Shown: one piece after another, positions 1 through 64,000 of the stretch
Layout: each line of letters begins with the position of its first letter
Position numbering within the stretch: position 1 is the stretch's first letter
DNA from: Rhodospirillales bacterium
Lineage (GTDB): Bacteria; Pseudomonadota; Alphaproteobacteria; Reyranellales; Reyranellaceae
Length of the DNA: 64,000 nucleotides
Reading direction: 5' to 3'
Assembly: GCA_009377525.1 (NCBI GenBank)
Contig: WHTW01000005.1
Span: forward strand, 1 to 64,000
The notes under the pieces: model-generated
Seen by the model: only the letters and a program-made list of their open reading frames with translations
Databases searched by the model: none
Told to the model about the DNA's origin: nothing
Program-made: the position numbers and the translations under genes

Positions 1-54
1 GCGCGTCCCGCGCGCTCATGATCATGAGCGCGCGGGACGCGCGCGGTCCGGAAG
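1..54. repeat. Palindromic hairpin repeat, cut by the window edge
   Basis: Bases 1-42 are a perfect palindrome centred on TCATGATCATGA, and GCGGTCCGGAAG follows. The missing left flank would be its complement, CTTCCGGACCGC, as in the complete copy at 9547-9612. Each half is itself a short hairpin (GCGCG, loop TCC, CGCGC). It lies just downstream of the glutathione transferase gene, so it could act as a terminator. Confidence 0.8.
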
Positions 55-68
55 AAAATGAGTCTACA

Positions 69-830
69 CTAGATCGGCATCACGCCACGACGGGGCGCGG
101 CGCCGGCATAGGTCTCCGCGCTGACCGGCGCGCCCATCGCCTTGAGTACGGCGCGCTGCTCGGCAATCGGTACGCGTAGCACCGCGTCCTCCAGCTTCGC
201 CAGTTTGGCGAAAGCGGGCGACGCGAGCGTGCGGCCGATCCAGCCGGCCGTCTTCGGCCAGCGCGCCGCGTCGATCTGGAAGCGCACCCAGCCGGCGTTG
301 CGGAAGAAGGCAGCGATGGCGATGTCGGCGACCGAAAGTATATTGCCGAAGCGAAAGCCGTCGGCCGGCGCCTCGCCCTCGAGATAGTCGAGCACCGTCG
401 GGACCTCTTCCTTGAGCGCGCGGTCGACCATCTCGCGGTCGCCCTTCTCGCCCCACACCGAGGGCCGGATGGCGATCTGGTTGAACAGGCGCCAGATGAA
501 GACATCGCCCATGCGCGTGTCGGCGAACTCCTCCAGCCAGCGGGCGCGCGCCCGGTCGGCGATGTCCTTGGGGAAGAGCGCCGGCTCGGGCTGCTTGTCC
601 TCGAGGTACTGGCAGATCACCGAGGAATCCGACAGCACGAGGTCGCCGTCGACCAGCACCGGGATGCGGCGCAGCGGGCTGAGCTTCGAGAACCGGTCGT
701 CGCCGAAGAACGGCACGATGTGGTCGACCTCGTAGGCCATGCCTTTCACCTCCAGGCAGGCCAGGACCTTGCGGACATAGGGCGACAGGTAGCTGCCGAC
801 GATCAGGATTGGCTTCAAGGCTCTTTCCAT
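69..830 (-). CDS. Glutathione S-transferase family protein
   Basis: A cytosolic 253-residue protein that probably conjugates or reduces electrophiles with glutathione. The N-terminal thioredoxin-like half begins with the GST pattern SYLSPYVRKV, where S/P are expected at the glutathione site, and has the cis-proline turn RRIPVL and the acidic-serine motif LSDSSVICQYLE. The C-terminal half is helical, with SVADIAIAAF typical of GST_C. I start at ATG 830 (MERALKP); the open frame continues upstream but only through the divergent marR gene. The gene diverges from marR with 31 bases between starts, and a perfect palindrome in that gap suggests MarR control. Family assignment is firm; the substrate is unknown. 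Confidence 0.9.
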   Translation of the reverse strand: MERALKPILIVGSYLSPYVRKVLACLEVKGMAYEVDHIVPFFGDDRFSKLSPLRRIPVLVDGDLVLSDSSVICQYLEDKQPEPALFPKDIADRARARWLEEFADTRMGDVFIWRLFNQIAIRPSVWGEKGDREMVDRALKEEVPTVLDYLEGEAPADGFRFGNILSVADIAIAAFFRNAGWVRFQIDAARWPKTAGWIGRTLASPAFAKLAKLEDAVLRVPIAEQRAVLKAMGAPVSAETYAGAAPRRGVMPI

Positions 831-842
831 GTATCTACAACT

Positions 843-856
843 TATGTATATACATA
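843..856. promoter_or_regulatory. Probable MarR operator between gst and marR
   Basis: TATGTATATACATA is a perfect 14-base palindrome in the 31-base gap between two divergent start codons. It is AT-rich against a very GC-rich background. MarR dimers usually bind such short inverted repeats in their own divergent promoter, so autoregulation together with the gst gene is the natural reading. Confidence 0.65.
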
Positions 857-861
857 CATCA

Positions 862-1314
862 ATGAGCAAACCCAGACAATCCCCCAAGACGCTGCGGTCG
901 GACGCCCGGTCGGCCCTGCAAACCTGCGCCGGCTGGAACCTGCGGCTCGCCGCCCGACGGGCGACGCAGTTCATGGAGGAGCGCATGGCCCAAGCCGGCG
1001 TCTCCTTCTCGCAGTTCGGCCTGATGGCCGAGATCGCCTCGGCTGACGACGACACGGTGAGCGCGCTGGCCGAGCGCATGGGGCTCGACCAGTCGACCCT
1101 GTCGCGCACCCTGCGCACGCTGGAGGCCGACGGACTGGTCGAGATCGCCGTCGTCGAAAGCGACCAGCGCAAGCGCATGGTGTGGCTGACCGAGAAAGGC
1201 GCGCGCCGGCTCGAGGCGGCCCTCGCCGCCTGGCGGCAGGCCCACGCCGCTCTCGCCAAGCAGGTTTCCGTCGACGCAGTCCGCCGCCTGACGCGCGAGG
1301 TCGACGCACTATGA
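862..1314 (+). CDS. MarR family transcriptional regulator
   Basis: A 150-residue winged-helix repressor. The DNA-recognition region is MGLDQSTLSRTLRTLEADGL, followed by the wing with the conserved DQRKRMVWLTEKG, the MarR signature. Start ATG 862 gives the usual family length; an earlier in-frame ATG at 829 would overlap the gst start. The stop overlaps the ATG of the MFS gene (ATGA), so the two are translationally coupled. The palindrome at 843-856 is the likely binding site, and the ligand is probably a substrate of the neighbouring transporter or transferase (inference). Confidence 0.92.
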   Translation: MSKPRQSPKTLRSDARSALQTCAGWNLRLAARRATQFMEERMAQAGVSFSQFGLMAEIASADDDTVSALAERMGLDQSTLSRTLRTLEADGLVEIAVVESDQRKRMVWLTEKGARRLEAALAAWRQAHAALAKQVSVDAVRRLTREVDAL

Positions 1315-2533
1315 AAAACCTGCTCGACAGCCGCGCCGCCTGGATCATGGCGAGCGCGGCTCTCGCCATCATGACCATCGCCTACGGCGCACCGCTGGTC
1401 GTGGTGGTGGCGATGAAGCAGATCGCGGCCGAGCTGCAGACCAACCGGGCGGCACCCGCCGGTGCGAGCTCGCTCAGCTATGTCGGTGCGGCTTTCGGCG
1501 GCATCGTCGCCGGCTGGCTGGCCGGGCGGTTGGGCATCCGGCCCATCGTGATCTTCGGCTCGACCATGGTGGCGGTCGGCCTGGTGCTGTCGTCCTGGGG
1601 CGGCATGGTCGAACTCTATGCCGGCCACGGCATCTTCATGGGCCTGTTCGGCACCTCCTGCATGTTCTCGGCCTTGCTCACCTATGTGAGCCTGTGGTTC
1701 GAGCGCCGCCGCGGCTCGGCAGTGGCGTTGATCGCCTCGGGCCAGGCGGTCGCCGGCGCGATCTGGCCGCCGCCGCTGCAGTTCGGCATCGATCATGTCG
1801 GCTGGCGCCACACCATGCTGTGGTTCGCCGCCTTCGTGCTGCTCTCGAGCGTGGCGCTCACCATCATCTTCCTGCACCCGGCGCCGATCGCGCCGTCTGC
1901 GACGGCAGCCGCAGCGCCGACCGGCGCGACACCACGCTCGGCCTGCCGCCCAACCTCCTGATGGTCCTGCTGATGATCGCGGTCTATTGCTGCTGCGTGC
2001 CGATGGCGATCCCCATGCAGCACGTCGTGGCTTTCTGCGGTGATCTCGGCTTCGCCTCGCAGTATGGCGCGGCGATGCTGTCGGTGCTGCTGGGCACAGC
2101 CTTCCTGGCGCGCCAGTTCTGGGGCTGGCTGAGCGACAGGATCGGCGGCTTCCAGACGCTGCTGTTCAGCTCGCTGGTCCAGGCCACCGCCCTGGTGGGC
2201 TTCCTGCTGACCAAGGACATGGCCGCGCTCTTTGCCGTCTCCGCCGTCTTCGGGCTCGGCCTGTCGGGCCTGCTGCCGGCCTACGTCATCGTGATCCGCG
2301 ACTGCTTCTCCATCCACGAAGCGAACTGGCGCATCCCGACCGTCATGTTCGCCGGCCTTTTAGGCATGGCGAGCGGCGGCTGGGGGGCCGGGCTCCTCTA
2401 CGACCAGTTCGGCGACTACCTGCCAGCCTTCTCGACCGGCATGGCTTTCAACCTCGTGAACCTCGCCGTGCTGCTGTTCCTGATCTCGCGGCCTCACACC
2501 AGGTTGATGCGGCAGCCGCAGACCTCGACCTGA
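1311..2533 (+). pseudogene. MFS transporter, frameshifted in the middle
   Basis: A Major Facilitator permease of about 407 residues if repaired. The first frame starts at ATG 1311, inside the marR stop, and gives about six membrane helices up to LTIIFLHPAPIAP; it then runs out at 1961. The remaining helices (from TTLGLPPNLLMVLLMIAVYC to the end at 2533) lie in another frame. The break is at about 1890-1935, in the cytoplasmic loop between the two halves, and fits loss of one base. No slippery heptamer is visible, so programmed frameshifting is unlikely. It is either a recent mutation or an assembly error. The last 40 bases overlap the convergent VOC gene. Confidence 0.8.
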
Positions 2534-3246
2534 GCAGGTCCGCGATCCCTGCCGCGCTTCCTGGCGGCGGCCAGCACGCGATGGCGGTCGACCACCTTGA
2601 CGTCGTAGGCCGACACGCCGGGCCCGCGCCCGTCAACGATCGGCGTGAAGCGGATCTCGCCGTCATCGTCGAGGCGGATGATGTCGTCCTGCGCCGGGCG
2701 ATTGAGCAGCTTCGACCAATGGGCGGCGGCCTTGTCCGGATCCTCGGCCTGGATCTCGACGCCGGCCAGGCCGTTGGTCACATCCGAGCGCGCATGCTTC
2801 AGCCAGTCCTTCTCGGCTGGCGGCCACCACAGTTTGGAATCGACGCCCGGCGGCGCGAAGGTCGTGTCGAGCGACAGCAGCACGCCCGACGTGTCGGACG
2901 GATGGAAGTGGGTGTAGTTGTATTCGGGCAGGTCCTTCTGCGCCACGGCGCGCACGCCGAGCCCGGTGACGCGTGCGCGCTCGGCCTTGGCGTCGGGCAC
3001 CTGGATGATCACCATGTAGCCGCCGTCGCCCTTGCGCCGCTCGATGTAGCGGCCGGCCGAGGTCCCGGGCTGCTCGGGCGTGACGATCTCGAGGAAGTCG
3101 TGGCCGATCGGGCAGACGACATTGACCAGGCCCCACTTGGCGACGCCGGGGTCGCGATAGGCGACCTCGATGCCCAGGATGTCGCACAGTTCCTCACGCG
3201 AGCTTTCGAGGTCTCTGCAGACGAAGACGCATTGCCTGAGCTTCAT
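2494..3246 (-). CDS. VOC superfamily (glyoxalase-like) protein
   Basis: A 250-residue cytosolic protein built from two vicinal-oxygen-chelate units. The first starts at once with LRQCVFVCRDLESSREELCDILGIEV and contains FLEIVTPEQPG; the second begins near residue 155 (GLAGVEIQAEDPDKAAAHWSKLL). Such proteins are metal-dependent dioxygenases, isomerases or glyoxalases, and the substrate cannot be told from sequence. A purine-rich GGAGTG sits upstream of ATG 3246. It converges on the MFS pseudogene and overlaps its 3' end. Confidence 0.8.
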   Translation of the reverse strand: MKLRQCVFVCRDLESSREELCDILGIEVAYRDPGVAKWGLVNVVCPIGHDFLEIVTPEQPGTSAGRYIERRKGDGGYMVIIQVPDAKAERARVTGLGVRAVAQKDLPEYNYTHFHPSDTSGVLLSLDTTFAPPGVDSKLWWPPAEKDWLKHARSDVTNGLAGVEIQAEDPDKAAAHWSKLLNRPAQDDIIRLDDDGEIRFTPIVDGRGPGVSAYDVKVVDRHRVLAAARKRGRDRGPAQVEVCGCRINLV

Positions 3247-3277
3247 CGTTCCACTCCCTAAGCCTTTGGTTGTCGCC

Positions 3278-3402
3278 TAGAGCACATCCTGACCGGCTGA
3301 GATCAGCCGGACAGGATGTGCCCTGTGAACGAGGCGTTTCGAGTACCGCGTTTCCGATCGGATGGAACCGCGCGCGGTTCCATCCAATCGGAAGCCGCTC
3401 TA
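3278..3402. repeat. Two-hairpin repeat bounded by TAGAGC and GCTCTA, copy 1
   Basis: A 125-base element with two stem-loops: arms 3282-3300/3303-3321 (19 bp, one mismatch) and 3354-3372/3373-3391 (19 bp, one mismatch). Its ends are inverted hexamers. A second copy at 21429-21554 has the same architecture but different stem bases that change in compensating pairs. It lies just upstream of the LivM-like gene. Confidence 0.85.
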
Positions 3403-3412
3403 TGGTAGTCCC

Positions 3413-4396
3413 ATGCGGACCGTGTGGACCATGGGCTTCGTGGCGGCGGCCGCTCTCTCATTCTGCTTCCCGGATTTCATCGTCTTCCGCTTCACCCAGG
3501 CCGTGATCTGGGCGATCGCGCTCCTGGGCCTGGTGTTGCTGTGCGGCGTCAGCGGCCAGTTCTCCTTCGCCCAGGCCGCCCTGTTCGGCGTCGGCGGCTA
3601 CAGCGCGGCCATCATCGGCGCGCACACGCCGCTGTCGGTCTATTGGGGGCTGCCGGCAGCGCTGCTGATGGGCTACGCCGCCGGCTGGGCGCTGGGCCGC
3701 ATCGCCGGCGGCCACAGTCTCTGGACGCAGGCGCTGGTCACCTATGCCTTCGCCATCGCCTTCCCGCAGCTCCTGCGCTGGCGCCTGATCGAGCGCTGGA
3801 CCGGCGGCGTTCAAGGCCTCTATCTCGACTTCCCGACGCCGCCCGGCGGCATCAGCGCCGACCGCTGGAATTTCCTCGTGGCGCTCGCTCTGCTGGCGGT
3901 CGGTGCTTGTCTTGCCGGGAACATGATCACCAGCCGCTCGGGCCGGGCGCTGACGGCCGCGCGCGACAACGACCTCGCCGCCGGCGCGCAGGGCATCCCC
4001 GTCGTGCAGGTGCGCGCCACGATCTCGGGCATCGCCGGCGCCTATCTCGCGCTGGCGGGGTGTCTGTCGTCCTACCAGTACGGCTATGTCGGCCCGACCG
4101 GCTACGGCTTCGCGCTGTCGGTGCAGATGCTGTTCGGCCTGGTGATCGGCGGCATGCAATCGCCGGCCGGCGCGATCGTCGGCGGGCTGTTCCTGCAGTT
4201 CTTTCCCGACCTCGTCGCGGGCATGGGCAAGGGCCTGTCGGGCCTGCTCTACGCGGTGCTGCTGATCGCGGCCATGGTGGCGATGCCGACGGGGATCGTG
4301 GGGGCGTTGAGGCGGCTCATCGCCGGGAGCGCGCCACTCCGTGGCGCTCTTCTCAAGATCATGATGCGCCACGGAGTGGCGCGCTCCCGGCAATGA
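3413..4396 (+). CDS. Branched-chain amino acid ABC transporter permease (LivM-like), orphan
   Basis: A 327-residue inner-membrane permease of the LivM/BPD_transp_2 family with about eight to ten hydrophobic helices and the family signature GVSGQFSFAQAALFGVGGYS near residue 45. The matching region ARDNDLAAGAQGIPVVQVR near residue 190 corresponds to the ATPase-contact loop. I choose ATG 3413 because the longer frame starts inside the repeat element at 3278-3402. There is no LivH, LivG or LivF partner nearby; a LivJ-like binding protein lies 17 kb away. The last 20 or so residues are encoded by a palindromic repeat (4322-4391), so the native C-terminus was probably replaced or extended. Confidence 0.8.
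   Translation: MRTVWTMGFVAAAALSFCFPDFIVFRFTQAVIWAIALLGLVLLCGVSGQFSFAQAALFGVGGYSAAIIGAHTPLSVYWGLPAALLMGYAAGWALGRIAGGHSLWTQALVTYAFAIAFPQLLRWRLIERWTGGVQGLYLDFPTPPGGISADRWNFLVALALLAVGACLAGNMITSRSGRALTAARDNDLAAGAQGIPVVQVRATISGIAGAYLALAGCLSSYQYGYVGPTGYGFALSVQMLFGLVIGGMQSPAGAIVGGLFLQFFPDLVAGMGKGLSGLLYAVLLIAAMVAMPTGIVGALRRLIAGSAPLRGALLKIMMRHGVARSRQ
4322..4391. repeat. Palindromic repeat inside the 3' end of the LivM-like gene
   Basis: Arms 4322-4347 and 4366-4391 are a perfect 26-bp inverted repeat around an 18-base loop containing ATCATGAT. The arm sequence (CCGGGAGCGCGCCACTCC followed by GTGGCGC) is almost that of the outer arms of the repeat at 6151-6320. It is translated as the tail of the permease and lies between two convergent genes. 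Confidence 0.88.
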
Positions 4397-4399
4397 AGA

Positions 4400-5191
4400 T
4401 CAATACCCCTTGAACACCGGCGCGCGCTTCTCGACGAAGGCGCGGGCGGCTTCCTTGTGGTCCTCGGTCTCGCCGGTGCGGATCATGCGCGCGGCCTCGG
4501 AGTCGAGCGCCTCGGAGAGCGAGCCCTCTTCCGCCACCTTCATGTTCTTCTTCACGTGCCACCACGCCACCCGCGGCCCGGCCGCGAGCTTCCTGGCGAA
4601 GGCCATGGTCTCGCTGTCGAGGTTGGCGTCGTCGACGATGCGGTTGGCCAGCCCCAGCTTCTCGATCTGCTCGGCGTTCAGGATCTCGGCCGTAAAGTAG
4701 AGCTCGCGCGCCTTGGCGGTACCGACGAGCTTGTGCAGGAAATAGTGCGAGCCGAAGTCACCCGAGAAGCCGACCTTGGCGAAGGCCGTGGTCATGCGCG
4801 CGCTCTTGGCCGCAAAGCGCATGTCGGCCGCCAGCGCCAGCGACAGGCCGGCGCCCGCCGCCACGCCGTTCACCATGGCGATGGTGGGCTTGCCCATCTC
4901 GTGCAGGAGCTCGGAGACGCGCATGCGGATGCGGATGTCGTGGACCTTGTCCTCGTAGGTCTTGTCCTGGTCGCGGCCGGCCGCCATCGACTTCACGTCG
5001 CCGCCGGCGCAGAACGCCTTGTCGCCCGCGCCGCGCACCACCACGCAGCCGATGTCGCGCGAGCCCGCCGCCTCGTTCAGCGCGTCGGTCAGGCTGTTCA
5101 TCATGTCGCCCGACAGGGCGTTCATCGCATCGGGACGGTTCAGCGTGATCTTCATGACGCCGTCTTCGACGGATTTCAGCAGGTGAGACAT
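4400..5191 (-). CDS. Enoyl-CoA hydratase/isomerase family protein
   Basis: A 263-residue crotonase-fold enzyme for CoA thioesters, probably in fatty or aromatic acid breakdown. It has the first oxyanion-hole segment AFCAGGDVKSM near residue 66 and the second in GVAAGAGLSLALAADMRFA near residue 110. The acidic pair is partly changed: FSGDFGSHYFL carries Asp where the hydratase Glu often sits, so an isomerase or hydrolase role is possible. ATG 5191 has a strong GGAGGAAG ribosome site, which rules out the longer upstream frame. It diverges from a second crotonase gene at 5305. Confidence 0.92.
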   Translation of the reverse strand: MSHLLKSVEDGVMKITLNRPDAMNALSGDMMNSLTDALNEAAGSRDIGCVVVRGAGDKAFCAGGDVKSMAAGRDQDKTYEDKVHDIRIRMRVSELLHEMGKPTIAMVNGVAAGAGLSLALAADMRFAAKSARMTTAFAKVGFSGDFGSHYFLHKLVGTAKARELYFTAEILNAEQIEKLGLANRIVDDANLDSETMAFARKLAAGPRVAWWHVKKNMKVAEEGSLSEALDSEAARMIRTGETEDHKEAARAFVEKRAPVFKGY

Positions 5192-5304
5192 CGACTTCCT
5201 CCGGGATTGCGGACCGACTGTGTTGCGGCGAATGTTTCGCAAACCACGCGGTCGCGCAACGGCATTCGGTCTTGCGCAGCGGAACGAAAAAGCGAGTAAA
5301 ACCC

Positions 5305-6144
5305 ATGGCCTACGAGACCCTGCTCACCAGCCTCGAGGACGGCGTCATGACCGTGACCTTGAACCGGCCCGACAAGCTCAACGCCTTCAACACGGTGATG
5401 AGCAAGGAATTGATCGACTTCTTCCAGCGCGTGAATGCGATGGATGAAGTGCGGGCGATCGTCGTGACCGGCGCCGGCCGCGCCTTCTGCGCCGGCGCCG
5501 ACATCTCAGGCGGCAGCGGCGCCTTCCAGGTGTGGAACGACGGGACCGCGCCGCAGAAACGCGAGGCCCGCGATTCGATCACGCTTGCGATCTTCAACTG
5601 CCTGAAGCCCATCGTGGCCGCGATCAACGGTGCGGCGGTCGGCGTCGGCATCACCATGTGCCTGCCGATGGACGTGCGCCTGATGTCGAGCGCGGCCAGG
5701 ATCGGCTTCGTGTTCAACAAGCGCGGCATGGCGATGGAGGCCGGCTCGTGTTGGTTCCTGCCGCGGCTGGTCGGCATGCAACAGGCCCAGGAATGGGTGA
5801 TGACGGCCGAGCTGTTCGGCGCCGAAGAGGCGCTGAAGGGCGGCCTCGCGCGTTCGGTCCATGAGCCGGAAGACCTTCTGCCGGCAGCGCAGGCACTGGC
5901 CAAAAAGTTCGCGGCCAGTACGTCCTCGGCGGTGGCGGCGGCCGTCAACCGCCGGCTGATGTGGAGCATGTTGGGTGCGCAGGATCCGCTCGACGCCGTG
6001 ACCCTCGACCTGCAGTGCGTCGGCTATCTCGCCGCCGGCGCCGATGCGCAGGAAGGCATAAAATCCTTCTTCGAGAAGCGCGCTCCCGCCTTCCCGCTCA
6101 AGCCCAGCAGGGACATGCCGCCGTTCGGGCCGTGGGCGAAGTAG
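5305..6144 (+). CDS. Enoyl-CoA hydratase/isomerase family protein
   Basis: A 279-residue crotonase-fold enzyme. The opening LEDGVMTVTLNRPDKLNAFN and the oxyanion segment AFCAGADISGG (near residue 65) are diagnostic, and GAAVGVGITMCLPMDVRLM is the second half of the hole. The catalytic loop KRGMAMEAGSCWFLPRLVG keeps one Glu. The C-terminal FEKRAPAFP matches the helical tail that closes the trimer. ATG 5305 follows a weak purine stretch. It is divergent from the crotonase at 4400-5191 and shares 113 bases of promoter; the two proteins are only distantly similar, so this is not a recent duplication. Confidence 0.92.
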   Translation: MAYETLLTSLEDGVMTVTLNRPDKLNAFNTVMSKELIDFFQRVNAMDEVRAIVVTGAGRAFCAGADISGGSGAFQVWNDGTAPQKREARDSITLAIFNCLKPIVAAINGAAVGVGITMCLPMDVRLMSSAARIGFVFNKRGMAMEAGSCWFLPRLVGMQQAQEWVMTAELFGAEEALKGGLARSVHEPEDLLPAAQALAKKFAASTSSAVAAAVNRRLMWSMLGAQDPLDAVTLDLQCVGYLAAGADAQEGIKSFFEKRAPAFPLKPSRDMPPFGPWAK

Positions 6145-6150
6145 CTCATC

Positions 6151-6320
6151 GCTGGGAGCGCGCCACTCCGTGGCGCTGATATCTTCCGGACCGCGCGCAT
6201 CTTGCGCGCTCATGAATCATGAGCGTAGGGAGCCGAATCGGCCTCTGGCCGATTCGGCGTAGGAGGCTCGCGGTCCGGAAGAGCATGACATGAGCGCCAC
6301 GGGAGTGGCGCGCTCCCAGC
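6151..6320. repeat. Nested palindromic repeat (three levels)
   Basis: Outer arms 6151-6177 and 6293-6320 pair with one bulge. Inside them, CTTCCGGACCGCG (6183-6195) pairs with its complement at 6269-6281. Inside that lie two independent hairpins: GCGCGCA-TCT-TGCGCGC followed by TCATGA, and GCCGAATCGGCC-TCT-GGCCGATTCGGC (6232-6258, perfect 12-bp stem). It separates the crotonase gene from the convergent poxB remnant. Confidence 0.85.
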
Positions 6321-6325
6321 AAAGA

Positions 6326-7156
6326 CTAAAGATTCTCCGTGACCAGGTCCCAGACGTCGCCGGCACGACCGCCGAGCATGGCCTTGGCGGAATAAAGCGC
6401 GGTGCCGAACACCTGCTCGGCGCCGACGAACGGCGGCATGACCAGCTCCATGCGGCTGGTGACGACATCGAGCAGCGCCGGGCCGGGCTGGGCGAGCCAG
6501 TCCCGCACGGCGGCGTCGAGATCGGCGGCGTGCTCGACCCGCCGCGCATGGAAGCCGATCGCCTCGGCGACGCGCGAGAAGTCGGGGTTCACGAGGTCGG
6601 TATAGGCGTTGAGCAGGCCCTCGACTTTCATCTCCAGCTCGATGAACCCGAGCGCGCCGTTGTTGAACACGAGGATCTTGAGCGGGATCTTCTCCTGGAT
6701 GGCGGTCAACAGGTCGCCCATCATCATCGACAGCCCGCCGTCGCCGCTCATCGAGATCACCTGGCGGTCGGGAAAGGCGCGCTTTGCGCTGCAGGCGCGA
6801 TGGACCTGCTCGAAGTCGACCTCCTGCGGGAAGTCGAAATCGCGCTCCTCCGAGGTGATCTGGCTCGCGATCAGCACCACCGGCGCACGATTACGATGCG
6901 ATTCGAACAGTCCATTGATGAAATGCAGGCTACCCGGACCGCACGAGCCGGCACAGGCGGTGAGCTCGCCCGTCAGCAGCGCCTCGGCGCCGGCGGCGAA
7001 GCCGCCGCCTCCTCATGGCGCACGTGCACCCAATTGATTCCGCTGCGCCGGATCGCGTCGGTCACGTCGTTCAGCGTGTCGCCCGGCACCCCAGCAATGC
7101 TTCACCCCGGCGGCCTGCAGGGTCTCGACGATCACTTCGGCGACGGTCTGGCTCAT
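6326..7156 (-). pseudogene. poxB: Pyruvate dehydrogenase (quinone) remnant, poxB-like
   Basis: A decayed thiamine-diphosphate enzyme. The C-terminal 184 residues are in one frame and align with the end of E. coli PoxB (SMSGDGGLSMMMGDLLTAIQ, the ThDP motif; then FNNGALGFIELEMK). The N-terminal start is visible from ATG 7156 as MSQTVAEVIVETLQAAGVKH, then needs two one-base corrections (near 7090 and 7015) to read WGVPGDTLNDV and HEEAAAFAAGAEALLTGEL. About 280-300 residues of the middle are missing: the sequence jumps from the ITSEERDFDFPQ region straight to FPDRQVISM. The deletion makes it a pseudogene whether or not the small indels are real. Confidence 0.85.
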
Positions 7157-7165
7157 GAAGACTCC

Positions 7166-7507
7166 TCAATTGCCGGCGAGAAGTTTGTTCAACGTGGCTC
7201 GCAGCCCTGGCAGATCATCCGCTACGACTTCCCAAACTCGCTTTCGGCTGATCAGAGCATAGCCATGAATCAGGAAGTTGCGGAACGCGACAATCTCGGA
7301 AAGTTGAGGAATCGACGCGGCGAGCTGTGCGTCAATACGGGCCAACTGCGAAAGTGCTTCACCGACTATCGTGAACTTTCGTTCGACAGCCGAATGAAGA
7401 ACGATATCCGCGTCGAACTGCTCGAAAGTCTTCCCAGCGAGCATCGTCACAATGGCCTCGACAGCCTGCTGGGCATCCCACAGCAGCACTTTCGGGTCAC
7501 GCTTCAA
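7166..7507 (-). CDS. hepT: HepT-like HEPN-domain toxin (DUF86)
   Basis: A 113-residue, all-helical HEPN protein. The family motif R-x4-H-x-Y is present as R76-NFLI-H81-G-Y83. In characterised HepT proteins this is the RNase site and its Tyr is the target of AMPylation by the partner antitoxin. The 5' end overlaps the antitoxin gene by 11 bases, the standard antitoxin-first arrangement of MNT/HepT (type VII) pairs. Identity and pairing are clear. Toxicity in this host, and a role in phage defence rather than plasmid-type maintenance, are not shown by sequence. Confidence 0.9.
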   Translation of the reverse strand: MKRDPKVLLWDAQQAVEAIVTMLAGKTFEQFDADIVLHSAVERKFTIVGEALSQLARIDAQLAASIPQLSEIVAFRNFLIHGYALISRKRVWEVVADDLPGLRATLNKLLAGN

Positions 7508-7808
7508 ACAATCCCACCCGCGAGCGTTCGAATTCGGCTTTCAGATAGGGATTAACGACCGCACTCTCTTCCACGAGATCGACAGACCGTCCGAGCAGTT
7601 TTTCAAGTGACTCTTTCAAGCCGAGGTACGTTTGGAACTTCATCGCCTCAGGATGCGCGCGATCGAACTCGACAAGGAAATCGACGTCACTGCGCTCCGG
7701 GTCGAAGTCGTCGCGCGCCGCCGACCCGATGAGGTCCAGCCGCAGCACGTGGTAGCGACGACATAAGTCGCGCAATTCCTCGCGATGTAGGGCGATTTCA
7801 TCGATCAT
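7497..7808 (-). CDS. mntA: MNT-domain nucleotidyltransferase antitoxin (MntA-like)
   Basis: A 103-residue minimal nucleotidyltransferase. It shows the polymerase-beta core motif GSAARDDFDPERSDVDFLVEF: G28-S29 followed by the metal-binding pair D41 and D43. The third acidic position is plausibly in RSVDLVEE. Family members AMPylate the Tyr of the HepT RX4HXY motif, which is present downstream. The product should bind and silence the toxin. ATG 7808 lies 130 bases from the divergent start at 7939. Confidence 0.9.
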   Translation of the reverse strand: MIDEIALHREELRDLCRRYHVLRLDLIGSAARDDFDPERSDVDFLVEFDRAHPEAMKFQTYLGLKESLEKLLGRSVDLVEESAVVNPYLKAEFERSRVGLFEA

Positions 7809-7938
7809 GGCGGGCTCGCTGTAGTGAGAAATATAGCATAGCCATTGCTATCGACCTATGAACAAGCGACAGGCGAAACGGCTGCTTGGAACCCACACGT
7901 TCTCGGCGTCTAATGGCGGTCTCGCGGAGGTTGCCCTG

Positions 7939-9537
7939 ATGTCGCCCGACTCTGTCACCGCCACGCGTCCCGCCGATTCCCGTTACGCCGCGCTGGAAGA
8001 GCGCATCCTGGCCCGCGACCAGAAGGGCGCGAGCGAGGTCTATTACGGCCTGGTGCGCGACGGCCGGCCATTGCCCGAGATGCTGCGCGAGGCCGTGCGC
8101 ATCCACGCACCCTACACCCACGTGCCCTATCACGAGCGCATGGACGACGGGTACGTGAACTTCGTGAACAACGACCACTGCCTGTTGAGCGCGCGCGCCG
8201 CCCTGAACCTGTCCAAGAGGCTGCCGGGCGCGGCGTCGGGCCTGCCGCTGGCGCAGACCATCTGGTACATCCCGACCGGCCTCGACATCTGGAACCAGAA
8301 GATCGCCATGGCGCCCGGCCACTATTCGCGCGGCTTCCAGATGCCCGATGGGCCGCCGCCCGCCCCCGTCGTGCACTGGCCGGACCAGACACCGCTGGCG
8401 CTGGATGGCCCGCTGAAGCAACGGCTGGGCCAATGGATGACGCTGGTGCATCGCGGCAACGTCATCGACGCCTACCGCGTGTTCCTCGGCCTGATGCAGA
8501 ACCCCGCCGAGCGCCGCGCCGCGCTGGCCGAGCTCTGCTTCGCCGGCCTCATCGACGTGCAGGACCGCTCCTTCCAGAACCGCTCCTACACGACCGGCCA
8601 CAAATCCTTCCGCGCCCGCGCCACCGTCGAACTGGGCGAGGCGATCGGCTGGGACGACGCGCACGACGTGCTCTATGCCGGCGCGCTCGACATCGCCGTC
8701 GGCCCGCGCTGGTACTCGCTGTACGAAGTGGCCTGCAACGCCATCACCGTCTATCTCGAGGGCCAGAGCCTGCACGCCCTGCCCTACAGCGGCACCACCG
8801 ATCAGGAACGCGCGATCCTCAAGAACAACAACGCGCCGCTCGACACCAGGGAGACCGAGGCGCTGATCGAGGTCATCCTTCGCGAGCCCGAGCCCGCCTG
8901 GCTGCCCCACCTGACGGCGCTCCTGAAGGCCGGCAAGAGCCCGCGCGCCGTGCTCGACGCCATCCAGGTCGGCGCCGCCACGGTCGCGCTCGAGACCCAC
9001 GGCGAGCTCAACTTCTCCCTGCCTCAGCATTGCTACGAGTACGTCAACACGCAGGGCTGGTTCTGGGACACGTTCGAGCATCCGCAGCGGCTGAAGCTGC
9101 TCTATCTCGCCGCCGCCTATCTCAACCAGAACGCCTGGCACCAGAAGCTGACCGGAGACCTCACGCCACCACGCATCGAGACGCAGACCATCCGCGGCCT
9201 CGACGTCGAGGCGATCGCGAGCCGGATCGAAGCGGCCTGCGTGGCGCTCGACTCACCCAAGGCGCTGGGCTGGATCCAGGCCGCGCTCGACGCCGGCCTC
9301 GACACCGCGCCGCTGGTGCGCGCCATCGCCATGGCCTGCTCGCGGCTCGGCAACGACCCGCACAACCAGGAAATCGCGCTCTGCATGCTGGAGGATTGGG
9401 CCAAGAACCGGAATCCCCTGAAGGGTCGCCTGCTGCTGGCCGCCGCGCATCACACGGCGCGGCATCGCAAGTACGGCGATCCGCTGGATTGCAGCCGCCG
9501 CTTCGGCAAGGCGCTGGGCGTCGAAGCGCTCGGTTAA
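7939..9537 (+). CDS. Conserved-looking protein of unknown function, 532 aa
   Basis: I do not recognise this family. The protein is soluble-looking, with no signal peptide or membrane segment, and appears mostly helical. Near residue 55-90 there is a His/Asn-rich patch, HAPYTHVPYHERMDDG, followed by NFVNNDHCLL. A second polar patch is FQNRSYTTGHKSF near residue 215, and a third is HCYEYVNTQGWFWDTFEHP near residue 370. Several His residues at such spacing could bind metal or cofactor (inference only). I prefer ATG 7939, which has a good GCGGAGG site; an in-frame ATG at 7858 would add 27 residues. It is followed by a palindromic repeat and stands alone. Confidence 0.75.
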   Translation: MSPDSVTATRPADSRYAALEERILARDQKGASEVYYGLVRDGRPLPEMLREAVRIHAPYTHVPYHERMDDGYVNFVNNDHCLLSARAALNLSKRLPGAASGLPLAQTIWYIPTGLDIWNQKIAMAPGHYSRGFQMPDGPPPAPVVHWPDQTPLALDGPLKQRLGQWMTLVHRGNVIDAYRVFLGLMQNPAERRAALAELCFAGLIDVQDRSFQNRSYTTGHKSFRARATVELGEAIGWDDAHDVLYAGALDIAVGPRWYSLYEVACNAITVYLEGQSLHALPYSGTTDQERAILKNNNAPLDTRETEALIEVILREPEPAWLPHLTALLKAGKSPRAVLDAIQVGAATVALETHGELNFSLPQHCYEYVNTQGWFWDTFEHPQRLKLLYLAAAYLNQNAWHQKLTGDLTPPRIETQTIRGLDVEAIASRIEAACVALDSPKALGWIQAALDAGLDTAPLVRAIAMACSRLGNDPHNQEIALCMLEDWAKNRNPLKGRLLLAAAHHTARHRKYGDPLDCSRRFGKALGVEALG

Positions 9538-9546
9538 CGTCGGACT

Positions 9547-9612
9547 CTTCCGGACCGCGCGCATCCTGCGCGCTCAACCTCATGAGCGCGCAGGATGCGC
9601 GCGGTCCGGAAG
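9547..9612. repeat. Palindromic hairpin repeat, complete copy
   Basis: Arms 9547-9576 and 9583-9612 form a perfect 30-bp inverted repeat with the 6-base loop ACCTCA. Outer flanks are CTTCCGGACC/GGTCCGGAAG. The inner part of each arm is a self-complementary module, GCGCGCA-TCC-TGCGCGC. It lies between two genes on the same strand, about 10 bases after a stop codon. Confidence 0.9.
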
Positions 9613-9731
9613 ACCATGAGCGTCGACAGGGCGTGGCGCCGCGGCGCATCCTCGGCGCGCTGCTGTAGGGCGCATCGGCTGCGGCCGAAGGGGCCATGCC
9701 CACCTACGTGACGTGAATCGCAGCTGCGCCC

Positions 9732-10379
9732 ATGCCCAACCTCGAGAACCTCCGCAAGCAGGCCAAGCTCTATCTGCGCTGGCATCATGACGGCCACTAT
9801 CCCGTCGCGGCGCAGATCCGGGCCGTCCTGCCGCGTTTCCGTGACCTCAGCGACCGCGAGATCCTGCAGCAGAGCTTCAAGCTCGCCGATGCGCAGGAGC
9901 TGGTGGCCCGCCAGGCCGGGTTCGAGAGCTGGCAGGCGCTCAAGACAGGAGTGCAAGCCATGACCGACGCCAAAGCCGCTGCAACGGCGACACCTGCGCT
10001 GAACGCGGCCGAACCCAACCTGTTCGTCGCCGACTTCGAGGCGGCGTGCGCCTTCTACACCGACAAGCTCGGCTTCGAGATCGTCTTCACCTACGGCGAG
10101 CCACCCTTCTATGGCCAGGTCCGACGCGACCGCGCGCTGCTGAACCTGCGCCTGATCCGCCGGCCGGTCTTCGTCGACGATATCCGCGAGCGTGAGGAGC
10201 TTTTGGCCACGTCGATGACGGTGGGCAGCGCCGCCGAGATCCGCGCCCTGTTCGCCGAGTTCCAGGCGGCGGGCGTGGACTTCTTTCGCCCGCTGAAACA
10301 GGAGCGCTGGGGCGCACGCACCTTCATCGTGCGCGATCCCGACGGCAACCTGCTGCTGTTCGCGGGGACGGCGGCCTAG
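9732..10379 (+). CDS. Glyoxalase superfamily protein with VOC domain
   Basis: A 215-residue protein. Residues 1-75 (MPNLENLRKQAKLYLRWH, then AGFESWQALK) form the small helical domain often fused in front of glyoxalase-like domains. From about residue 90 there is a VOC unit: NLFVADFEAACAFYTDKLGFEIVFTYG, ending in the metal-site strand FIVRDPDGNLLLFAG. Related proteins are annotated as glyoxalase or bleomycin-resistance-like, but no substrate can be inferred. It converges on a GNAT gene whose repaired end overlaps this stop. Confidence 0.82.
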   Translation: MPNLENLRKQAKLYLRWHHDGHYPVAAQIRAVLPRFRDLSDREILQQSFKLADAQELVARQAGFESWQALKTGVQAMTDAKAAATATPALNAAEPNLFVADFEAACAFYTDKLGFEIVFTYGEPPFYGQVRRDRALLNLRLIRRPVFVDDIREREELLATSMTVGSAAEIRALFAEFQAAGVDFFRPLKQERWGARTFIVRDPDGNLLLFAGTAA

Positions 10380-10799
10380 AGCTTGTAGACGTACATGATG
10401 GCCGCCTCGGCGGGCGCGCCGCGCGACTCATGGAGGCCGCGCGCCGGGCAGGTTGTCCGGCTCGGTGGCAACCCATAGCTCGGCACAGCCGAGCTCGCGC
10501 GCAAGCTCGAACGCTGCGTCAATCAGGCGCCGGGCAATGCCCCGGCGCTGGAAGGATGAGGCGACCGCCAGCTCGTCGATGTAGAGTTCCGTTGGCCGCA
10601 GGTCGGGATGATGGTGCACGACCACCGCGAGCTGTCCGATCAGGCGGCCATCGGCGAAGGCGCCAATGAAGTGGTGGCCAGGTGCGGCGAGATAGGCCAC
10701 GAGCCGCTGGCGATCGATCGGATGATCGAACACGTCGTCGGCGACGACGTCGAACGACGCTGCATCGGCGGAATTGAGCCGCCCGATCTCGATGGTCAT
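10376..10799 (-). CDS. GNAT N-acetyltransferase (AAC(3)-I-like), frameshifted near its 3' end
   Basis: An acetyl-CoA-dependent acetyltransferase. The uninterrupted frame (start ATG 10799, stop at 10428) carries the core: ELYIDELAVASSFQRRGIARRLIDAAFE, with the acetyl-CoA loop QRRGIA near residue 87. It stops early after EPDNLPGARPP. One base less near 10440-10450 restores the usual C-terminal strand, reading ARGLHESRGAPAEAAIMYVYKL to a stop at 10376. The repaired length of about 140 residues fits small GNAT enzymes. The frameshift is either real or one of several residual assembly indels in this window. The substrate is unknown. Confidence 0.78.
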
Positions 10800-10828
10800 C
10801 GACGACCATTGTAGCTAGCCTTTTGGCC

Positions 10829-12049
10829 ATGACCTACGTCTTCGACCTCGGCAATCCGGCCACCAACGCCAATCCGTTCCCGGAGTTCGCTCGACTACGC
10901 GCCGAAGATCCGGTGCACTGGTCGCCGGCGATGAAGGCGTGGATCATCACGCGCTATGCCGACGTCAAGCAGGTGGCGCTGAACAACAAGCAGATCTCGG
11001 CCGACCGGCTGACGCCCTTCTTCAAGGCCAATCCCGAGTACCAGCGGGGCTCGATCGAGAGCCTAGTGCGCTATCTCAACCACTGGATGGTGTTCCGCGA
11101 CCCGCCCGACCACACTCGCCTGCGGCGCCTGTTCACCAAGGCGTTCACACCGACCGCGGTGTCCAACCTCACGCCCAACATCGAGGACATCGTCGCCCAT
11201 CTGATCGATGGCATGCAGGACAAGGCAAAGCGCGGCGAGCCGGTCGATTTCATCGCCGACTTCGCCTATCCCCTGCCCGCCTCGGTGATCATGGACCTTC
11301 TGGGCGTGCCGCGCGCCGACCTCGAACGGGTAAAGGTCTGGTCCGACGACATTGCGCTGTTCATCGGCACGGCCCAGGTCGCGGGCAACAAGTACCTGCG
11401 CGCCGAGACCGGCGCCAAGGCGATGTCGGACTACTTCCGCGGGCTGGTCGAGGCACGCACAGCCGAGTCGACCGGCGACATGATCAGCCAGCTCGTGCTG
11501 GCGCGCGACGACCGCGATGCGCTGTCGACCGACGAGATCATCGGCACCTGCATCCTGCTGCTGTTCGCCGGCCACGAGACCACGACAAACCTGATCGGCA
11601 ACGGCTTCCTCTGTTCGATGAAGAACCGGGACCAGTGGGAACGCCTGGTCGCCGCACCCACACTGGCCGCCAGCGCAATCGAGGAATGGCTGCGCTACGA
11701 CGGCCCGTCTGGCGCCTTCGCGCGCGTCGCCGCCGCCGACCTCGGGATGGGCGCCCGGACCATCCGCGAAGGCCAGCGCGTCTTCGCCTTCATGAACTCG
11801 GCCAACCGCGACCCTGAGGCGTTCGACGATCCCGAGCGCTTCGACATCGGCCGCGCCCAGAATCCGCACATGACCTTCGGCCACGGCATCCATTTCTGTC
11901 TTGGCGCGCCGCTCGCGCGCCTCGAATCGGAAATCGCCGCGACCCGGCTGGCCGAGCGCCTGCCGTACATCCGGCTGACAGGCGGCGAACCCGAATGGCA
12001 CGATTCGCTGATCCTGCGCGGCGTGAAAAGCCTGCCGGTTGATTTGTAG
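10829..12049 (+). CDS. Cytochrome P450
   Basis: A 406-residue soluble bacterial P450 that inserts oxygen into an organic substrate using an external ferredoxin or flavodoxin reductase. The I-helix oxygen-binding motif LLFAGHETTTNL is near residue 245, the K-helix E-x-x-R is in EEWLRYDG near residue 288, and the heme-thiolate loop FGHGIHFCLGAPLARLE is near residue 350. The early FRDPPDHTRLRRL matches the C-helix. ATG 10829 is preferred to an upstream TTG at 10823. No ferredoxin gene is adjacent. It resembles CYP subfamilies acting on terpenoid- or steroid-like molecules, but substrate assignment would be guesswork. Confidence 0.95.
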   Translation: MTYVFDLGNPATNANPFPEFARLRAEDPVHWSPAMKAWIITRYADVKQVALNNKQISADRLTPFFKANPEYQRGSIESLVRYLNHWMVFRDPPDHTRLRRLFTKAFTPTAVSNLTPNIEDIVAHLIDGMQDKAKRGEPVDFIADFAYPLPASVIMDLLGVPRADLERVKVWSDDIALFIGTAQVAGNKYLRAETGAKAMSDYFRGLVEARTAESTGDMISQLVLARDDRDALSTDEIIGTCILLLFAGHETTTNLIGNGFLCSMKNRDQWERLVAAPTLAASAIEEWLRYDGPSGAFARVAAADLGMGARTIREGQRVFAFMNSANRDPEAFDDPERFDIGRAQNPHMTFGHGIHFCLGAPLARLESEIAATRLAERLPYIRLTGGEPEWHDSLILRGVKSLPVDL

Positions 12050-12061
12050 GAGTGAGTATGA

Positions 12062-12192
12062 CCTCACCCTGAGGAGCGGTCCGCAGGACCGCGTCTCGAA
12101 GGGTAGGCCCCAGTCTTGCTGTTGCCCATCCTTCGAGACGCGGCAGGCGCGCATGTGAATGCGCGTAAGCGGGCGCTCCTCAGGATGAGGTT
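12062..12192. repeat. Imperfect inverted repeat with embedded 20-base motif
   Basis: Left arm CTCACCCTGAGGAGCG and a middle pair GTCTCGAAGGGTAGG / CATCCTTCGAGACGC, closed by GCTCCTCAGGATGAGG. This resembles dispersed elements common in alphaproteobacteria. It contains CGCGCATGTGAATGCGCGTA at about 12148-12167, which recurs at 35253 and, inverted, at 46563. Confidence 0.75.
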
Positions 12193-12216
12193 GGTGGTGA
12201 TCGGAACGGAGCGGAA

Positions 12217-13221
12217 ATGAAAGCCATGATCTGCCGCCAATGGGGCGGGCCCGAGGACCTGAAGCTCGAGGACGTCGAGCCCGCTGCACTGAAGTCCGGT
12301 CAGGTGCGCATCCGCATCAAGGCCGCAGGCGTGAGCTTCGCCACGACCCTGGTGATCGCAGGCAAGTACCAACGCCGACCGCCCTTCCCGTTTGCGCCGG
12401 GTACCGAGGTTTCGGGCGTGGTGACCGAGGTGGCGCCCGGCTGCAAGCGGCTGAAAGTCGGCGACGAGGTCGTGGCGGTGCTCGATTGGGGCGGCCTCGC
12501 CGAGGAGGCGGTGGCGCACGAGGTCAATGTCTTCGCCAAGCCGAAGAATGTCGGCTTCGTCGAGGCGATACAGCTCGCCATCTCCTACCCGACCTCGGGA
12601 GGCGCACTGACCTGGCCGATGGCGCTGGACGTACAGGAGGGCCAGACGCTGCTGGTGCATGCCGCGGCCGGCGGCGTCGGCATGGCGGCGGTCGAGATCG
12701 GCAAGATCCTAGGCGCCACGGTGATCGCCACCGCAGGCGGACCGCGCAAGACGGCCTTCGCCAAGGCGCGCGGCGCCGACCACGTGATCGACTATGCCAC
12801 CCAGGATTTCCGTGAGGAGGTGCTGAAGCTCACCGACGGGCGCGGCGTCGACCGCGTCTACGATCCGGTGGGCGGCGAGGTATTCGCCCAGTCGCTGCGC
12901 TGCATGGCGATCGAGAGCCGCATCTGCCCGATCGGCTTCGCCGGCGGCACCATCCCGCAGATCCCGGCCAACATCCTGCTGATCAAGACCATCGCCGTGA
13001 CCGGCTTCAACTACGGCTACTACGTCGGCTGGAGCCCGCACGACGCGCGCTTCGAGCAGGCCGACCGCACCTTCGCGCTGATGGAGCGCATCCGCGGCTG
13101 GTGCGAGGCCGGGCTTTGCCGGCCGCATGTCGACCGCACCTTCCGGCTCGACCAGGCGGCCGAGGCGATGCGCGCGCTGCTGGAACGCTCGGTGACGGGG
13201 CGGGTGGCGATCGCGCTCTAG
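12217..13221 (+). CDS. NADPH:quinone oxidoreductase family protein (MDR superfamily)
   Basis: A 334-residue zinc-free medium-chain dehydrogenase. The N-terminal GroES-like half includes PFAPGTEVSGVVTEV. The Rossmann half has the nucleotide loop HAAAGGVGMAAVEIGKILGA near residue 148, in the AAGGVG form typical of quinone oxidoreductases. There are no structural zinc cysteines. The probable reaction is NADPH-dependent reduction of quinones or enones. It follows a P450 across a repeat-filled gap of 167 bases and converges on a protein kinase gene with a 4-base overlap. Confidence 0.9.
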   Translation: MKAMICRQWGGPEDLKLEDVEPAALKSGQVRIRIKAAGVSFATTLVIAGKYQRRPPFPFAPGTEVSGVVTEVAPGCKRLKVGDEVVAVLDWGGLAEEAVAHEVNVFAKPKNVGFVEAIQLAISYPTSGGALTWPMALDVQEGQTLLVHAAAGGVGMAAVEIGKILGATVIATAGGPRKTAFAKARGADHVIDYATQDFREEVLKLTDGRGVDRVYDPVGGEVFAQSLRCMAIESRICPIGFAGGTIPQIPANILLIKTIAVTGFNYGYYVGWSPHDARFEQADRTFALMERIRGWCEAGLCRPHVDRTFRLDQAAEAMRALLERSVTGRVAIAL

Positions 13222-14600
13222 CTCGGGCGCTGCCGCAGGAAGGCGGATCGTTCGGCGGGCTGCTCGATGTGGGTTGAAAGAGCCTGCCAGAGAACCTCGA
13301 CAGACGAGGCTTGGGCGGCCGCGCGGCGCACCAGGACGCGGGCAATCGGTCCCACGAACTGGGTCAGCGCCGCCTGCGCCCGCTCGAGCTCCTGCTCAGG
13401 CAGGCTGACCTTGCCGCGGCCACTGCTGTCGCTCAGCGAGGCGCTGCCTGTCGGTGCTGACGGACGGGGCCGCGCCAGCGACGCCACCTCGCGGCGGAAC
13501 CGCTCGCGGTCGGCCTCGTCGGGCACCGACAGCGCGAGCTCCGAGCAAAGATCGGCGGCGGAACGGCCGCGCGCCGCGACCGTCTGCACCAGAATGCGCG
13601 CGACCGGACCGACATAGGCCCGGAGCTTTTCCTCCACCGTCGTCAGCAGCGCGGGATCGAGCGGCGGGCGCGGCTCGCGCACGACGGAGTCCTCGCGCGG
13701 TGGTGTCCGCGGCGCACCGCCAGGTGCCGCGAGGCCGCCCTCGGGCACGATGCGCGTGCTGTCGGGCGCGGCATCCCGCAGCACCTGGCGCAAGGCCTCG
13801 GCCATGTCGGCGCCGGTATCGAAGCGGTCCGCCGGATGCTTTCCCATGGCGCGCTCGAGCACCAGCTGCAGGCGGGGCGCCGCGCTGCGCACGTGGACCG
13901 GCAAGAGCGGCAGGCTGTCGTTCTGGATGCGGTGGCTGACCTCGGTCACGTTGCGGCCCTGGAAAGCCCGTTCGCCGGCGACCATCTCGAACAGCGTGGC
14001 GCCAACCGAAAAGATATCGGACCGGCCGTCGACGATGTCGTCACCGCGGCACTGCTCGGGTGACATGTAGGACGGCGTGCCGATCGTCGAGAAGACGGTC
14101 GTGGTCTCCACGTTCATCAGCCGCGAGATGCCGAAATCACCCACCTTCACCCGATGCTCGGCGGTCAGCATGATGTTGCCGGGCTTGATGTCCTGGTGGA
14201 TCACACCCTGCTCGTGCGCGCTGCTCAGCGCATCGAGCACCTGCAGCATGATGGCGATGGCGTCAGGAACGTCCATGACCGGCGCATCGTCGAGAAGTTG
14301 GCGCAGGCTGCGCCCGGCGACGAACTCCATCGCCAGGTAGGGCTGCTCCTCGTGAAGGGCAAAGTCATAGACCGCAACGATGTTGGGATGTGCGCAGCGG
14401 GCGGCCGCCTCGGCCTCGCGCCGGAAGCGCTTGATGTAATCGGCGCGATCGGCGCCGCTCATCAGCTTGGTCGAGATCAGCTTGATGGCGACGGTCCGGC
14501 GCAGGACGGGATCCTGTGCCCTGTAGATCTGGCCCATGCCGCCAACGCCGACCAGCTCCTCGACGACGTAGCGGCCGATATTGGGCGGGAGCGGCTGCAT
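13218..14600 (-). CDS. Hanks-type serine/threonine protein kinase
   Basis: A soluble 460-residue kinase with no transmembrane segment. The catalytic domain has the Gly-rich loop GVGGMG (18-23), VAIK with Lys40, the catalytic loop HQDIKPGN (135-142; Asp137) and DFG (155-157). Gln replaces the Arg of HRD, so it is a non-RD kinase and may not need activation-loop phosphorylation. After a Pro-rich linker come two copies of a helical unit (YVGPVARILVQTVAARG and FVGPIARVLVRRAAAQA, about 95 residues apart) that recur in proteobacterial kinases. It is last in a three-gene run with a heme HAMP sensor (25 bases upstream) and a caspase-fold protein, which suggests the sensor feeds this kinase (inference). 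Confidence 0.93.
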   Translation of the reverse strand: MQPLPPNIGRYVVEELVGVGGMGQIYRAQDPVLRRTVAIKLISTKLMSGADRADYIKRFRREAEAAARCAHPNIVAVYDFALHEEQPYLAMEFVAGRSLRQLLDDAPVMDVPDAIAIMLQVLDALSSAHEQGVIHQDIKPGNIMLTAEHRVKVGDFGISRLMNVETTTVFSTIGTPSYMSPEQCRGDDIVDGRSDIFSVGATLFEMVAGERAFQGRNVTEVSHRIQNDSLPLLPVHVRSAAPRLQLVLERAMGKHPADRFDTGADMAEALRQVLRDAAPDSTRIVPEGGLAAPGGAPRTPPREDSVVREPRPPLDPALLTTVEEKLRAYVGPVARILVQTVAARGRSAADLCSELALSVPDEADRERFRREVASLARPRPSAPTGSASLSDSSGRGKVSLPEQELERAQAALTQFVGPIARVLVRRAAAQASSVEVLWQALSTHIEQPAERSAFLRQRPS

Positions 14601-14625
14601 GACTACCGTCCCCGAGGGACACCGC

Positions 14626-15501
14626 TCATGTGCCCTCCAGCATCCTCATGGCGTTCTGAAGGCTGCGATGCATCAGATTGAACGAGCGGCCGAGCGAGGA
14701 GATCTCGTCGCGTCCCTTGACCGGGTATTCCGGCACGTCGGTCTTGCCGCCGCTGACATCGCGCGCGAGCGCGGTGATCTGCTGTATCGGCCGCAGGATG
14801 ACGAAGTGCATCAGCACGTTCAGCACCACGAGCATCACCGCGAACACCGCGCTGAGCGACCCCACGAATGCCAGCAACGACCGGTTGGCGCGATTGAGCG
14901 CGACGCTCATCGGAACCGACACGATCTGCGCCCCGATCACGTCGTTCAGCTGCCAGCCGAATCCGTTGCTGTTGCCGTAGAGGTCGACCATGGTCGGCGG
15001 TGCAGCCGCCGGCGTCGAATGGCAGGCAAGACAGGCCTTGTCGGTCAGGCGAAACGGCCGGGCGAACGTCATGAACGGACCCGTTGCCGTGTCGCGAATG
15101 CCGACGAACTCGGCAAGCTTGGGATCGTTCTTGAAGGCATGGATGACGTCCGACTCCCAGTTCGTGGCGCGGTCGGCCGGATTGGTCGGGTTGAGAGCCG
15201 CCTCCTTGTAGGAATAGTCGGGGAAATCCTTCTGCAACTGATGCAGCACGGTCTGCGCCGAGTACGACGGAACCGAATGGGGCAGGAAGCGCACCGCGAG
15301 CTGGTCGATGATGAGCGGCCGGATCTCGTTCTGGGTGTAGCTGCGGACAGCCGTGCCGCTGCGCATGATGAGCGTCGCCTCGTTCAGCATCTGGCGCCTG
15401 GCTTCCTCGATCGTGATCTCCCTCGCCAGGAAGGCCGCGATCGCCAGGCCGATCAGGAAGGCGGCGACCATGACCAGATTGAATTTCGTCCGGAGGCCCA
15501 C
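14626..15501 (-). CDS. DUF3365-type heme-c sensor with HAMP domain
   Basis: A 291-residue inner-membrane protein. A signal-anchor helix (residues 8-27) leads into a periplasmic domain of about 180 residues (DUF3365/Tll0287-like) that carries one c-type heme site, C157-LA-C160-H161. A second helix (209-236) and a HAMP domain (236-288) follow, and the protein ends there with no output domain. It should sense redox state or a small ligand at the heme and must signal through a partner. The soluble kinase 25 bases downstream is the obvious candidate. The start is GTG 15501; the nearby ATG is out of frame, and AAGGGG precedes it. Confidence 0.88.
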   Translation of the reverse strand: MGLRTKFNLVMVAAFLIGLAIAAFLAREITIEEARRQMLNEATLIMRSGTAVRSYTQNEIRPLIIDQLAVRFLPHSVPSYSAQTVLHQLQKDFPDYSYKEAALNPTNPADRATNWESDVIHAFKNDPKLAEFVGIRDTATGPFMTFARPFRLTDKACLACHSTPAAAPPTMVDLYGNSNGFGWQLNDVIGAQIVSVPMSVALNRANRSLLAFVGSLSAVFAVMLVVLNVLMHFVILRPIQQITALARDVSGGKTDVPEYPVKGRDEISSLGRSFNLMHRSLQNAMRMLEGT

Positions 15502-15516
15502 GGCATCACCCCTTGT

Positions 15517-15558
15517 CTTGATGCTCAGCTCTTGATGCTCAGCTCTTGATGCTCAGCG
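15517..15558. repeat. Three tandem 14-base repeats at the pseudocaspase stop
   Basis: CTTGATGCTCAGCT is repeated three times head to tail (last base differs in copy 3). On the minus strand each unit carries a TGA, and the first is the pseudocaspase stop codon. The array fills almost the whole gap to the next gene and may have changed the intergenic spacing by slippage. Confidence 0.9.
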
Positions 15559-16620
15559 CACGCTGTTGACGAGCTTTGTCGCTTGTTCGGCGGTGAGACG
15601 GCCCGTCATCTCGGCTTTGATCTCGAACTGATAGCGACGGATGGCAGCGCGAGTTTCGGGCCCAAAGGTGGCGTCTATGCGGCCGGAATAGTATCCCAGA
15701 GTGGCCAGCACGACCTGGACCTGCCGCCGATCCTGATCGGACATGCGATCCTCGTCCACCATCACCTGCTGCGGCGGCGGTGCCGGTGCAGCCGGCGGCG
15801 CAGGCGCCGCGGGCGCCGGAGTTGGAGCGGGTGGCGGCGGCGCTGCGGCCACCGGCGGAGGCTGGACGGGGGCGGCTGGAGCGGGCGGCGGCTTCCCGCC
15901 GACCAGGAACGAGGGGCGACCGGTCGCGGCAACGAAGAAGGCCGTGCCGGCGCCACCCTTGGTGAGCTCGCGCCGCATGCCGCCGACGAACTTCTCGAGG
16001 CTGACCTCGTCGCCCGTCATCTGGCCGCGCAACGCCCGCGCTGCCGCCGTCGGCCCTTGAGCGGCAGTGTCGTTGTTGGCGCCGATGACGGCGAAGCTGC
16101 CCGGCTTGATCTGCTCGGCCAGCCGGGCCAGGCCGGTCGCGGGGGCGTCCGGCGGCGCGAACCCGTCCAGCAGGACGACGCCCGTGCTGTCGCCGACGCG
16201 CGCCAGGCTGTCCACCAGGCTCTTGGAGATGAGGCCCTGGGTAAGAACGTCGTTGTCGCGCGTGATGTTCGCGGCGGCGGGCAGAAGGAACGAGCGGCCG
16301 TTGAACTCCAGCGCGTAGCCGCAATAGTACAGCACGGCGACAGACGGAGGCGACGCCGCGGTGCGCTTCGCCAACGCGCCGATGGCGGCGTCGAATTCGC
16401 CCCGTCGCACGTCGCTTCGCTCGACGACCTCGAAGCCCTTGCCGCGCAGGGCGTCACGCACGACGGCGGCCGAGGCGGTGCACCGCGGAAGCGGCGGCAG
16501 GTTGGCATATTGTCCGTTGGAAATGACCAGGGCGGTCCGCAGCGGCTGGGACTGTGCCGAGCTCGTGTTCCAGCAGAGGCCGGCAAAGCCGAGCAGAATG
16601 GTGACGAGGCAAGCGCGCAT
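15553..16620 (-). CDS. Secreted caspase-fold protein lacking the catalytic dyad, with peptidoglycan-binding domain
   Basis: A 355-residue exported protein. Residues 1-22 are a signal peptide. A caspase-like (C14) domain follows, with LRTALVISNGQYANLPPLP at 27-45 and AVLYYCGYALEFNGRSFLLP at 95-114. Active family members have His in Y-Y-x-G-H-G and Cys in D-A-C-R. Here the sequence reads YYCGYA (Tyr102 for His) and LLDGFAPP (Phe154 for Cys), so both catalytic residues are lost. A Pro/Ala linker (about 244-285) leads to a PG_binding_1 domain (about 295-352). I use ATG 16620, which opens the signal peptide. It probably works as a scaffold or ligand-binding protein in the periplasm, upstream of the heme sensor and kinase. 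Confidence 0.85.
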   Translation of the reverse strand: MRACLVTILLGFAGLCWNTSSAQSQPLRTALVISNGQYANLPPLPRCTASAAVVRDALRGKGFEVVERSDVRRGEFDAAIGALAKRTAASPPSVAVLYYCGYALEFNGRSFLLPAAANITRDNDVLTQGLISKSLVDSLARVGDSTGVVLLDGFAPPDAPATGLARLAEQIKPGSFAVIGANNDTAAQGPTAAARALRGQMTGDEVSLEKFVGGMRRELTKGGAGTAFFVAATGRPSFLVGGKPPPAPAAPVQPPPVAAAPPPPAPTPAPAAPAPPAAPAPPPQQVMVDEDRMSDQDRRQVQVVLATLGYYSGRIDATFGPETRAAIRRYQFEIKAEMTGRLTAEQATKLVNSVR

Positions 16621-16801
16621 CAGGCGTAATCCACCAGCTTGTCGGCAGCTGTCCGACATCGCACAACTCGTGCAGTCAGTTTCGGGCTGTAACCTGTTCT
16701 CGCCGCCAAGGCAATAGCGAGGGCCCGCTGGTGGCTCGCAAGGCGGGCAATTTTTCTTCTCCCAAGTGTGAGTTTGCGCACTGCCGCGAACCAAACGCCT
16801 C

Positions 16802-17030
16802 CTAGCCAGGCCCCGCCGCCAGCAAGCCCTTGGGGTCCATGGCGCGCGTGGTGTCCTCGATCACGTAGGTCGTGAAGCCGAGCTTGCGCGCATCCATCGC
16901 CGACCAGGCGACGCAGAAGTCGGTGGCGAGCCCAGTCACGAACACCGTGTTGACGCCGCGCTCCTTCAAATAGCCCGCCAGGCCGGTGATGGTCTTCCCC
17001 GTCGGCAGCTCAAGATGCGCGAGCCAAGTC
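16802..17030 (-). pseudogene. pncA: Nicotinamidase/isochorismatase C-terminal fragment (pncA remnant)
   Basis: Read on the minus strand this stretch encodes KTITGLAGYLKERGVNTVFV, then TGLATDFCVAWSAMDARKLG, then the ending LAAGPG and a stop. This is the last third of a nicotinamidase, including the catalytic Cys of the DFCV segment. There is no start codon and the N-terminal two thirds are absent. An in-frame stop precedes it (near 17028), and the MFS gene begins just beyond. A deletion probably joined the MFS 3' end to the middle of pncA. Confidence 0.8.
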
Positions 17031-17064
17031 TAGCAAATGATGGGCCGATGTGACGACCGTCCAT

Positions 17065-18591
17065 TCACGGATCGCGCTTTACACCGCGCATGAAAGCGGC
17101 GAGCGGCATCGCCACCAGGGCGGCGAAGGCCATCAGGTAGAAGGCATTGAGGTAGCCGATCATCGCCGCCTGCCGCAGGATCTCGTTCGACAGGTTCTGC
17201 AGGCTGGCCGCGCCGTCGAGGCTCCATTGCGACGGCAGGCCGGGCACTGTGAGCGTCTTGTTGTAGGGCGTGATGTGCTCGGTCATGCGCGAGTAGTTCG
17301 ACGCGGTCGAGCGGCTGACGACCAGCACGGCGATGGAGATGAACAGGCTGGAGCCGAAATTGCGCATCAGGGTGAAGACGGCCGAGCCCTCCGTCACCTG
17401 GCGCGGCGGCAGGGTCGAGAAGGCCATCACCGTCATCGGCGTGAAGGCGATCGACTGGCCGAGCCCCAGCAGGAAGTTGCCCCAGAACACGTCGCTGTCG
17501 GTCAGGTTGATGTTCCACTGCGCCATCCAGAAGCCCGCCGCCGCCTGGACGCCCATGCCGCAGACGATGGCGGAGCGTGGCGCGATGCGGGTGATCTGGG
17601 CGATCACCAGGAACGCCGCCCAGTTGCCCATGCCGCGCGCGGCGATCAGCGTGGCGATTGCGTTGTCGGGGTAACCGCGCAGATCGTGAAGCAGGGTCGG
17701 GAACAGCACGATGCTGGTGAAGTTCAGCATACCCATCACCAGGGCAAGCAGGATGCCGATGGTGAAATTGCGGTCGAGCAGCAGGCGCGGATTGACGAAC
17801 GGCTCGGGCACCGTCAGGCAATGGACGACGAAGATCCACAGCGCGAGCACGCCGATGAAGGCGAACAGGATCATCTCCGTCGAGTCGAACCAGTCAAGGC
17901 GATGGCCGCGGTCGAAGATCAACTGGGCGCAGGTGATCGCCACCGAGAGCGCGATGAAACCGGTCCAGTCGAACTTCACGGGGCTGCGCGCCGTGTGGTC
18001 GCGCAAGGCGAACCAGATGCAGACCAGGGCGCAGATGCCGGGCGGCACGATGATGAAGAAGGCGGCGCGCCAGTCATAGGCTTCGCTCGCCATGCTGCCC
18101 ACGATCGGGCCGGCGACAGGACCGAACACCGCGCCGATGCCCCACATCACGATCGCGACCGGCTGCAGATGCTTGGGGAAGGTCGCGAGCAGGATGGCCT
18201 GGCCGAGCGGCATGATCGGCGCGCCGAACGCGCCCTGCGCCACACGCGCCAGGATCAGCGTCTCCAGGCTGCCGGCAAAGCCGCACAGCAGCGAGGTGAT
18301 CGTGAAGCCGAGCACGGTGAAGAACATCAGGTTGCGCCAGCCCAGCCGGCTCGCCAGCCATCCCGTCATCGGCGTGGCGACCGCGGTGGCGACCAGGTTG
18401 AGCGTGATCACCCAGGAGATCTCGTCCTGCGTCGCCGACAGGTTGCCGCGCATCTGCGGCAGCACCAGGTTGGCGATGGTGATGGTCATGCCGAACAGCA
18501 TGTTGGCGAGCTGGACCATCAACAGGATGAGCCACTGCCGCCCGCTGATGGTGAACAGGCCACCTTTGTCCTCAGCGACGACGGTCGTCAT
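17065..18591 (-). CDS. DHA2-family MFS efflux transporter (EmrB/QacA type)
   Basis: A 508-residue inner-membrane drug:proton antiporter with about 14 hydrophobic helices. It shows the MFS loop motif GWLASRLGWRNLMFF near residue 80, the preceding SWVITLNLVATAVATPMTGW, and the motif-C-like GAVFGPVAGPIVGSMASEAYDWRAAFFI near residue 155. The family exports amphipathic toxic compounds, often with an EmrA-type membrane-fusion protein, but no such gene is adjacent. It is followed by a truncated pncA and preceded by an amidohydrolase 89 bases away on the same strand. Confidence 0.92.
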   Translation of the reverse strand: MTTVVAEDKGGLFTISGRQWLILLMVQLANMLFGMTITIANLVLPQMRGNLSATQDEISWVITLNLVATAVATPMTGWLASRLGWRNLMFFTVLGFTITSLLCGFAGSLETLILARVAQGAFGAPIMPLGQAILLATFPKHLQPVAIVMWGIGAVFGPVAGPIVGSMASEAYDWRAAFFIIVPPGICALVCIWFALRDHTARSPVKFDWTGFIALSVAITCAQLIFDRGHRLDWFDSTEMILFAFIGVLALWIFVVHCLTVPEPFVNPRLLLDRNFTIGILLALVMGMLNFTSIVLFPTLLHDLRGYPDNAIATLIAARGMGNWAAFLVIAQITRIAPRSAIVCGMGVQAAAGFWMAQWNINLTDSDVFWGNFLLGLGQSIAFTPMTVMAFSTLPPRQVTEGSAVFTLMRNFGSSLFISIAVLVVSRSTASNYSRMTEHITPYNKTLTVPGLPSQWSLDGAASLQNLSNEILRQAAMIGYLNAFYLMAFAALVAMPLAAFMRGVKRDP

Positions 18592-18680
18592 TCCCCCGGA
18601 TCATCGTTGTTCTTGCCGCGATGATTCGGCAGGACGCCATCGAATGACAGGACAAACGCGTGCTGCGTTGCAACAATCGG

Positions 18681-19733
18681 TCAGAGGACGAGACGATAGA
18701 CCTTCGACGCTGTGCCGCTGAACAGGCTCTTCTTTTCGGCGGCACCCGCCCCCTCGGCGAGCCGCTTGCAGGCGTTCCAGAACACGCCGTAGCCGTAGGA
18801 GCCTTTGTCGACGGGGAAATTGCTTTCGAACATGGCACGGTCGGCGCCGAAGGCGTCGATGCAGGTCGCGACGTAGGGCCGCCACAGGGCCGCGAGCTGC
18901 TCGGAGCTCGGCGGCAGCTCGCCCTCGTGCATGTCGAAACCGAGCAGCCGCATGCCGAGACCGCCCAGTTTCACATGCACGTTGGGGCACGCCGCCAGCG
19001 CGCGGACGCTCTTGTTCCACTCGGCGAACACCTCGTCGCGCTTGCCCTTGTAGCGACCGAGCCCGATCGGCCCGCCGACATGGTTCATCACGATCGGTGT
19101 GCCCGGAAAGGCGCGGGCGAGATCGAGCAGGTCGGGAAGCTGGGTGTGGTACACGAAGGCATCGAAGCTCAACCCAAGCGGCCCGAGCTGGGCAAAGCCT
19201 TCGCGCACCTTCTTGTCGAGCAACCAACCCTCCGGCCGGATCGCCGTGGCGCCCCATTGCGCCTGGTCGGGATGGCTGGCCGAGATGAAGCGGATGCCGT
19301 GGAAGCGGCCACCGCCCGACCCGATCATCGCTTCGAGGACGTCGCGCACGCGCGCGCCCAACGTGAGGTCGGCATGGCCGACGATGCCGGCGCAGACGCG
19401 CGGCTTGCCGTAGCCGCCGCTGGCGCTCATCGCCGCCACGCCGTTGGCGAACTCGATCTCACCGACCGGCCGCATCTCGACCGGCCCGTCGGCGCGGTAC
19501 ATCGACAGCCATTCGAGATAGACCGTGGCGACGATGTTGTGGCCGCCGTCGGCGATGTCCTTCAGGAGGTCGGTCAGCAGATAGGTGCCGCTCTCGGGGC
19601 GATCGATCAGGTGATGATGCGGATCGACGATCGGCAGGTCGGGCTCGAGTGCGGCCTCGCGGCGTTGGCCGAGCCACTCGGGCCGGATCGCTATGTGCGA
19701 GCTGATCGCGTCTGGCGACGGTGATGACGACAT
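18681..19733 (-). CDS. Amidohydrolase family protein (amidohydrolase_2)
   Basis: A 350-residue TIM-barrel metal hydrolase related to 2-pyrone-4,6-dicarboxylate lactonase and ACMSD-type enzymes. The N-terminal metal motif is PIVDPHHHLID near residue 35. Other probable ligands are His in VMNHVGGP near residue 205 and Asp in FESNFPVDKGSYGYGVFW near residue 310. The product probably hydrolyses or decarboxylates a small organic acid or lactone. No ring-cleavage genes are adjacent. A palindromic repeat follows the upstream side at 19745-19810. Confidence 0.88.
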   Translation of the reverse strand: MSSSPSPDAISSHIAIRPEWLGQRREAALEPDLPIVDPHHHLIDRPESGTYLLTDLLKDIADGGHNIVATVYLEWLSMYRADGPVEMRPVGEIEFANGVAAMSASGGYGKPRVCAGIVGHADLTLGARVRDVLEAMIGSGGGRFHGIRFISASHPDQAQWGATAIRPEGWLLDKKVREGFAQLGPLGLSFDAFVYHTQLPDLLDLARAFPGTPIVMNHVGGPIGLGRYKGKRDEVFAEWNKSVRALAACPNVHVKLGGLGMRLLGFDMHEGELPPSSEQLAALWRPYVATCIDAFGADRAMFESNFPVDKGSYGYGVFWNACKRLAEGAGAAEKKSLFSGTASKVYRLVL

Positions 19734-19744
19734 CTGCCTCTCCT

Positions 19745-19810
19745 CTTCCGGAGCGCGGGCCTCCGGGCCGCATCATGATCATGAGCGGGCCGGAGGCCCG
19801 CGCTCCCAGC
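19745..19810. repeat. Palindromic hairpin repeat with mixed flanks
   Basis: Left flank CTTCCGGAGCGCG, centre CATGATCATGAG, right flank CGCGCTCCCAGC. The arms pair with one or two mismatches. It combines the CTTCCGG flank of one repeat class with the GCTCCCAGC flank of another (compare 6151-6320). Its right end touches the stop codon of the YbhB-like gene. Confidence 0.82.
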
Positions 19811-20310
19811 TAACGCTCGAACTTGCCCGTCAGCGTCGCCTTCTCGAGCGTATTGAAATGGAGCTGGAAGCCGATGATGGCGGCCGACGTGTCGGCATTG
19901 ACCTGCAGGGCGTCCTGCTTCACGGCGAAGACGGTGAAGACGTAGCGATGAGGGCCGTGGCCTTCCGGCGGGCACGGGCCGCCATAGCCCGGAGCGCCGA
20001 AATCGGTTCGCGTCTGCAGCGCGCCCCCGGGGAGGAGGCCGGCCTTTGGGTTGCCGGCGTCGAGCTTGAGCTCGGTCGTGCCGGCCGGGATATTCACCAC
20101 CACCCAGTGCCAGAAGCCGCTGCCCGTCGGCGCGTCGGGATCGAAGCAGGTGACGGCAAAGCTCTTGGTGCCCGCCGGCACGCCCGTCCACGACAGATGC
20201 GGCGACTTGTTGCCGCCGCCGCAGCCGAAGCCGTAATCGGCCGACAGGATGTGGTCCATCTCGAGGGTCTCGCCCTCCTTGAAACTGCTGCTGCTGAGCG
20301 TGAGTGCCAC
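19810..20310 (-). CDS. YbhB/YbcL family (PEBP-like) protein
   Basis: A 166-residue phosphatidylethanolamine-binding-protein fold, the bacterial relatives of the Raf kinase inhibitor. Diagnostic segments are GGNKSPHLSWTGVPAGTKSF near residue 35, the ligand pocket DPDAPTGSGFWHWVVVNIP near residue 60, and GYGGPCPPEGHGPHRYVFTV near residue 110. I start at GTG 20310 because GGAGGACGCC sits just upstream, giving the usual family length; the longer frame lacks such a site. Cellular role in bacteria is unsettled. No signal peptide is seen, so it is probably cytosolic. Confidence 0.92.
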   Translation of the reverse strand: MALTLSSSSFKEGETLEMDHILSADYGFGCGGGNKSPHLSWTGVPAGTKSFAVTCFDPDAPTGSGFWHWVVVNIPAGTTELKLDAGNPKAGLLPGGALQTRTDFGAPGYGGPCPPEGHGPHRYVFTVFAVKQDALQVNADTSAAIIGFQLHFNTLEKATLTGKFER

Positions 20311-20367
20311 GGCGTCCTCCGGATTATTCGACTCGGATTCCTCTCCCCCGTTAGGGAGCATGAACGA

Positions 20368-21114
20368 CTACAACCCCTGCCCGCCCGCTACGGCAATCGA
20401 CTGGCCGGTCACCCACGAGGCGAAGGGCGAGGCGAGGAACAGCGCCACGTTGGCGATTTCCTCGGCGTGGCCCATGCGACCGAACGGGATCGAGGCCAGG
20501 GTGGCGTTGTAGAGCTTGGGATCGGCGGTCTTGCGTCGGTCCCACACGCCGCCGGGGAACTCGATCGAGCCGGGGGCGATGCAGTTCACGCGCACGCGGT
20601 CCTTGGCGTACATCGCGGCCTGGGTGACGGTGTAGTGGATCACCGCGGCCTTGACGGCACCGTAGGGCGGCTGGCGCGCCGCGGGATGGAGAGCCGCGAT
20701 CGAGGAGATGTTGACCACGCTGCCCTCGGCCTGCTTCAGCGCCGGATAGGCCTCTTGCGTTGCATGCACGATCGCCATCATGTCGACCGCGAGGTTGGCG
20801 CCCCAGCCCTTGTCGTCGTCCGACGCGCCGAAGGCCGAGGCGTTGTTGACCAGAAGATCGACGCCGCCCAGGGCGGCGGCGGCGGCGCGCACGTAGCCGC
20901 GCACGGCGTCGCCCTTGGCCAGATCGGCGCTGGCGGCATGGGCCTTGCGGCCGAGCTTGGCGATCTCGGCCCGGGTCTCCTCGAGTGCCTCAGGCTCCCG
21001 GGCGCAGATCGAGACGTCGCCGCCGCATGCCGCGAAGCCCAGCGCGATCGCCTTGCCGATGCCCCGGCTGCCGCCACACACGATGGCCTTCTTACCCGTG
21101 AAATCGATCTTCAT
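20368..21114 (-). CDS. Short-chain dehydrogenase/reductase
   Basis: A 248-residue classical SDR. The cofactor loop is IVCGGSRGIGKAIALG near residue 12, followed by NNAS near residue 91. The catalytic set is Ser in NISSIAAL (about 140) and Y-x3-K in PYGAVKAA (about 155). The Arg residues after the first strand (ICAREPEAL) suit NADP(H). The substrate is a hydroxyl or keto compound that cannot be named. It is on the same strand as the YbhB-like gene, with 57 bases between them. Confidence 0.92.
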   Translation of the reverse strand: MKIDFTGKKAIVCGGSRGIGKAIALGFAACGGDVSICAREPEALEETRAEIAKLGRKAHAASADLAKGDAVRGYVRAAAAALGGVDLLVNNASAFGASDDDKGWGANLAVDMMAIVHATQEAYPALKQAEGSVVNISSIAALHPAARQPPYGAVKAAVIHYTVTQAAMYAKDRVRVNCIAPGSIEFPGGVWDRRKTADPKLYNATLASIPFGRMGHAEEIANVALFLASPFASWVTGQSIAVAGGQGL

Positions 21115-21129
21115 GGGGCCTTGCTCCTC

Positions 21130-21411
21130 TCAACGCTGATTGACGCAGACGGCCGACAGGACCGGCGCGGGCGAGCCATCGCTTCTCGCCGCCCCTCCGG
21201 CCACCAGCGCACCGGCCGGCGTGCGCACCGTATCGCCGAAGGCGCCCAGCCGTCGCGCATCGTTGCGTAGGTCGGACAGGGCGATCTCGCAGGCCTGCCG
21301 CGAGGCGAAAGCGACCTGGTAGCTCGTGGTCGAGTTGCCACCGAGGAACCACGTCACCAACAACAGTATTCCATTCGTTTCCCCCGACGATGGTTCAAGC
21401 AATTCAACCAT
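21130..21411 (-). CDS. Small exported or membrane-anchored protein of unknown function
   Basis: A 93-residue protein with one hydrophobic segment near the N-terminus (GILLLVTWFLGG, about residues 13-24) and a short soluble tail containing FASRQACEIALSDLRND and a C-terminal Cys. The pattern resembles small alphaproteobacterial envelope proteins in which a Cys pair may form a disulfide (inference). The start at ATG 21411 is my choice; an in-frame ATG at 21438 overlaps a repeat element. It lies just upstream of the SDR gene on the same strand. Confidence 0.5.
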   Translation of the reverse strand: MVELLEPSSGETNGILLLVTWFLGGNSTTSYQVAFASRQACEIALSDLRNDARRLGAFGDTVRTPAGALVAGGAARSDGSPAPVLSAVCVNQR

Positions 21412-21428
21412 GCCGCCCGGGCTTGTGC

Positions 21429-21554
21429 TAGAGCACATTCCGTCCGGCTGGAATCAGCCGGACGGAATGTGCCCTGTGAAACCAGCATCTCCCGTGCGCG
21501 CGATTTCGATCAGATGGAACCGCACGCGGTTCCATCTGATCGAAATCCGCTCTA
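21429..21554. repeat. Two-hairpin repeat bounded by TAGAGC and GCTCTA, copy 2
   Basis: A 126-base element with the same plan as 3278-3402. Its first stem is a perfect 18 bp with loop GAAT, and its second is a perfect 20 bp with a 4-base loop. Compared with copy 1 the stems differ at several positions, with matching changes on both sides. It occupies the promoter region of the LivJ-like gene. Confidence 0.88.
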
Positions 21555-21586
21555 GGATTTGGCAAAAGAACGACGTCCGGGAGGAA

Positions 21587-22801
21587 ATGATGCGATACGT
21601 GAAGGCCGCCGCGGCGGCAGCATTTGCTTGCGTCCTGTTGAGCGTTCCCGCCGCGTTTGCCCAGAACAACGCCGTGAAGATCGGCGTGCTGGACGACATG
21701 GCCGGCCCGTATGCCGAGAACACCGGCCCGGGCGACGTCGCCTCGGTCAAGTTTGCGATCGCCGATTTCGGCGGCTCGGTGCTCGGCAGGCCGATCGAGC
21801 TTGTCAGCGCCGACTTCCAGAGCAAAGTCGATGTCGGCGTCGGCATCGCCCGGCGCTGGTACGACAACGAGGATGTCGACATGGTGATCGGCATCCCCAA
21901 TTCGGCGATCGCGCTCGCCCTGGTGAAGGTGGCCGAGGAGAAGAACCGCATCGTCATGCCGACGGCGGCGGCGACCTCGGAGCTCACCGGCAAGAGCTGC
22001 GGCAGCCACAGCATCCATTGGATCTACGACACCTATGGCCAGGGCAAGACCATCGTCCAGGCGCTCAGCAAGCAGGGCGGCGACACCTGGTTCTTCATCA
22101 CAGTGGACTATGCCTTCGGGCTGGCCGTCGAAGCCGACGCCACCAAGTTCATCAAGGATGCCGGCGGCAAGGTCCTGGGCTCGGCGCGCCATCCGCTGAA
22201 CAGCCAGGACTTCTCCTCCTACGTCGTGCAGGCGCAGGCCTCGAAGGCCAAGGGGCTGATGTTCGCCAACGGCGGCAACGACATCATCAACGGGGTGAAG
22301 CAGGCAGCCGAGTTCGGCCTGGTCAAGCAGGGCGTGCGCATCAGCGCGCCCCTGATGCAGTTCCCCGATGTGCACGGCGTCGGGCTCAAGACCGCGCAGG
22401 GCCTCTTGATGGCGAGCCCGTTCTACTGGGACATGAACCCCGAGGCGCGCACCTTCACCGACCGCTTCACCAAGGAGATGGGCCGTCCGCCCTCCTTCAT
22501 CCAGGCCGGCACCTACGGTGCGGTGCTGCACTACCTGAAGGCGGTGAAGGCGGCCGGCACCGACGAGGCCAAGGCCGTGCTGGCGCAGATGAAGAAGCTG
22601 CCGATCAACGACTTCATGACCAAGAACGGCCAGGTCCGCGAGGATGGCCGCGTCATCCGCGACATGTACCTGATGCAGGTCAAGACGCCCGAGGAATCTA
22701 AGAGTGCGTGGGACCTGGCGAAGATCGTGGCGACGGTACCGGGGAATGAGGCGTTCCGGCCGCTGAGCGAAGGCGGGTGTCCGCTCGTAGGCAGAAAGTA
22801 G
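21587..22801 (+). CDS. ABC transporter substrate-binding protein (LivJ-like)
   Basis: A 404-residue periplasmic binding protein of the branched-chain amino acid/amide (Peripla_BP_6) type. Residues 1-25 are a signal peptide ending AAFAQ. The mature start VKIGVLDDMAGPYAENTGPG is the typical first strand and ligand loop. ATG 21587 has a GGAGG site; ATG 21590 directly after is equally possible. No permease or ATPase genes adjoin. Such orphan binding proteins in alphaproteobacteria often recognise aromatic acids, amides or urea. The only permease of the same system is the orphan LivM-like gene 17 kb away. Confidence 0.92.
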   Translation: MMRYVKAAAAAAFACVLLSVPAAFAQNNAVKIGVLDDMAGPYAENTGPGDVASVKFAIADFGGSVLGRPIELVSADFQSKVDVGVGIARRWYDNEDVDMVIGIPNSAIALALVKVAEEKNRIVMPTAAATSELTGKSCGSHSIHWIYDTYGQGKTIVQALSKQGGDTWFFITVDYAFGLAVEADATKFIKDAGGKVLGSARHPLNSQDFSSYVVQAQASKAKGLMFANGGNDIINGVKQAAEFGLVKQGVRISAPLMQFPDVHGVGLKTAQGLLMASPFYWDMNPEARTFTDRFTKEMGRPPSFIQAGTYGAVLHYLKAVKAAGTDEAKAVLAQMKKLPINDFMTKNGQVREDGRVIRDMYLMQVKTPEESKSAWDLAKIVATVPGNEAFRPLSEGGCPLVGRK

Positions 22802-22824
22802 AAGCGCCGCCCCGCCTACGCCGC

Positions 22825-23631
22825 TCAATCGTCGTCGGCGCGCCAGCGGTAGCCGAAGGCCATATAGCTTTCGACCGCGTTGAAGTCTGGATCGAGGGCA
22901 CGAAACTTGTTGCGCACGCGTTTGAGTGCCGAGCGGACGTTGGTACGATAACCTTCGCCGCCGTGGCCCGACATGAATCCCGGGCTGCGCAACACGTCAT
23001 AGATTGCCCGATAGCTGACGTAGTTGCCGGCATTGAGCGCCAGCAACTCGACGATGTTGTATTCACCCACCGTGAGGCGCACGTCAACGCCGTCCCATAG
23101 GGCGCGGCTGACGAGGCGATGAAGGGCGAGCCGCCCCTGCGCCGTGCAGCCGCTACCCGCCAGGTCCTTGCCGGCGCTCATTACGACACGCTTCAGTCGC
23201 CTGACGAGCGTCTCCACGCCGCGGGACTTTTCGATGAAATCCATGGCCCCGCATTCGAAAGCCTGCTTCTCGTACTGGATCAGGTTGCGCCCGGTCAGAA
23301 ACACAACCGGCAGCTTGATGCCCCGCCTGCGGATCGCGGCCAGCAGATCAATGCCAGACATCTTGGGCATGTGCCAATCGAACAGAATGACCTCGGAGTC
23401 ATCGGCCTGCTCAAGCGCTCCAAGGAACTCACTGCTCCCCGGAAAATGCCGCACGATGAAACCACGCTCCGCCAGCTCCGCGGTCAACGTGTCGGCGTAC
23501 TCCTTGTCGTCCTCGACAAAGAGGACGCGGATCGGCGGCGGACCGCCGGCCACCATGTCTTCAGCACAAGACGAGCCCATCACACCGGAAACCGCGCCCG
23601 CGGCCGGTTCGCTTTGATGAAACGATGTCAT
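22825..23631 (-). CDS. ChvI-like response regulator (receiver plus winged helix)
   Basis: A 268-residue two-component regulator. The receiver covers about residues 34-150, with the acidic pocket E40-D41-D42, phospho-acceptor Asp85 in LFDWHMPKMSG, Thr113 and Lys135. The effector half has the Trans_reg_C fold with LTVGEYNIVELLALNAGNYV and the DNA-contacting GYRTNVRSALKRVRNKFRAL. This effector pattern matches the ChvI branch of rhizobial regulators. ATG 23631 gives a normal length plus a 30-residue polar N-tail. It has no kinase of its own. It is a paralogue of the regulator at 24208-24996 and points away from it. Confidence 0.88.
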   Translation of the reverse strand: MTSFHQSEPAAGAVSGVMGSSCAEDMVAGGPPPIRVLFVEDDKEYADTLTAELAERGFIVRHFPGSSEFLGALEQADDSEVILFDWHMPKMSGIDLLAAIRRRGIKLPVVFLTGRNLIQYEKQAFECGAMDFIEKSRGVETLVRRLKRVVMSAGKDLAGSGCTAQGRLALHRLVSRALWDGVDVRLTVGEYNIVELLALNAGNYVSYRAIYDVLRSPGFMSGHGGEGYRTNVRSALKRVRNKFRALDPDFNAVESYMAFGYRWRADDD

Positions 23632-23799
23632 CTGGATTACCCCTTCCTCTTCCCACACCCACACTTGCCAAATGCCCCAATCCACCCGCGTTCCCATCGC
23701 GAGTGGATTCGATGATTGGCGACAGGACCAACCCCCTCGACGCCGTTCGACGCCGTGGCCCTTGCCTCCACCGCTGCAAAATCCCTGCCGATCAGTCAC

Positions 23800-24127
23800 C
23801 TTATCAGGCTCACCTCGCACTCCTGCTGGATGCGGGGATTGAGCCGCTAGGCCCGGTGGCGGCTGTCGAGGCGGCGCTGCGCTTCACGCAGGATGCCCGG
23901 CTCGATGCGGCGGCACTCGATGTCGCGCTGGGAAAACACACCTGCTTCCCGACTGCGACATGCTTCTCACGCGGCGACTGCCACCCCTCTTTCTGACCGG
24001 TCAAGGCCGGAAGAAATCCCGACCCTTGGCCAAGCCGTTGGAACCCGCTGCTTTGAGAATCCGCTCTCAACCCTGGGACGTACTAGCACAAGACACGGAC
24101 GCGCCGAAGGCAAGCCCCGGCGCGTGA
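23800..24127 (+). pseudogene. Degraded receiver-domain relic in a 576-base gap
   Basis: The gap between the two regulators holds no intact gene but keeps a readable receiver domain. One frame gives LLLDAGIEPLGPVAAVEAAL followed by LDAAALDVALG, the pattern around the phospho-Asp of receivers linked to HWE-type kinases. After a frameshift near 23985 it continues LFLTGQGRKKSRPLAKPLEP, matching the Thr-Gly and Lys-Pro ends of that domain. The first helices and any start codon are missing. The rest of the gap (23632-23800 and 24128-24207) shows nothing I can name apart from promoter space. Confidence 0.5.
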
Positions 24128-24207
24128 TCAAGCAGTGACCCATTCGTAAAAATGCCCTACGGCCCCGGCTTTGAGCTAAGGTCATTGTGGGGTGTGAGGT
24201 GTGAAGA

Positions 24208-24996
24208 ATGGCAGAACTGAACATTGGCGAGTCTTCTCGCCCTCTCGCAACCTTGCCCGACAACTGGGCAGGATGCGGCAAGAACCGCGTTGTCCTGGTC
24301 GAGGACGACGACAACTACCGAGTTGCGCTCGAGCACGAGTTGATCGAACGAGACTTTGCTGTACGCAGCTTCGCTGATGCCGCTGGCCTGCTTGCCGAGG
24401 CCGAGGTCGCGGCGACGGCCAACGTTCTGCTGTTGGACTGGATGCTGCCACGCATGTCCGGAATCGATCTCCTGTCACAACTCATGGACCGCGACATTCG
24501 CGCGCCAGTCGCCTTCCTTACCGGCCACGCCCTCACGGCGAACGAGCATCTGGCGTTCGACCGAGGCGCGGCCGATTTCATCGACAAGGCGCGTGGTGTC
24601 GAAGTGCTCGTCGGGCGCCTCATGCGGCTCATCGAGACTTCACGCACACAGAGCGCCGTCCGCAGAGACACCGCCCAGCGGTGCGGCGACCTGTGGCTCC
24701 AAATCGGTCGCGCGCAGTGGCGCGGCGTCGATATCGATCTGACCCTTTGCGAATTCAACGTCGTTCAGCTCCTGGCCTCGAATGTAGGCCAGTGGGTCAC
24801 GTATCGACAGATTTACGATCGCATGCACTATGTCGGCTTCATCGCGGGGAACGGAGACGATGGCTACCAGGCGAACGTCAGATCCACGATCAAGAGGATC
24901 CGCAACAAATTCCGCGCCAACGATCCTGAGTTCACCGCAATCCGCAACCACGTCGGCATCGGCTATTGCTGGAGTGCTGCCGCCGCAACTGCTTGA
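24208..24996 (+). CDS. ChvI-like response regulator (receiver plus winged helix)
   Basis: A 262-residue regulator, paralogous to the one at 22825-23631. The receiver has D33-D34, phospho-acceptor Asp77 in LLLDWMLPRMSG, Thr105 and Lys127. The effector half includes LTLCEFNVVQLLASNVGQWV and VGFIAGNGDDGYQANVRSTI, close to the ChvI type. The gene start is ATG 24208. Its 3' end overlaps the histidine kinase frame by about 23 bases, so the two are coupled as in chvI-chvG. In relatives this pair senses acid or envelope stress and controls exopolysaccharide and host interaction; here that is inference. Confidence 0.9.
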   Translation: MAELNIGESSRPLATLPDNWAGCGKNRVVLVEDDDNYRVALEHELIERDFAVRSFADAAGLLAEAEVAATANVLLLDWMLPRMSGIDLLSQLMDRDIRAPVAFLTGHALTANEHLAFDRGAADFIDKARGVEVLVGRLMRLIETSRTQSAVRRDTAQRCGDLWLQIGRAQWRGVDIDLTLCEFNVVQLLASNVGQWVTYRQIYDRMHYVGFIAGNGDDGYQANVRSTIKRIRNKFRANDPEFTAIRNHVGIGYCWSAAAATA

Positions 24997-26278
24997 CGCG
25001 CTCTTGCCGCGGTCGCTCGCAGCCAGCCTCTGCATTCTGGTCGGGCTTCTTTCCATCCTGCCCATGATCATCTGGGCTCACGTCGTGCGAAGCGAACACG
25101 AAACGCGCGAGCAGCTCGAGCTCAGTCTGCTCGACCGCGCATCGACGACCGCGCAGGTCTTTAGCAGCCGTGCGCCAACGGAGCCAAGAACGGCGACCAA
25201 AAGCGGCCCCCTCACGGGGCTGCCCGATGTCGCCACTGCCGGCGCCTGCAAGCCGACGAGCAGCAGCGCTTCATGTGCGACTTCGAACCTGCCCGTAGCC
25301 CTGCCCGACCAGGTGGCACCCTCCCTGATCAGCCCACGCGAGGCGTCGTTTGCCAAAGGGCTGCCGGAAACAAGCCCTTGGAGCGCCACCGGGTTGCCCA
25401 TTGCGGTGGCGCTCTATCTTGCCGTCGCACTCGCGTCGCTCATCGTCCTGCTCGGCGTCCTGCGACAGGTGAAAAGTTTCAACAATGCGGCGCAGGACGT
25501 CGTGATGGGGCGCCTTGGCGGCAACCAGCTTGTTCAGCGGACGACGCCGCGTGAACTGGCCTCGGCGGCGCGGCTGCTCGATCACGTGATGTCGGACCTG
25601 GGCTACACGGTAGGGCAGCTCCGAGGCGCTGCGGACGACTATGCTCACGCCATGCGCACGCCCTTGGCGACGGTGTCGGCCGCCCTGCACACCGTCCGGC
25701 GCTCCGTGTCCACGAGCGAGCCTCGCGCTCAACGCGCCGTCGAAGTCATCGAAACGTCGGTCGGTCGCCTGTCCTACCTGGTCAATGCCGCGCAGCACCA
25801 TGGCCAGTCGGTCGCTGCCCTGATTGCCGCCCCGCGTCAGCGACTCGACTTCGCCGACATGGTCCAGGCCGCTATCGCCGGGGCCAGCGACGAGGCCACC
25901 GAAAGCGGCATCAGTATTCGGCCACGGCTTCAGAGACCGATAGGGGTGCTGGCGAATGCGGAAGCGCTGGAGATGGCGATTTGGGAAGTGCTATTGAGCG
26001 CCGTCGACAGCTCGCCCGAGGGAAGCGACATCGTGGTCACGCTGTCGAGCGATGGAACGACCGCTTCGCTCGTGGTCGAGGACCGCGGCCAAGATCGGCA
26101 GGACGAGGCGCTGCTGTTCGACCAGGAGATCGGGCCGGGCAAAGGCGGCGCGGCGGCCAGATGGCCCGGGCTTTCAAGTGTCCGGCGGACCATCGAATCC
26201 TCGGGGGGCTGCGTGGCGGCATGCCGCAATATGGCAGGCGGCCTGTCGGTGTCGCTCGCTCTTCCCGTCGATCGTTGA
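24974..26278 (+). CDS. Membrane histidine kinase with degenerate catalytic motifs
   Basis: A kinase of about 434 residues from GTG 24974 (start uncertain; the open frame runs further back inside the regulator gene). It has two membrane helices (about 16-36 and 137-160) around a periplasmic domain of about 100 residues. The H-box reads DDYAHAMRTPLATV: the His and R-T-P-L remain, but the usual acidic residue after His is Ala-Met. The ATP domain is worn: the N-box segment EMAIWEVLLSAVDSS lacks the Asn, and the G1 box is only VEDRGQD. Autophosphorylation may be weak or lost, leaving a phosphatase or sensor role. Confidence 0.8.
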   Translation: MLPPQLLDALLPRSLAASLCILVGLLSILPMIIWAHVVRSEHETREQLELSLLDRASTTAQVFSSRAPTEPRTATKSGPLTGLPDVATAGACKPTSSSASCATSNLPVALPDQVAPSLISPREASFAKGLPETSPWSATGLPIAVALYLAVALASLIVLLGVLRQVKSFNNAAQDVVMGRLGGNQLVQRTTPRELASAARLLDHVMSDLGYTVGQLRGAADDYAHAMRTPLATVSAALHTVRRSVSTSEPRAQRAVEVIETSVGRLSYLVNAAQHHGQSVAALIAAPRQRLDFADMVQAAIAGASDEATESGISIRPRLQRPIGVLANAEALEMAIWEVLLSAVDSSPEGSDIVVTLSSDGTTASLVVEDRGQDRQDEALLFDQEIGPGKGGAAARWPGLSSVRRTIESSGGCVAACRNMAGGLSVSLALPVDR

Positions 26279-26283
26279 TGGAG

Positions 26284-27741
26284 TCATGTTTCGAGCAGCT
26301 CGTGCACGAGCTGCTCGCACTCCCTGGTGATTCCGCTCCTGAACCACCGCTGAGCGTTGATCTCCGGATCACCAGAATACAGCCGCTCATAGAGTCCGGC
26401 GCGCGAGCCGAATTCGCTGCCGGTCATGTCCCAGGCGAGCTTCATGAGCTCGAGCCGCCGCCTGGCGTCGATGCCGGGCCCGACCAGCCACTTGTCCATC
26501 AGCGGGCCGATCTCGGGGTTGGCGTAGTCGGCGCCGCTCATGGCGAGCACGCCCGAGCCGGCGGCGATGCGCAGCACGTCGGCTGCCTTGGTGTTGGCGT
26601 AGGGGAAGAAGAAGTTGATGGCCGCCCCGCCGCAGACGCCGGCCACCTTCGGTTCGGTGAGGCCATCGCCTCCGATCCTGGTCTCGCCGCGGGCGAAGGC
26701 TTCGGCGCGGCGGAGGCCCTCCTCGACGGCGCCGGCGCGGATGCCATCGGCGACGCTCACCAACGCGATCAACTCGCCGATGGCGGCCTGGAAGCGCGGC
26801 AGCTTGTCCCGGCCGTTGGCGCGCGCGATCGCCGTCGCCATGCCGGCCAGGAAGCGGAGCTTCATCGTCGAGCGGATGGTGGCCTGGATCGGCGTGTAGC
26901 CCGGCCGTGACGCCAGCATGCCGTTGTAGGCTTCGAGGTCGCCGTCGATGATCATGCGCTCGTGCGGCACCAGCACCCTGTCGAACATCAGGATGGCATC
27001 GCCCTCGTCGAAGCGGCTGCTGAGCGGCCGGTCGAACGCGGCTTGCCCGCGATGGAAGCTCTCGCGGCACAGGATCGAGAGGCCCGGCGCGTTCATCGGC
27101 ACCACGAAGGCCAGCACGAACCTGTCCTCGCCCGGCTTGCGCGGATAGTAGGGCCCGACGTAGCACTCGTTGGCGACCGGCGCCAAAGTCGAGAGCATGC
27201 GGCAGCCGCTGACGACGACGCCCTCGGCGGTGCGCTCGACGACCTGCACCGCCTGCGACGGTGCATCGAGCGTCGAGCGGTCGGACTGCGGATCGATCAG
27301 CGCATGGGTGACCTCGAAGTCGTTCTCGCGGCAGAGTTCGACCATGCCTTGCGCGCGCGCCGCCGCCTCGTTCTTGCCCAGCGCCTTGAGCGCTACTGCC
27401 TGGTCGACCAGGAAGGCCGACATAAAATCGGTCAGCCGGCCCATCAGGCCGAAGGTGCGCTTGGCGCGCAGGTGGAAGCAGCCGGCGAGGGCGGCGAACT
27501 CCTCGCGTGTGCGCGCCTCGAGGTAGGTGGTGCTCACCGGCTCGCCGGTCGTCGGCGACTTGTAGGCCAGCAGACCATGCAGGGCCGGATCGTGCTGGTC
27601 GTCGTGGAGACCGGCGATGGTGCCGATGATGCCCTGCAGCGGCGGATAGCCGGTCACGTCGGTCACGACCTTGCCGTCGATGAAGAGCCTGCGGCCGTCG
27701 CGCAGGGAGTCGATGTATTGCTTGCCGGTCTTGATGGGCAT
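26284..27741 (-). CDS. hpaB: 4-hydroxyphenylacetate 3-monooxygenase-type FADH2-dependent hydroxylase
   Basis: A 485-residue HpaB/PvcC-family oxygenase that hydroxylates phenolic rings using reduced flavin from a separate reductase. It opens with the family pattern KTGKQYIDSLRDGRRLFIDG. The central region GVVVSGCRMLSTLAPVANE and FDRVLVPHERMII is the acyl-CoA-dehydrogenase-like core, and the C-terminal CGGAAINFFFPYANTKAADV is helical. A flavin reductase gene lies 6 kb away at 33672 and could serve it. An IclR regulator diverges from it across an 80-base gap with two inverted repeats. The true substrate could be another phenol. Confidence 0.88.
   Translation of the reverse strand: MPIKTGKQYIDSLRDGRRLFIDGKVVTDVTGYPPLQGIIGTIAGLHDDQHDPALHGLLAYKSPTTGEPVSTTYLEARTREEFAALAGCFHLRAKRTFGLMGRLTDFMSAFLVDQAVALKALGKNEAAARAQGMVELCRENDFEVTHALIDPQSDRSTLDAPSQAVQVVERTAEGVVVSGCRMLSTLAPVANECYVGPYYPRKPGEDRFVLAFVVPMNAPGLSILCRESFHRGQAAFDRPLSSRFDEGDAILMFDRVLVPHERMIIDGDLEAYNGMLASRPGYTPIQATIRSTMKLRFLAGMATAIARANGRDKLPRFQAAIGELIALVSVADGIRAGAVEEGLRRAEAFARGETRIGGDGLTEPKVAGVCGGAAINFFFPYANTKAADVLRIAAGSGVLAMSGADYANPEIGPLMDKWLVGPGIDARRRLELMKLAWDMTGSEFGSRAGLYERLYSGDPEINAQRWFRSGITRECEQLVHELLET
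26293..26316. repeat. Perfect 24-base palindrome in the 3' end of hpaB
   Basis: GAGCAGCTCGTG followed by its exact complement CACGAGCTGCTC. It sits in the last coding residues of hpaB, 15 bases past the stop of the convergent histidine kinase gene. It could form a strong hairpin on either transcript and serve as a two-way terminator, though no T-run follows. Confidence 0.75.
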
Positions 27742-27785
27742 GGCTGGTCCCCTTCGACCGCATCCTTGGCCGCGGACGGCTTGGC

Positions 27786-27823
27786 TTCCATGCTGGAATC
27801 TGGAATGTTCGCGGCGCGAACAT
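27786..27823. promoter_or_regulatory. Probable IclR operators between hpaB and iclR
   Basis: Two inverted repeats lie in the divergent gap: TTCCA-TGC-TGGAA (27786-27798) and the perfect 19-base ATGTTCGCG-G-CGCGAACAT (27805-27823), which overlaps the iclR start codon. IclR-family proteins bind imperfect palindromes of this size in divergent promoters, so autorepression and hpaB control are likely. Confidence 0.6.
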
Positions 27824-28595
27824 GACGACCCATCGCTCCGTCCGGGCCCTTTCCCGCGGCCTGGCGCTGATTGGCGAGCTCAACACGAGCGGACCGTCGA
27901 GCGCCCAGCAGCTCGCAGCCAAGAGCGGGATCAACCGCACGACCTGCTACCGGCTGCTGCAGACCCTGCAGCAGGAAGGCTACGTGACGTTCGACGAGGG
28001 CAGCGCCCTGTTCGGCCTGACGCCGCAGGTGAGGCGGCTGAGCGAAGGACTGTCGACGCAGGACCTTTCGCGGCAGGCCGCGCTGCCGCCCATGTTCAGC
28101 CTTTTGGAGCAGGTGTCGTGGCCCAGCGACTTCGCCGTCTTCGAGCTGGGCTGGATGATGATCCGCGAGAGCACGCATTCCTTCAGCCCGTTCTCGGTCC
28201 ATCGCTCGATGGTCGGCCTCGGGCGTTCGCTGGTGCGCAGCGCGCTCGGCCGCGCCGTGCTGACGGCCGCGACGCCGGCACAGCGGCGCGAGATGCTGGA
28301 GATCAGCGCCTCGCTGGTGCCCGAGGACGCAGCACTCGCGCGCGATCGCCGCTACGTCAATCGCTTCGTGGCGCGCACGAAGAGCGACGGCTATGCCTCG
28401 TCGATCGGCGAGACCGAGCAAGGCATCAGCGCCATCGCCGTGCCGATCGGCGGCGTCGGGCCGGTGCTCGGCAGCCTCAACATCGTTTTCTTCACCTCGG
28501 CGATGACGCCGCAGGTGGCGGCCCGGCGCTATCTGCGCAGCCTGAAGCAGGCCGCGCACGACATCGAACGGCGTTGGCGCACCGCGCAGAGCTAG
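27822..28595 (+). CDS. IclR family transcriptional regulator
   Basis: A 257-residue regulator. The N-terminal winged helix-turn-helix is in SAQQLAAKSGINRTTCYRLLQTL. A GAF-like effector domain follows (about 85-250), with the conserved GRAVLTA and the signature GYASSIGETEQGISAIAVPI near residue 190. It looks like the MhpR branch, which commonly senses aromatic acids, and this agrees with its position divergent from hpaB. ATG 27822 overlaps a perfect palindrome that may be its own operator. Confidence 0.92.
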   Translation: MTTHRSVRALSRGLALIGELNTSGPSSAQQLAAKSGINRTTCYRLLQTLQQEGYVTFDEGSALFGLTPQVRRLSEGLSTQDLSRQAALPPMFSLLEQVSWPSDFAVFELGWMMIRESTHSFSPFSVHRSMVGLGRSLVRSALGRAVLTAATPAQRREMLEISASLVPEDAALARDRRYVNRFVARTKSDGYASSIGETEQGISAIAVPIGGVGPVLGSLNIVFFTSAMTPQVAARRYLRSLKQAAHDIERRWRTAQS

Positions 28596-28597
28596 TG

Positions 28598-28982
28598 CTA
28601 CCGGGGACTGCCGAGCGGCTCGCCGTCGAGCCAGCGGCGGGCGGCGTGGATGCTGCGGAAGGTCCTGAGCCGCCGGCCCCTGGGCGTCATGGTCCTGTAA
28701 TTCCACACCACCCTGTCATTGCCGGACGAACCCGTGACGATGGCCACCGGACCCGGCGTACCGCGGCTGCCGGACGACTTTATGAGCCCCGTGAGGTGCG
28801 CGAGCTCGGCCTCCGACAGCGTGCACTCGCCGCGGGTCGCATCCATGATCTTGCGATAGGACAGCGCCCCGGCCCCGCCGATGGCGGCGAAGTAGGCGAT
28901 GATGTCGTCGACGGTGACCACGCCCTCGAAGACGCAGACGACCATGTGCTCGAGCGGTGTGATGGTCCCAGCGGAGCGCCAT
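28598..28982 (-). CDS. Small STAS/SpoIIAA-like protein, frameshifted near its 5' end
   Basis: A protein of about 125 residues resembling the one at 36092-36466: both have a central GxVTxxDVxxYxxAI-like strand-helix (here FEGVVTVDDIIAYFAAIGG), then YRKIMDATRG. The intact frame can start only at ATG 28945. A better start, ATG 28982, gives MALRWDHHT, matching the MPLYWTIDS opening of the paralogue, but needs one extra base near 28955. I therefore read it as one gene with a single-base frameshift. No catalytic motif is seen. A small regulatory or ligand-binding role is possible, but I cannot name one. Confidence 0.6.
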
Positions 28983-29052
28983 TGCTGCTGGACTCTTGCG
29001 CGAAGCCGATCGCAAACCAAGGCCAATCTCCCGCGCGTGCCGCGCAGGAACC

Positions 29053-29538
29053 CTATCGCAGCGAGGATCGCCCGGCCGGGCAGAGCGACATCAACAGCAG
29101 CAGCACGAGCACCGGGAAAACCCACCAGTTGAGCGCTTCGCCCGGCGGAGTTGCCATCGCCGTGACGGGCTTCAGATGCCCGGACAGGCTGCGCAGGCAG
29201 GGCTCGATGGCGAACACCAGCAGCACCAGGGGCGTCAGCCCGCGCCAGCGCAGCAGCAGGACCCACAGCAGCCCGGCCAGCAGGAGCTGGATGGCGCCCC
29301 ACTGGCCGAACATCGCCACGATGTTGGAGCCGCCGGCGACGGCAACGTCGATGGTGGCGATCGACTGCGCGCCGCCGTCGGGCAGCAGCAGATGGATCAG
29401 GCTGCGCACGGTGATGAAGACCAGATAGGCCATTGCCGCCCAGGTTGCGAGCCGCGGGCCGTCGTAGATCGCGGGATTGGCCGGCAGGAGCGCCGCCGGC
29501 GAGGGGCGCCAGGAAGACGGAAGAAGCGCGTTGCTCAC
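29053..29538 (-). CDS. Integral membrane protein of unknown function
   Basis: A 161-residue inner-membrane protein with four hydrophobic helices: LATWAAMAYLVFITVRSLIH, IVAMFGQWGAIQLLLAGLLW, a segment around LTPLVLLVFAIEP, and WWVFPVLVLLLLMSL near the C-terminus. I choose GTG 29538 because the longer frame only reads through the peptidase gene. It lies between the STAS-like gene and the S53 peptidase on the same strand, 11 bases after the peptidase stop. I do not recognise the family. The short loops suggest a scaffold or sensor, not an enzyme. Confidence 0.65.
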   Translation of the reverse strand: MSNALLPSSWRPSPAALLPANPAIYDGPRLATWAAMAYLVFITVRSLIHLLLPDGGAQSIATIDVAVAGGSNIVAMFGQWGAIQLLLAGLLWVLLLRWRGLTPLVLLVFAIEPCLRSLSGHLKPVTAMATPPGEALNWWVFPVLVLLLLMSLCPAGRSSLR

Positions 29539-29549
29539 CGCCCGCCGGC

Positions 29550-32430
29550 CTATGCCAGCCAGCCGTGGCCCGAGGCGCTGGTGAAGTCGAAGCCCACGAT
29601 CAGGTCGTTGAAGTCGCGGTCGCCGCCGGCATAGGTGTCCTCCCAGCCCCAGGTGTTCAGCCCGAAGCTCCACAGATGGCCGACCTTCTGGCTCGCCACG
29701 CTCTCGTTCGCCGGGGCGAAGGCCCAATATTGCTGGCCGGTGCTGTGGTTGGTGAGCGTCATGGCGATGAGGTCGCGGGCATCGACGTCCTTGAGCCCGG
29801 CCTGCTCGAAATTGCCGTAGCCCGGCCCGTCGAGCACCGCGCCGCCCGTGGTGAGCTGATAGGCGCGCGCGTCGGCCAGCGCGGCATAGCCCGCCTCGCC
29901 CGGCCTCTTGCCGGCGATGGCGCCGGACAGGTCGTCGACCTCGTAGAAGGAGAGCGAGAGGTCGTTCTCGCCGTTCTGCCGCACCCGCACGATGGCGATC
30001 TGGTCGTCATGGCCGCCCGCCGTCTCGGCCACCGCCACCGCGCGCGCCGCACGGACCGCGCCGTCGCCGGACAGGAAATCGGCAAAGCCGAAGGGGCCGG
30101 TGAGCGTCCCCTGCACGGCATGGGTCGCCCCGCCGTCGATCATCACCGAGACCTTGTCGCCCGAAGCCACGAACGACTGCGCCGTCCAGCCCACCGCCTC
30201 CTCGTCGAACATGCGGACCAGCCGGGGATCGAAGTCGTCCTGCAGGGATTGCTGGGCGATGCGGTTGGTCCAGGCGAAATGGCCGGACGCGCCGCCGGCG
30301 AAGACCAGCCCCTGGCTGCCGACGCTCACGCCCGCCGTCACGACGTCGTCGGAAATGGCCTGGAACAGCAGGCTCTGGTCGGCGCCGCTGGTCCAGCCCT
30401 GCGCGCCGTCGTCGTCGAGCATGTCGGGACTTGAGCGGAAGGAGATCTGCGAATGGGCGATAGCGGTGAGCGCGCGCGCCAGCGGCACGCCGTTGGGAGA
30501 GCCCAGGCCGGAGACGAGATCGTAGCCCGGCCCGGCATAGTAACCGTAGCCGGTCGGCGTGATCGACGTGCCATCGGACACGTAGTTGCCGCCGCTCACC
30601 CAGGACGAGATGTTGTTGCCGAGCGTGACGTCGTTGAACGAGGCCGGCGCGATCGCCGAGGCGATGTAGAGCAGGTCGTTCATGTAGCCGAGGTTGGGCA
30701 GCCCCTGGTCGTTGAAGATGGTGTCGAGTTGGGCGACCAGTCCACAGCGGCGAGGCGGCGCTGGTACCGTAGTCGTAGCCGTAGCCCAGCATGTTCTCGC
30801 CCGGCACGTAGTAGGTCGCGTTGCCGCCGGCATTCGCCGTCACGTCCGGCGCACCGCGGCCGTGCTCGTGCAGCGGATCGGAGGTCACCGGATCGAGGCC
30901 ATAGGCGCGCTGGTAGGAGGGCACCGGCTGCGTGGGGTCGACGCCGCCCGACGACGTCGTGTTCTGGGTGTAGCTGCCGGAGAAGCCCGGCGTCGTGCCG
31001 GTGATCTGATCGCCGCTGACGCTGTACCAGTTCCATACCGTCTCGACGAAGAACTGGGTGTCCCGCAGGCTCGCCGGCAAGGTGGTCAGGCCGCCGCCGA
31101 TCAGCCGCCAGATCACGTCGCGGTCGCCGGCGAGCGCCGGTTCGACGATGGGCGTGAGCAGCGTCGGATCGGCCAGCGCGCCGCCCAGCACCGACAGCGA
31201 GCTGCCGCCGACCAGCAGGCCGTAGGGCTGGGTGCAGTTGTATTCGAGGTTGGTCAGCCCGTTGCCGGTCTCGTTGCCGGAGCCGCCGTCGCCCAGCGCG
31301 CTGAGCGCGGTCTGGTTGGCGAGCGCGGCGTCGACGAAGAGATCCCAGTAGGCCTGGTAGAAGGGCGAACCCGGCGCCATGCTCTGCGCGTCGCCGAAGG
31401 AGTCGGACCACGCGGCGACCGGGTGCAGCTTCTCGAAGGTGGCACTCTGGATCGCCGTGTAGGTCGTGGCGAAGGTGTTGTAGCCGACCAGCCCCGAACC
31501 GTTGAACAGGACGATGTCGCTGTTGGGGTTGACGCCGGCGACGACGCCGACATCGAGCGAGCGTTCGCCGGCGCCGATGTCGTATTGCTGCCCGTTCTGG
31601 CCCTGAACATAGACGCGCCCGTCGCCGTTCTGGCCGATGGCGTTGAGATAGGTGGTCAGCCGGCTCTGGAACTGCGAGCCGCTGTTGTCGCCCTTCAGGG
31701 CCGAGCCGATGCCGGGCTCGATCAGGCCGACTGTCACCGTCTGAACGGCCTTGCCGTCGAGCGGGAAGTTGTAGAGCGCAGCCATATCCTGCGGCGCGAG
31801 GTTGGTCGGCAGCGGGCCGGCGCTGTTGCCGATGCTCTGAGGACCGGCCGGCAGGGTGACCGACACGCCCGGCGTCATGTTGGAAGCCGGCGGCGCGATC
31901 GACCGGTCGAACCACAGGCCCTCGATGGTGACCTGCGTGGGCAGCGAAAGCTCGCCGTTCCAATAGGGGATGCCGGCGCTCTGCGAATAGTACAGCGGCG
32001 TGTTGAAGAGGTCGCGGAACTGCGCTTCGGTCTCGACATAGATCCAGATCGTCCGCGACTCCGCCGACGTCACGTAGTTGCTGTTGTTGGCGTCCAGCAC
32101 CGTGAGGTGGAGATCGTTCCTGAGGAAATCGACGGTGTTGTCGAACTGAGTCTGGTCGGCGCCGTAGGTCGACCACAGCGTGCCGCTGTCGTTCAGCGAC
32201 TGCAGCGCGAGCTGCCGGCTGCCCCAGTCGCCGGCCAGCAGCGACGTCGGATCCTGGACGCGCGGCAGGACCAGCGCGACATCGTAGCCGTACTCGGTCT
32301 GATTATTGAACAGACGGCCGTCGGTGATGTTGTAGGCGGCTTCGGCCGTGGTCGCGGTGGTGATGCGATAGCCGGTGAAATCGACGAAAGTCGACTGGTC
32401 GACGGTTGAGTAGGAGATGGGAGGCGACAC
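29550..32430 (-). pseudogene. S53 (sedolisin/kumamolisin) peptidase with DUF4114 tail, frameshifted
   Basis: A serine-carboxyl peptidase of about 960 residues if repaired. From GTG 32430 the first frame carries an activation prodomain (about 40-175), the catalytic E289-RSL-D293, the oxyanion region GRGAPDVTANA and the nucleophile Ser557 in YGTSAASPLW. The frame then breaks near 30740-30755. The other frame continues QLDTIFNDQGLPNLGYMNDL, the calcium-site segment YDLVSGLGSPNG, and ends with a DUF4114-like domain (LNTWGWEDTYAGGDRDFNDL). No signal peptide is obvious, so secretion may be type I or non-classical. The frameshift falls right after the active-site Ser; the rest looks intact, so an assembly error is quite possible. 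Confidence 0.88.
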
Positions 32431-32558
32431 AGTAGGGTACCCTTGCTCTTGCCATCGGGAAGGTAGAATCCTTTGACCGCGCCGTCATCCAGGTCGGCGC
32501 GGAAGCGGCTTGCCTGCGATCGCCCGACGCTTTAGGAAACCGGTGCGGGGGCAAGGCA

Positions 32559-32828
32559 ATGGATCGCAGCGAGTCGCTGATTGCGGCGCGGATCTATTTC
32601 CTCGAGCGCATGAGCAGTGCAGCCGACAACGCGGAGGACGAGCTTCGCGCCAGTCCGATGGACGCCGCCACGGTCCGGAAACTGGAAGCGCTCTATACGC
32701 TGGCTGACGAGACCTGGGAGCGCATCCAGGCGCTGCACGCGCGGCTGAGCGGCGGGCCGTCCATCATCTACTTCAACCGGCGCCTCGCCGAACCCGCTGC
32801 GAAGGCCTGGCGGCAGGCGCTGGTCTAG
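32559..32828 (+). CDS. Small soluble protein of unknown function
   Basis: An 89-residue, charged, probably all-helical protein with no signal or membrane segment. It is rich in Glu, Ala and Arg, for example RIYFLERMSSAADNAEDELR and ADETWERIQALHARL, which could form a short coiled coil. I recognise no family. It is divergent from the S53 peptidase, with about 128 bases between them, and its last four bases overlap the stop of the convergent glutathione transferase gene. Confidence 0.55.
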   Translation: MDRSESLIAARIYFLERMSSAADNAEDELRASPMDAATVRKLEALYTLADETWERIQALHARLSGGPSIIYFNRRLAEPAAKAWRQALV

Positions 32829-33565
32829 CCGCCACCGGTGAAGGCTTCGATGCGCGCGGTGGCGAAGGCCGGCCGTGCCTGGATCGCCGCCCACCAGGCC
32901 GCGACCTTGGCATGGCGGCCGCGGGTCATCTCATCGGGTGCGATCTCTTCATCGATACGCTTGACGAACGGCACGGCACCGATGTCGGCCAGCGAGTAGC
33001 GATCGCCCACCAGCCAGCCGCTCGGGCCGATCGCGTCCTCCATGCGGTCGAGCAGCGCGGTCTTGAGCTTGTCGCGCGCCTCGGCCCGTTCCTCCTCGGT
33101 GTAGGGCTTGCGCGCCGTGCGCAGCCAGGCCTCGCGCCGCTCCTTGCTGGGCACGCGGGCGAGCCGCTCGGCCAGTTCCGCATCGGTCCATTTCCGGGCG
33201 ACCTGCGCCATGCCGTGCACCCAGTTGAAGATGATCAGGTTGCCGATCAGCCCGTCGACGTGGCGGATCCAGTTGCGCATCTCGGCCCGCCCATAGGCGT
33301 CGGCCGGCCTGAGCGGCGGCTCGGGCCAGGTCTCGTCGACGTATTCGCAGATCGTGCCGCTTTCGTAGAGCGCGCGGCCGTCCTCCAGGATCAGGAGCGG
33401 AATGACCCCGTTGGGGTTGAGCTTCAGGAATTCCGGCGAATGATGCTCGCCCTTCACGAGATCGATCACCTTGCTGTCGAAGGCGAGTCCCTTCTCGGCC
33501 AGGCACAGGCGCACGCGGCGCGACGCCGACGATCTCCAGCCGTGATAAAGCGTAAGCGATGCCAA
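32825..33565 (-). CDS. Glutathione S-transferase family protein
   Basis: A 246-residue GST. The N-terminal half has the glutathione-site opening LYHGWRSSASRRVRLCLAEKG, the cis-Pro segment NGVIPLLILEDG and LYESGTICEYVDE. The C-terminal half is helical with DRYSLADIGAVPFVKRI. There is no ATG near the proper start. I use TTG 33565, which follows a strong GGGAGGGGG site and leaves the normal N-terminus; the frame further upstream runs into the divergent flavin reductase. The substrate is unknown. It is not close to the other GST in the window (69-830). Confidence 0.87.
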   Translation of the reverse strand: MASLTLYHGWRSSASRRVRLCLAEKGLAFDSKVIDLVKGEHHSPEFLKLNPNGVIPLLILEDGRALYESGTICEYVDETWPEPPLRPADAYGRAEMRNWIRHVDGLIGNLIIFNWVHGMAQVARKWTDAELAERLARVPSKERREAWLRTARKPYTEEERAEARDKLKTALLDRMEDAIGPSGWLVGDRYSLADIGAVPFVKRIDEEIAPDEMTRGRHAKVAAWWAAIQARPAFATARIEAFTGGG

Positions 33566-33671
33566 CGCGTCCCCCTCCCAGGTTGCTGCGGCGGACTGTA
33601 GCCTTTTTCGCGAAAGACGACGATCCGGCACCCTTTTCGCATAAGCTGCCGGACCACAGAGGAGCATCGGC

Positions 33672-34151
33672 ATGGACAGCGAGATCGACGCAAAGACCTT
33701 CTGGAAGGCGATCGGCTGCCGGGCGATCGGCGTGGCCATCGTGACCGCCAGGGGTGCTGACGGTCCGGCCGGGTTCCTGGCGCTGTCGGCCACCCATCTG
33801 TCGGCCAGCCCGCCCATGATGATGGTGTCGATCGGGCTCACCACCTCGGCGCTGGGCGCGGTGCGGCATTCCAACCATTTCGCCATCAACTATGTCCCCA
33901 AGGGCGCCGACGCCCTGGTCAAGGAATTCGGCGGTCAGGGCTCGCTCAAGGGGGCGGACCGCTTCCTGCCGGGCGCCTGGAGCGAGCTCAAGACCGGCGC
34001 GCCGACGCTGGTGGACTCGGTCGGCGTGATCGACTGCCAGCTCGACGAGATGATCGAGCGTCACGGCACGGTCATCGCGCTGGGCCGGGTCGTGGCCTAC
34101 AGCGCCTCGACCAGGGAGCCGCTGATCAGCTTCCGCGGCGGATATCTATGA
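33672..34151 (+). CDS. Flavin reductase family protein (HpaC-like)
   Basis: A 159-residue flavin reductase-like domain protein that would use NAD(P)H to reduce FMN or FAD for a partner monooxygenase. The opening FWKAIGCRAIGVAIVTARGADGPAGFLALS and SPPMMMVSIGLTTSALGAV match the flavin-binding barrel. HFAINYVPKGADALVKEF is the next conserved block. The likely client in this window is the HpaB-type hydroxylase at 26284-27741 or the luciferase-like monooxygenase at 38844-40076 (inference). It is divergent from the GST gene. Confidence 0.87.
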   Translation: MDSEIDAKTFWKAIGCRAIGVAIVTARGADGPAGFLALSATHLSASPPMMMVSIGLTTSALGAVRHSNHFAINYVPKGADALVKEFGGQGSLKGADRFLPGAWSELKTGAPTLVDSVGVIDCQLDEMIERHGTVIALGRVVAYSASTREPLISFRGGYL

Positions 34152-34244
34152 AGCCGGCCCCAAGGCCCAATCAAAATACTTGAGATCGGATGCAACCAAA
34201 TCAGGCCTGCAGGTCATTCATGGATGTTACGAGAGGAGCATCCG

Positions 34245-34634
34245 ATGACCTACCTGGACCTTGCTCCGGCCATCACGGCCCTTCGTGCGCGACCGGAGGA
34301 GTTTGAATTCGCCAACGACACGCTTCACCACCCGCGCAGTCGCCACAGGTTCCGCTTCAGCAGCGAGGGTGACGTCCAGATCGATGCCCTCTGCGACTGT
34401 TCCCTGCTGCGCGCCCGGCCGGAGCAGGCCAAGGCCTTCCACGCCGCCTATCGGGAATGGCATGCTTCCTATTGGCGTCCCCTGGAGATCAACCGCGAAT
34501 TCGCCTCGCACTTCGGTCCGCCCCCGCTGTGGCGCCGCGCGGCCGTGTGGCTGCTGAACCGCCTGGTGTCGGGACCGAAGGAGACCAAGCCGGTGCCGCT
34601 GCCGGCGGCCGCGCCGCTCCAGCCGGCGGAGTGA
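34245..34634 (+). CDS. Protein of unknown function, 129 aa
   Basis: A soluble protein with a compact N-terminal region (MTYLDLAPAITALRARPEEF, then HHPRSRHRFRFSSEGDVQID) and the Cys pair CDCSLL near residue 50. The last 30 residues are Pro/Ala-rich. ATG 34245 follows GAGAGGAG, a better site than the in-frame ATG at 34224. I recognise no family. It stands alone between the flavin reductase and a VOC gene. Confidence 0.6.
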   Translation: MTYLDLAPAITALRARPEEFEFANDTLHHPRSRHRFRFSSEGDVQIDALCDCSLLRARPEQAKAFHAAYREWHASYWRPLEINREFASHFGPPPLWRRAAVWLLNRLVSGPKETKPVPLPAAAPLQPAE

Positions 34635-34723
34635 GCCTTCGGTAGGAGCGACAGGGACCGAAAATCGCGAGCGCCTGTGCGGCGCGCGTGAAACTATGGC
34701 GGCCCCTGACCATGAGGCTCGCC

Positions 34724-35119
34724 ATGAAACTGCTGCTCAATATCGACGTGCCCGATGTCGAAACCGCCCTGCGCTTCTACACAACGGCCTTCGACCTCAA
34801 GGTCGGCCGCCGCTTCGGCGCCGACTTCGTCGAGCTCGTGGGCTGGCCGGCGACGGTTTACCTGCTGACCAAGGCTGCCGGCACGATCGGCGCCGGCGGT
34901 GACCCCAGGCGCTACAGCCGGCACTGGACACCCGTCCACGCCGACATCGTCGTCGACGACGTCGATTCCGCCGTCGAGCGTACCGTCGCGGCCGGCGCCA
35001 AGCTCGAGGCGGCGGCCAAGGACACGGCCTATGGCCGGATCGCCATGCTGGCCGATCCGTTCGGCCACGGCTTCTGCCTGCTGCAGTTCAACGAACGCGG
35101 CTACGACGCGTTGCTTTAG
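34724..35119 (+). CDS. VOC family (glyoxalase-like) protein
   Basis: A 131-residue single-unit VOC protein that would dimerise to form a metal site. It begins LLNIDVPDVETALRFYTTAF, has the middle strand TPVHADIVVDDVDSAVERTV and ends with the typical LADPFGHGFCLLQFNERGY. I use ATG 34724; ATG 34712 is also in frame and would add four residues. Members include lactoylglutathione lyases and antibiotic-binding proteins, so the function is open. A nested palindromic repeat follows immediately. Confidence 0.85.
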   Translation: MKLLLNIDVPDVETALRFYTTAFDLKVGRRFGADFVELVGWPATVYLLTKAAGTIGAGGDPRRYSRHWTPVHADIVVDDVDSAVERTVAAGAKLEAAAKDTAYGRIAMLADPFGHGFCLLQFNERGYDALL

Positions 35120-35128
35120 CGCTCTCGC

Positions 35129-35279
35129 CGGTCCGCGGACCTCCAGGTCCGCTCATGCTCTTCCGGACCGCGCGCATCCTGCGCGCCTCATGAGCGCGCA
35201 GGATGCGCGCGGTCCAGAAGACGAAGACGATGAGCGGGCCTGGAGGCCCTATCGCGCATGTGAATGCGCGTAGGTCCGC
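35129..35279. repeat. Nested palindromic repeat
   Basis: The inner element (35160-35220) is CTTCCGGACCGCGCGCATCC with its inverted mate, centred on CTCATGAG, as at 9547-9612. It sits between two outer hairpins: GCGGACCT-CC-AGGTCCGC on the left and GGGCCT-GG-AGGCCC on the right. The right outer hairpin differs from the left at two positions that compensate within the hairpin. The 20-base motif CGCGCATGTGAATGCGCGTA follows at 35253. Confidence 0.85.
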
Positions 35280-35283
35280 AAGA

Positions 35284-36069
35284 CTACAGCCGCAGCAGGC
35301 TGCCGTAGCCTTCGACCTTCGCCTGGACGCCGGCCGAGCGCAGGCAGTGCCAGAGGCTTGCCTGGTTGGCCGAGATCACCGGCCGTTTCAGATCCTGCTC
35401 CAGCGCCCCGAGGATGCCGACGCAGCGAAAGCCGGTCCCGGCGATCAGCACGCCATCGGCATCGGCCGGGCATGCCGTCCGGATCTGGGTGTACAGCGGC
35501 TCGATCTCCTGCTCGAAGCCCAGGCCCCGGCCGACAAGCTCGCCCGGCGGCAGATCGCGCCACTTGCGGCCCGGATCGTAGCGCAGATGGCCGGCGAGTT
35601 CGAAGCCGTGGTCGGCGTAGTAGCGCCGGCCCGAAGCCACCGTCTCGTCATTGAACCAGGGCGGCAGCACCAGGAAGGGCCGTTTGCTCCCCGAAGCGCG
35701 GAGTGCCGCGCAGGTGTCGATGCCGTTGGTGGTGACGATCGTTCCGTCACCCAGCAGAGGCAGCAGGCTCACCACCGCCGCCTCGTCCCAGCCCTTACCG
35801 CCCAAAAGGCTGCTCGAGCTGTGGGCGATCACGACGGCGGACAGCCGCATGGCCGCGAACTGGCGGCAGCCGCGTATCAGGTCGTCCTCCGGCTCGACGT
35901 CCCGGCGATCCTCGCGCCAGCGCAGCCAAGGCGCGCGCGCCGTCACGCGGGCGGCGTGCACCGACACGCCGGGTGGAGCCATCGCCCACCATTCGGCTTC
36001 CGGCGCGGCTTCGTTGCCGACGATGAAAAGGCCGATGCGGGCCCGCCAGCCCCAATTGTCGTTGCTCAC
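35284..36069 (-). CDS. Asp/Glu racemase superfamily protein (maleate isomerase/AMDase-like)
   Basis: A 261-residue enzyme of the cofactor-free two-Cys racemase fold. The first catalytic Cys is in TTNGIDTCAALRASG near residue 120 and the second in LIAGTGFRCVGILGALEQDL near residue 215. SSSLLGGKG near residue 88 fits the phosphate- or carboxylate-binding loop. Maleate cis-trans isomerases and arylmalonate decarboxylases are the closest types. The start is GTG 36069, with GGAGGC upstream; the longer frame overlaps the next gene. It is 22 bases downstream of the STAS-like gene, so probably in one operon. Confidence 0.83.
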   Translation of the reverse strand: MSNDNWGWRARIGLFIVGNEAAPEAEWWAMAPPGVSVHAARVTARAPWLRWREDRRDVEPEDDLIRGCRQFAAMRLSAVVIAHSSSSLLGGKGWDEAAVVSLLPLLGDGTIVTTNGIDTCAALRASGSKRPFLVLPPWFNDETVASGRRYYADHGFELAGHLRYDPGRKWRDLPPGELVGRGLGFEQEIEPLYTQIRTACPADADGVLIAGTGFRCVGILGALEQDLKRPVISANQASLWHCLRSAGVQAKVEGYGSLLRL

Positions 36070-36091
36070 GGAATACGAGCCTCCGATGGAG

Positions 36092-36466
36092 TCATTGCGC
36101 CGGCACAAGGCTGTCGATCCAGCGCTGTGCCGGGGCCAAGCTGGTGAAAAGTTTGAGTGGCCGTTCGGCCGAGGCCAGGATGCCCAGCATGCGCGCCACC
36201 GGTTCGGCCTTGTCGTGCGGCAGCACGATGGCAAGCGCGCCGACCGGGCGATGATGGTAGCTCCTGAACCTGACGGCGACCGCCATCATCTCGTCGTGGG
36301 TCATCACGAGGCTACCGGCCCTGCCGTCGCACAGCTTGCGATAGGCGACGGCGCCGCCGCCCTCGATGGCGTCCAGGTAATCGTCGACGTCGGCGCGCGT
36401 AACGTCACCCTCGGCCGTCACGACGACGAGTTGCTGCCTCGAATCGATCGTCCAGTAGAGAGGCAT
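36092..36466 (-). CDS. Small STAS/SpoIIAA-like protein
   Basis: A 124-residue protein paralogous to the frameshifted gene at 28598-28982. It begins with alternating strands (MPLYWTIDSRQQLVVVTAEG), then DVTRADVDDYLDAIEGGGAV and a YRKLCDGRAG turn, with two helices near the end. This pattern resembles STAS/SpoIIAA-like domains, but no phosphorylatable Ser motif is clear, so the assignment is tentative. It is sandwiched between the phosphodiesterase gene (9 bases upstream) and the racemase-like gene (22 bases downstream), suggesting co-transcription. Confidence 0.65.
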   Translation of the reverse strand: MPLYWTIDSRQQLVVVTAEGDVTRADVDDYLDAIEGGGAVAYRKLCDGRAGSLVMTHDEMMAVAVRFRSYHHRPVGALAIVLPHDKAEPVARMLGILASAERPLKLFTSLAPAQRWIDSLVPAQ

Positions 36467-36475
36467 GTCAGGCGG

Positions 36476-37477
36476 TCACTTGAAATGCCAGCGGCTGCCC
36501 TGCTCGGGAATGACGAAGCGCACGCCCACGTCGTTGGCCGCCTCCAGCTCCTGCAGGAGCTGGCGCTGGGGCTGCTCCTTGGTCAGCGAATATTTGATGT
36601 GGCTCACGACCACCGGCAGGTCCTTCAGCGCCTTGCCGCCGGCCAGGCCGTCGAGCTTACGGAGCTCCTCCATCAGCCAGCGCGGCGTAAGGTGTCCGAA
36701 CAGCAGGTTGTCGGGCCGGTCGCTGGTATAGGACACCTCGATGACGATCGCCTTGAGCCGCTTCTGCTTCACGCGCCCGGCCACCGCGGCCCAGACGTCG
36801 GCGAGCCGCGTGCCCTTCTCGACCGCATCGGGGCCGGTGTCGCCGAAGCACAGGATGCCGTCGCCGCCGTTCTCCAGCAGGAAGGCCGTCGATTCCACGC
36901 CGCCATGGGCCAGCGGAAAGGCGGTCACGGTCATGGCGGTGTCGGCGATCGGTGTCGCAACGCCGGGTTTCAGCTCGGCGATGGCGTACTTCTTGAGCTG
37001 CGGGGCCTTGCCGCGATCGGTGAAGTTCGGCCAGGCGCGCCAGTTGAAATAGGTCTCGACCAGGTCGGCGCCGACCGACGGCAGGACGTAGATCGGCTTC
37101 TTGCTGTCGTCGGGCGAGGCGACGATCAGGCCGGCCACGTGGTCGAGATGGGCGTGGCTGATCAGGTAGCCCTTGATCGCGCTGGTGAGCATGTAGCCGA
37201 CGCGGCTCTGCGGTGAATCGGCTGGCACCGTGACGCCGGCGAAGGCGCCCTTCTCGTCGGCGACGCGCAGGCCGTTCACCAGGGTGCCGGCATCGCAGGT
37301 CACGCCACGATTGTCGCCATGCGGATGGATCAGCGAGGCGCTGAGATTGCCGTCCTGGATGCCGCCCAGCGCGCCCAGCACCACCAGGTCGAAACCGTCC
37401 GCTGCAATCGCTTTGGACACACCCGGCAGGAATGCCGCCATGACGATGGCGGCAGCGGCAAGTTTCGCGATTCTCAT
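36476..37477 (-). CDS. Class-II 3',5'-cyclic nucleotide phosphodiesterase-like MBL-fold protein
   Basis: A 333-residue exported metallo-beta-lactamase-fold protein. Residues 1-25 are a signal peptide (MRIAKLAAAAIVMAAFLPGV then SKAIAA). The metal motif HAHLDHVAG near residue 108 is the class-II phosphodiesterase form of H-x-H-x-D-H. Further likely ligands are His in FPLAHGGVES, Asp in CFGDTGPDAV and His in VVSHIKYS. The product probably hydrolyses cyclic nucleotides or related phosphodiesters in the periplasm. It is followed closely by the STAS-like gene. Confidence 0.87.
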   Translation of the reverse strand: MRIAKLAAAAIVMAAFLPGVSKAIAADGFDLVVLGALGGIQDGNLSASLIHPHGDNRGVTCDAGTLVNGLRVADEKGAFAGVTVPADSPQSRVGYMLTSAIKGYLISHAHLDHVAGLIVASPDDSKKPIYVLPSVGADLVETYFNWRAWPNFTDRGKAPQLKKYAIAELKPGVATPIADTAMTVTAFPLAHGGVESTAFLLENGGDGILCFGDTGPDAVEKGTRLADVWAAVAGRVKQKRLKAIVIEVSYTSDRPDNLLFGHLTPRWLMEELRKLDGLAGGKALKDLPVVVSHIKYSLTKEQPQRQLLQELEAANDVGVRFVIPEQGSRWHFK

Positions 37478-37537
37478 TTCGGCCCCCGGCAGCGACGCAA
37501 CAACGACGTTAGCGCCCCTGCAGGCCGACGCCTACCG

Positions 37538-37903
37538 CTACTTCTTGGTGAGCGGCCCTTCGAAGTCGCAGTAGCCGTAGAGCTTGATCTTGGAATCGCC
37601 CTCCTTGATCTGGCCGATGACGTCCATCATGTTGCCGCCGCCGACAATGGCAGCCGTCTTGATGGCGCCGTTCTTGCCAAGCGTGGTCTCGAAGCCGCGC
37701 TCGGGGCGACCTTCCTGCTGGAATCGACCCTTGACCGAATCGCCGTCGACGGTGACGTCGATCACCATCTTGTAGCGCGGGCACTTGGAGCTGCCGGGGA
37801 CATTCTTGCCATAGCCGGTCCAGCTATAGACGACCGGTTCCGCCTGGGCGGCGCCCACGACCAGCAGGCCTGCCAACACGCCGACAAATGCACCCTTCAG
37901 CAT
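37538..37903 (-). CDS. Small secreted protein of unknown function
   Basis: A 121-residue exported protein. The signal peptide is residues 1-21 (MLKGAFVGVLAGLLVVGAAQ, cleavage near AQA-E). The mature part looks beta-rich, with two Cys (SSKCPRYK and YGYCDFEG) that probably form a disulfide, and the strands YKMVIDVTVDGDSVKGRFQQ. No family is recognised. It lies 15 bases downstream of the alpha/beta hydrolase gene and upstream of the phosphodiesterase on the same strand. Confidence 0.65.
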   Translation of the reverse strand: MLKGAFVGVLAGLLVVGAAQAEPVVYSWTGYGKNVPGSSKCPRYKMVIDVTVDGDSVKGRFQQEGRPERGFETTLGKNGAIKTAAIVGGGNMMDVIGQIKEGDSKIKLYGYCDFEGPLTKK

Positions 37904-37918
37904 CGTTCATGTCTCCCG

Positions 37919-38701
37919 TCAGAAGAATTCCTTGATCGCCTTCAGCACGGCGGCTGGCTTCTCCTGCCCCACAGCATGCCCGGCCTTGGCGATCCTAACC
38001 AACTTTGATTTGGAAATCGCCCTTTTGAAGGCGTGGCCATAGACCGGCGGGGTCAGGACGTCCTCCGTGCCCCACACGATCAACGTCCTGGCGGTTATAC
38101 GGTGCAGGCGCTGGCCGAGACCACGGTCGGGGATGGGAAAAAGGATCTTGCCGGCCATGCCCAGCCGGCGGGCGTTCATCACCAGGAACTGCTTGAGGAA
38201 TTCCGGGTCGTTCATGTCGCCGCCCGAGGCCAGGAGTTTGCGGCCGGCTTCGGCATCATGGAACAGCAATCCGGGCAGCTCGTAGGGTAGCTTGGAGAAG
38301 ATATCGGCGATCGGATGGTCGTCCAGCCACAATCCGGCCGGCGCCAGCAGGCAGAGATTGGCGACCTCGGTACGGGCGATCGCCGCCATCTCGGCCGCGA
38401 TCATGCCGCCCATGGAATGGCCGACGACGATCGGCTTCTTGAGCTTGAGCGCACCCAGCACGTCGAGGCCGTGCAAGGTGATGTCGAGCATGTCGCGCAG
38501 CCCGTCCTCGCCCGTCGACTGGCCATAGCCCGGCAGCAGCGGGGCGGCGACGCGGTACTTGGCGGCGAGCGCCGCGATCAGCGGATCGGCCGGCATATGG
38601 CCGCCCGCACCGTGGAGATAGAGGAGGTCCCTGCCCTTTCCTGCTTCGATGACCTGGATGCGAACGCCCGAAGGCTTGAGCGTGAGGAAGCGGGTTTTCA
38701 T
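37919..38701 (-). CDS. Alpha/beta hydrolase
   Basis: A 260-residue alpha/beta-hydrolase-fold enzyme. The oxyanion region is LLYLHGAGGHMPAD near residue 25. The nucleophile elbow VVGHSMGGMIAAEMA is near residue 92, Asp is in VWGTEDVLTPP near residue 210 and His in KAGHAVGQE near residue 240: a complete catalytic triad. It resembles C-C bond hydrolases of ring-cleavage pathways and simple esterases, which motifs alone do not separate. It is downstream of the luciferase-like gene, with a nested repeat between them. Confidence 0.9.
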   Translation of the reverse strand: MKTRFLTLKPSGVRIQVIEAGKGRDLLYLHGAGGHMPADPLIAALAAKYRVAAPLLPGYGQSTGEDGLRDMLDITLHGLDVLGALKLKKPIVVGHSMGGMIAAEMAAIARTEVANLCLLAPAGLWLDDHPIADIFSKLPYELPGLLFHDAEAGRKLLASGGDMNDPEFLKQFLVMNARRLGMAGKILFPIPDRGLGQRLHRITARTLIVWGTEDVLTPPVYGHAFKRAISKSKLVRIAKAGHAVGQEKPAAVLKAIKEFF

Positions 38702-38705
38702 GTCT

Positions 38706-38834
38706 GGGACCGCGGGCGTCTCGCCCGCCTCATGATGGAGCGCGGACCTCCTGGTCCGCTCATGACGATGATGCGGACCTGGAGGTCCGCGCTCCGAAGA
38801 GCATGAAGCCGGCCAGAGGCCGGCGGTCCGGAAG
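38706..38834. repeat. Nested palindromic repeat with swapped stem modules
   Basis: Outer left hairpin GCGGGCG-TCT-CGCCCGC and outer right hairpin GCCGGCC-AGA-GGCCGGC have unrelated stems, yet each is self-complementary, and the shared flanks GGACC/GGTCC are kept. The inner pair (38737-38795) is GCGGACC-TCCT-GGTCCGC and GCGGACCT-GG-AGGTCCGC. Spacers are TCATGATG and similar. Confidence 0.85.
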
Positions 38835-38843
38835 ATGATGAGG

Positions 38844-40076
38844 TCATTCCGCAGCCACCCGGAGCGGCACCGGCTCGTTCATCGGATGCACCCAGAAGCG
38901 ATCGTCGTGATTCTTCCACTCAGGCCACAGGTTGCGCAGATGCGGCATCACCTTCTCGGCGAACAGGCGCGTGGAGTAGCGCACTTTGTCGTTGGGCATG
39001 TTGCCGACATGCATCAGGCAGAAGATGTTGCCCACGCGCAGGGTCTTGATCAGCTCCTCCATCTGCTGGCGCACCGTCTCGGGCGAGCCGGCGACGACAT
39101 AGCGGCCGTCGACAAGATCCTTCCAGCTCATGTTGGGGTAGTCGCGCGCCGCGGCCTGGGTGAATTGCGACAGTGCGCCGGTCTGGATGGTCTTGACCGT
39201 GCGATAGCCCGGCGCGTCGGCGAAGCCGGGATAGACGTGCAGGCAGCGATTGTAGAAGTAGTTCACGTGCGGCCCGTAGAGCCGCTCGGCCTCGGCGTCG
39301 GTGTCGGCGACACAGATGACCTGGGCGAAGCCTGCACGGTAGGGCGATTCGTCGACTTTGCGCTCGGCCACGCGCTTCCAGTAGCCCTCCATCAGCAGCT
39401 TGGCGCGCAGGTAGCCCGAGTAGCTCAAGTAGGAATACGAATAGGTGTTATCGAGGCAGAAGTCGTAGGTCTCGACCGAGCCGCCGCCGGGAATGAAGAT
39501 CGGCGGCAACCGCTGGATCGGCTTGGGCCAGCAGTTGACGTAGCGCAGCTTGGTGTAGCGGCCGTTGAAGGCGAACGGCTCCTCGGCCGCCCAGGCCTTG
39601 CGGATGAGGTCGTGCGCCTCGGCATATTTTTCGCGCGTCAGCGCCGGGATGGTGCCGTAGGCGTAGTTGGTGTCCATCGATGTGCCAACCGGGAAACCCG
39701 CCACCAGCCTTCCGCCCGACAGCACGTCGAGCATGGCCATCTCCTCGGCCACGCGCAGCGGTGGATTGTAGAGCGCGATCGAGTTGCCGAGCACGACCAG
39801 TGCCGCCTTCGAGGTGCGCCGCGTCAAAGTCGCCGCCATGATGTTGGGCGACGGCATCAGGCCGTAGGCGTTGGCGTGGTGCTCGTTGACGCCGATGCCG
39901 TCGAAGCCCACGGACTCGGCATACTCGAGCTGGTCGAGATACTGATGATAGGCGATGTGGCCGAGCTCGGGCTCGTACATGCGGTTGGGCAGGTCGACCC
40001 AGACCGAGCGGTGCTTCTGCCGGAAATCGTCCGGCATGTGCGGCCATGGCATCAGGTGGAACCAGGTGAATTTCAT
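38844..40076 (-). CDS. Luciferase-like (LLM class) flavin-dependent monooxygenase
   Basis: A 410-residue TIM-barrel flavin monooxygenase. The family opening is LEYAESVGFDGIGVNEHHAN near residue 50, then MAATLTRRTSKAALVVLGNS and LDVLSGGRLVAGFPVGTSMD. RLPPIFIPGGGSVETYDFCL near residue 200 is the later barrel strand. Such enzymes oxidise alkanes, amines or sulfonates with FMNH2 from a reductase; the HpaC-like protein at 33672 is one candidate. It is downstream of an enoyl-CoA hydratase gene on the same strand, with a repeat of about 120 bases in between. Confidence 0.9.
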   Translation of the reverse strand: MKFTWFHLMPWPHMPDDFRQKHRSVWVDLPNRMYEPELGHIAYHQYLDQLEYAESVGFDGIGVNEHHANAYGLMPSPNIMAATLTRRTSKAALVVLGNSIALYNPPLRVAEEMAMLDVLSGGRLVAGFPVGTSMDTNYAYGTIPALTREKYAEAHDLIRKAWAAEEPFAFNGRYTKLRYVNCWPKPIQRLPPIFIPGGGSVETYDFCLDNTYSYSYLSYSGYLRAKLLMEGYWKRVAERKVDESPYRAGFAQVICVADTDAEAERLYGPHVNYFYNRCLHVYPGFADAPGYRTVKTIQTGALSQFTQAAARDYPNMSWKDLVDGRYVVAGSPETVRQQMEELIKTLRVGNIFCLMHVGNMPNDKVRYSTRLFAEKVMPHLRNLWPEWKNHDDRFWVHPMNEPVPLRVAAE

Positions 40077-40093
40077 CGACTTACTCTCCTTCC

Positions 40094-40213
40094 GTCATCC
40101 CGACCGGAGCGAAGCGTAGCGTAGCGTAGCGTAGCGTAGCGTAGTGCAGGGGCCTTCTTTTCGGAAAACGAGGCCCCTCGACTGCGCGCCTTCGGCGCTT
40201 CGCTCGGGGTGAC
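40094..40213. repeat. Imperfect inverted repeat with a GCGTA microsatellite
   Basis: The ends GTCATCCCGACCGGAGCGAA and TTCGCTCGGGGTGAC pair, as do GGGGCCT and AGGCCCC. This belongs to a dispersed class also seen at 58876-58969. The left arm contains six head-to-tail copies of GCGTA (40114-40143), a likely slippage site. Confidence 0.85.
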
Positions 40214-40218
40214 GAAAA

Positions 40219-41049
40219 TTAGCGCCCTTTGAAGTTCGGCTCCCTCTTCTCCAGGAACGCCTTGATGCCTTCCTTCATGTCCTCGGTCTGCATCAGCGGC
40301 AGGAGTTGCAGGAAGACGTGGTGGACGTGCTCGTTGAACGGTTCGTTCCAGGCCATGCGCATCATGCGCTTGGCCGCCTGGATGGCGAGCGGCGCATTGG
40401 CGGCGATCTCGAGCGCCAGCTCGCGCGCGGCACCCATCACCTCGGCGTCGGGCACGACCTTGTTCACCAGGCCGATCTCCAGCGATTGCACCGCGCTGAG
40501 CGTGCGGCCGGTGAAGATCAGCTCCGCCGCCTTCGCCCAGCCCAGCATGCGGGGCAGATACCACGTGCCGCCCGATTCCGGCAGCACGCCGCGCTTGGCG
40601 TAGGAGGCCGCGAGCTTGGCCGACTGCGCCATGACGCGGATGTCGGCGCCCAGCGCCAGGTCGAGGCCGTAGCCTGCCGCCGAGCCGTTGAGCGCGACGA
40701 TCACCGGCTTGTCCATGGCATGCAGGACCGGCGGCGGCGTGTTGCGCAGGTCGATGTTGGTCGGCGTGGCGCCCGAGCCGACGCTGAGATTGTCGGTGCC
40801 CTTGCTCTGCGCCTCGAGATTGAGGCCGGCGCAGAAGGCGCGGCCGGTGCCGGTCAGGATGACGACCCGTACTTCCTTGTCCTCGTTCGCCTGGACAAGC
40901 GCATCGGTAAGCTGCCGGAGCATCGGACCGGAGATGGTGTTCATGCGCTGCGGCGCATTCAGCGTGATGGTGGCGATGGCGCCGTCGACGCCGTACAGCA
41001 GCTCTTCCGACATTACCGAAGCTGCGGGCTGGGCCGCAAACTGGCTCAT
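40219..41049 (-). CDS. Enoyl-CoA hydratase/isomerase family protein
   Basis: A 276-residue crotonase-fold enzyme. The first oxyanion segment is GRAFCAGLNLEAQ near residue 70, and the second NGSAAGYGLDLALGADIRVM near residue 120. The active-site loop KRGVLPESGGTWYLPRMLGW keeps a Glu. LVNKVVPDAEVMGAARELA and the closing FLEKREPNFKGR are standard. ATG 41049 is used; ATG at codon 13 (MSEELLYG) is an alternative. It is divergent from the threonine aldolase gene across 54 bases and is probably transcribed with the monooxygenase gene downstream. Confidence 0.92.
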   Translation of the reverse strand: MSQFAAQPAASVMSEELLYGVDGAIATITLNAPQRMNTISGPMLRQLTDALVQANEDKEVRVVILTGTGRAFCAGLNLEAQSKGTDNLSVGSGATPTNIDLRNTPPPVLHAMDKPVIVALNGSAAGYGLDLALGADIRVMAQSAKLAASYAKRGVLPESGGTWYLPRMLGWAKAAELIFTGRTLSAVQSLEIGLVNKVVPDAEVMGAARELALEIAANAPLAIQAAKRMMRMAWNEPFNEHVHHVFLQLLPLMQTEDMKEGIKAFLEKREPNFKGR

Positions 41050-41103
41050 GTTTCCTCCACCTGCTGATTGCCGGTATGGTGGCGCAGGAGAACATCAGAC
41101 GCC

Positions 41104-42147
41104 ATGCAAAACCGTTTCATCGATCTCTACAGCGACACCAAGACCAAACCCTCGCCCGGCATGCGGAAGGCCATGGCCGACGCCGAAGTCGGCGACGAGC
41201 AGAAGATGGAAGACCCGACGGTCAACCGGTTGCGCGAGCGCGTCTGCGAGCTTCTGGGCAAGGAGGATTCCCTCTTCCTGCCAAGCGGCACCATGGCCAA
41301 CCAGATCGCCATCCGCGTCCATTGCCGGCTGGGCGACGAGGTGATTGCCGACCGCACCGCCCACATCATCAACGCCGAGACCGGCGGTCCGGCCGCAAAT
41401 TCCGGCGTCATGATCCGGGCGATCGAGGGACCCAACGGCGTGTTCACCGGCGAGCAGGTCAAGGCGGCCCTGCGCGACCCCAACAGCCGCAATGCGCCGC
41501 GCTCGCGCCTGGTGTCGATCGAGAACACCTCCAACGGCGGCTTCGGCACGGTGTGGCCGCTCGCCACCATGCAGGGCGTGGCCAAGGTGGCGCGCGACGC
41601 CGGCGTCGCCTTGCACATGGACGGTGCCAGGCTGTGCAACGCCTCGGTGAAGTCCGGCGTCAAGGCCAGCGACTATGCCGCCTGCGTCGATTCGCTGTGG
41701 CTCGACTACACCAAGGGCCTGGGCGCGCCGGTCGGCGCCAGCATCGCGGGCTCGAAGGACTTCATCAAGGAGGCATGGCGGCAGAAGCAGATGCTGGGCG
41801 GCTCGATGCGCCAGTCCGGTGTCATCGCCGCGGCCGCGCTCTATGCGCTGGAGCATAACTGGGACCGCCTGGCCGAGGACCACGACAATGCGCGCCATCT
41901 CTCCGAGGGGCTGGCCAACATCAAGGGCATCCAGATCGACGTGCCGCGCATGGAGACCAACCTGGTGTTCTTCGAGATCACCAAGCCCGGCTGGACCTCG
42001 GCCCGGCTGGTCGACGCCTGCCGTGAACGCGGCGTCGGCATCGGCGCCAACACGGCGACGCGCATCCGCGCCGTGACGCATCTCGACGTCAATCGCGGGG
42101 ACATCGACACCGCGCTGAAGGTGATCAGCGACGCGCTGGCAGCGTAG
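41104..42147 (+). CDS. ltaE: Low-specificity L-threonine aldolase
   Basis: A 347-residue PLP-dependent aldolase that splits threonine or allo-threonine to glycine and acetaldehyde. The opening DLYSDTKTKPSPGMRKAMAD, the loop LPSGTMANQIAIRVH and the Schiff-base Lys in WLDYTKGLGAPVGA (near residue 205) identify the fold type I family. GVALHMDGARLCNA carries the Asp that contacts the PLP nitrogen. ATG 41104 is the proper start; earlier in-frame codons overlap the divergent crotonase promoter. The active protein is normally a homotetramer in the cytosol. Confidence 0.93.
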   Translation: MQNRFIDLYSDTKTKPSPGMRKAMADAEVGDEQKMEDPTVNRLRERVCELLGKEDSLFLPSGTMANQIAIRVHCRLGDEVIADRTAHIINAETGGPAANSGVMIRAIEGPNGVFTGEQVKAALRDPNSRNAPRSRLVSIENTSNGGFGTVWPLATMQGVAKVARDAGVALHMDGARLCNASVKSGVKASDYAACVDSLWLDYTKGLGAPVGASIAGSKDFIKEAWRQKQMLGGSMRQSGVIAAAALYALEHNWDRLAEDHDNARHLSEGLANIKGIQIDVPRMETNLVFFEITKPGWTSARLVDACRERGVGIGANTATRIRAVTHLDVNRGDIDTALKVISDALAA

Positions 42148-42150
42148 AGC

Positions 42151-42291
42151 TCAGGCCGCCCGGGATTTCTTTTTCGACGAGGGTCTCGCCTGGCTCTTGC
42201 CGGGCGCACTCCTGGACTGCGGCCGTCGGGCAAGCAACCGTCTGATGACGGCTTCAAAGGCGGGATTGCGATTCGGTGGCCGCTCGGGCAT
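42151..42291 (-). CDS. Possible small basic protein
   Basis: A 46-residue frame from ATG 42291 ending in the very basic RPQSRSAPGKSQARPSSKKK and a short Ala tail. Such Lys/Arg/Ser-rich short proteins occur as nucleoid- or RNA-binding peptides, but nothing here proves translation. It converges on the threonine aldolase gene with a 3-base gap. The frame is open further upstream to 42444, where it would overlap the LysE gene. Confidence 0.35.
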   Translation of the reverse strand: MPERPPNRNPAFEAVIRRLLARRPQSRSAPGKSQARPSSKKKSRAA

Positions 42292-42379
42292 GGCGGATGA
42301 CCCCTCGTCCAGTGGAAAGCCCAGCACGTAGCGACGCAATACTACAACAACTGATCGGATCGTCACGCCCCTCCGGGCA

Positions 42380-43015
42380 TCACGGCGATATCGGCCGACC
42401 GGCGTCGGCCAAGACCTTGCCGCCGAGACCGATGAAGCAGACACCCGCCGCCCGCTCGATCCAGTGCCGGGCGCGCTGGAAGCGGCGCATCACCGGGCCG
42501 GACGACATGAAAAGGCTGACACAGGAATACCAAAACAAGGATGATGCCGTCACAAGGGCGATCATCAGCACCATCAGCCAGGTCGGCGTCGAGGCGGTGA
42601 CGGCCGTGGCGAAGACGCTGACGAACAGCACGATCGCCTTGGGATTGGTGAGCGTCACCAGGAAGCCGAACAGGATCGCGCGCTCAACAACCGGCCGCCT
42701 CGGCTGCTGGTCGAGGTCGATCGTCTGGGGCCTGGTCCGCAGAAGCTTGATGCCCAGGAAGGCGAGATAGCATCCGCCCAGCACCCGCACCGTCCAGGTG
42801 AGCCACTGATACTCGGCCAGGATGGCCGACAGGCCAAGCAGGCTGAGCGTCGCGTACAGGCAGAGGCCGGTCGATACGCCGAGCGTCGTCAGCAGGCCGG
42901 CGCGCGTGCCGTGGGTCATGGATGATCGTACGACGGCGACGAAATCCGGCCCCGGCAGGATGAGTGCGGGGATGAAGACGGCGAATACGCTGATCAGGAT
43001 CAGGAGGCTATCCAT
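42380..43015 (-). CDS. LysE family amino-acid exporter
   Basis: A 211-residue inner-membrane exporter with six predicted helices. It begins LLILISVFAVFIPALILPGP, the LysE/RhtB opening with its conserved PGP. Later blocks are GLLTTLGVSTGLCLYATLSL, GGCYLAFLGIKLLRTRP and LTNPKAIVLFVSVFATAV. RhtB-type relatives export threonine and homoserine lactones. The nearby threonine aldolase makes amino-acid export plausible here, but the substrate is not determined. ATG 43015 gives the standard length. Confidence 0.9.
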   Translation of the reverse strand: MDSLLILISVFAVFIPALILPGPDFVAVVRSSMTHGTRAGLLTTLGVSTGLCLYATLSLLGLSAILAEYQWLTWTVRVLGGCYLAFLGIKLLRTRPQTIDLDQQPRRPVVERAILFGFLVTLTNPKAIVLFVSVFATAVTASTPTWLMVLMIALVTASSLFWYSCVSLFMSSGPVMRRFQRARHWIERAAGVCFIGLGGKVLADAGRPISP

Positions 43016-43137
43016 GGAGTCCGAGTTGCCATGCTCTCGAGCCGGCTGCAAGGCCCGCTGACGTCAAGAACAGGAGTAATCCGAGCCCCAGATTTTCATC
43101 GTCACGGGCCGACACGAAAAGCCGGTATACCCTCCTC

Positions 43138-45486
43138 ATGAATGCTCCAGTCAAGCTCGGCCAGCCGCTGACGCGACGCGAGGATCGCCGGCTGCTGACC
43201 GGCCGCGGCCGCTACGCCGACAACACCGCGCCGGCCGGCACGCTCGCCGTGCTGTTCGTGCGCTCGCCGCACGCCCATGCGCGGCTCGCCGGCATCGACA
43301 AGGCAGCCGCTCTCGCCTCGCCCGGCGTCGCGGCGATTTACACCGCCGACGATCTTGTGGCCGACAAGATCGGCCATCTGCCGGCGATCAGCGAGATCAA
43401 GGACGCGGCCGGCAACCGCCATCGCGAGCCCGCGCATCTGCCGATGCCGCCGGGCAAGGTGCGCCATGTCGGCGACATCGTCGCCATGATCGTGGCCGAC
43501 ACGCTCGACCGGGCGCGCGACGGGGCGGAAGTGCTGGAAATCGACTACGAGGCGCTGCCCGCCGTCGTGACCGCCGCTCAGGCCCTCGCAGCGGATGCGC
43601 CGCTGGTCCATGACGACGTGCCAGGCAACCTGATGTGCCGCTGGGGCAAGGGTGATGCCGCGGCGACCGACGCCGCTTTCGCTCGTGCAGCACATGTCTC
43701 GACGCTCAGCATCCGCTCGCCGCGCCAGATCGTGCACTACATGGAGACGCGCGCGGCGTGGTCGGCCTACGACGCGGCGGAGGACCTTGTCACCGTCACC
43801 TTCTCCTCGCAGGGCGTGCAGATCCCCCATCGCCTGATGTGCGAGCGCGTGCTGAATGTTGCCAAGGACAAGCTCCGGCTGATGACCGAGGATGTCGGCG
43901 GCGGCTTCGGGCCGAAATACCCGATCTACGCCGAATCGACCCTGATCGCCTGGGCCACTCGCAAGCTCAAGCGCGGCCTGCGTTGGACGTGCGAGCGCGC
44001 CGAGCTGGCGCAGAGCGACAGCCACGCCCGCGACCTTTTGGCCAACGCCGGGCTCGCGCTCGATGCGCAAGGGAAGTTCCTGGCGCTGCGTGTCAAGGCC
44101 CAGGCGAACTACGGCGCCTACGTCTCGATGTTCGCGCCGACCATCCCGACCACGGGCCTCGCCAAGGTGATCTCCGGCCTCTACCGCATTCCGGCGATCC
44201 GCATCGACTTCGACTGCGCCTTCACCAATACCGTGCCGGTCGACGCCATCCGCGGCGCCGGCAAGCCTGAGGCGCTGTTCCTGCTAGAGCGGCTGGTCGA
44301 CCTTGCCGCCCACGAGACCGGCCGCACGCCGGCAGAGCTCAGGCGAGTGAACTTGCTCACGGCGGACGAGATGCCGTACGCGGCGGCGAGCGGCTACACC
44401 TACGACGCGGCCGACTGCGTGCGACTGTTCGAGACCGCGCTCAAGGCAGCCGACGAGCCGGGCTTCACGGCGCGTCGTGCGGCGAGCGAAGCCGTGGGCA
44501 AGCGCCGTGGGCTGGGGCTCGCCTGCCATCTGCACGGCACCGGCGGCATCGCCGACGAGCATGTCGTGGTGCAGGTCGGACCCGACCGGCTGGTGGCGAG
44601 CGTGGGCACGCAAAGCCAGGGCCAGGGCCACGAGACGGTGTTCAGCCAGATCCTGGCGGCGTCGCTCGGCGTGCCGATGGACCGGATCGAGGTCCGCCAG
44701 GGCGACACGCGCAGCATCCCTCATGGCGGCGGCACCGGCGGCTCGTCCTCGACCATCATCAGCGGCACGACGCTCAAGCGCGCCGCCGACGTCGTGATCC
44801 AGCGCGGCCGCGACCTCGCCGCCGAGTGGCTGGAGACCGCGCCGGCCGACATCGCCTATCGCGACGGCAGCTTCGAGGTCGTCGGCACCGACCGGCGCAT
44901 CGGCCTGTTCGAGCTGGCGGCGAGCAAGCCGTTCACGGGCGACGCGTTGTTTGGCGACAAGATCGAATCCTTCCCCACCGGCGTCATGGTCTGCGAGGTC
45001 GAGGTCGATCCCGAGACCGGCGGGGTGCGCGTCGACCGCCTGACCGAGGTCGCCGACTGCGGCACCGTGGTCAATCCGCGGCTGCTGGTGGGGCAGGTCC
45101 ATGGCGGCATCGTCCACGGCCTGGGCAACGCACTGATGGAGGAAGCGGTCTACGACGAGGAGAGCGGCCAGCTCCTGAGTGGCACCTTGATGGACTACGC
45201 CCTGCCGCGTGCCGACGACGCCCCTTCCCTGCAGGTCGAGACCATCGCCACGGCCTCGCCCAACAACTTCATGGGCCTCAAGGGCGTCGGCGAGCTGCCG
45301 ACCAACGGCGCGCCGGCGGCGATCGCCAACGCCGTGCTCGATGCGCTCCGGCCGCTGGGCGTGCGCCATCTCGACATGCCGATCACGGCGCACAAGGTGT
45401 GGCGGACGCTTTACGAGCGCAATTCGCTCTCTCTGGACCGCGGGCCTGGAGGCTCGCGGTCCGACGCATCAACCGACGCTTCGTGA
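43138..45486 (+). CDS. Molybdenum hydroxylase large subunit (CoxL/xanthine dehydrogenase family), orphan
   Basis: A 782-residue molybdopterin-cytosine-dinucleotide-type catalytic subunit. It has LTRREDRRLLTGRGRYADN at the start, VGGGFGPKYPIYAE near residue 255, the substrate loop DAIRGAGKPEALFLLERLVD near residue 365, cofactor contacts in GTQSQGQGHETVFSQI near residue 495, and the catalytic Glu in LKGVGELPTNGAPAAIANAV near residue 720. The AIRGAGK loop differs from the Cys-containing CoxL signature, so it is a form-II or other aldehyde/aromatic oxidase, not a true CO dehydrogenase. No FAD or 2Fe-2S subunit gene is adjacent. The last 15-20 residues come from a palindromic repeat at 45435-45462. 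Confidence 0.92.
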   Translation: MNAPVKLGQPLTRREDRRLLTGRGRYADNTAPAGTLAVLFVRSPHAHARLAGIDKAAALASPGVAAIYTADDLVADKIGHLPAISEIKDAAGNRHREPAHLPMPPGKVRHVGDIVAMIVADTLDRARDGAEVLEIDYEALPAVVTAAQALAADAPLVHDDVPGNLMCRWGKGDAAATDAAFARAAHVSTLSIRSPRQIVHYMETRAAWSAYDAAEDLVTVTFSSQGVQIPHRLMCERVLNVAKDKLRLMTEDVGGGFGPKYPIYAESTLIAWATRKLKRGLRWTCERAELAQSDSHARDLLANAGLALDAQGKFLALRVKAQANYGAYVSMFAPTIPTTGLAKVISGLYRIPAIRIDFDCAFTNTVPVDAIRGAGKPEALFLLERLVDLAAHETGRTPAELRRVNLLTADEMPYAAASGYTYDAADCVRLFETALKAADEPGFTARRAASEAVGKRRGLGLACHLHGTGGIADEHVVVQVGPDRLVASVGTQSQGQGHETVFSQILAASLGVPMDRIEVRQGDTRSIPHGGGTGGSSSTIISGTTLKRAADVVIQRGRDLAAEWLETAPADIAYRDGSFEVVGTDRRIGLFELAASKPFTGDALFGDKIESFPTGVMVCEVEVDPETGGVRVDRLTEVADCGTVVNPRLLVGQVHGGIVHGLGNALMEEAVYDEESGQLLSGTLMDYALPRADDAPSLQVETIATASPNNFMGLKGVGELPTNGAPAAIANAVLDALRPLGVRHLDMPITAHKVWRTLYERNSLSLDRGPGGSRSDASTDAS
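45435..45462. repeat. Hairpin repeat inside the 3' end of the molybdenum hydroxylase gene
   Basis: GGACCGCGGGCCT, loop GG, AGGCTCGCGGTCC: 12 of 13 base pairs. It is a single-module member of the palindrome family and is translated as the tail DRGPGGSRS. Confidence 0.8.
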
Positions 45487-45549
45487 AATTCACAACGAGT
45501 TCGCGAAAGGGCGATGGATCGCGGACGTACGCAGCCCGATAGTCGTCCC

Positions 45550-46533
45550 ATGTTTCGACGCATCCTCATCGCCGCCGGCCTGCTCCTGCTGGTCGTCATC
45601 GGCGCCTTCGCCGCCGTTATCGCCTTCAACGCGCCCACCGCGCCACCGGTGCTGGCCGCCGGCAACACGATTCCCGGTATTGCGCAATGGAACTTCGCCG
45701 AGCTCCCCAAGCCGCAGACCCTCAAGGCGCGTGACGGGGCTCCGCTCAACTATCGCCTCTATCCAGGTCGGCCCGATGGCGTGATCGTGCTGGTGCATGG
45801 CTCGTCGGGCACCGACGTCTCAATGCTCAAGCTCGCCCAAGCGCTCCAGGCGGCCGGCGCCACTGTCTACTCGATCAGCCTGCGTGGCCACGGCGGCAGC
45901 GGCGCTGCCAACGGCGACGTCTCTTATGTCGGTCAGCTCAACGACGATCTGGCCGACCTCGTCAAAGGTCTCGGGCTCGACGAGCCGGGCATACGTCGCA
46001 CCCTCGTGGGCTTTTCCTCGGGAGGCGGCTTCGTGTTGCGCATCGCCGGCGGCAAGCAGGCCGCCCTGTTCAACGACTATCTCGCGATCTCGCCCTACAT
46101 CGGGCAGGACGCGCCAACCAACAAGCCGAACGCCGGCGGCTGGTCTGGCGTGGCGGTGCCGCGCATCATCGCGCTGTCGCTGCTCGACGGCATCGGCCTG
46201 CCATGGTTCCAGGGCCTGCCCGCCGTCCACTTCGCTACCGACGCCAAGGCGAGCAACAGCCGCACGCCGGTCTACTCCTTCCGGCTGGCAGCAAGCCTGC
46301 AGCTCGGCCGCGACTGGCGCAGCGTGCTGGCACGCATATCGGCGCCCACCGAGATCGTGGTCGGCGCAAACGACGAGCTGTTCAATGCCGATCAGTTCAA
46401 GCCGATGCTGCAACCCATCAATTCGCGCATCGGCGCGACGGTCGTGCCCAACGAAACCCATCTCGGGATGATCGCCGATCCTCCGGCCACGGCGGCGATC
46501 GCCGCCGCCTGGCGAAAGTTGGCAGGCGACTGA
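45550..46533 (+). CDS. Membrane-anchored alpha/beta hydrolase (lysophospholipase-like)
   Basis: A 327-residue protein with an N-terminal membrane anchor (about 4-26, IAAGLLLLVVIGAFAAVIAF) and a periplasmic alpha/beta-hydrolase domain. The oxyanion loop is VIVLVHGSSGTD. The elbow is LVGFSSGGGFVLRIAG near residue 155 (Ser in GFSSGG), with Asp in VGANDELFNADQ near residue 275 and His in PNETHLGMIAD near residue 305. ATG 45550 leaves a clean signal anchor. It probably cleaves esters or lipids. It follows the molybdenum hydroxylase gene by 63 bases on the same strand. Confidence 0.85.
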   Translation: MFRRILIAAGLLLLVVIGAFAAVIAFNAPTAPPVLAAGNTIPGIAQWNFAELPKPQTLKARDGAPLNYRLYPGRPDGVIVLVHGSSGTDVSMLKLAQALQAAGATVYSISLRGHGGSGAANGDVSYVGQLNDDLADLVKGLGLDEPGIRRTLVGFSSGGGFVLRIAGGKQAALFNDYLAISPYIGQDAPTNKPNAGGWSGVAVPRIIALSLLDGIGLPWFQGLPAVHFATDAKASNSRTPVYSFRLAASLQLGRDWRSVLARISAPTEIVVGANDELFNADQFKPMLQPINSRIGATVVPNETHLGMIADPPATAAIAAAWRKLAGD

Positions 46534-46556
46534 TTTACCACCCACCTGCCGAGCCG

Positions 46557-46584
46557 CGCGAATACGCGCATTCACATGCGCGCC
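46557..46584. repeat. Short inverted-repeat motif
   Basis: CGCGAATACGCGCATTCACA followed by TGCGCGCC. It contains the exact complement of the 20-base motif also present at about 12148 and 35253. It lies in the 89-base gap between two convergent genes. Confidence 0.65.
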
Positions 46585-46622
46585 AGGCGTCTCAAAAGGG
46601 AGTCGAGCCGGAGTAACCAACC

Positions 46623-47027
46623 TCAGGCGCCGGGCCCCAGCGGCTGGCCGTAGCTGAATTCTATGACGTAGCCGTCGGGGTCCTTGAGCGCGCAGCGATA
46701 TCCCACCGGATAGGGAAAGGCCTTCGGCTCCCAGGCAAGACAGCCCTCGTTGCGTCCACGCTCGGCCATCGCGTCGACTTCGGCGCGGCTGCCCAGCGCA
46801 AAGCCGAAATGGCTCAGATCCTCGCGCGACTGGTTGTGCGGTGGTCCGCCGAGCAGCAGCACGAAAACGTAGTCGGTGCGACCTTCCTCGGTCATCCAGA
46901 CGGCATGATCGTTCGGCCCCTCGCCATGCTCGTCGACCACCGTCAGCTTGCAAAAATCACGATAGAACGCGACCGAAAGCTCGAGATCCTGAACATGCAA
47001 CGCGCAATGGGTAAATACCGGCTTCAT
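46623..47027 (-). CDS. VOC family protein
   Basis: A 134-residue single-unit VOC protein with a plausible metal set: the His in THCALHVQDLELSVAFYRDF near residue 6, His in REDLSHFGFALGSR near residue 72 and Glu in LKDPDGYVIEFSYGQP near residue 122. This looks like the lactoylglutathione lyase/fosfomycin-resistance type. ATG 47027 has GGGAGA upstream. It lies 19 bases downstream of cbpM on the same strand, so read-through is likely although no functional link is evident. Confidence 0.87.
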   Translation of the reverse strand: MKPVFTHCALHVQDLELSVAFYRDFCKLTVVDEHGEGPNDHAVWMTEEGRTDYVFVLLLGGPPHNQSREDLSHFGFALGSRAEVDAMAERGRNEGCLAWEPKAFPYPVGYRCALKDPDGYVIEFSYGQPLGPGA

Positions 47028-47046
47028 CTCTCCCACAATCACTGAG

Positions 47047-47376
47047 CTAACGATCAGGCAGATCCTTCAACGCAACAGCAATCGACTCGCGCGTCTCGGT
47101 CGGTTGTCGGCCGATCGCGAGGCCAAGCTGGTGAAGCTGGCGGCGCAGCGTGTGCACCTGATCGATCAGGTCGACCACAGTCTCGACCGCCTCTTCGTCG
47201 AAGCCCAGCTGGTCCGTCAGGTCGGCGAGAAGCCGGGCGCGCGCCACGTCGACCGGCTCGAAAATCCAGTCCTCGCCATCGGCCGAGGGGCGCAGCAGGC
47301 CGCGCGCGACCCAGCGCTCGAGATGGACGGCGGAGAGACGGTCATGCGCTCGCAGCAGTTCCTCGAGCGTCGTCAT
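47047..47376 (-). CDS. cbpM: Chaperone modulator CbpM
   Basis: A 109-residue MerR-like helical protein. In enterobacteria CbpM binds the J domain of CbpA and limits its activity. The N-terminal winged-helix-like segment (LSAVHLERWVARGLLRPSAD) and the later dimer helix (VETVVDLIDQVHTLRRQLHQ) agree with the family. Its ATG overlaps the cbpA stop codon (ATGA), the usual cbpA-cbpM arrangement, which supports the identification more than the modest sequence signal alone. Confidence 0.87.
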   Translation of the reverse strand: MTTLEELLRAHDRLSAVHLERWVARGLLRPSADGEDWIFEPVDVARARLLADLTDQLGFDEEAVETVVDLIDQVHTLRRQLHQLGLAIGRQPTETRESIAVALKDLPDR

Positions 47377-48332
47377 GTGAACTGGTCCATCGACTTGCGC
47401 GGGTCGTAGGCGCGGCCCGCTTCCCACTTCTCCAAAAACTCCTTCAGGGCGTCATCCGGCTTGTCCGGCATCACGACCTTGAGCTTGAGGTACTGGTCGC
47501 CGCGCTGGCCCGACTTGCGGTCGAGCAGGCCGCGGCCCTTGAGCCTGAGCGACGTGCCGGTGTTGGAACCGGCGGGCACGTTCAGCATGACCGGCCCGCC
47601 CACCGTCGGCACGCGGATGCGGCCGCCCAGCACCGCCTCGGTCGGCGTCACCGGCAATTCGACATGGATGTCGTTGTCGCGCGGCTCGAAGAACGCATGT
47701 GGCTCGACATGGATCTCGACATAGGCGTCGCCCGGCGGCCGGCCCTTGCTGCCGGGCATGCCCTGTCCCTTCAGCCTGAGCGTCTGGCCGTCGGTCGTGC
47801 CTTCGGGGATATCGATGTCGAGCGTCTTGCCATCCGGCAGAGTGACCCGCTGCTTGCCGCCGCGGGCGGCCACCAGGAACGGCACGCGCAGGCTGTAGGT
47901 CACCGGCATGCCGCCCACGTCGAACCCGTCACCGCCGCCGGTGCGGAATGAAAAGCCGCCCGCGCCGGCCCGGCCGCCTCGCGCGCGGCCGAACATGTCC
48001 GAGAAGATGTCGCCCATGTCGACAAAGGCCTCCTCGCCGCCCGACCGGTCGTACTTGGCGCCACCGAAGCCGCCGGCGTGGTCGCGATAGAAGCCGCGCG
48101 GCGGCATCTCCTGGCCGGTGGCGTCGATCTCGCCGGCGTCGAAGCGGCGGCGTTTCTCGGGATCGGACAGGACATCGTTGGCCTGCGAGATCTCCTTGAA
48201 CTTGGCCTCGGCCACCTTGTCGCCAGGATTGAGGTCGGGATGGTGTTTCTTGGCGAGCTTGCGGAACGCCTTGCGGATGTCGTCGTCCGAGGCGGTCCTC
48301 GGTACGCCAAGGACGGAATAGGGATCAGCCAT
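47373..48332 (-). CDS. cbpA: Curved DNA-binding protein CbpA / DnaJ-class co-chaperone
   Basis: A 319-residue J-domain protein. Residues 1-70 are the J domain with the HPD tripeptide in KKHHPDLNPGD. A Gly/Phe-rich region follows (about 85-145). There is no Cys zinc finger, and the C-terminal client-binding barrels start near residue 150 (PVTYSLRVPFLVAARGGKQR). The lack of zinc finger separates it from DnaJ and fits CbpA. It stimulates DnaK ATPase and, in E. coli, binds curved DNA in stationary phase. It is coupled to cbpM through an ATGA overlap. Confidence 0.93.
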   Translation of the reverse strand: MADPYSVLGVPRTASDDDIRKAFRKLAKKHHPDLNPGDKVAEAKFKEISQANDVLSDPEKRRRFDAGEIDATGQEMPPRGFYRDHAGGFGGAKYDRSGGEEAFVDMGDIFSDMFGRARGGRAGAGGFSFRTGGGDGFDVGGMPVTYSLRVPFLVAARGGKQRVTLPDGKTLDIDIPEGTTDGQTLRLKGQGMPGSKGRPPGDAYVEIHVEPHAFFEPRDNDIHVELPVTPTEAVLGGRIRVPTVGGPVMLNVPAGSNTGTSLRLKGRGLLDRKSGQRGDQYLKLKVVMPDKPDDALKEFLEKWEAGRAYDPRKSMDQFT

Positions 48333-48395
48333 AACCCGTCAAATGTGATGTCGATTCAGGCTGTTGCAAGTCCCCGTCGGCGGTCCGGACAAGAG

Positions 48396-50975
48396 CTAAG
48401 CCGCCACCAGATGCCGGTTCAGCGCCTGCGCCAACTCGCCGACGTGGCTGGTGATGCAGGTATTGTGCTTGCCGGGCACGTGCTCCTGGCCGACCTGCGG
48501 CGCCAGGCTGCGCCAGGCGTCGGCCGAGAACTCCTTCTTGCGCGTGTACTCGTCGCTCAGCACCACGACCACGCGCGCCTTGATCGGCGGCGGCAGATAG
48601 TTCGACATGGCGTGGTAGTAGGCCCCGCGCAGCGAGTTGGCGGCTCCCGGCTGGCCACTGTAGAGGCGCTTGGCCACGCGCCACAGGATGGCGCGGTCCT
48701 TCTGCAGCAGGCGGCGCGTGCCCGCCCACACCGCCGGCATGCCCTTGGCCCGCAGCTTCTCGCCGATATGGCCCGGCGCGATGCCGCCCAGCTTGCTCAC
48801 CGCGCGCACGATACCGCGCACCATCGGCCGGGCGTTGATCGAGAAGGTGTCGATCAGCACCAGGCTCTCGACCTTGCGGCCGGCGCGCTCGAGCTGATGG
48901 GCGATCTCCCAGGCCGCCAGTCCGCCGTGACAGTAGCCCGCGATCTGGAAGGCGCCGTAGGCCTGCAACGCGAGAAGCTCGGGGATGTACCGGCTGGCCA
49001 TCGCCTCCATCGTGTCGACGCCAGCTCTCTGGTCGAAGTTCGGATGGAGCAGATAGATCGGACCGTCATGACGCAGCAGGTCGGCGAGTCGGAGCGCATA
49101 GAAGCCCCAGCCGTCGAAGTCGCCGTGGCAGATGAAGAGCGGCCTGCCCTCGCCGTCCTTCACCTTGCTTATGAACTCGTCCTTGGACGCCACCGCGTTC
49201 GCCAGTGTGTCGACGAGGTGGCGGATCGTCAGCTCGGCCTTGATCTCGGACGGCGCGATAGTCTGGCGCGTCTGCGCCTCGAGCTCGAGCAGCATCTCGG
49301 TCGCCTGCAGGGAATCGCCGCCGGCCTCGAAGAAGTCGTCGTCGATGCCGATGTCGTTGCGCGTCAAAAGGCGCTGCCAGATCTCGGCGATCTGGATCTG
49401 CAATGGCTCGTCGGGCAGCACGCTCGCCCGCACCTCCTTGCCGAAGCTGGCGGAGAGCTGGGCGCGCGAGATCTTGCCCGTCGGGCCCTTGGGCAGGCTG
49501 GCAAGGACATGGACCTGCCGCGGCATCTGGAAGGGAGCCAGCCGGTCGTGCAGGAACTCGAACAACGCCGAGGACGTGGCATCGCTACCGTCTTTCAGCA
49601 CCACGGCGGCGGCGACGTTCTCGCCGAGCCGTGGGTGCGGCACGGCGAAGGCCGCCGCTTCGCGCACCGCCGGATGTTGCAGCAGGACCTTTTCGACGTC
49701 GTAGGGTGCCACCTTCTCGCCGCCGCGATTGATGATCTCCTTGGTGCGGCCGACCACCGTCAGGTCGCCATCGGCGTCGACCATGCCGAGATCGCCGGTG
49801 GCGAGCCAGCCGTCGACCAGGCCGGTCGGCGTGTCGTCGATGTCCTGCAGGTAGCCCGGCATGACGCTCGGCCCGCGCAGCATGACCTGGCCGACCTTGC
49901 CCGGCCCCAGAGCCTTGCCATCCTTGCCGCGGATCTCGAGCTCGCCCGCCGGCACGGCGCCCACCGTGCCGGGCTTGAGTGCCATCGGCGGCAGGCGCGG
50001 CCCGGTCATCATGCCGGCCTCGCACAGACCGTAGAACTCCAGGACGGGAACGCCGACGCGTTCCTGCAGCTCGGTGCGAACGCTCTCCGGCAAATAGGAC
50101 GCCGTCGACAGCACGAAGCGCAGCACATGCCGCGGCTCGCCGGCCGGCAGCGCGCGCAGCTTGTCGAGCAAGGCTTGCAGGAATGCCGGCGCCGAGGTCA
50201 GCCAGGTCGGCCTGAGCTCGCCTATCCACTGCTGGAAATCCTGCGGTCCGGCGGCCTGCGGCATGGCCACGCTGCAGCCGATCAACAGCGGCACGACCAG
50301 CGTCGCCTTGAAGCCGGCATTGTAATAGATCGGCATGATGCAGGCCGACCGGTCGGCCGGGCCGAGCCCGAGCCAGCGCCCCATCTTGCGCGCCATCTCG
50401 ATCAGGTTCTCGTGCGTCACCGGCACGCGCTTGGCCGTGCCCGTGGTGCCGGAGGTGCGGAAGATGGCGCAGACCGACTGGGCGTTGACCGAGCCGGCGC
50501 GCAGCGGACGGCGGGCGATCGGCCTGAGCTGTGTGAGCGCAACATCATCGAGCGACGTCGTGGCCTTCGACACCTGGAACAGGCCGAATGCCGGATTGGA
50601 GACGGCGGCCCAGGCCGGCACGGCTTCCCAGCCGGGCACGATCAAGGCATCGACACGGATGCGGCGCAGCTCCTCCTCCAGCTCGGCAGGCGCCAGAGTG
50701 GGGTTGATGGGCAGCACGGTCGCCGTGCAGCAAACCGCGACACTCAACAGCGCCGCTTCCGGTCCGCGCGGCAGGGCAATGCCGATGCGTGAATCGGGCC
50801 CGATCCCCGCGCGTCGAAGCTGCTCGCCGATCAGGCGGATCTGCCGAACGAGGCTGCCGAACGACATCACCTCAAGGCCTGAGCACACCAACGCTGGCGC
50901 TTGCGGATCGGTCGAGGCGCGACGCGACAGCGTCTCGCCGATCGTCGAAGGCAGAAGCATTCCGCGATCGTCCAT
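48396..50975 (-). CDS. Adenylation-carrier-thioesterase protein (single NRPS-like module)
   Basis: An 859-residue three-domain protein. Adenylation (about 1-505): FRTSGTTGTAKRVPVTH (A3), FYGLCEAGMMT (A5), WLATGDLG (A7), GRTKEIINRGGEKVAPYDVE (A8), A10 Lys501. Carrier protein (about 520-595): DDFFEAGGDSLQATE with Ser555 for phosphopantetheine. Thioesterase (about 610-859): the elbow is AGYCHGGLAAWE, so Cys682 stands where Ser is usual, with His837 in GKHNTC as likely base. There is no condensation domain, so it probably activates one acyl or amino acid and releases it by hydrolysis, condensation or transfer. ATG 50975 is my choice; a Met six codons later is possible. No phosphopantetheinyl transferase is nearby. 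Confidence 0.9.
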   Translation of the reverse strand: MDDRGMLLPSTIGETLSRRASTDPQAPALVCSGLEVMSFGSLVRQIRLIGEQLRRAGIGPDSRIGIALPRGPEAALLSVAVCCTATVLPINPTLAPAELEEELRRIRVDALIVPGWEAVPAWAAVSNPAFGLFQVSKATTSLDDVALTQLRPIARRPLRAGSVNAQSVCAIFRTSGTTGTAKRVPVTHENLIEMARKMGRWLGLGPADRSACIMPIYYNAGFKATLVVPLLIGCSVAMPQAAGPQDFQQWIGELRPTWLTSAPAFLQALLDKLRALPAGEPRHVLRFVLSTASYLPESVRTELQERVGVPVLEFYGLCEAGMMTGPRLPPMALKPGTVGAVPAGELEIRGKDGKALGPGKVGQVMLRGPSVMPGYLQDIDDTPTGLVDGWLATGDLGMVDADGDLTVVGRTKEIINRGGEKVAPYDVEKVLLQHPAVREAAAFAVPHPRLGENVAAAVVLKDGSDATSSALFEFLHDRLAPFQMPRQVHVLASLPKGPTGKISRAQLSASFGKEVRASVLPDEPLQIQIAEIWQRLLTRNDIGIDDDFFEAGGDSLQATEMLLELEAQTRQTIAPSEIKAELTIRHLVDTLANAVASKDEFISKVKDGEGRPLFICHGDFDGWGFYALRLADLLRHDGPIYLLHPNFDQRAGVDTMEAMASRYIPELLALQAYGAFQIAGYCHGGLAAWEIAHQLERAGRKVESLVLIDTFSINARPMVRGIVRAVSKLGGIAPGHIGEKLRAKGMPAVWAGTRRLLQKDRAILWRVAKRLYSGQPGAANSLRGAYYHAMSNYLPPPIKARVVVVLSDEYTRKKEFSADAWRSLAPQVGQEHVPGKHNTCITSHVGELAQALNRHLVAA

Positions 50976-51114
50976 TACAGGCTCAATGCAACGATATCCG
51001 GCGGGAAGCACTCCCATGCCCCACGGACAACCATACCTTCGCACTTTTAATGCAAGTTTTTGCCTTCGCTAGCCCATGTGACCGCAAGAATGCACTCAAT
51101 CTGTACGAGTTGCG

Positions 51115-52323
51115 CTACAGGCCCAAGACAGCCTTGGCAACAATATTTCGCTGAATCTCGTTCGATCCCGCGTAGATCGTGGAAGCGCGGTTGTTGAGAT
51201 AAAGCGGCATGGCCGTGATCCCCCACTCCGGCGTCATCGTCGGATGGTTGTGGCCAAGCGTGCGCGCCTCCGGCTCGAACGGCGCGGCATACCAGGCTAG
51301 CGCTTCGACGCCGAGATGGTCGAGCTTCTGGAGGGTCTCGCTGCCGCGGATCTTCATGACCGACGAGACCGCGCCGGGATTCTTGCCGCGGCTCAGGTCG
51401 GACAGGACCTGCATCTCGATCATCTCCAGCGCCTGGATCTCCATCTCGGTTTCGGCCAGCCGCTCGGCAAAGGTGCGTTCTTTGATCAGGCGGCCGGTGC
51501 CGTCCGAGGCCTCCTCGCAGGCGATGCGCCTGATGTCCTCGATGCGGGCATAGAGGTTCGGCGTGTAGGCATCGCCGCCGCGCTCGAACTCGAGCAGGTA
51601 CTTGGCGACCGTCCAGCCAGCATTCTCCGGGCCGATGCGGTTGGCAATGGGCGTGCGCACGTTGTCGAAGAACACCTGGTTGACCTCGTGGTCGCCGGCC
51701 AGGGTGACGATCGGCTTCACCGTCAGGCCGGGCGTCTTCATCGAATCGATCAGCACGAAGGAGATGCCGTCCTGCGGCTTGTCCTCGGTCGCGGTGCGCA
51801 CCAGGCAGAACATGTGATCGGCGACGTGCGCACCGGTCGTCCAGATCTTGGTGCCGTTGATCACGTAGTCGTCGCCGTCGCGCACGGCGCGCGTCTTGAG
51901 GCTGGCGAGGTCGGAACCCGACCCCGGCTCGGAATAGCCCTGGCAGAACATGATGTCGCCTGACACGATTCTGGGCAGGTACTTGGCTTTCTGCTCGGAT
52001 GTGCCGAACTTCATGATCACCGGCCCGACCATGCGGATGCCCATGGCGAAGATGCGCGGCGCATCGACGGCAATGCATTCGCGGGCGAAGATGTAGCGTT
52101 GGGTGGCGCTCCAGCCGGTACCGCCATATTCCGTGGGCCACGCCGGCGCCGACCAGCCGCGCCGGGCCAGCACCTTGTGCCAGCGCATGCCGGCGTCGAC
52201 GTCGGCGAACACGCCACCGGTCTTGCGGCCGGCCTCGCGTAAGTCCTCCGTAAGATTCTCGTCGAGGAAGCGGCGCACCTCGTCGCGGAAGGCTTCGTCC
52301 TGCGGGCTGAGGGCCAAGTCCAT
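51115..52323 (-). CDS. Acyl-CoA dehydrogenase
   Basis: A 402-residue FAD-dependent acyl-CoA dehydrogenase. Diagnostic blocks are the substrate/flavin loop MFCQGYSEPGSGSDLASLKT near residue 130, GTKIWTTGAHVADHMFC near residue 160 and VFFDNVRTPIANRIGPENAG near residue 220. The ending NRASTIYAGSNEIQRNIVAK contains the FAD-contacting Y-x-G-S-N-E-I-Q. The ATG follows GGAGGAA. It feeds electrons to the respiratory chain through ETF. It is preceded by the divergent DUF1194 gene and followed by the adenylation-carrier-thioesterase gene, which might share a small-acid pathway (weak inference). Confidence 0.95.
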   Translation of the reverse strand: MDLALSPQDEAFRDEVRRFLDENLTEDLREAGRKTGGVFADVDAGMRWHKVLARRGWSAPAWPTEYGGTGWSATQRYIFARECIAVDAPRIFAMGIRMVGPVIMKFGTSEQKAKYLPRIVSGDIMFCQGYSEPGSGSDLASLKTRAVRDGDDYVINGTKIWTTGAHVADHMFCLVRTATEDKPQDGISFVLIDSMKTPGLTVKPIVTLAGDHEVNQVFFDNVRTPIANRIGPENAGWTVAKYLLEFERGGDAYTPNLYARIEDIRRIACEEASDGTGRLIKERTFAERLAETEMEIQALEMIEMQVLSDLSRGKNPGAVSSVMKIRGSETLQKLDHLGVEALAWYAAPFEPEARTLGHNHPTMTPEWGITAMPLYLNNRASTIYAGSNEIQRNIVAKAVLGL

Positions 52324-52457
52324 GCGTTTCCTCCGGCAATCTTTCCCCAAAGGCTACCGGCGCTTGCTCGGCGGAGTCCAGCATGCGGCTGGCCGGGACT
52401 TCCGACGGGCGGTATGGTTCTTGCCTGATCGTCCGCATCCGACCGCGGAGTCGCCTC

Positions 52458-53366
52458 ATGGCCAAGCTGCTGCGCCTCGTTGCCCTCAGTCTCCTCCTCG
52501 CCTTTTCGGCGAGCGCCCAGGACAAGAAAGAAGTCGACCTGGCGCTGGCGCTGGCCATCGACATCTCGGGCAGCATCGATCCTGACGAGGCCAAGCTGCA
52601 ACGCGACGGCTACGTCCAGGCGTTCCGTGACCCGGTGATCGTCAAGGCAATCCTGGGCGGCAGCCACGGCCGCATCGCCGTCGCCTACTATGAATGGTCC
52701 GACGCCTGGGTGCAGCGCCTGCTGGTCGACTGGACGCTGCTCGATTCAGAACCGGCGATCATGTCGTTCACCACGCGGCTCGCCAACGCGCCGATCTCGA
52801 TCGCCCGCCGCACCTCGATCAGCGGCGCCATTCGCTACGCCATCCCGCTGTTCGGCCGCAGTCCCTACGAGGCCGAGCGCAAGGTGCTCGACATCTCGGG
52901 CGACGGCTCGAACAACGACGGCGGGTTGGTGACCGACATGCGCTACGAGGCGCTGAAGGAGCGCATCGTCATCAACGGGCTGCCGATCATGAACGACCGG
53001 CCCAACCCGTTCGGCTTCCCGAGCGAGTCCGATCTCGACAAGTACTACCTGCACTGCGTCACCGGCGGGCCGCGCTCCTTCGTCGAGGTCGCCAAGAACT
53101 TCGAGGACTTTCCCCGCGCCGTGCGCAAGAAGCTCCTGCAGGAGGTGGCCGACGCCGGCCCCGAACTCGGTCCGATGAGCGACTTCGATATCGCCCGCGG
53201 TCTCCTGCGCGATGGCGCCCAGCTCGCGCAAAGCGGCCGCCGGCCGATGCGTGGCGAGGACGACTACACGCGCTTCATCCGGCCGGAGTATGAGCTGGGC
53301 TGCGACGTCGGCGAGCGGCGCAGCCGCGAGTTCTGGCAGCGCCGCTTCGGCGTCACGCCGGACTGA
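52458..53366 (+). CDS. DUF1194 (von Willebrand factor A-like) exported protein
   Basis: A 302-residue exported protein. Residues 1-20 are a signal peptide (MAKLLRLVALSLLLAFSASA). The vWA-like domain begins ALAIDISGSIDPDEAKLQRD, with the metal-site DxSxS (DISGS) near residue 33, and continues GRIAVAYYEWSDAWVQRLLV and VLDISGDGSNNDGG near residue 150, the second metal loop. Members are found mainly in alphaproteobacteria and have no defined role, though the metal site suggests protein-protein adhesion in the periplasm. ATG 52458 leaves a normal signal peptide. It diverges from the acyl-CoA dehydrogenase gene. Confidence 0.9.
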   Translation: MAKLLRLVALSLLLAFSASAQDKKEVDLALALAIDISGSIDPDEAKLQRDGYVQAFRDPVIVKAILGGSHGRIAVAYYEWSDAWVQRLLVDWTLLDSEPAIMSFTTRLANAPISIARRTSISGAIRYAIPLFGRSPYEAERKVLDISGDGSNNDGGLVTDMRYEALKERIVINGLPIMNDRPNPFGFPSESDLDKYYLHCVTGGPRSFVEVAKNFEDFPRAVRKKLLQEVADAGPELGPMSDFDIARGLLRDGAQLAQSGRRPMRGEDDYTRFIRPEYELGCDVGERRSREFWQRRFGVTPD

Positions 53367-53367
53367 T

Positions 53368-53811
53368 CTAGGTTGGGTTCATCGGGTAGTCGTAACGGAT
53401 GAACCCCGCGAAGCGCGCTACCTTGTCGTAGAGGCCGCGGGCGCGGACATTGTGCTGCTGCGTCAGCCAGTAGTAGCGCGGGCAACCGTGCGCCTGCGCC
53501 GCGCCGGCGACCGCCTCGATCAAGAGCCGCGCCGCGCCCTGCCCGCGCATCGCCTCGTCGACGAACAGGTCGGCGAGATAGCAGACATCGTCGAACCAGA
53601 TGCTGGGATGGAAGAAATAGTGGGCGATGCCGATGACGCGGCCGTCGAGCCGCGCCGCCAGGCCATGCAGCACGTCGGCCCCCAGCAGCCGGCGCCAGGC
53701 GCGGTCGTAGTCGGCGTCGGGCAGAACCCGCTCATAGAAGGCGTTGTAGCCGACAGCGAGCGGCTGCCAGACTTGGCGGTCATCTTCGCGAAGGAGTGTG
53801 ATCTCGATCAT
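53368..53811 (-). CDS. GNAT family N-acetyltransferase
   Basis: A 147-residue GNAT enzyme. It shows the start ITLLREDDRQVWQPLAVGYN, the beta-4 strand and acetyl-CoA loop YLADLFVDEAMRGQGAARLL (RGQGAA near residue 93), and the final Tyr-containing helix in NVRARGLYDKVARFAGFIRY. The substrate is unknown; relatives acetylate amines or protein N-termini. It converges on the DUF1194 gene with one base between stops, and is 22 bases downstream of the DUF1428 gene on the same strand. Confidence 0.92.
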   Translation of the reverse strand: MIEITLLREDDRQVWQPLAVGYNAFYERVLPDADYDRAWRRLLGADVLHGLAARLDGRVIGIAHYFFHPSIWFDDVCYLADLFVDEAMRGQGAARLLIEAVAGAAQAHGCPRYYWLTQQHNVRARGLYDKVARFAGFIRYDYPMNPT

Positions 53812-53833
53812 GCCCCGCTTGTAACGCGACCGA

Positions 53834-54193
53834 TCAGAACTCCACCAGCGTCTTGAAGCCGCCGTAGGCCATACGCTTCATGTCGAACGGCATCTCCTTG
53901 GGCATGCCCGGGCCCGTCAGGCGCTTGTCGGCCATCACCTTCGCGTTGACCTTGTCGCGATGGGCGCGCGACTTGTAGACGATGTAGGAGAACACCACCG
54001 TCTCGCCAGGCTTGGTCTTGGCGAGCTTGGGGAACGGCAGGCCCATCTTCACCTTGAGGTCGTCGCCCACGCATTCGCGATAGTCGAGCGCGCCATGCTC
54101 GCGCCACACCTTGCCGGCCTTGATCGCCATCTTCTTGTAGATCGCGAGCTTCCTCTTCGGCACGACCAGGACGAAACCATCGACATAGGACAT
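53834..54193 (-). CDS. DUF1428 family protein
   Basis: A 119-residue protein with the DUF1428 opening SYVDGFVLVVPKRKLAIYKK, the core ECVGDDLKVKMGLPFPKLAK, FSYIVYKSRAHRDKVNAKVM, and the ending MPFDMKRMAYGGFKTLVEF. The fold is a dimeric ferredoxin-like alpha/beta barrel. No enzymatic role is established for the family. It probably forms a transcription unit with the downstream GNAT gene. Confidence 0.92.
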   Translation of the reverse strand: MSYVDGFVLVVPKRKLAIYKKMAIKAGKVWREHGALDYRECVGDDLKVKMGLPFPKLAKTKPGETVVFSYIVYKSRAHRDKVNAKVMADKRLTGPGMPKEMPFDMKRMAYGGFKTLVEF

Positions 54194-54320
54194 CGGTACA
54201 CTCCCTGATACTTAACTCAATAGTTCACAATTAGCAGCCGCGTCTGGCCTGTCAATCGCGCGGCGACGGTTCGATGCACGCCGCAACGACGAACGGTCTT
54301 TGCCGGGCATGGTTCCGCCC

Positions 54321-54530
54321 ATGTCCGCCATCGATCATTCCTTCATCCACGCCGACCCCGCACCGGCTTTACGCCGCCGCCTTCGGCCGCTCGCTGCGCT
54401 GATCATCTGGCATCACCGCCATCGCACCCGGCGGCAGCTGCGCGAGCTGGACAGCCGGCAACTCGACGACGTCGGCATCGATCCGGCGGCCCGGCGGGCC
54501 GAAATCGCCAAGTGGTTCTGGCAGCCCTAA
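54321..54530 (+). CDS. DUF1127 small protein
   Basis: A 69-residue basic protein with the DUF1127 (YjiS-like) pattern at its C-terminal half: RTRRQLRELDSRQLDDVGID, then IAKWFWQP. Small DUF1127 proteins in alphaproteobacteria can bind RNA and affect phosphate metabolism and sRNA turnover; that role is known for some relatives but not shown here. The start may be ATG 54309 or 54321. Its last four bases overlap the stop of the convergent lysR gene. Confidence 0.78.
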   Translation: MSAIDHSFIHADPAPALRRRLRPLAALIIWHHRHRTRRQLRELDSRQLDDVGIDPAARRAEIAKWFWQP

Positions 54531-55414
54531 CCCTTGAGCACGGGCAACGTCTTCAGCCGCTTGGCCGCAAAGTCGACGAAGGCGTCGATCTTGGGCGCGC
54601 GATGGACGCGGCCCTTGGTGACGAGGTGCACCGGCAGCGGCGGCATCTCCCAGGGCTGCAGCAGGCGCACCAGCTTGCCGGTCAAAAGCTCGTCGGCCAC
54701 CTGGTAGGACAGGAGCTGAGCCACGCCGCGGCCATCGCGCGCAGCGCGCAGGCGGGTCTCGACGTCGTCGACGCGCAGCCGTCCCATCAGGCGCGGTGGC
54801 GTGCGCAGGCCCGCAAAGCGCCAATCCATGACACTTCGCGCGGTCCCCAGGATCGCCTCGTGACGCGCCAGATCGCCCGGCGCGCGCGGCACGCCGCGGC
54901 GCTTGAGATAGGCCGGGCTTGCCACCCACAGCCGGCGCACATGGCCGACCAGCCGCGCCGACAGCGTCGAATCCGCGAGCGGGCCGATGCGCAGGGCGAC
55001 GTCGATGCCCTCGTCTATGAGATCGATGTTGCGGTCAGCCAGCAGCAGCTCGACCTCGACACCCGCATGTTCATCGAGGAAGCGCGCCACGATCGGCGCG
55101 ATATGGCGGCGGCCGAACTGCACCGGTGCGGTGATCCGAAGCAATCCGCGCACCGGCGCCTCGCGCGCTCCGGCCGTCGCTGCCTCGTAATCGGCCGTGA
55201 GCCCGCGCGCCTTGTCGTAGAAGGCGCGGCCCGCCTCGGTCGGCGCCAGCCGGCGTGTCGTGCGGTCGACCAGCCGCACGCCGAGGCGATCTTCCAGCGC
55301 CGCCAGGGCGCGGGTGACCGCAGGCGGCGAGCGACGCAATCGCGCCGCGGCGCGCGCCAGGCTGCCCGCCTCGACAATGCGTACGAAGATCGCCAGCTCG
55401 TCAAGCCGGTCCAT
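54527..55414 (-). CDS. LysR family transcriptional regulator
   Basis: A 295-residue LysR regulator. The N-terminal HTH is FVRIVEAGSLARAAARLRRS and PPAVTRALAALEDRLGVRLV; the effector domain follows (about 90-295) with RGLLRITAPVQFGRRHIAPI. This looks like the CrgA/DsdC-like branch with aliphatic or aromatic effectors. It is divergent from the GFA-PNPOx gene pair across 93 bases, which are AT-rich and hold the likely binding site, so it probably controls them. ATG 55414 is the natural start; the longer frame crosses that promoter. Confidence 0.92.
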   Translation of the reverse strand: MDRLDELAIFVRIVEAGSLARAAARLRRSPPAVTRALAALEDRLGVRLVDRTTRRLAPTEAGRAFYDKARGLTADYEAATAGAREAPVRGLLRITAPVQFGRRHIAPIVARFLDEHAGVEVELLLADRNIDLIDEGIDVALRIGPLADSTLSARLVGHVRRLWVASPAYLKRRGVPRAPGDLARHEAILGTARSVMDWRFAGLRTPPRLMGRLRVDDVETRLRAARDGRGVAQLLSYQVADELLTGKLVRLLQPWEMPPLPVHLVTKGRVHRAPKIDAFVDFAAKRLKTLPVLKG

Positions 55415-55507
55415 TGGATTATTCCATTTCGAGAAAGAGTGATTTGTACATTGCTGATCTTTTCGGTGCAAACCGTCCGACCTAGCTTGAGGGCGACGGA
55501 GGACACC

Positions 55508-55903
55508 ATGCTCACCGGAAGCTGCTTGTGCGGCGCCGTCGCCTACGAAGCCGACGCCCCTCTCGAACGCATCGTCCATTGCCATTGCCAGACCTGCCGC
55601 AAGACCCACGGCAGCGCCTTCTCGTCCGTGACCGCCGTGCCACGCGAAAAATTCCACTGGGTTCGCGGCGAGGACCGGCTGGGGGCCATCGAATCCTCGC
55701 CCGGCAAGTTCCGCCGCTTCTGTACGCAGTGCGGTTCGCACATCATGGCCGAGCGCGTCGCCCAGCCCGTGGTGCTGCTGCGGCTGGGCTGCCTCGACAC
55801 GCCGGTCACCGATCGCCCGCAGGTCCATATCTGGCGATCCGACGCAGCACCCTGGTACGACCCCAAGCAGCAGTTCGCCGAGAAGCCTCAGGGACTCACA
55901 TGA
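55508..55903 (+). CDS. GFA family protein (glutathione-dependent formaldehyde-activating-like)
   Basis: A 131-residue zinc protein of the GFA/Mss4-like fold. Zinc ligands are visible as C6 and C8 in TGSCLCGAVAYE, the pair in HCHCQTCRKTHGSAF near residue 25 and the final pair in FCTQCGSHIMAE near residue 80. Founding members speed glutathione-formaldehyde adduct formation, but many homologues have no proven reaction. Its stop overlaps the start of the next gene (ATGA). It is divergent from a LysR gene that probably regulates both. Confidence 0.9.
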   Translation: MLTGSCLCGAVAYEADAPLERIVHCHCQTCRKTHGSAFSSVTAVPREKFHWVRGEDRLGAIESSPGKFRRFCTQCGSHIMAERVAQPVVLLRLGCLDTPVTDRPQVHIWRSDAAPWYDPKQQFAEKPQGLT

Positions 55904-56805
55904 CGTTTCTCGCCTTCCACGAGGACGAGGCAAGGGCGCAGGCGCTGGCCGGCCACCAGCGCGCCGGGCGCGTCGCCATCCGGCCGTTCATGCCCGACCA
56001 GCATCGCCAGTTCTTCGCGCTGCTGCCCTACCTCTTCGTCGCCACGCTGGACGCCGAAGGCTGGCCGATGGCCTCGGTGCTGACCGGCGATCCGGGTTTT
56101 ATGCAATCGCCCGATCCGACGACTCTCAGCATCGCCGCCCTGCCGGCACCCGGCGATCCGGCCGCGTCGACCTTCACGGCCAGCGCCGAGATCGGGCTTT
56201 TGGGCCTCGACTTCACCACCCGCCGGCGCAACCGCGCCAACGGGCGCCTGGTCGCCGTCGACAACGGGCTCACCGTCGAGATCGCCCAGAGCTTCGGCAA
56301 TTGCGCGCAGTACATCCAGACGCGCGAGCCGTCGCCGCGCGCCGCGGCCGGCGCACCGGTCGAGCGTCTCGATCATCTCGACGACCCCGCGCGCGCCCTG
56401 ATCGCTGCGTCCGACACCTTCTTCGTCGCCAGCCGCTCGCGGGCCGGGATCGACGACGGCGGCCTCGACATGTCGCACCGCGGCGGTAAGCCGGGCTTCG
56501 TCGGCGCGGTGGACGATACGCTGGCCATCCCCGACTTCCGCGGCAACCGCTTCTACAACACGCTGGGCAACCTTCTAGGCGACCCGCGCGCCGGCCTGCT
56601 GTTCATCGACTTCGCCTCGGGCGACATCCTGCAGCTCCAGGGCCGGGCGACGATCGACTGGCATCCCGAGGGCAACGGCCCGGCCGGCGCCCAGCGTCTG
56701 TGGCGGGTATCGGTCGACCGGGCCTGGCGGCGGCGCGGCGCCTTTCCCTTCGCCTGGCGCTTCGGCGATTATGCGCCGACCACGCTCACGACCGGTACCT
56801 GGTGA
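55900..56805 (+). CDS. Pyridoxamine 5'-phosphate oxidase-like flavin protein
   Basis: A 301-residue protein of the split-barrel PNPOx-like family. An N-terminal barrel (MPDQHRQFFALLPYLFVATL, then DAEGWPMASVLTGDPGFMQS) and a second unit from about residue 165 (DTFFVASRSRAGIDDGGLDM, then SHRGGKPGFVGAVDDTLAIP) are both present. Family members bind FMN and reduce or sense small molecules. In some relatives this region is fused to a ferredoxin reductase module, which is absent here. It is translationally coupled to the GFA gene (ATGA) and probably under LysR control. Confidence 0.83.
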   Translation: MTFLAFHEDEARAQALAGHQRAGRVAIRPFMPDQHRQFFALLPYLFVATLDAEGWPMASVLTGDPGFMQSPDPTTLSIAALPAPGDPAASTFTASAEIGLLGLDFTTRRRNRANGRLVAVDNGLTVEIAQSFGNCAQYIQTREPSPRAAAGAPVERLDHLDDPARALIAASDTFFVASRSRAGIDDGGLDMSHRGGKPGFVGAVDDTLAIPDFRGNRFYNTLGNLLGDPRAGLLFIDFASGDILQLQGRATIDWHPEGNGPAGAQRLWRVSVDRAWRRRGAFPFAWRFGDYAPTTLTTGTW

Positions 56806-56808
56806 CCG

Positions 56809-57246
56809 TCAGTCCTTGGCCTTGCGCAGCCGCGCCGCCATGGCCTCGAGCGCCAGCAGGTAGGAATCGACGCCGAAGCCCGCGATCATGCCGACCGCGG
56901 CTTCGGAGGTGACGGAGCCGTAGCCGCGCTTTTCAATGTTCGTCATGTGGATTTCGATGGCCGGCGCGTTGATCGACCTCAGGCAGTCGCGCAGGGCGTG
57001 CCCGGCATGCAGGAAGCCCGCCGGGTTGAACAGGATGCCGTCGATGTTTGCCCGGTCGGCCCGATAGATCGCCGACACCGCCTCGCCTTCGGTGTTGGTG
57101 TAGAGGATATCCAGACTGACATCGAGCTCGCGCGCCCGCCGACGCAGGATGGCGTCGAGGTCCTTGGCCGAAGTCGTTCCATAGAGCTCAGGTTGGCGGC
57201 GGCCCAGATACTCCATGTTGGCGCCCTGGATCAGCAGCAGCTTCAT
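56809..57246 (-). CDS. aroQ: Type II 3-dehydroquinate dehydratase family protein (AroQ-like)
   Basis: A 145-residue flavodoxin-like protein similar to AroQ, the dodecameric dehydratase of the shikimate pathway. Retained features are LGRRQPELYG (Arg and Tyr of the active site), His in FLHAGHALRDCL near residue 75 and EIHMTNIEKRG with His near residue 98. Differences from typical AroQ are notable: GANMEYLG for GPNLNxLG, FNPAGF for INPGA, and the lid reads NIEKRGYGSVTSEAAVG where AREEFRxxS is normal. It may be a paralogue with another substrate. ATG 57246 is chosen over GTG 57252. It stands 166 bases downstream of gltD on the same strand. Confidence 0.75.
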   Translation of the reverse strand: MKLLLIQGANMEYLGRRQPELYGTTSAKDLDAILRRRARELDVSLDILYTNTEGEAVSAIYRADRANIDGILFNPAGFLHAGHALRDCLRSINAPAIEIHMTNIEKRGYGSVTSEAAVGMIAGFGVDSYLLALEAMAARLRKAKD

Positions 57247-57412
57247 CGACACCCCAATAAGACGCGGCAGGACCTCCCCAGGCGCCTGCCACCGACGCTG
57301 GACGAAGTCTAAAGCAATTCTCGTGAAAACTGAAAGTGTTGTGAGGCCAATGGCGGCTATCGGTCGATTATTGCAGCCATGACCATTCTGCAGCGCTCTG
57401 CGAAGACCGGAG

Positions 57413-58864
<1,452 letters not shown>

Positions 58865-58875
58865 CAGCGGCCTCC

Positions 58876-58969
58876 GTCGTCTCGACTGGAGCACGAAGCG
58901 CGGAGCGGAGAGACCTTTTCTGCCGCAGGCAAGGCCCCTCGGCTACGCTTCGCTCCGCTCGGGGCGACG
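58876..58969. repeat. Imperfect inverted repeat between gltB and gltD
   Basis: The ends GTCGTCTCGACTGGAGCACG and CGCTTCGCTCCGCTCGGGGCGAC pair with several mismatches around AGACCTTTTC. It belongs to the same dispersed class as 40094-40213. It lies between two cotranscribed genes and could modulate gltD expression by attenuation or mRNA processing. Confidence 0.7.
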
Positions 58970-59002
58970 GCTCTTGTCATTACATACACTCTTGTTGTTC
59001 CT

Positions 59003-63658
<4,656 letters not shown>

Positions 63659-63813
63659 CGAATTCTGTCCTGCAGCCCCCCGGCGCAGTTCCCCCGGGAA
63701 CCATGTCGTTATCAGGCATTATTAGCGCGGCGGCTACGCCCGACGAAAGCAATTGTTGCGACGCAAAAGCCGCTGTAATTTCAAGCGGCCTGCCTCGGGG
63801 AGTTGCCAGAAAG

Positions 63814-64000
63814 ATGTCGTTTCCGTTGCTTTGCCGCTCGGCGATCTGCATTGCGGTCGTGGCCCTGACCGGCCTTTCCGCCTCCGGCTGCTCGCCGACG
63901 CCCAGCGTCGCGACGGCGTGGACCGGGCCGGGCTGGTACTTGCAGAAGAACAATCTCATCCAGCTCTCCGGCAACTCGTATTTCGGCGGTCCCTGGACCT
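63814..64000 (+). CDS. Putative lipoprotein, 5' part only
   Basis: A reading frame from ATG 63814 that runs off the window. The N-terminus (MSFPLLCRSAICIAVVALTG then LSASGC) is a signal peptide with a lipobox, LSASGC, so the mature protein would start at a lipidated Cys and sit in the envelope. The visible mature part is SPTPSVATAWTGPGWYLQKN, with Trp/Gly-rich text resembling small envelope proteins. It diverges from gltB, with 155 bases between starts. Confidence 0.65.
   Translation, partial: MSFPLLCRSAICIAVVALTGLSASGCSPTPSVATAWTGPGWYLQKNNLIQLSGNSYFGGPWT

Follow-up and report, generated by a model that had tools for sequence, protein, structure and literature searches.

Three consecutive minus-strand genes in the window, the 64,000-nucleotide stretch of a Rhodospirillales bacterium that we analyzed, encode a secreted caspase-like protein, a transmembrane heme sensor, and a soluble Ser/Thr kinase (Table 1). 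The gene order, the motifs, and the 25-base spacer between the sensor stop and the kinase ATG (14601-14625) agree in all main points with the original prediction made from this DNA. A sequence scan detected no terminator-like site between the three genes, while promoter and terminator scans were otherwise uninformative. The trio may be co-transcribed. The possibility that the three genes are usually apart was examined and does not hold for the genus, where the order pseudocaspase-sensor-kinase is kept at 12 of 13 loci.

Table 1. Features of the three-gene locus, with positions in the window
Feature	Position	Strand	Evidence
Secreted pseudocaspase, 355 aa; Pro-rich linker, C-terminal PG_binding_1; Tyr102/Phe154 at His/Cys sites	15553..16620	-	Pfam, phmmer, orthologues, AlphaFold model
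sCache_heme (PF11845/DUF3365) transmembrane sensor, 291 aa, GTG start; CxxCH 157-161; without output domain after HAMP	14626..15501	-	Pfam, homologues
Hanks-type Ser/Thr kinase, soluble, 460 aa; HQD in catalytic loop, rest of catalytic set complete	13218..14600	-	Pfam, homologues
Kinase GPIA domain 1, residues ~316-371	13488..13655	-	
Kinase GPIA domain 2, residues ~403-458	13227..13394	-	

The sensor gives a Tll0287-like match (E value of 1.8e-39), with two hydrophobic helices (residues ~7-32 and ~207-240) flanking the Cache domain. Its HAMP domain (residues 235-282) stops nine residues short of the C terminus, which bears out the prediction of a CxxCH heme site combined with a HAMP that has no output domain. 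The heme motif (C157-H161) is invariant in all 94 homologues, which do not conserve a Tll0287-type Cys as second axial ligand, and CcmE, for heme c, is present. In the best reading, heme c is bound covalently to the Cache domain in the periplasm. The homologues likewise are output-less HAMP receptors, with zero to nine residues beyond the matched HAMP end, and their HAMP tail is conserved up to the last residues.

The kinase (Pkinase, E value of 5.7e-47) has a catalytic domain nearest to PknB/PknA. The NF033483 match covers this kinase part only and is below cut-off; a Pfam scan found no PASTA repeats, which sets the protein apart from PASTA receptor kinases. Since K40, E62, H135, D137, N142, and the DFG motif are invariant in 37 homologues, as in Hanks-type kinases, the enzyme should be catalytically active. 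The replacement of HRD by HQD, also noticed originally, is real for this kinase, but it is not a trait of the system: Arg occupies this position in 32 of 37 homologues, while the five with Gln all come from the window's clade, and both a genus orthologue (L048) and relatives outside the genus have HRD. We therefore rejected the non-RD loop as a regulatory hallmark.

The kinase C terminus, overlooked in the original prediction, contains a tandem ~57-residue three-helix domain (residues ~318-376 and ~402-458 by a slightly wider delimitation than in Table 1) that we named GPIA. No Pfam or NCBIfam model matches kinase residues 318-458, or the corresponding part of relatives, above cut-off. When we inspected the loci of 80 sensor homologues, mostly from alpha-, beta-, and gammaproteobacteria, 77 showed a GPIA, kinase, or cyclase effector gene downstream, usually a few tens of bases away. 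The catalytic part is exchanged while GPIA is kept, in one or usually two copies at the effector C terminus: 53 loci encode a kinase, 19 a kinase-cyclase, and 2 a cyclase. In other genomes, gene order varies too, with the effector upstream of the sensor in three cases (L176, L177, and L178) and two effectors flanking one sensor in two others (L179 and L180). Exceptions are a GPIA kinase (L199) and a sensor (L072) whose partner is absent from the stretch covered, and a second STK-GPIAx2 gene at locus L062 that comes after minD/minE-like genes and has no receptor next to it.

Sensor and GPIA also occur together at the genome level. In 276 gammaproteobacterial genomes, 19 encode both, 1 the sensor only, 5 GPIA only, and 251 neither (Fisher p of 8e-24, uncorrected for relatedness). 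In 249 genomes of the phylum, GPIA is present in just four, each with a GPIA gene adjoining the sensor, and PF11845 in 85. The other PF11845 loci examined showed no GPIA gene and no convincing kinase, and several of these proteins are without HAMP or are fused to an output of their own. The pair is thus conserved across proteobacterial classes, co-occurs in genomes, and stays linked despite changes in order and effector, which strongly supports the original idea of a split receptor kinase.

Using two search models, we found GPIA genes beyond those of heme sensors. All seven divergent GPIA genes that lack a kinase adjoin HAMP receptors that are of other sensor types and have no output domain, ending 7-18 residues past the HAMP, in genomes with merely 3-41 HAMP domains each. 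Apart from kinases and cyclases, GPIA occurs on PATAN-like (DUF4388), roadblock-like, and winged-helix-like proteins beside such receptors. That GPIA is nearly always encoded next to a bare-ended receptor suggests a general means by which bacteria plug varied enzymes into one kind of receptor. We lean, with some reserve, toward the view that bare HAMP receptors in general use GPIA as their receiver domain. It would define a modular class of split receptors in which output-less Cache-HAMP sensors are coupled to Ser/Thr kinases, nucleotide cyclases, kinase-cyclases, PATAN-like, roadblock/GTPase, or winged-helix effectors, the heme/NO receptor kinase of the window being one member.

The third protein combines a Peptidase_C14 domain (residues 28-141, E value of 7e-10) with PG_binding_1 (residues 295-350, E value of 1e-10). 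The top PDB matches of its AlphaFold model are MALT1 caspase domains, and phmmer aligned the MALT1 GH(G) motif to G101-Y102. Loss of the dyad, as originally claimed, is borne out, with Y102 and F154 invariant in 12 genus orthologues that are 57-89% identical, and this conservation excludes a decaying pseudogene. Dyad loss extends to the whole group, since none of 21 system-linked caspase domains has an intact His and Cys pair at the aligned sites (L060 retains the His only). We rejected a misalignment, as no dyad was found at shifted positions in these 21 domains either. With a p20 fold in which His and/or Cys is replaced, these proteins are pseudo-orthocaspases. The pseudocaspase gene is present at ~20 of the 80 loci, mostly alphaproteobacterial; it is missing at one of two copies of the system in genome G047; and an unrelated secreted protein or lipoprotein takes its position at gammaproteobacterial loci. 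The original idea of the pseudocaspase as a core sensing part is thus weaker than that of a split receptor, and the protein is best read as a lineage-specific envelope accessory. Besides the upstream pseudocaspase or an FWPTWP-type protein, we recognized no further constant neighbor at these loci, where clustering was swamped by antisense open reading frames.

Taken together, these findings make it probable that the locus encodes a split receptor, with signal flow from heme-c Cache to bare HAMP, GPIA, and kinase. The periplasmic heme-c Cache domain would sense a small ligand, for which nitric oxide is the likeliest candidate, and both membrane helices would relay the signal to a HAMP dimer without output domain. 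The cytosolic kinase would dock on this bare HAMP, or be controlled by it, via its two C-terminal GPIA domains, presumably through direct contact, and would then phosphorylate its targets. In other lineages, a kinase-cyclase fusion or a cyclase would be plugged into the same receptor through GPIA. A nonproteolytic, wall-binding caspase fold would be added by the upstream gene in genomes of Reyranella-like and acetobacterial type, probably tuning or presenting the sensor in the envelope.

How GPIA connects to the receptor could be viewed differently. Sensor and kinase might belong to one pathway without touching, the sensor acting via another protein and GPIA serving as a dimerization or substrate-docking module; a helical, usually tandem domain is compatible with dimerization, and the kinase following minD/minE-like genes has no receptor. 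We consider this rather improbable since GPIA is the sole element common to all effector types found beside bare-HAMP receptors, including the seven divergent genes, and no other constant gene was recognized. The input is a separate question. The sensor might answer to redox state or electron flow, the trio reporting envelope redox stress; the heme c faces the periplasm, and stand-alone sCache_heme members act as redox proteins (PMC12889525). However, the only HAMP-bearing member studied has a high affinity for NO but does not give a stable oxy complex (PMC12889525), and the Tll0287-type Cys ligand is not conserved here. A redox input, which was part of the original proposal, therefore seems possible but less likely than NO, which is probably the ligand by analogy with this one Pseudomonas protein, perhaps from outside the present subfamily.

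The pseudocaspase itself could be the true receiver, of wall fragments or envelope stress, with the heme merely structural. Its gene is adjacent and upstream, it has a peptidoglycan-binding domain, and Y102 and F154 are conserved, but with the gene missing at ~60 loci and one G047 copy, and CxxCH invariant in every sensor, this is very unlikely. The nonuniversal pseudocaspase would also be compatible with a chance neighborhood of three unrelated genes. We give this practically no credence, since conservation across classes despite swaps of order and effector already contradicts it for the sensor-kinase pair.

HAMP domains are usually studied within one-piece receptors. If a bare HAMP indeed signals to a separate protein, HAMP output could be reconstituted from purified parts, making an open question of the field directly testable. 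A predicted partner would also be at hand for the NO-sensing Cache proteins with HAMP only that were described in 2026, with output unnamed (PMC12889525). Heme/NO control would also join the few known inputs of bacterial Ser/Thr kinases.

As in chemoreceptors with separate CheA/CheW and in sensory rhodopsin-transducer pairs, sensor and effector here are separate polypeptides that would be coupled at the membrane, but in those systems the transducer has a cytoplasmic signaling hairpin of its own, whereas the present receptor stops at the HAMP. The kinase domain resembles that of the PASTA kinases PknB/Stk1, which are one-piece transmembrane receptors, while the present kinase has neither PASTA repeats nor a sensor part of its own. 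PknG also differs from it in build. Nevertheless, the GlnX-GlnH-PknG system of Corynebacterium glutamicum similarly has a soluble Ser/Thr kinase whose control runs through a membrane protein encoded separately and through a lipoprotein of the periplasm, in one putative operon (PMC9769921). GlnX, however, has four transmembrane helices, no HAMP, and amino acid ligands, in contrast to the two hydrophobic helices and HAMP found here, where the upstream gene encodes a caspase fold and not a solute-binding protein. Beyond GlnX-PknG, our literature search found no described pair of a HAMP-only protein and a Ser/Thr kinase. Alphaproteobacterial pseudo-orthocaspases share the p20 fold without His-Cys dyad, but show YS, YA, FS, QC, or HA dyads and TPR, trypsin, or DUF C termini (PMC6426788), while those described here have Y/F and other pairs, a peptidoglycan-binding C terminus, and linkage to a receptor. 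The sCache_heme protein of P. azotoformans also has a periplasmic heme-c Cache, two transmembrane helices, and a cytoplasmic HAMP (PMC12889525); that report mentions neither Ser/Thr kinases nor a partner, whereas the present loci offer a partner gene and an effector domain shared among them.

The structural statements of the original prediction on the three genes were all borne out. In the 355-aa pseudocaspase, domain searches found a caspase p20 region, with PG_binding_1 at the C-terminus. The AlphaFold model of this protein (mean pLDDT 83.7) has MALT1 caspase structures as its first matches, and its residue Tyr102 aligns with the catalytic His position of MALT1. The 291-aa sensor combines Tll0287-like and HAMP domains, the HAMP ending at residue 282, and the 460-aa kinase begins 25 bases beyond it. 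The host genome (the window being on its contig 164) is alphaproteobacterial and near Reyranella, the source of the closest named sensors, and in all it encodes a single PF11845 protein and a single Peptidase_C14 protein, both in this unit. The predicted HQD for HRD is present in the window kinase but is confined to its clade (5/37 aligned kinases), and one close orthologue has HRD. Since the catalytic residues are otherwise invariant in these 37 sequences, the kinase should be active. In the pseudocaspase-sensor gap, a 14-bp tandem repeat (three perfect copies) takes in the caspase stop codon. What looks like the remnant of an isochorismatase-like gene, a piece from its C-terminal end (PF00857, profile positions 102-154), lies just upstream of the pseudocaspase.

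We surveyed 100 relatives and the window's genome and found a clear sensor orthologue (76-100% identity) in 12 genomes of the genus, at 13 loci. Since most genomes of the genus lack the unit, its distribution is patchy. The order caspase, sensor, kinase is seen at 12/13 loci, window included, the thirteenth being a second copy in one genome (G047) with sensor and kinase only. All 12 caspases have Tyr102 and Phe154. Another genus genome (G003) has, with no kinase or sensor nearby, an ORF with GPIA-like sequence (locus L192), possibly a gene remnant.

Scanning 84,980 species genomes yielded 266 relatives, the best 80 of which were analysed with kinase, cyclase, GPIA and HAMP profiles (HMMs) derived from the loci themselves. 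At 77 of these 80 loci a downstream gene codes for a kinase or cyclase, nearly always with C-terminal GPIA and mostly no more than a few tens of bases from the sensor stop. Of the other three, L114 lies at a contig end, L069 is on a short contig missing its upstream side, and L072 is a true exception. Sensors extend 0-9 residues beyond the matched HAMP end. Elsewhere, in genomes other than those of the 80 loci, gene order varies, with the effector upstream in L176-L178 and one sensor flanked by kinase and cyclase in L179 and L180.

GPIA, our name for a small three-helix domain of ~57 residues (consensus L..LA..IGPIARVLVRRAA..A.S...L...LA.HI.D..ER..FL), occurs as two copies at the kinase C-terminus, each modelled by AlphaFold with high confidence as one long and two short helices. 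In the window kinase and the relatives searched, the domain had no matching model in Pfam or NCBIfam. Architectures in the 80 loci are kinase-GPIA-GPIA (53), kinase-cyclase-GPIA-GPIA (19), cyclase-GPIA-GPIA (2) and partial or split (4), the cyclase part matching PF00211. Effector labels require about ten changes in total on a quick sensor tree with several long branches (94 rows, those without effector counted), and therefore effectors were exchanged and GPIA kept. A second kinase-GPIA-GPIA gene, in L062, directly follows minD/minE-like genes, with no adjoining receptor.

If GPIA serves bare HAMP receptors, kinase-less GPIA genes should adjoin such receptors too. A first survey gave three divergent cases, all by output-less receptors: dCache-HAMP proteins in L186 and L187, and in L190 an output-less dCache-HAMP receptor preceded by a GTPase-roadblock gene and a roadblock-like GPIA protein, three neighbours that may form a GTPase system coupled to the receptor. 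A wider search, its model including these three sequences, added L203-L206, each adjoining a protein that ends 7-15 residues past HAMP. N-termini resemble DUF4388 in L187 (E 0.15), L204 and L205 and a winged helix in L203, all below curated cut-offs. The six genomes concerned have 3-41 HAMP domains each, from which we roughly estimated a 0.3-2% chance of a HAMP neighbour per gene; 7/7 is therefore far beyond chance.

The 80 loci are top-scoring rather than random, and genome samples served to correct for this choice. Of 249 genomes of the phylum, 85 encode PF11845 and four encode GPIA, in each case adjoining a sensor of this subfamily (the window's genome and another of its genus make up two of the four). 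In a sample of 276 gammaproteobacterial genomes, 24 have GPIA, 20 have the sensor (leaving out two weaker or differently built sensor-like matches, in G370 and G412) and 19 have both (Fisher p 8e-24, kinship of genomes ignored). The sole sensor-only genome, G569, has a kinase next to the sensor, cut by the contig end.

The pseudocaspase is less constant, lying upstream of the sensor at about 20 of the best 80 of 266 relatives (Reyranella, Acetobacteraceae, a Rhodospirillaceae genome, one Rubrivivax and one Chromatiaceae MAG). L062 and L081 may also have it, facing the opposite way. The loss of the catalytic dyad held on alignment: 0/21 unit-linked caspase domains keep both His and Cys, the pairs at these sites including Y/F, Y/I, Y/V, Y/A, R/A, L/T, L/A and H/F. 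Many gammaproteobacterial loci have in its place another secreted or lipoprotein family, with no Pfam match and a common C-terminal motif around FWPTWP. The place upstream of the sensor thus seems to be one for an envelope protein, with different lineages using different proteins. Our guess is that the pseudocaspase would be a catalytically dead, wall-anchored binding module positioning or tuning the sensor.

Coordinates of features in the window and at related loci
Locus	Position	Feature
Window	15516-15557	14-bp tandem repeat
Window	about 16840-17030, minus strand	isochorismatase-like fragment
L192	2942-3430	GPIA-like ORF
L062	8631-10031	second kinase-GPIA-GPIA gene
L190	841-4125	roadblock, GPIA and receptor genes
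L085 (gammaproteobacterial)	4967-5980	FWPTWP-type protein upstream of sensor
L075 (gammaproteobacterial)	5017-5982	FWPTWP-type protein upstream of sensor
L084 (gammaproteobacterial)	4613-5989	FWPTWP-type protein upstream of sensor
L100 (gammaproteobacterial)	5407-5985	FWPTWP-type protein upstream of sensor
L113 (gammaproteobacterial)	5299-5820	FWPTWP-type protein upstream of sensor

Tight NO binding, and the lack of a stable oxy complex, have been shown for one sCache_heme protein with a HAMP (PMC12889525). On this basis we propose that NO may be the sensor's ligand, the signal passing from heme c through Cache, TM, HAMP and GPIA to the kinase. The sequence comparisons lend indirect support to the last coupling, from HAMP to GPIA and kinase. 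The same paper assigns redox roles to stand-alone sCache_heme forms and does not mention serine/threonine kinases.

The closest functional precedent is GlnX-GlnH-PknG of C. glutamicum, where the soluble kinase PknG relies on two partners from one putative operon, a membrane protein and a lipoprotein of the periplasm; unlike the window's sensor, GlnX has no HAMP (PMC9769921). Pseudo-orthocaspases are already known and common in Alphaproteobacteria (PMC6426788), and the pseudocaspase of this unit is therefore new in architecture and context, on a known fold.
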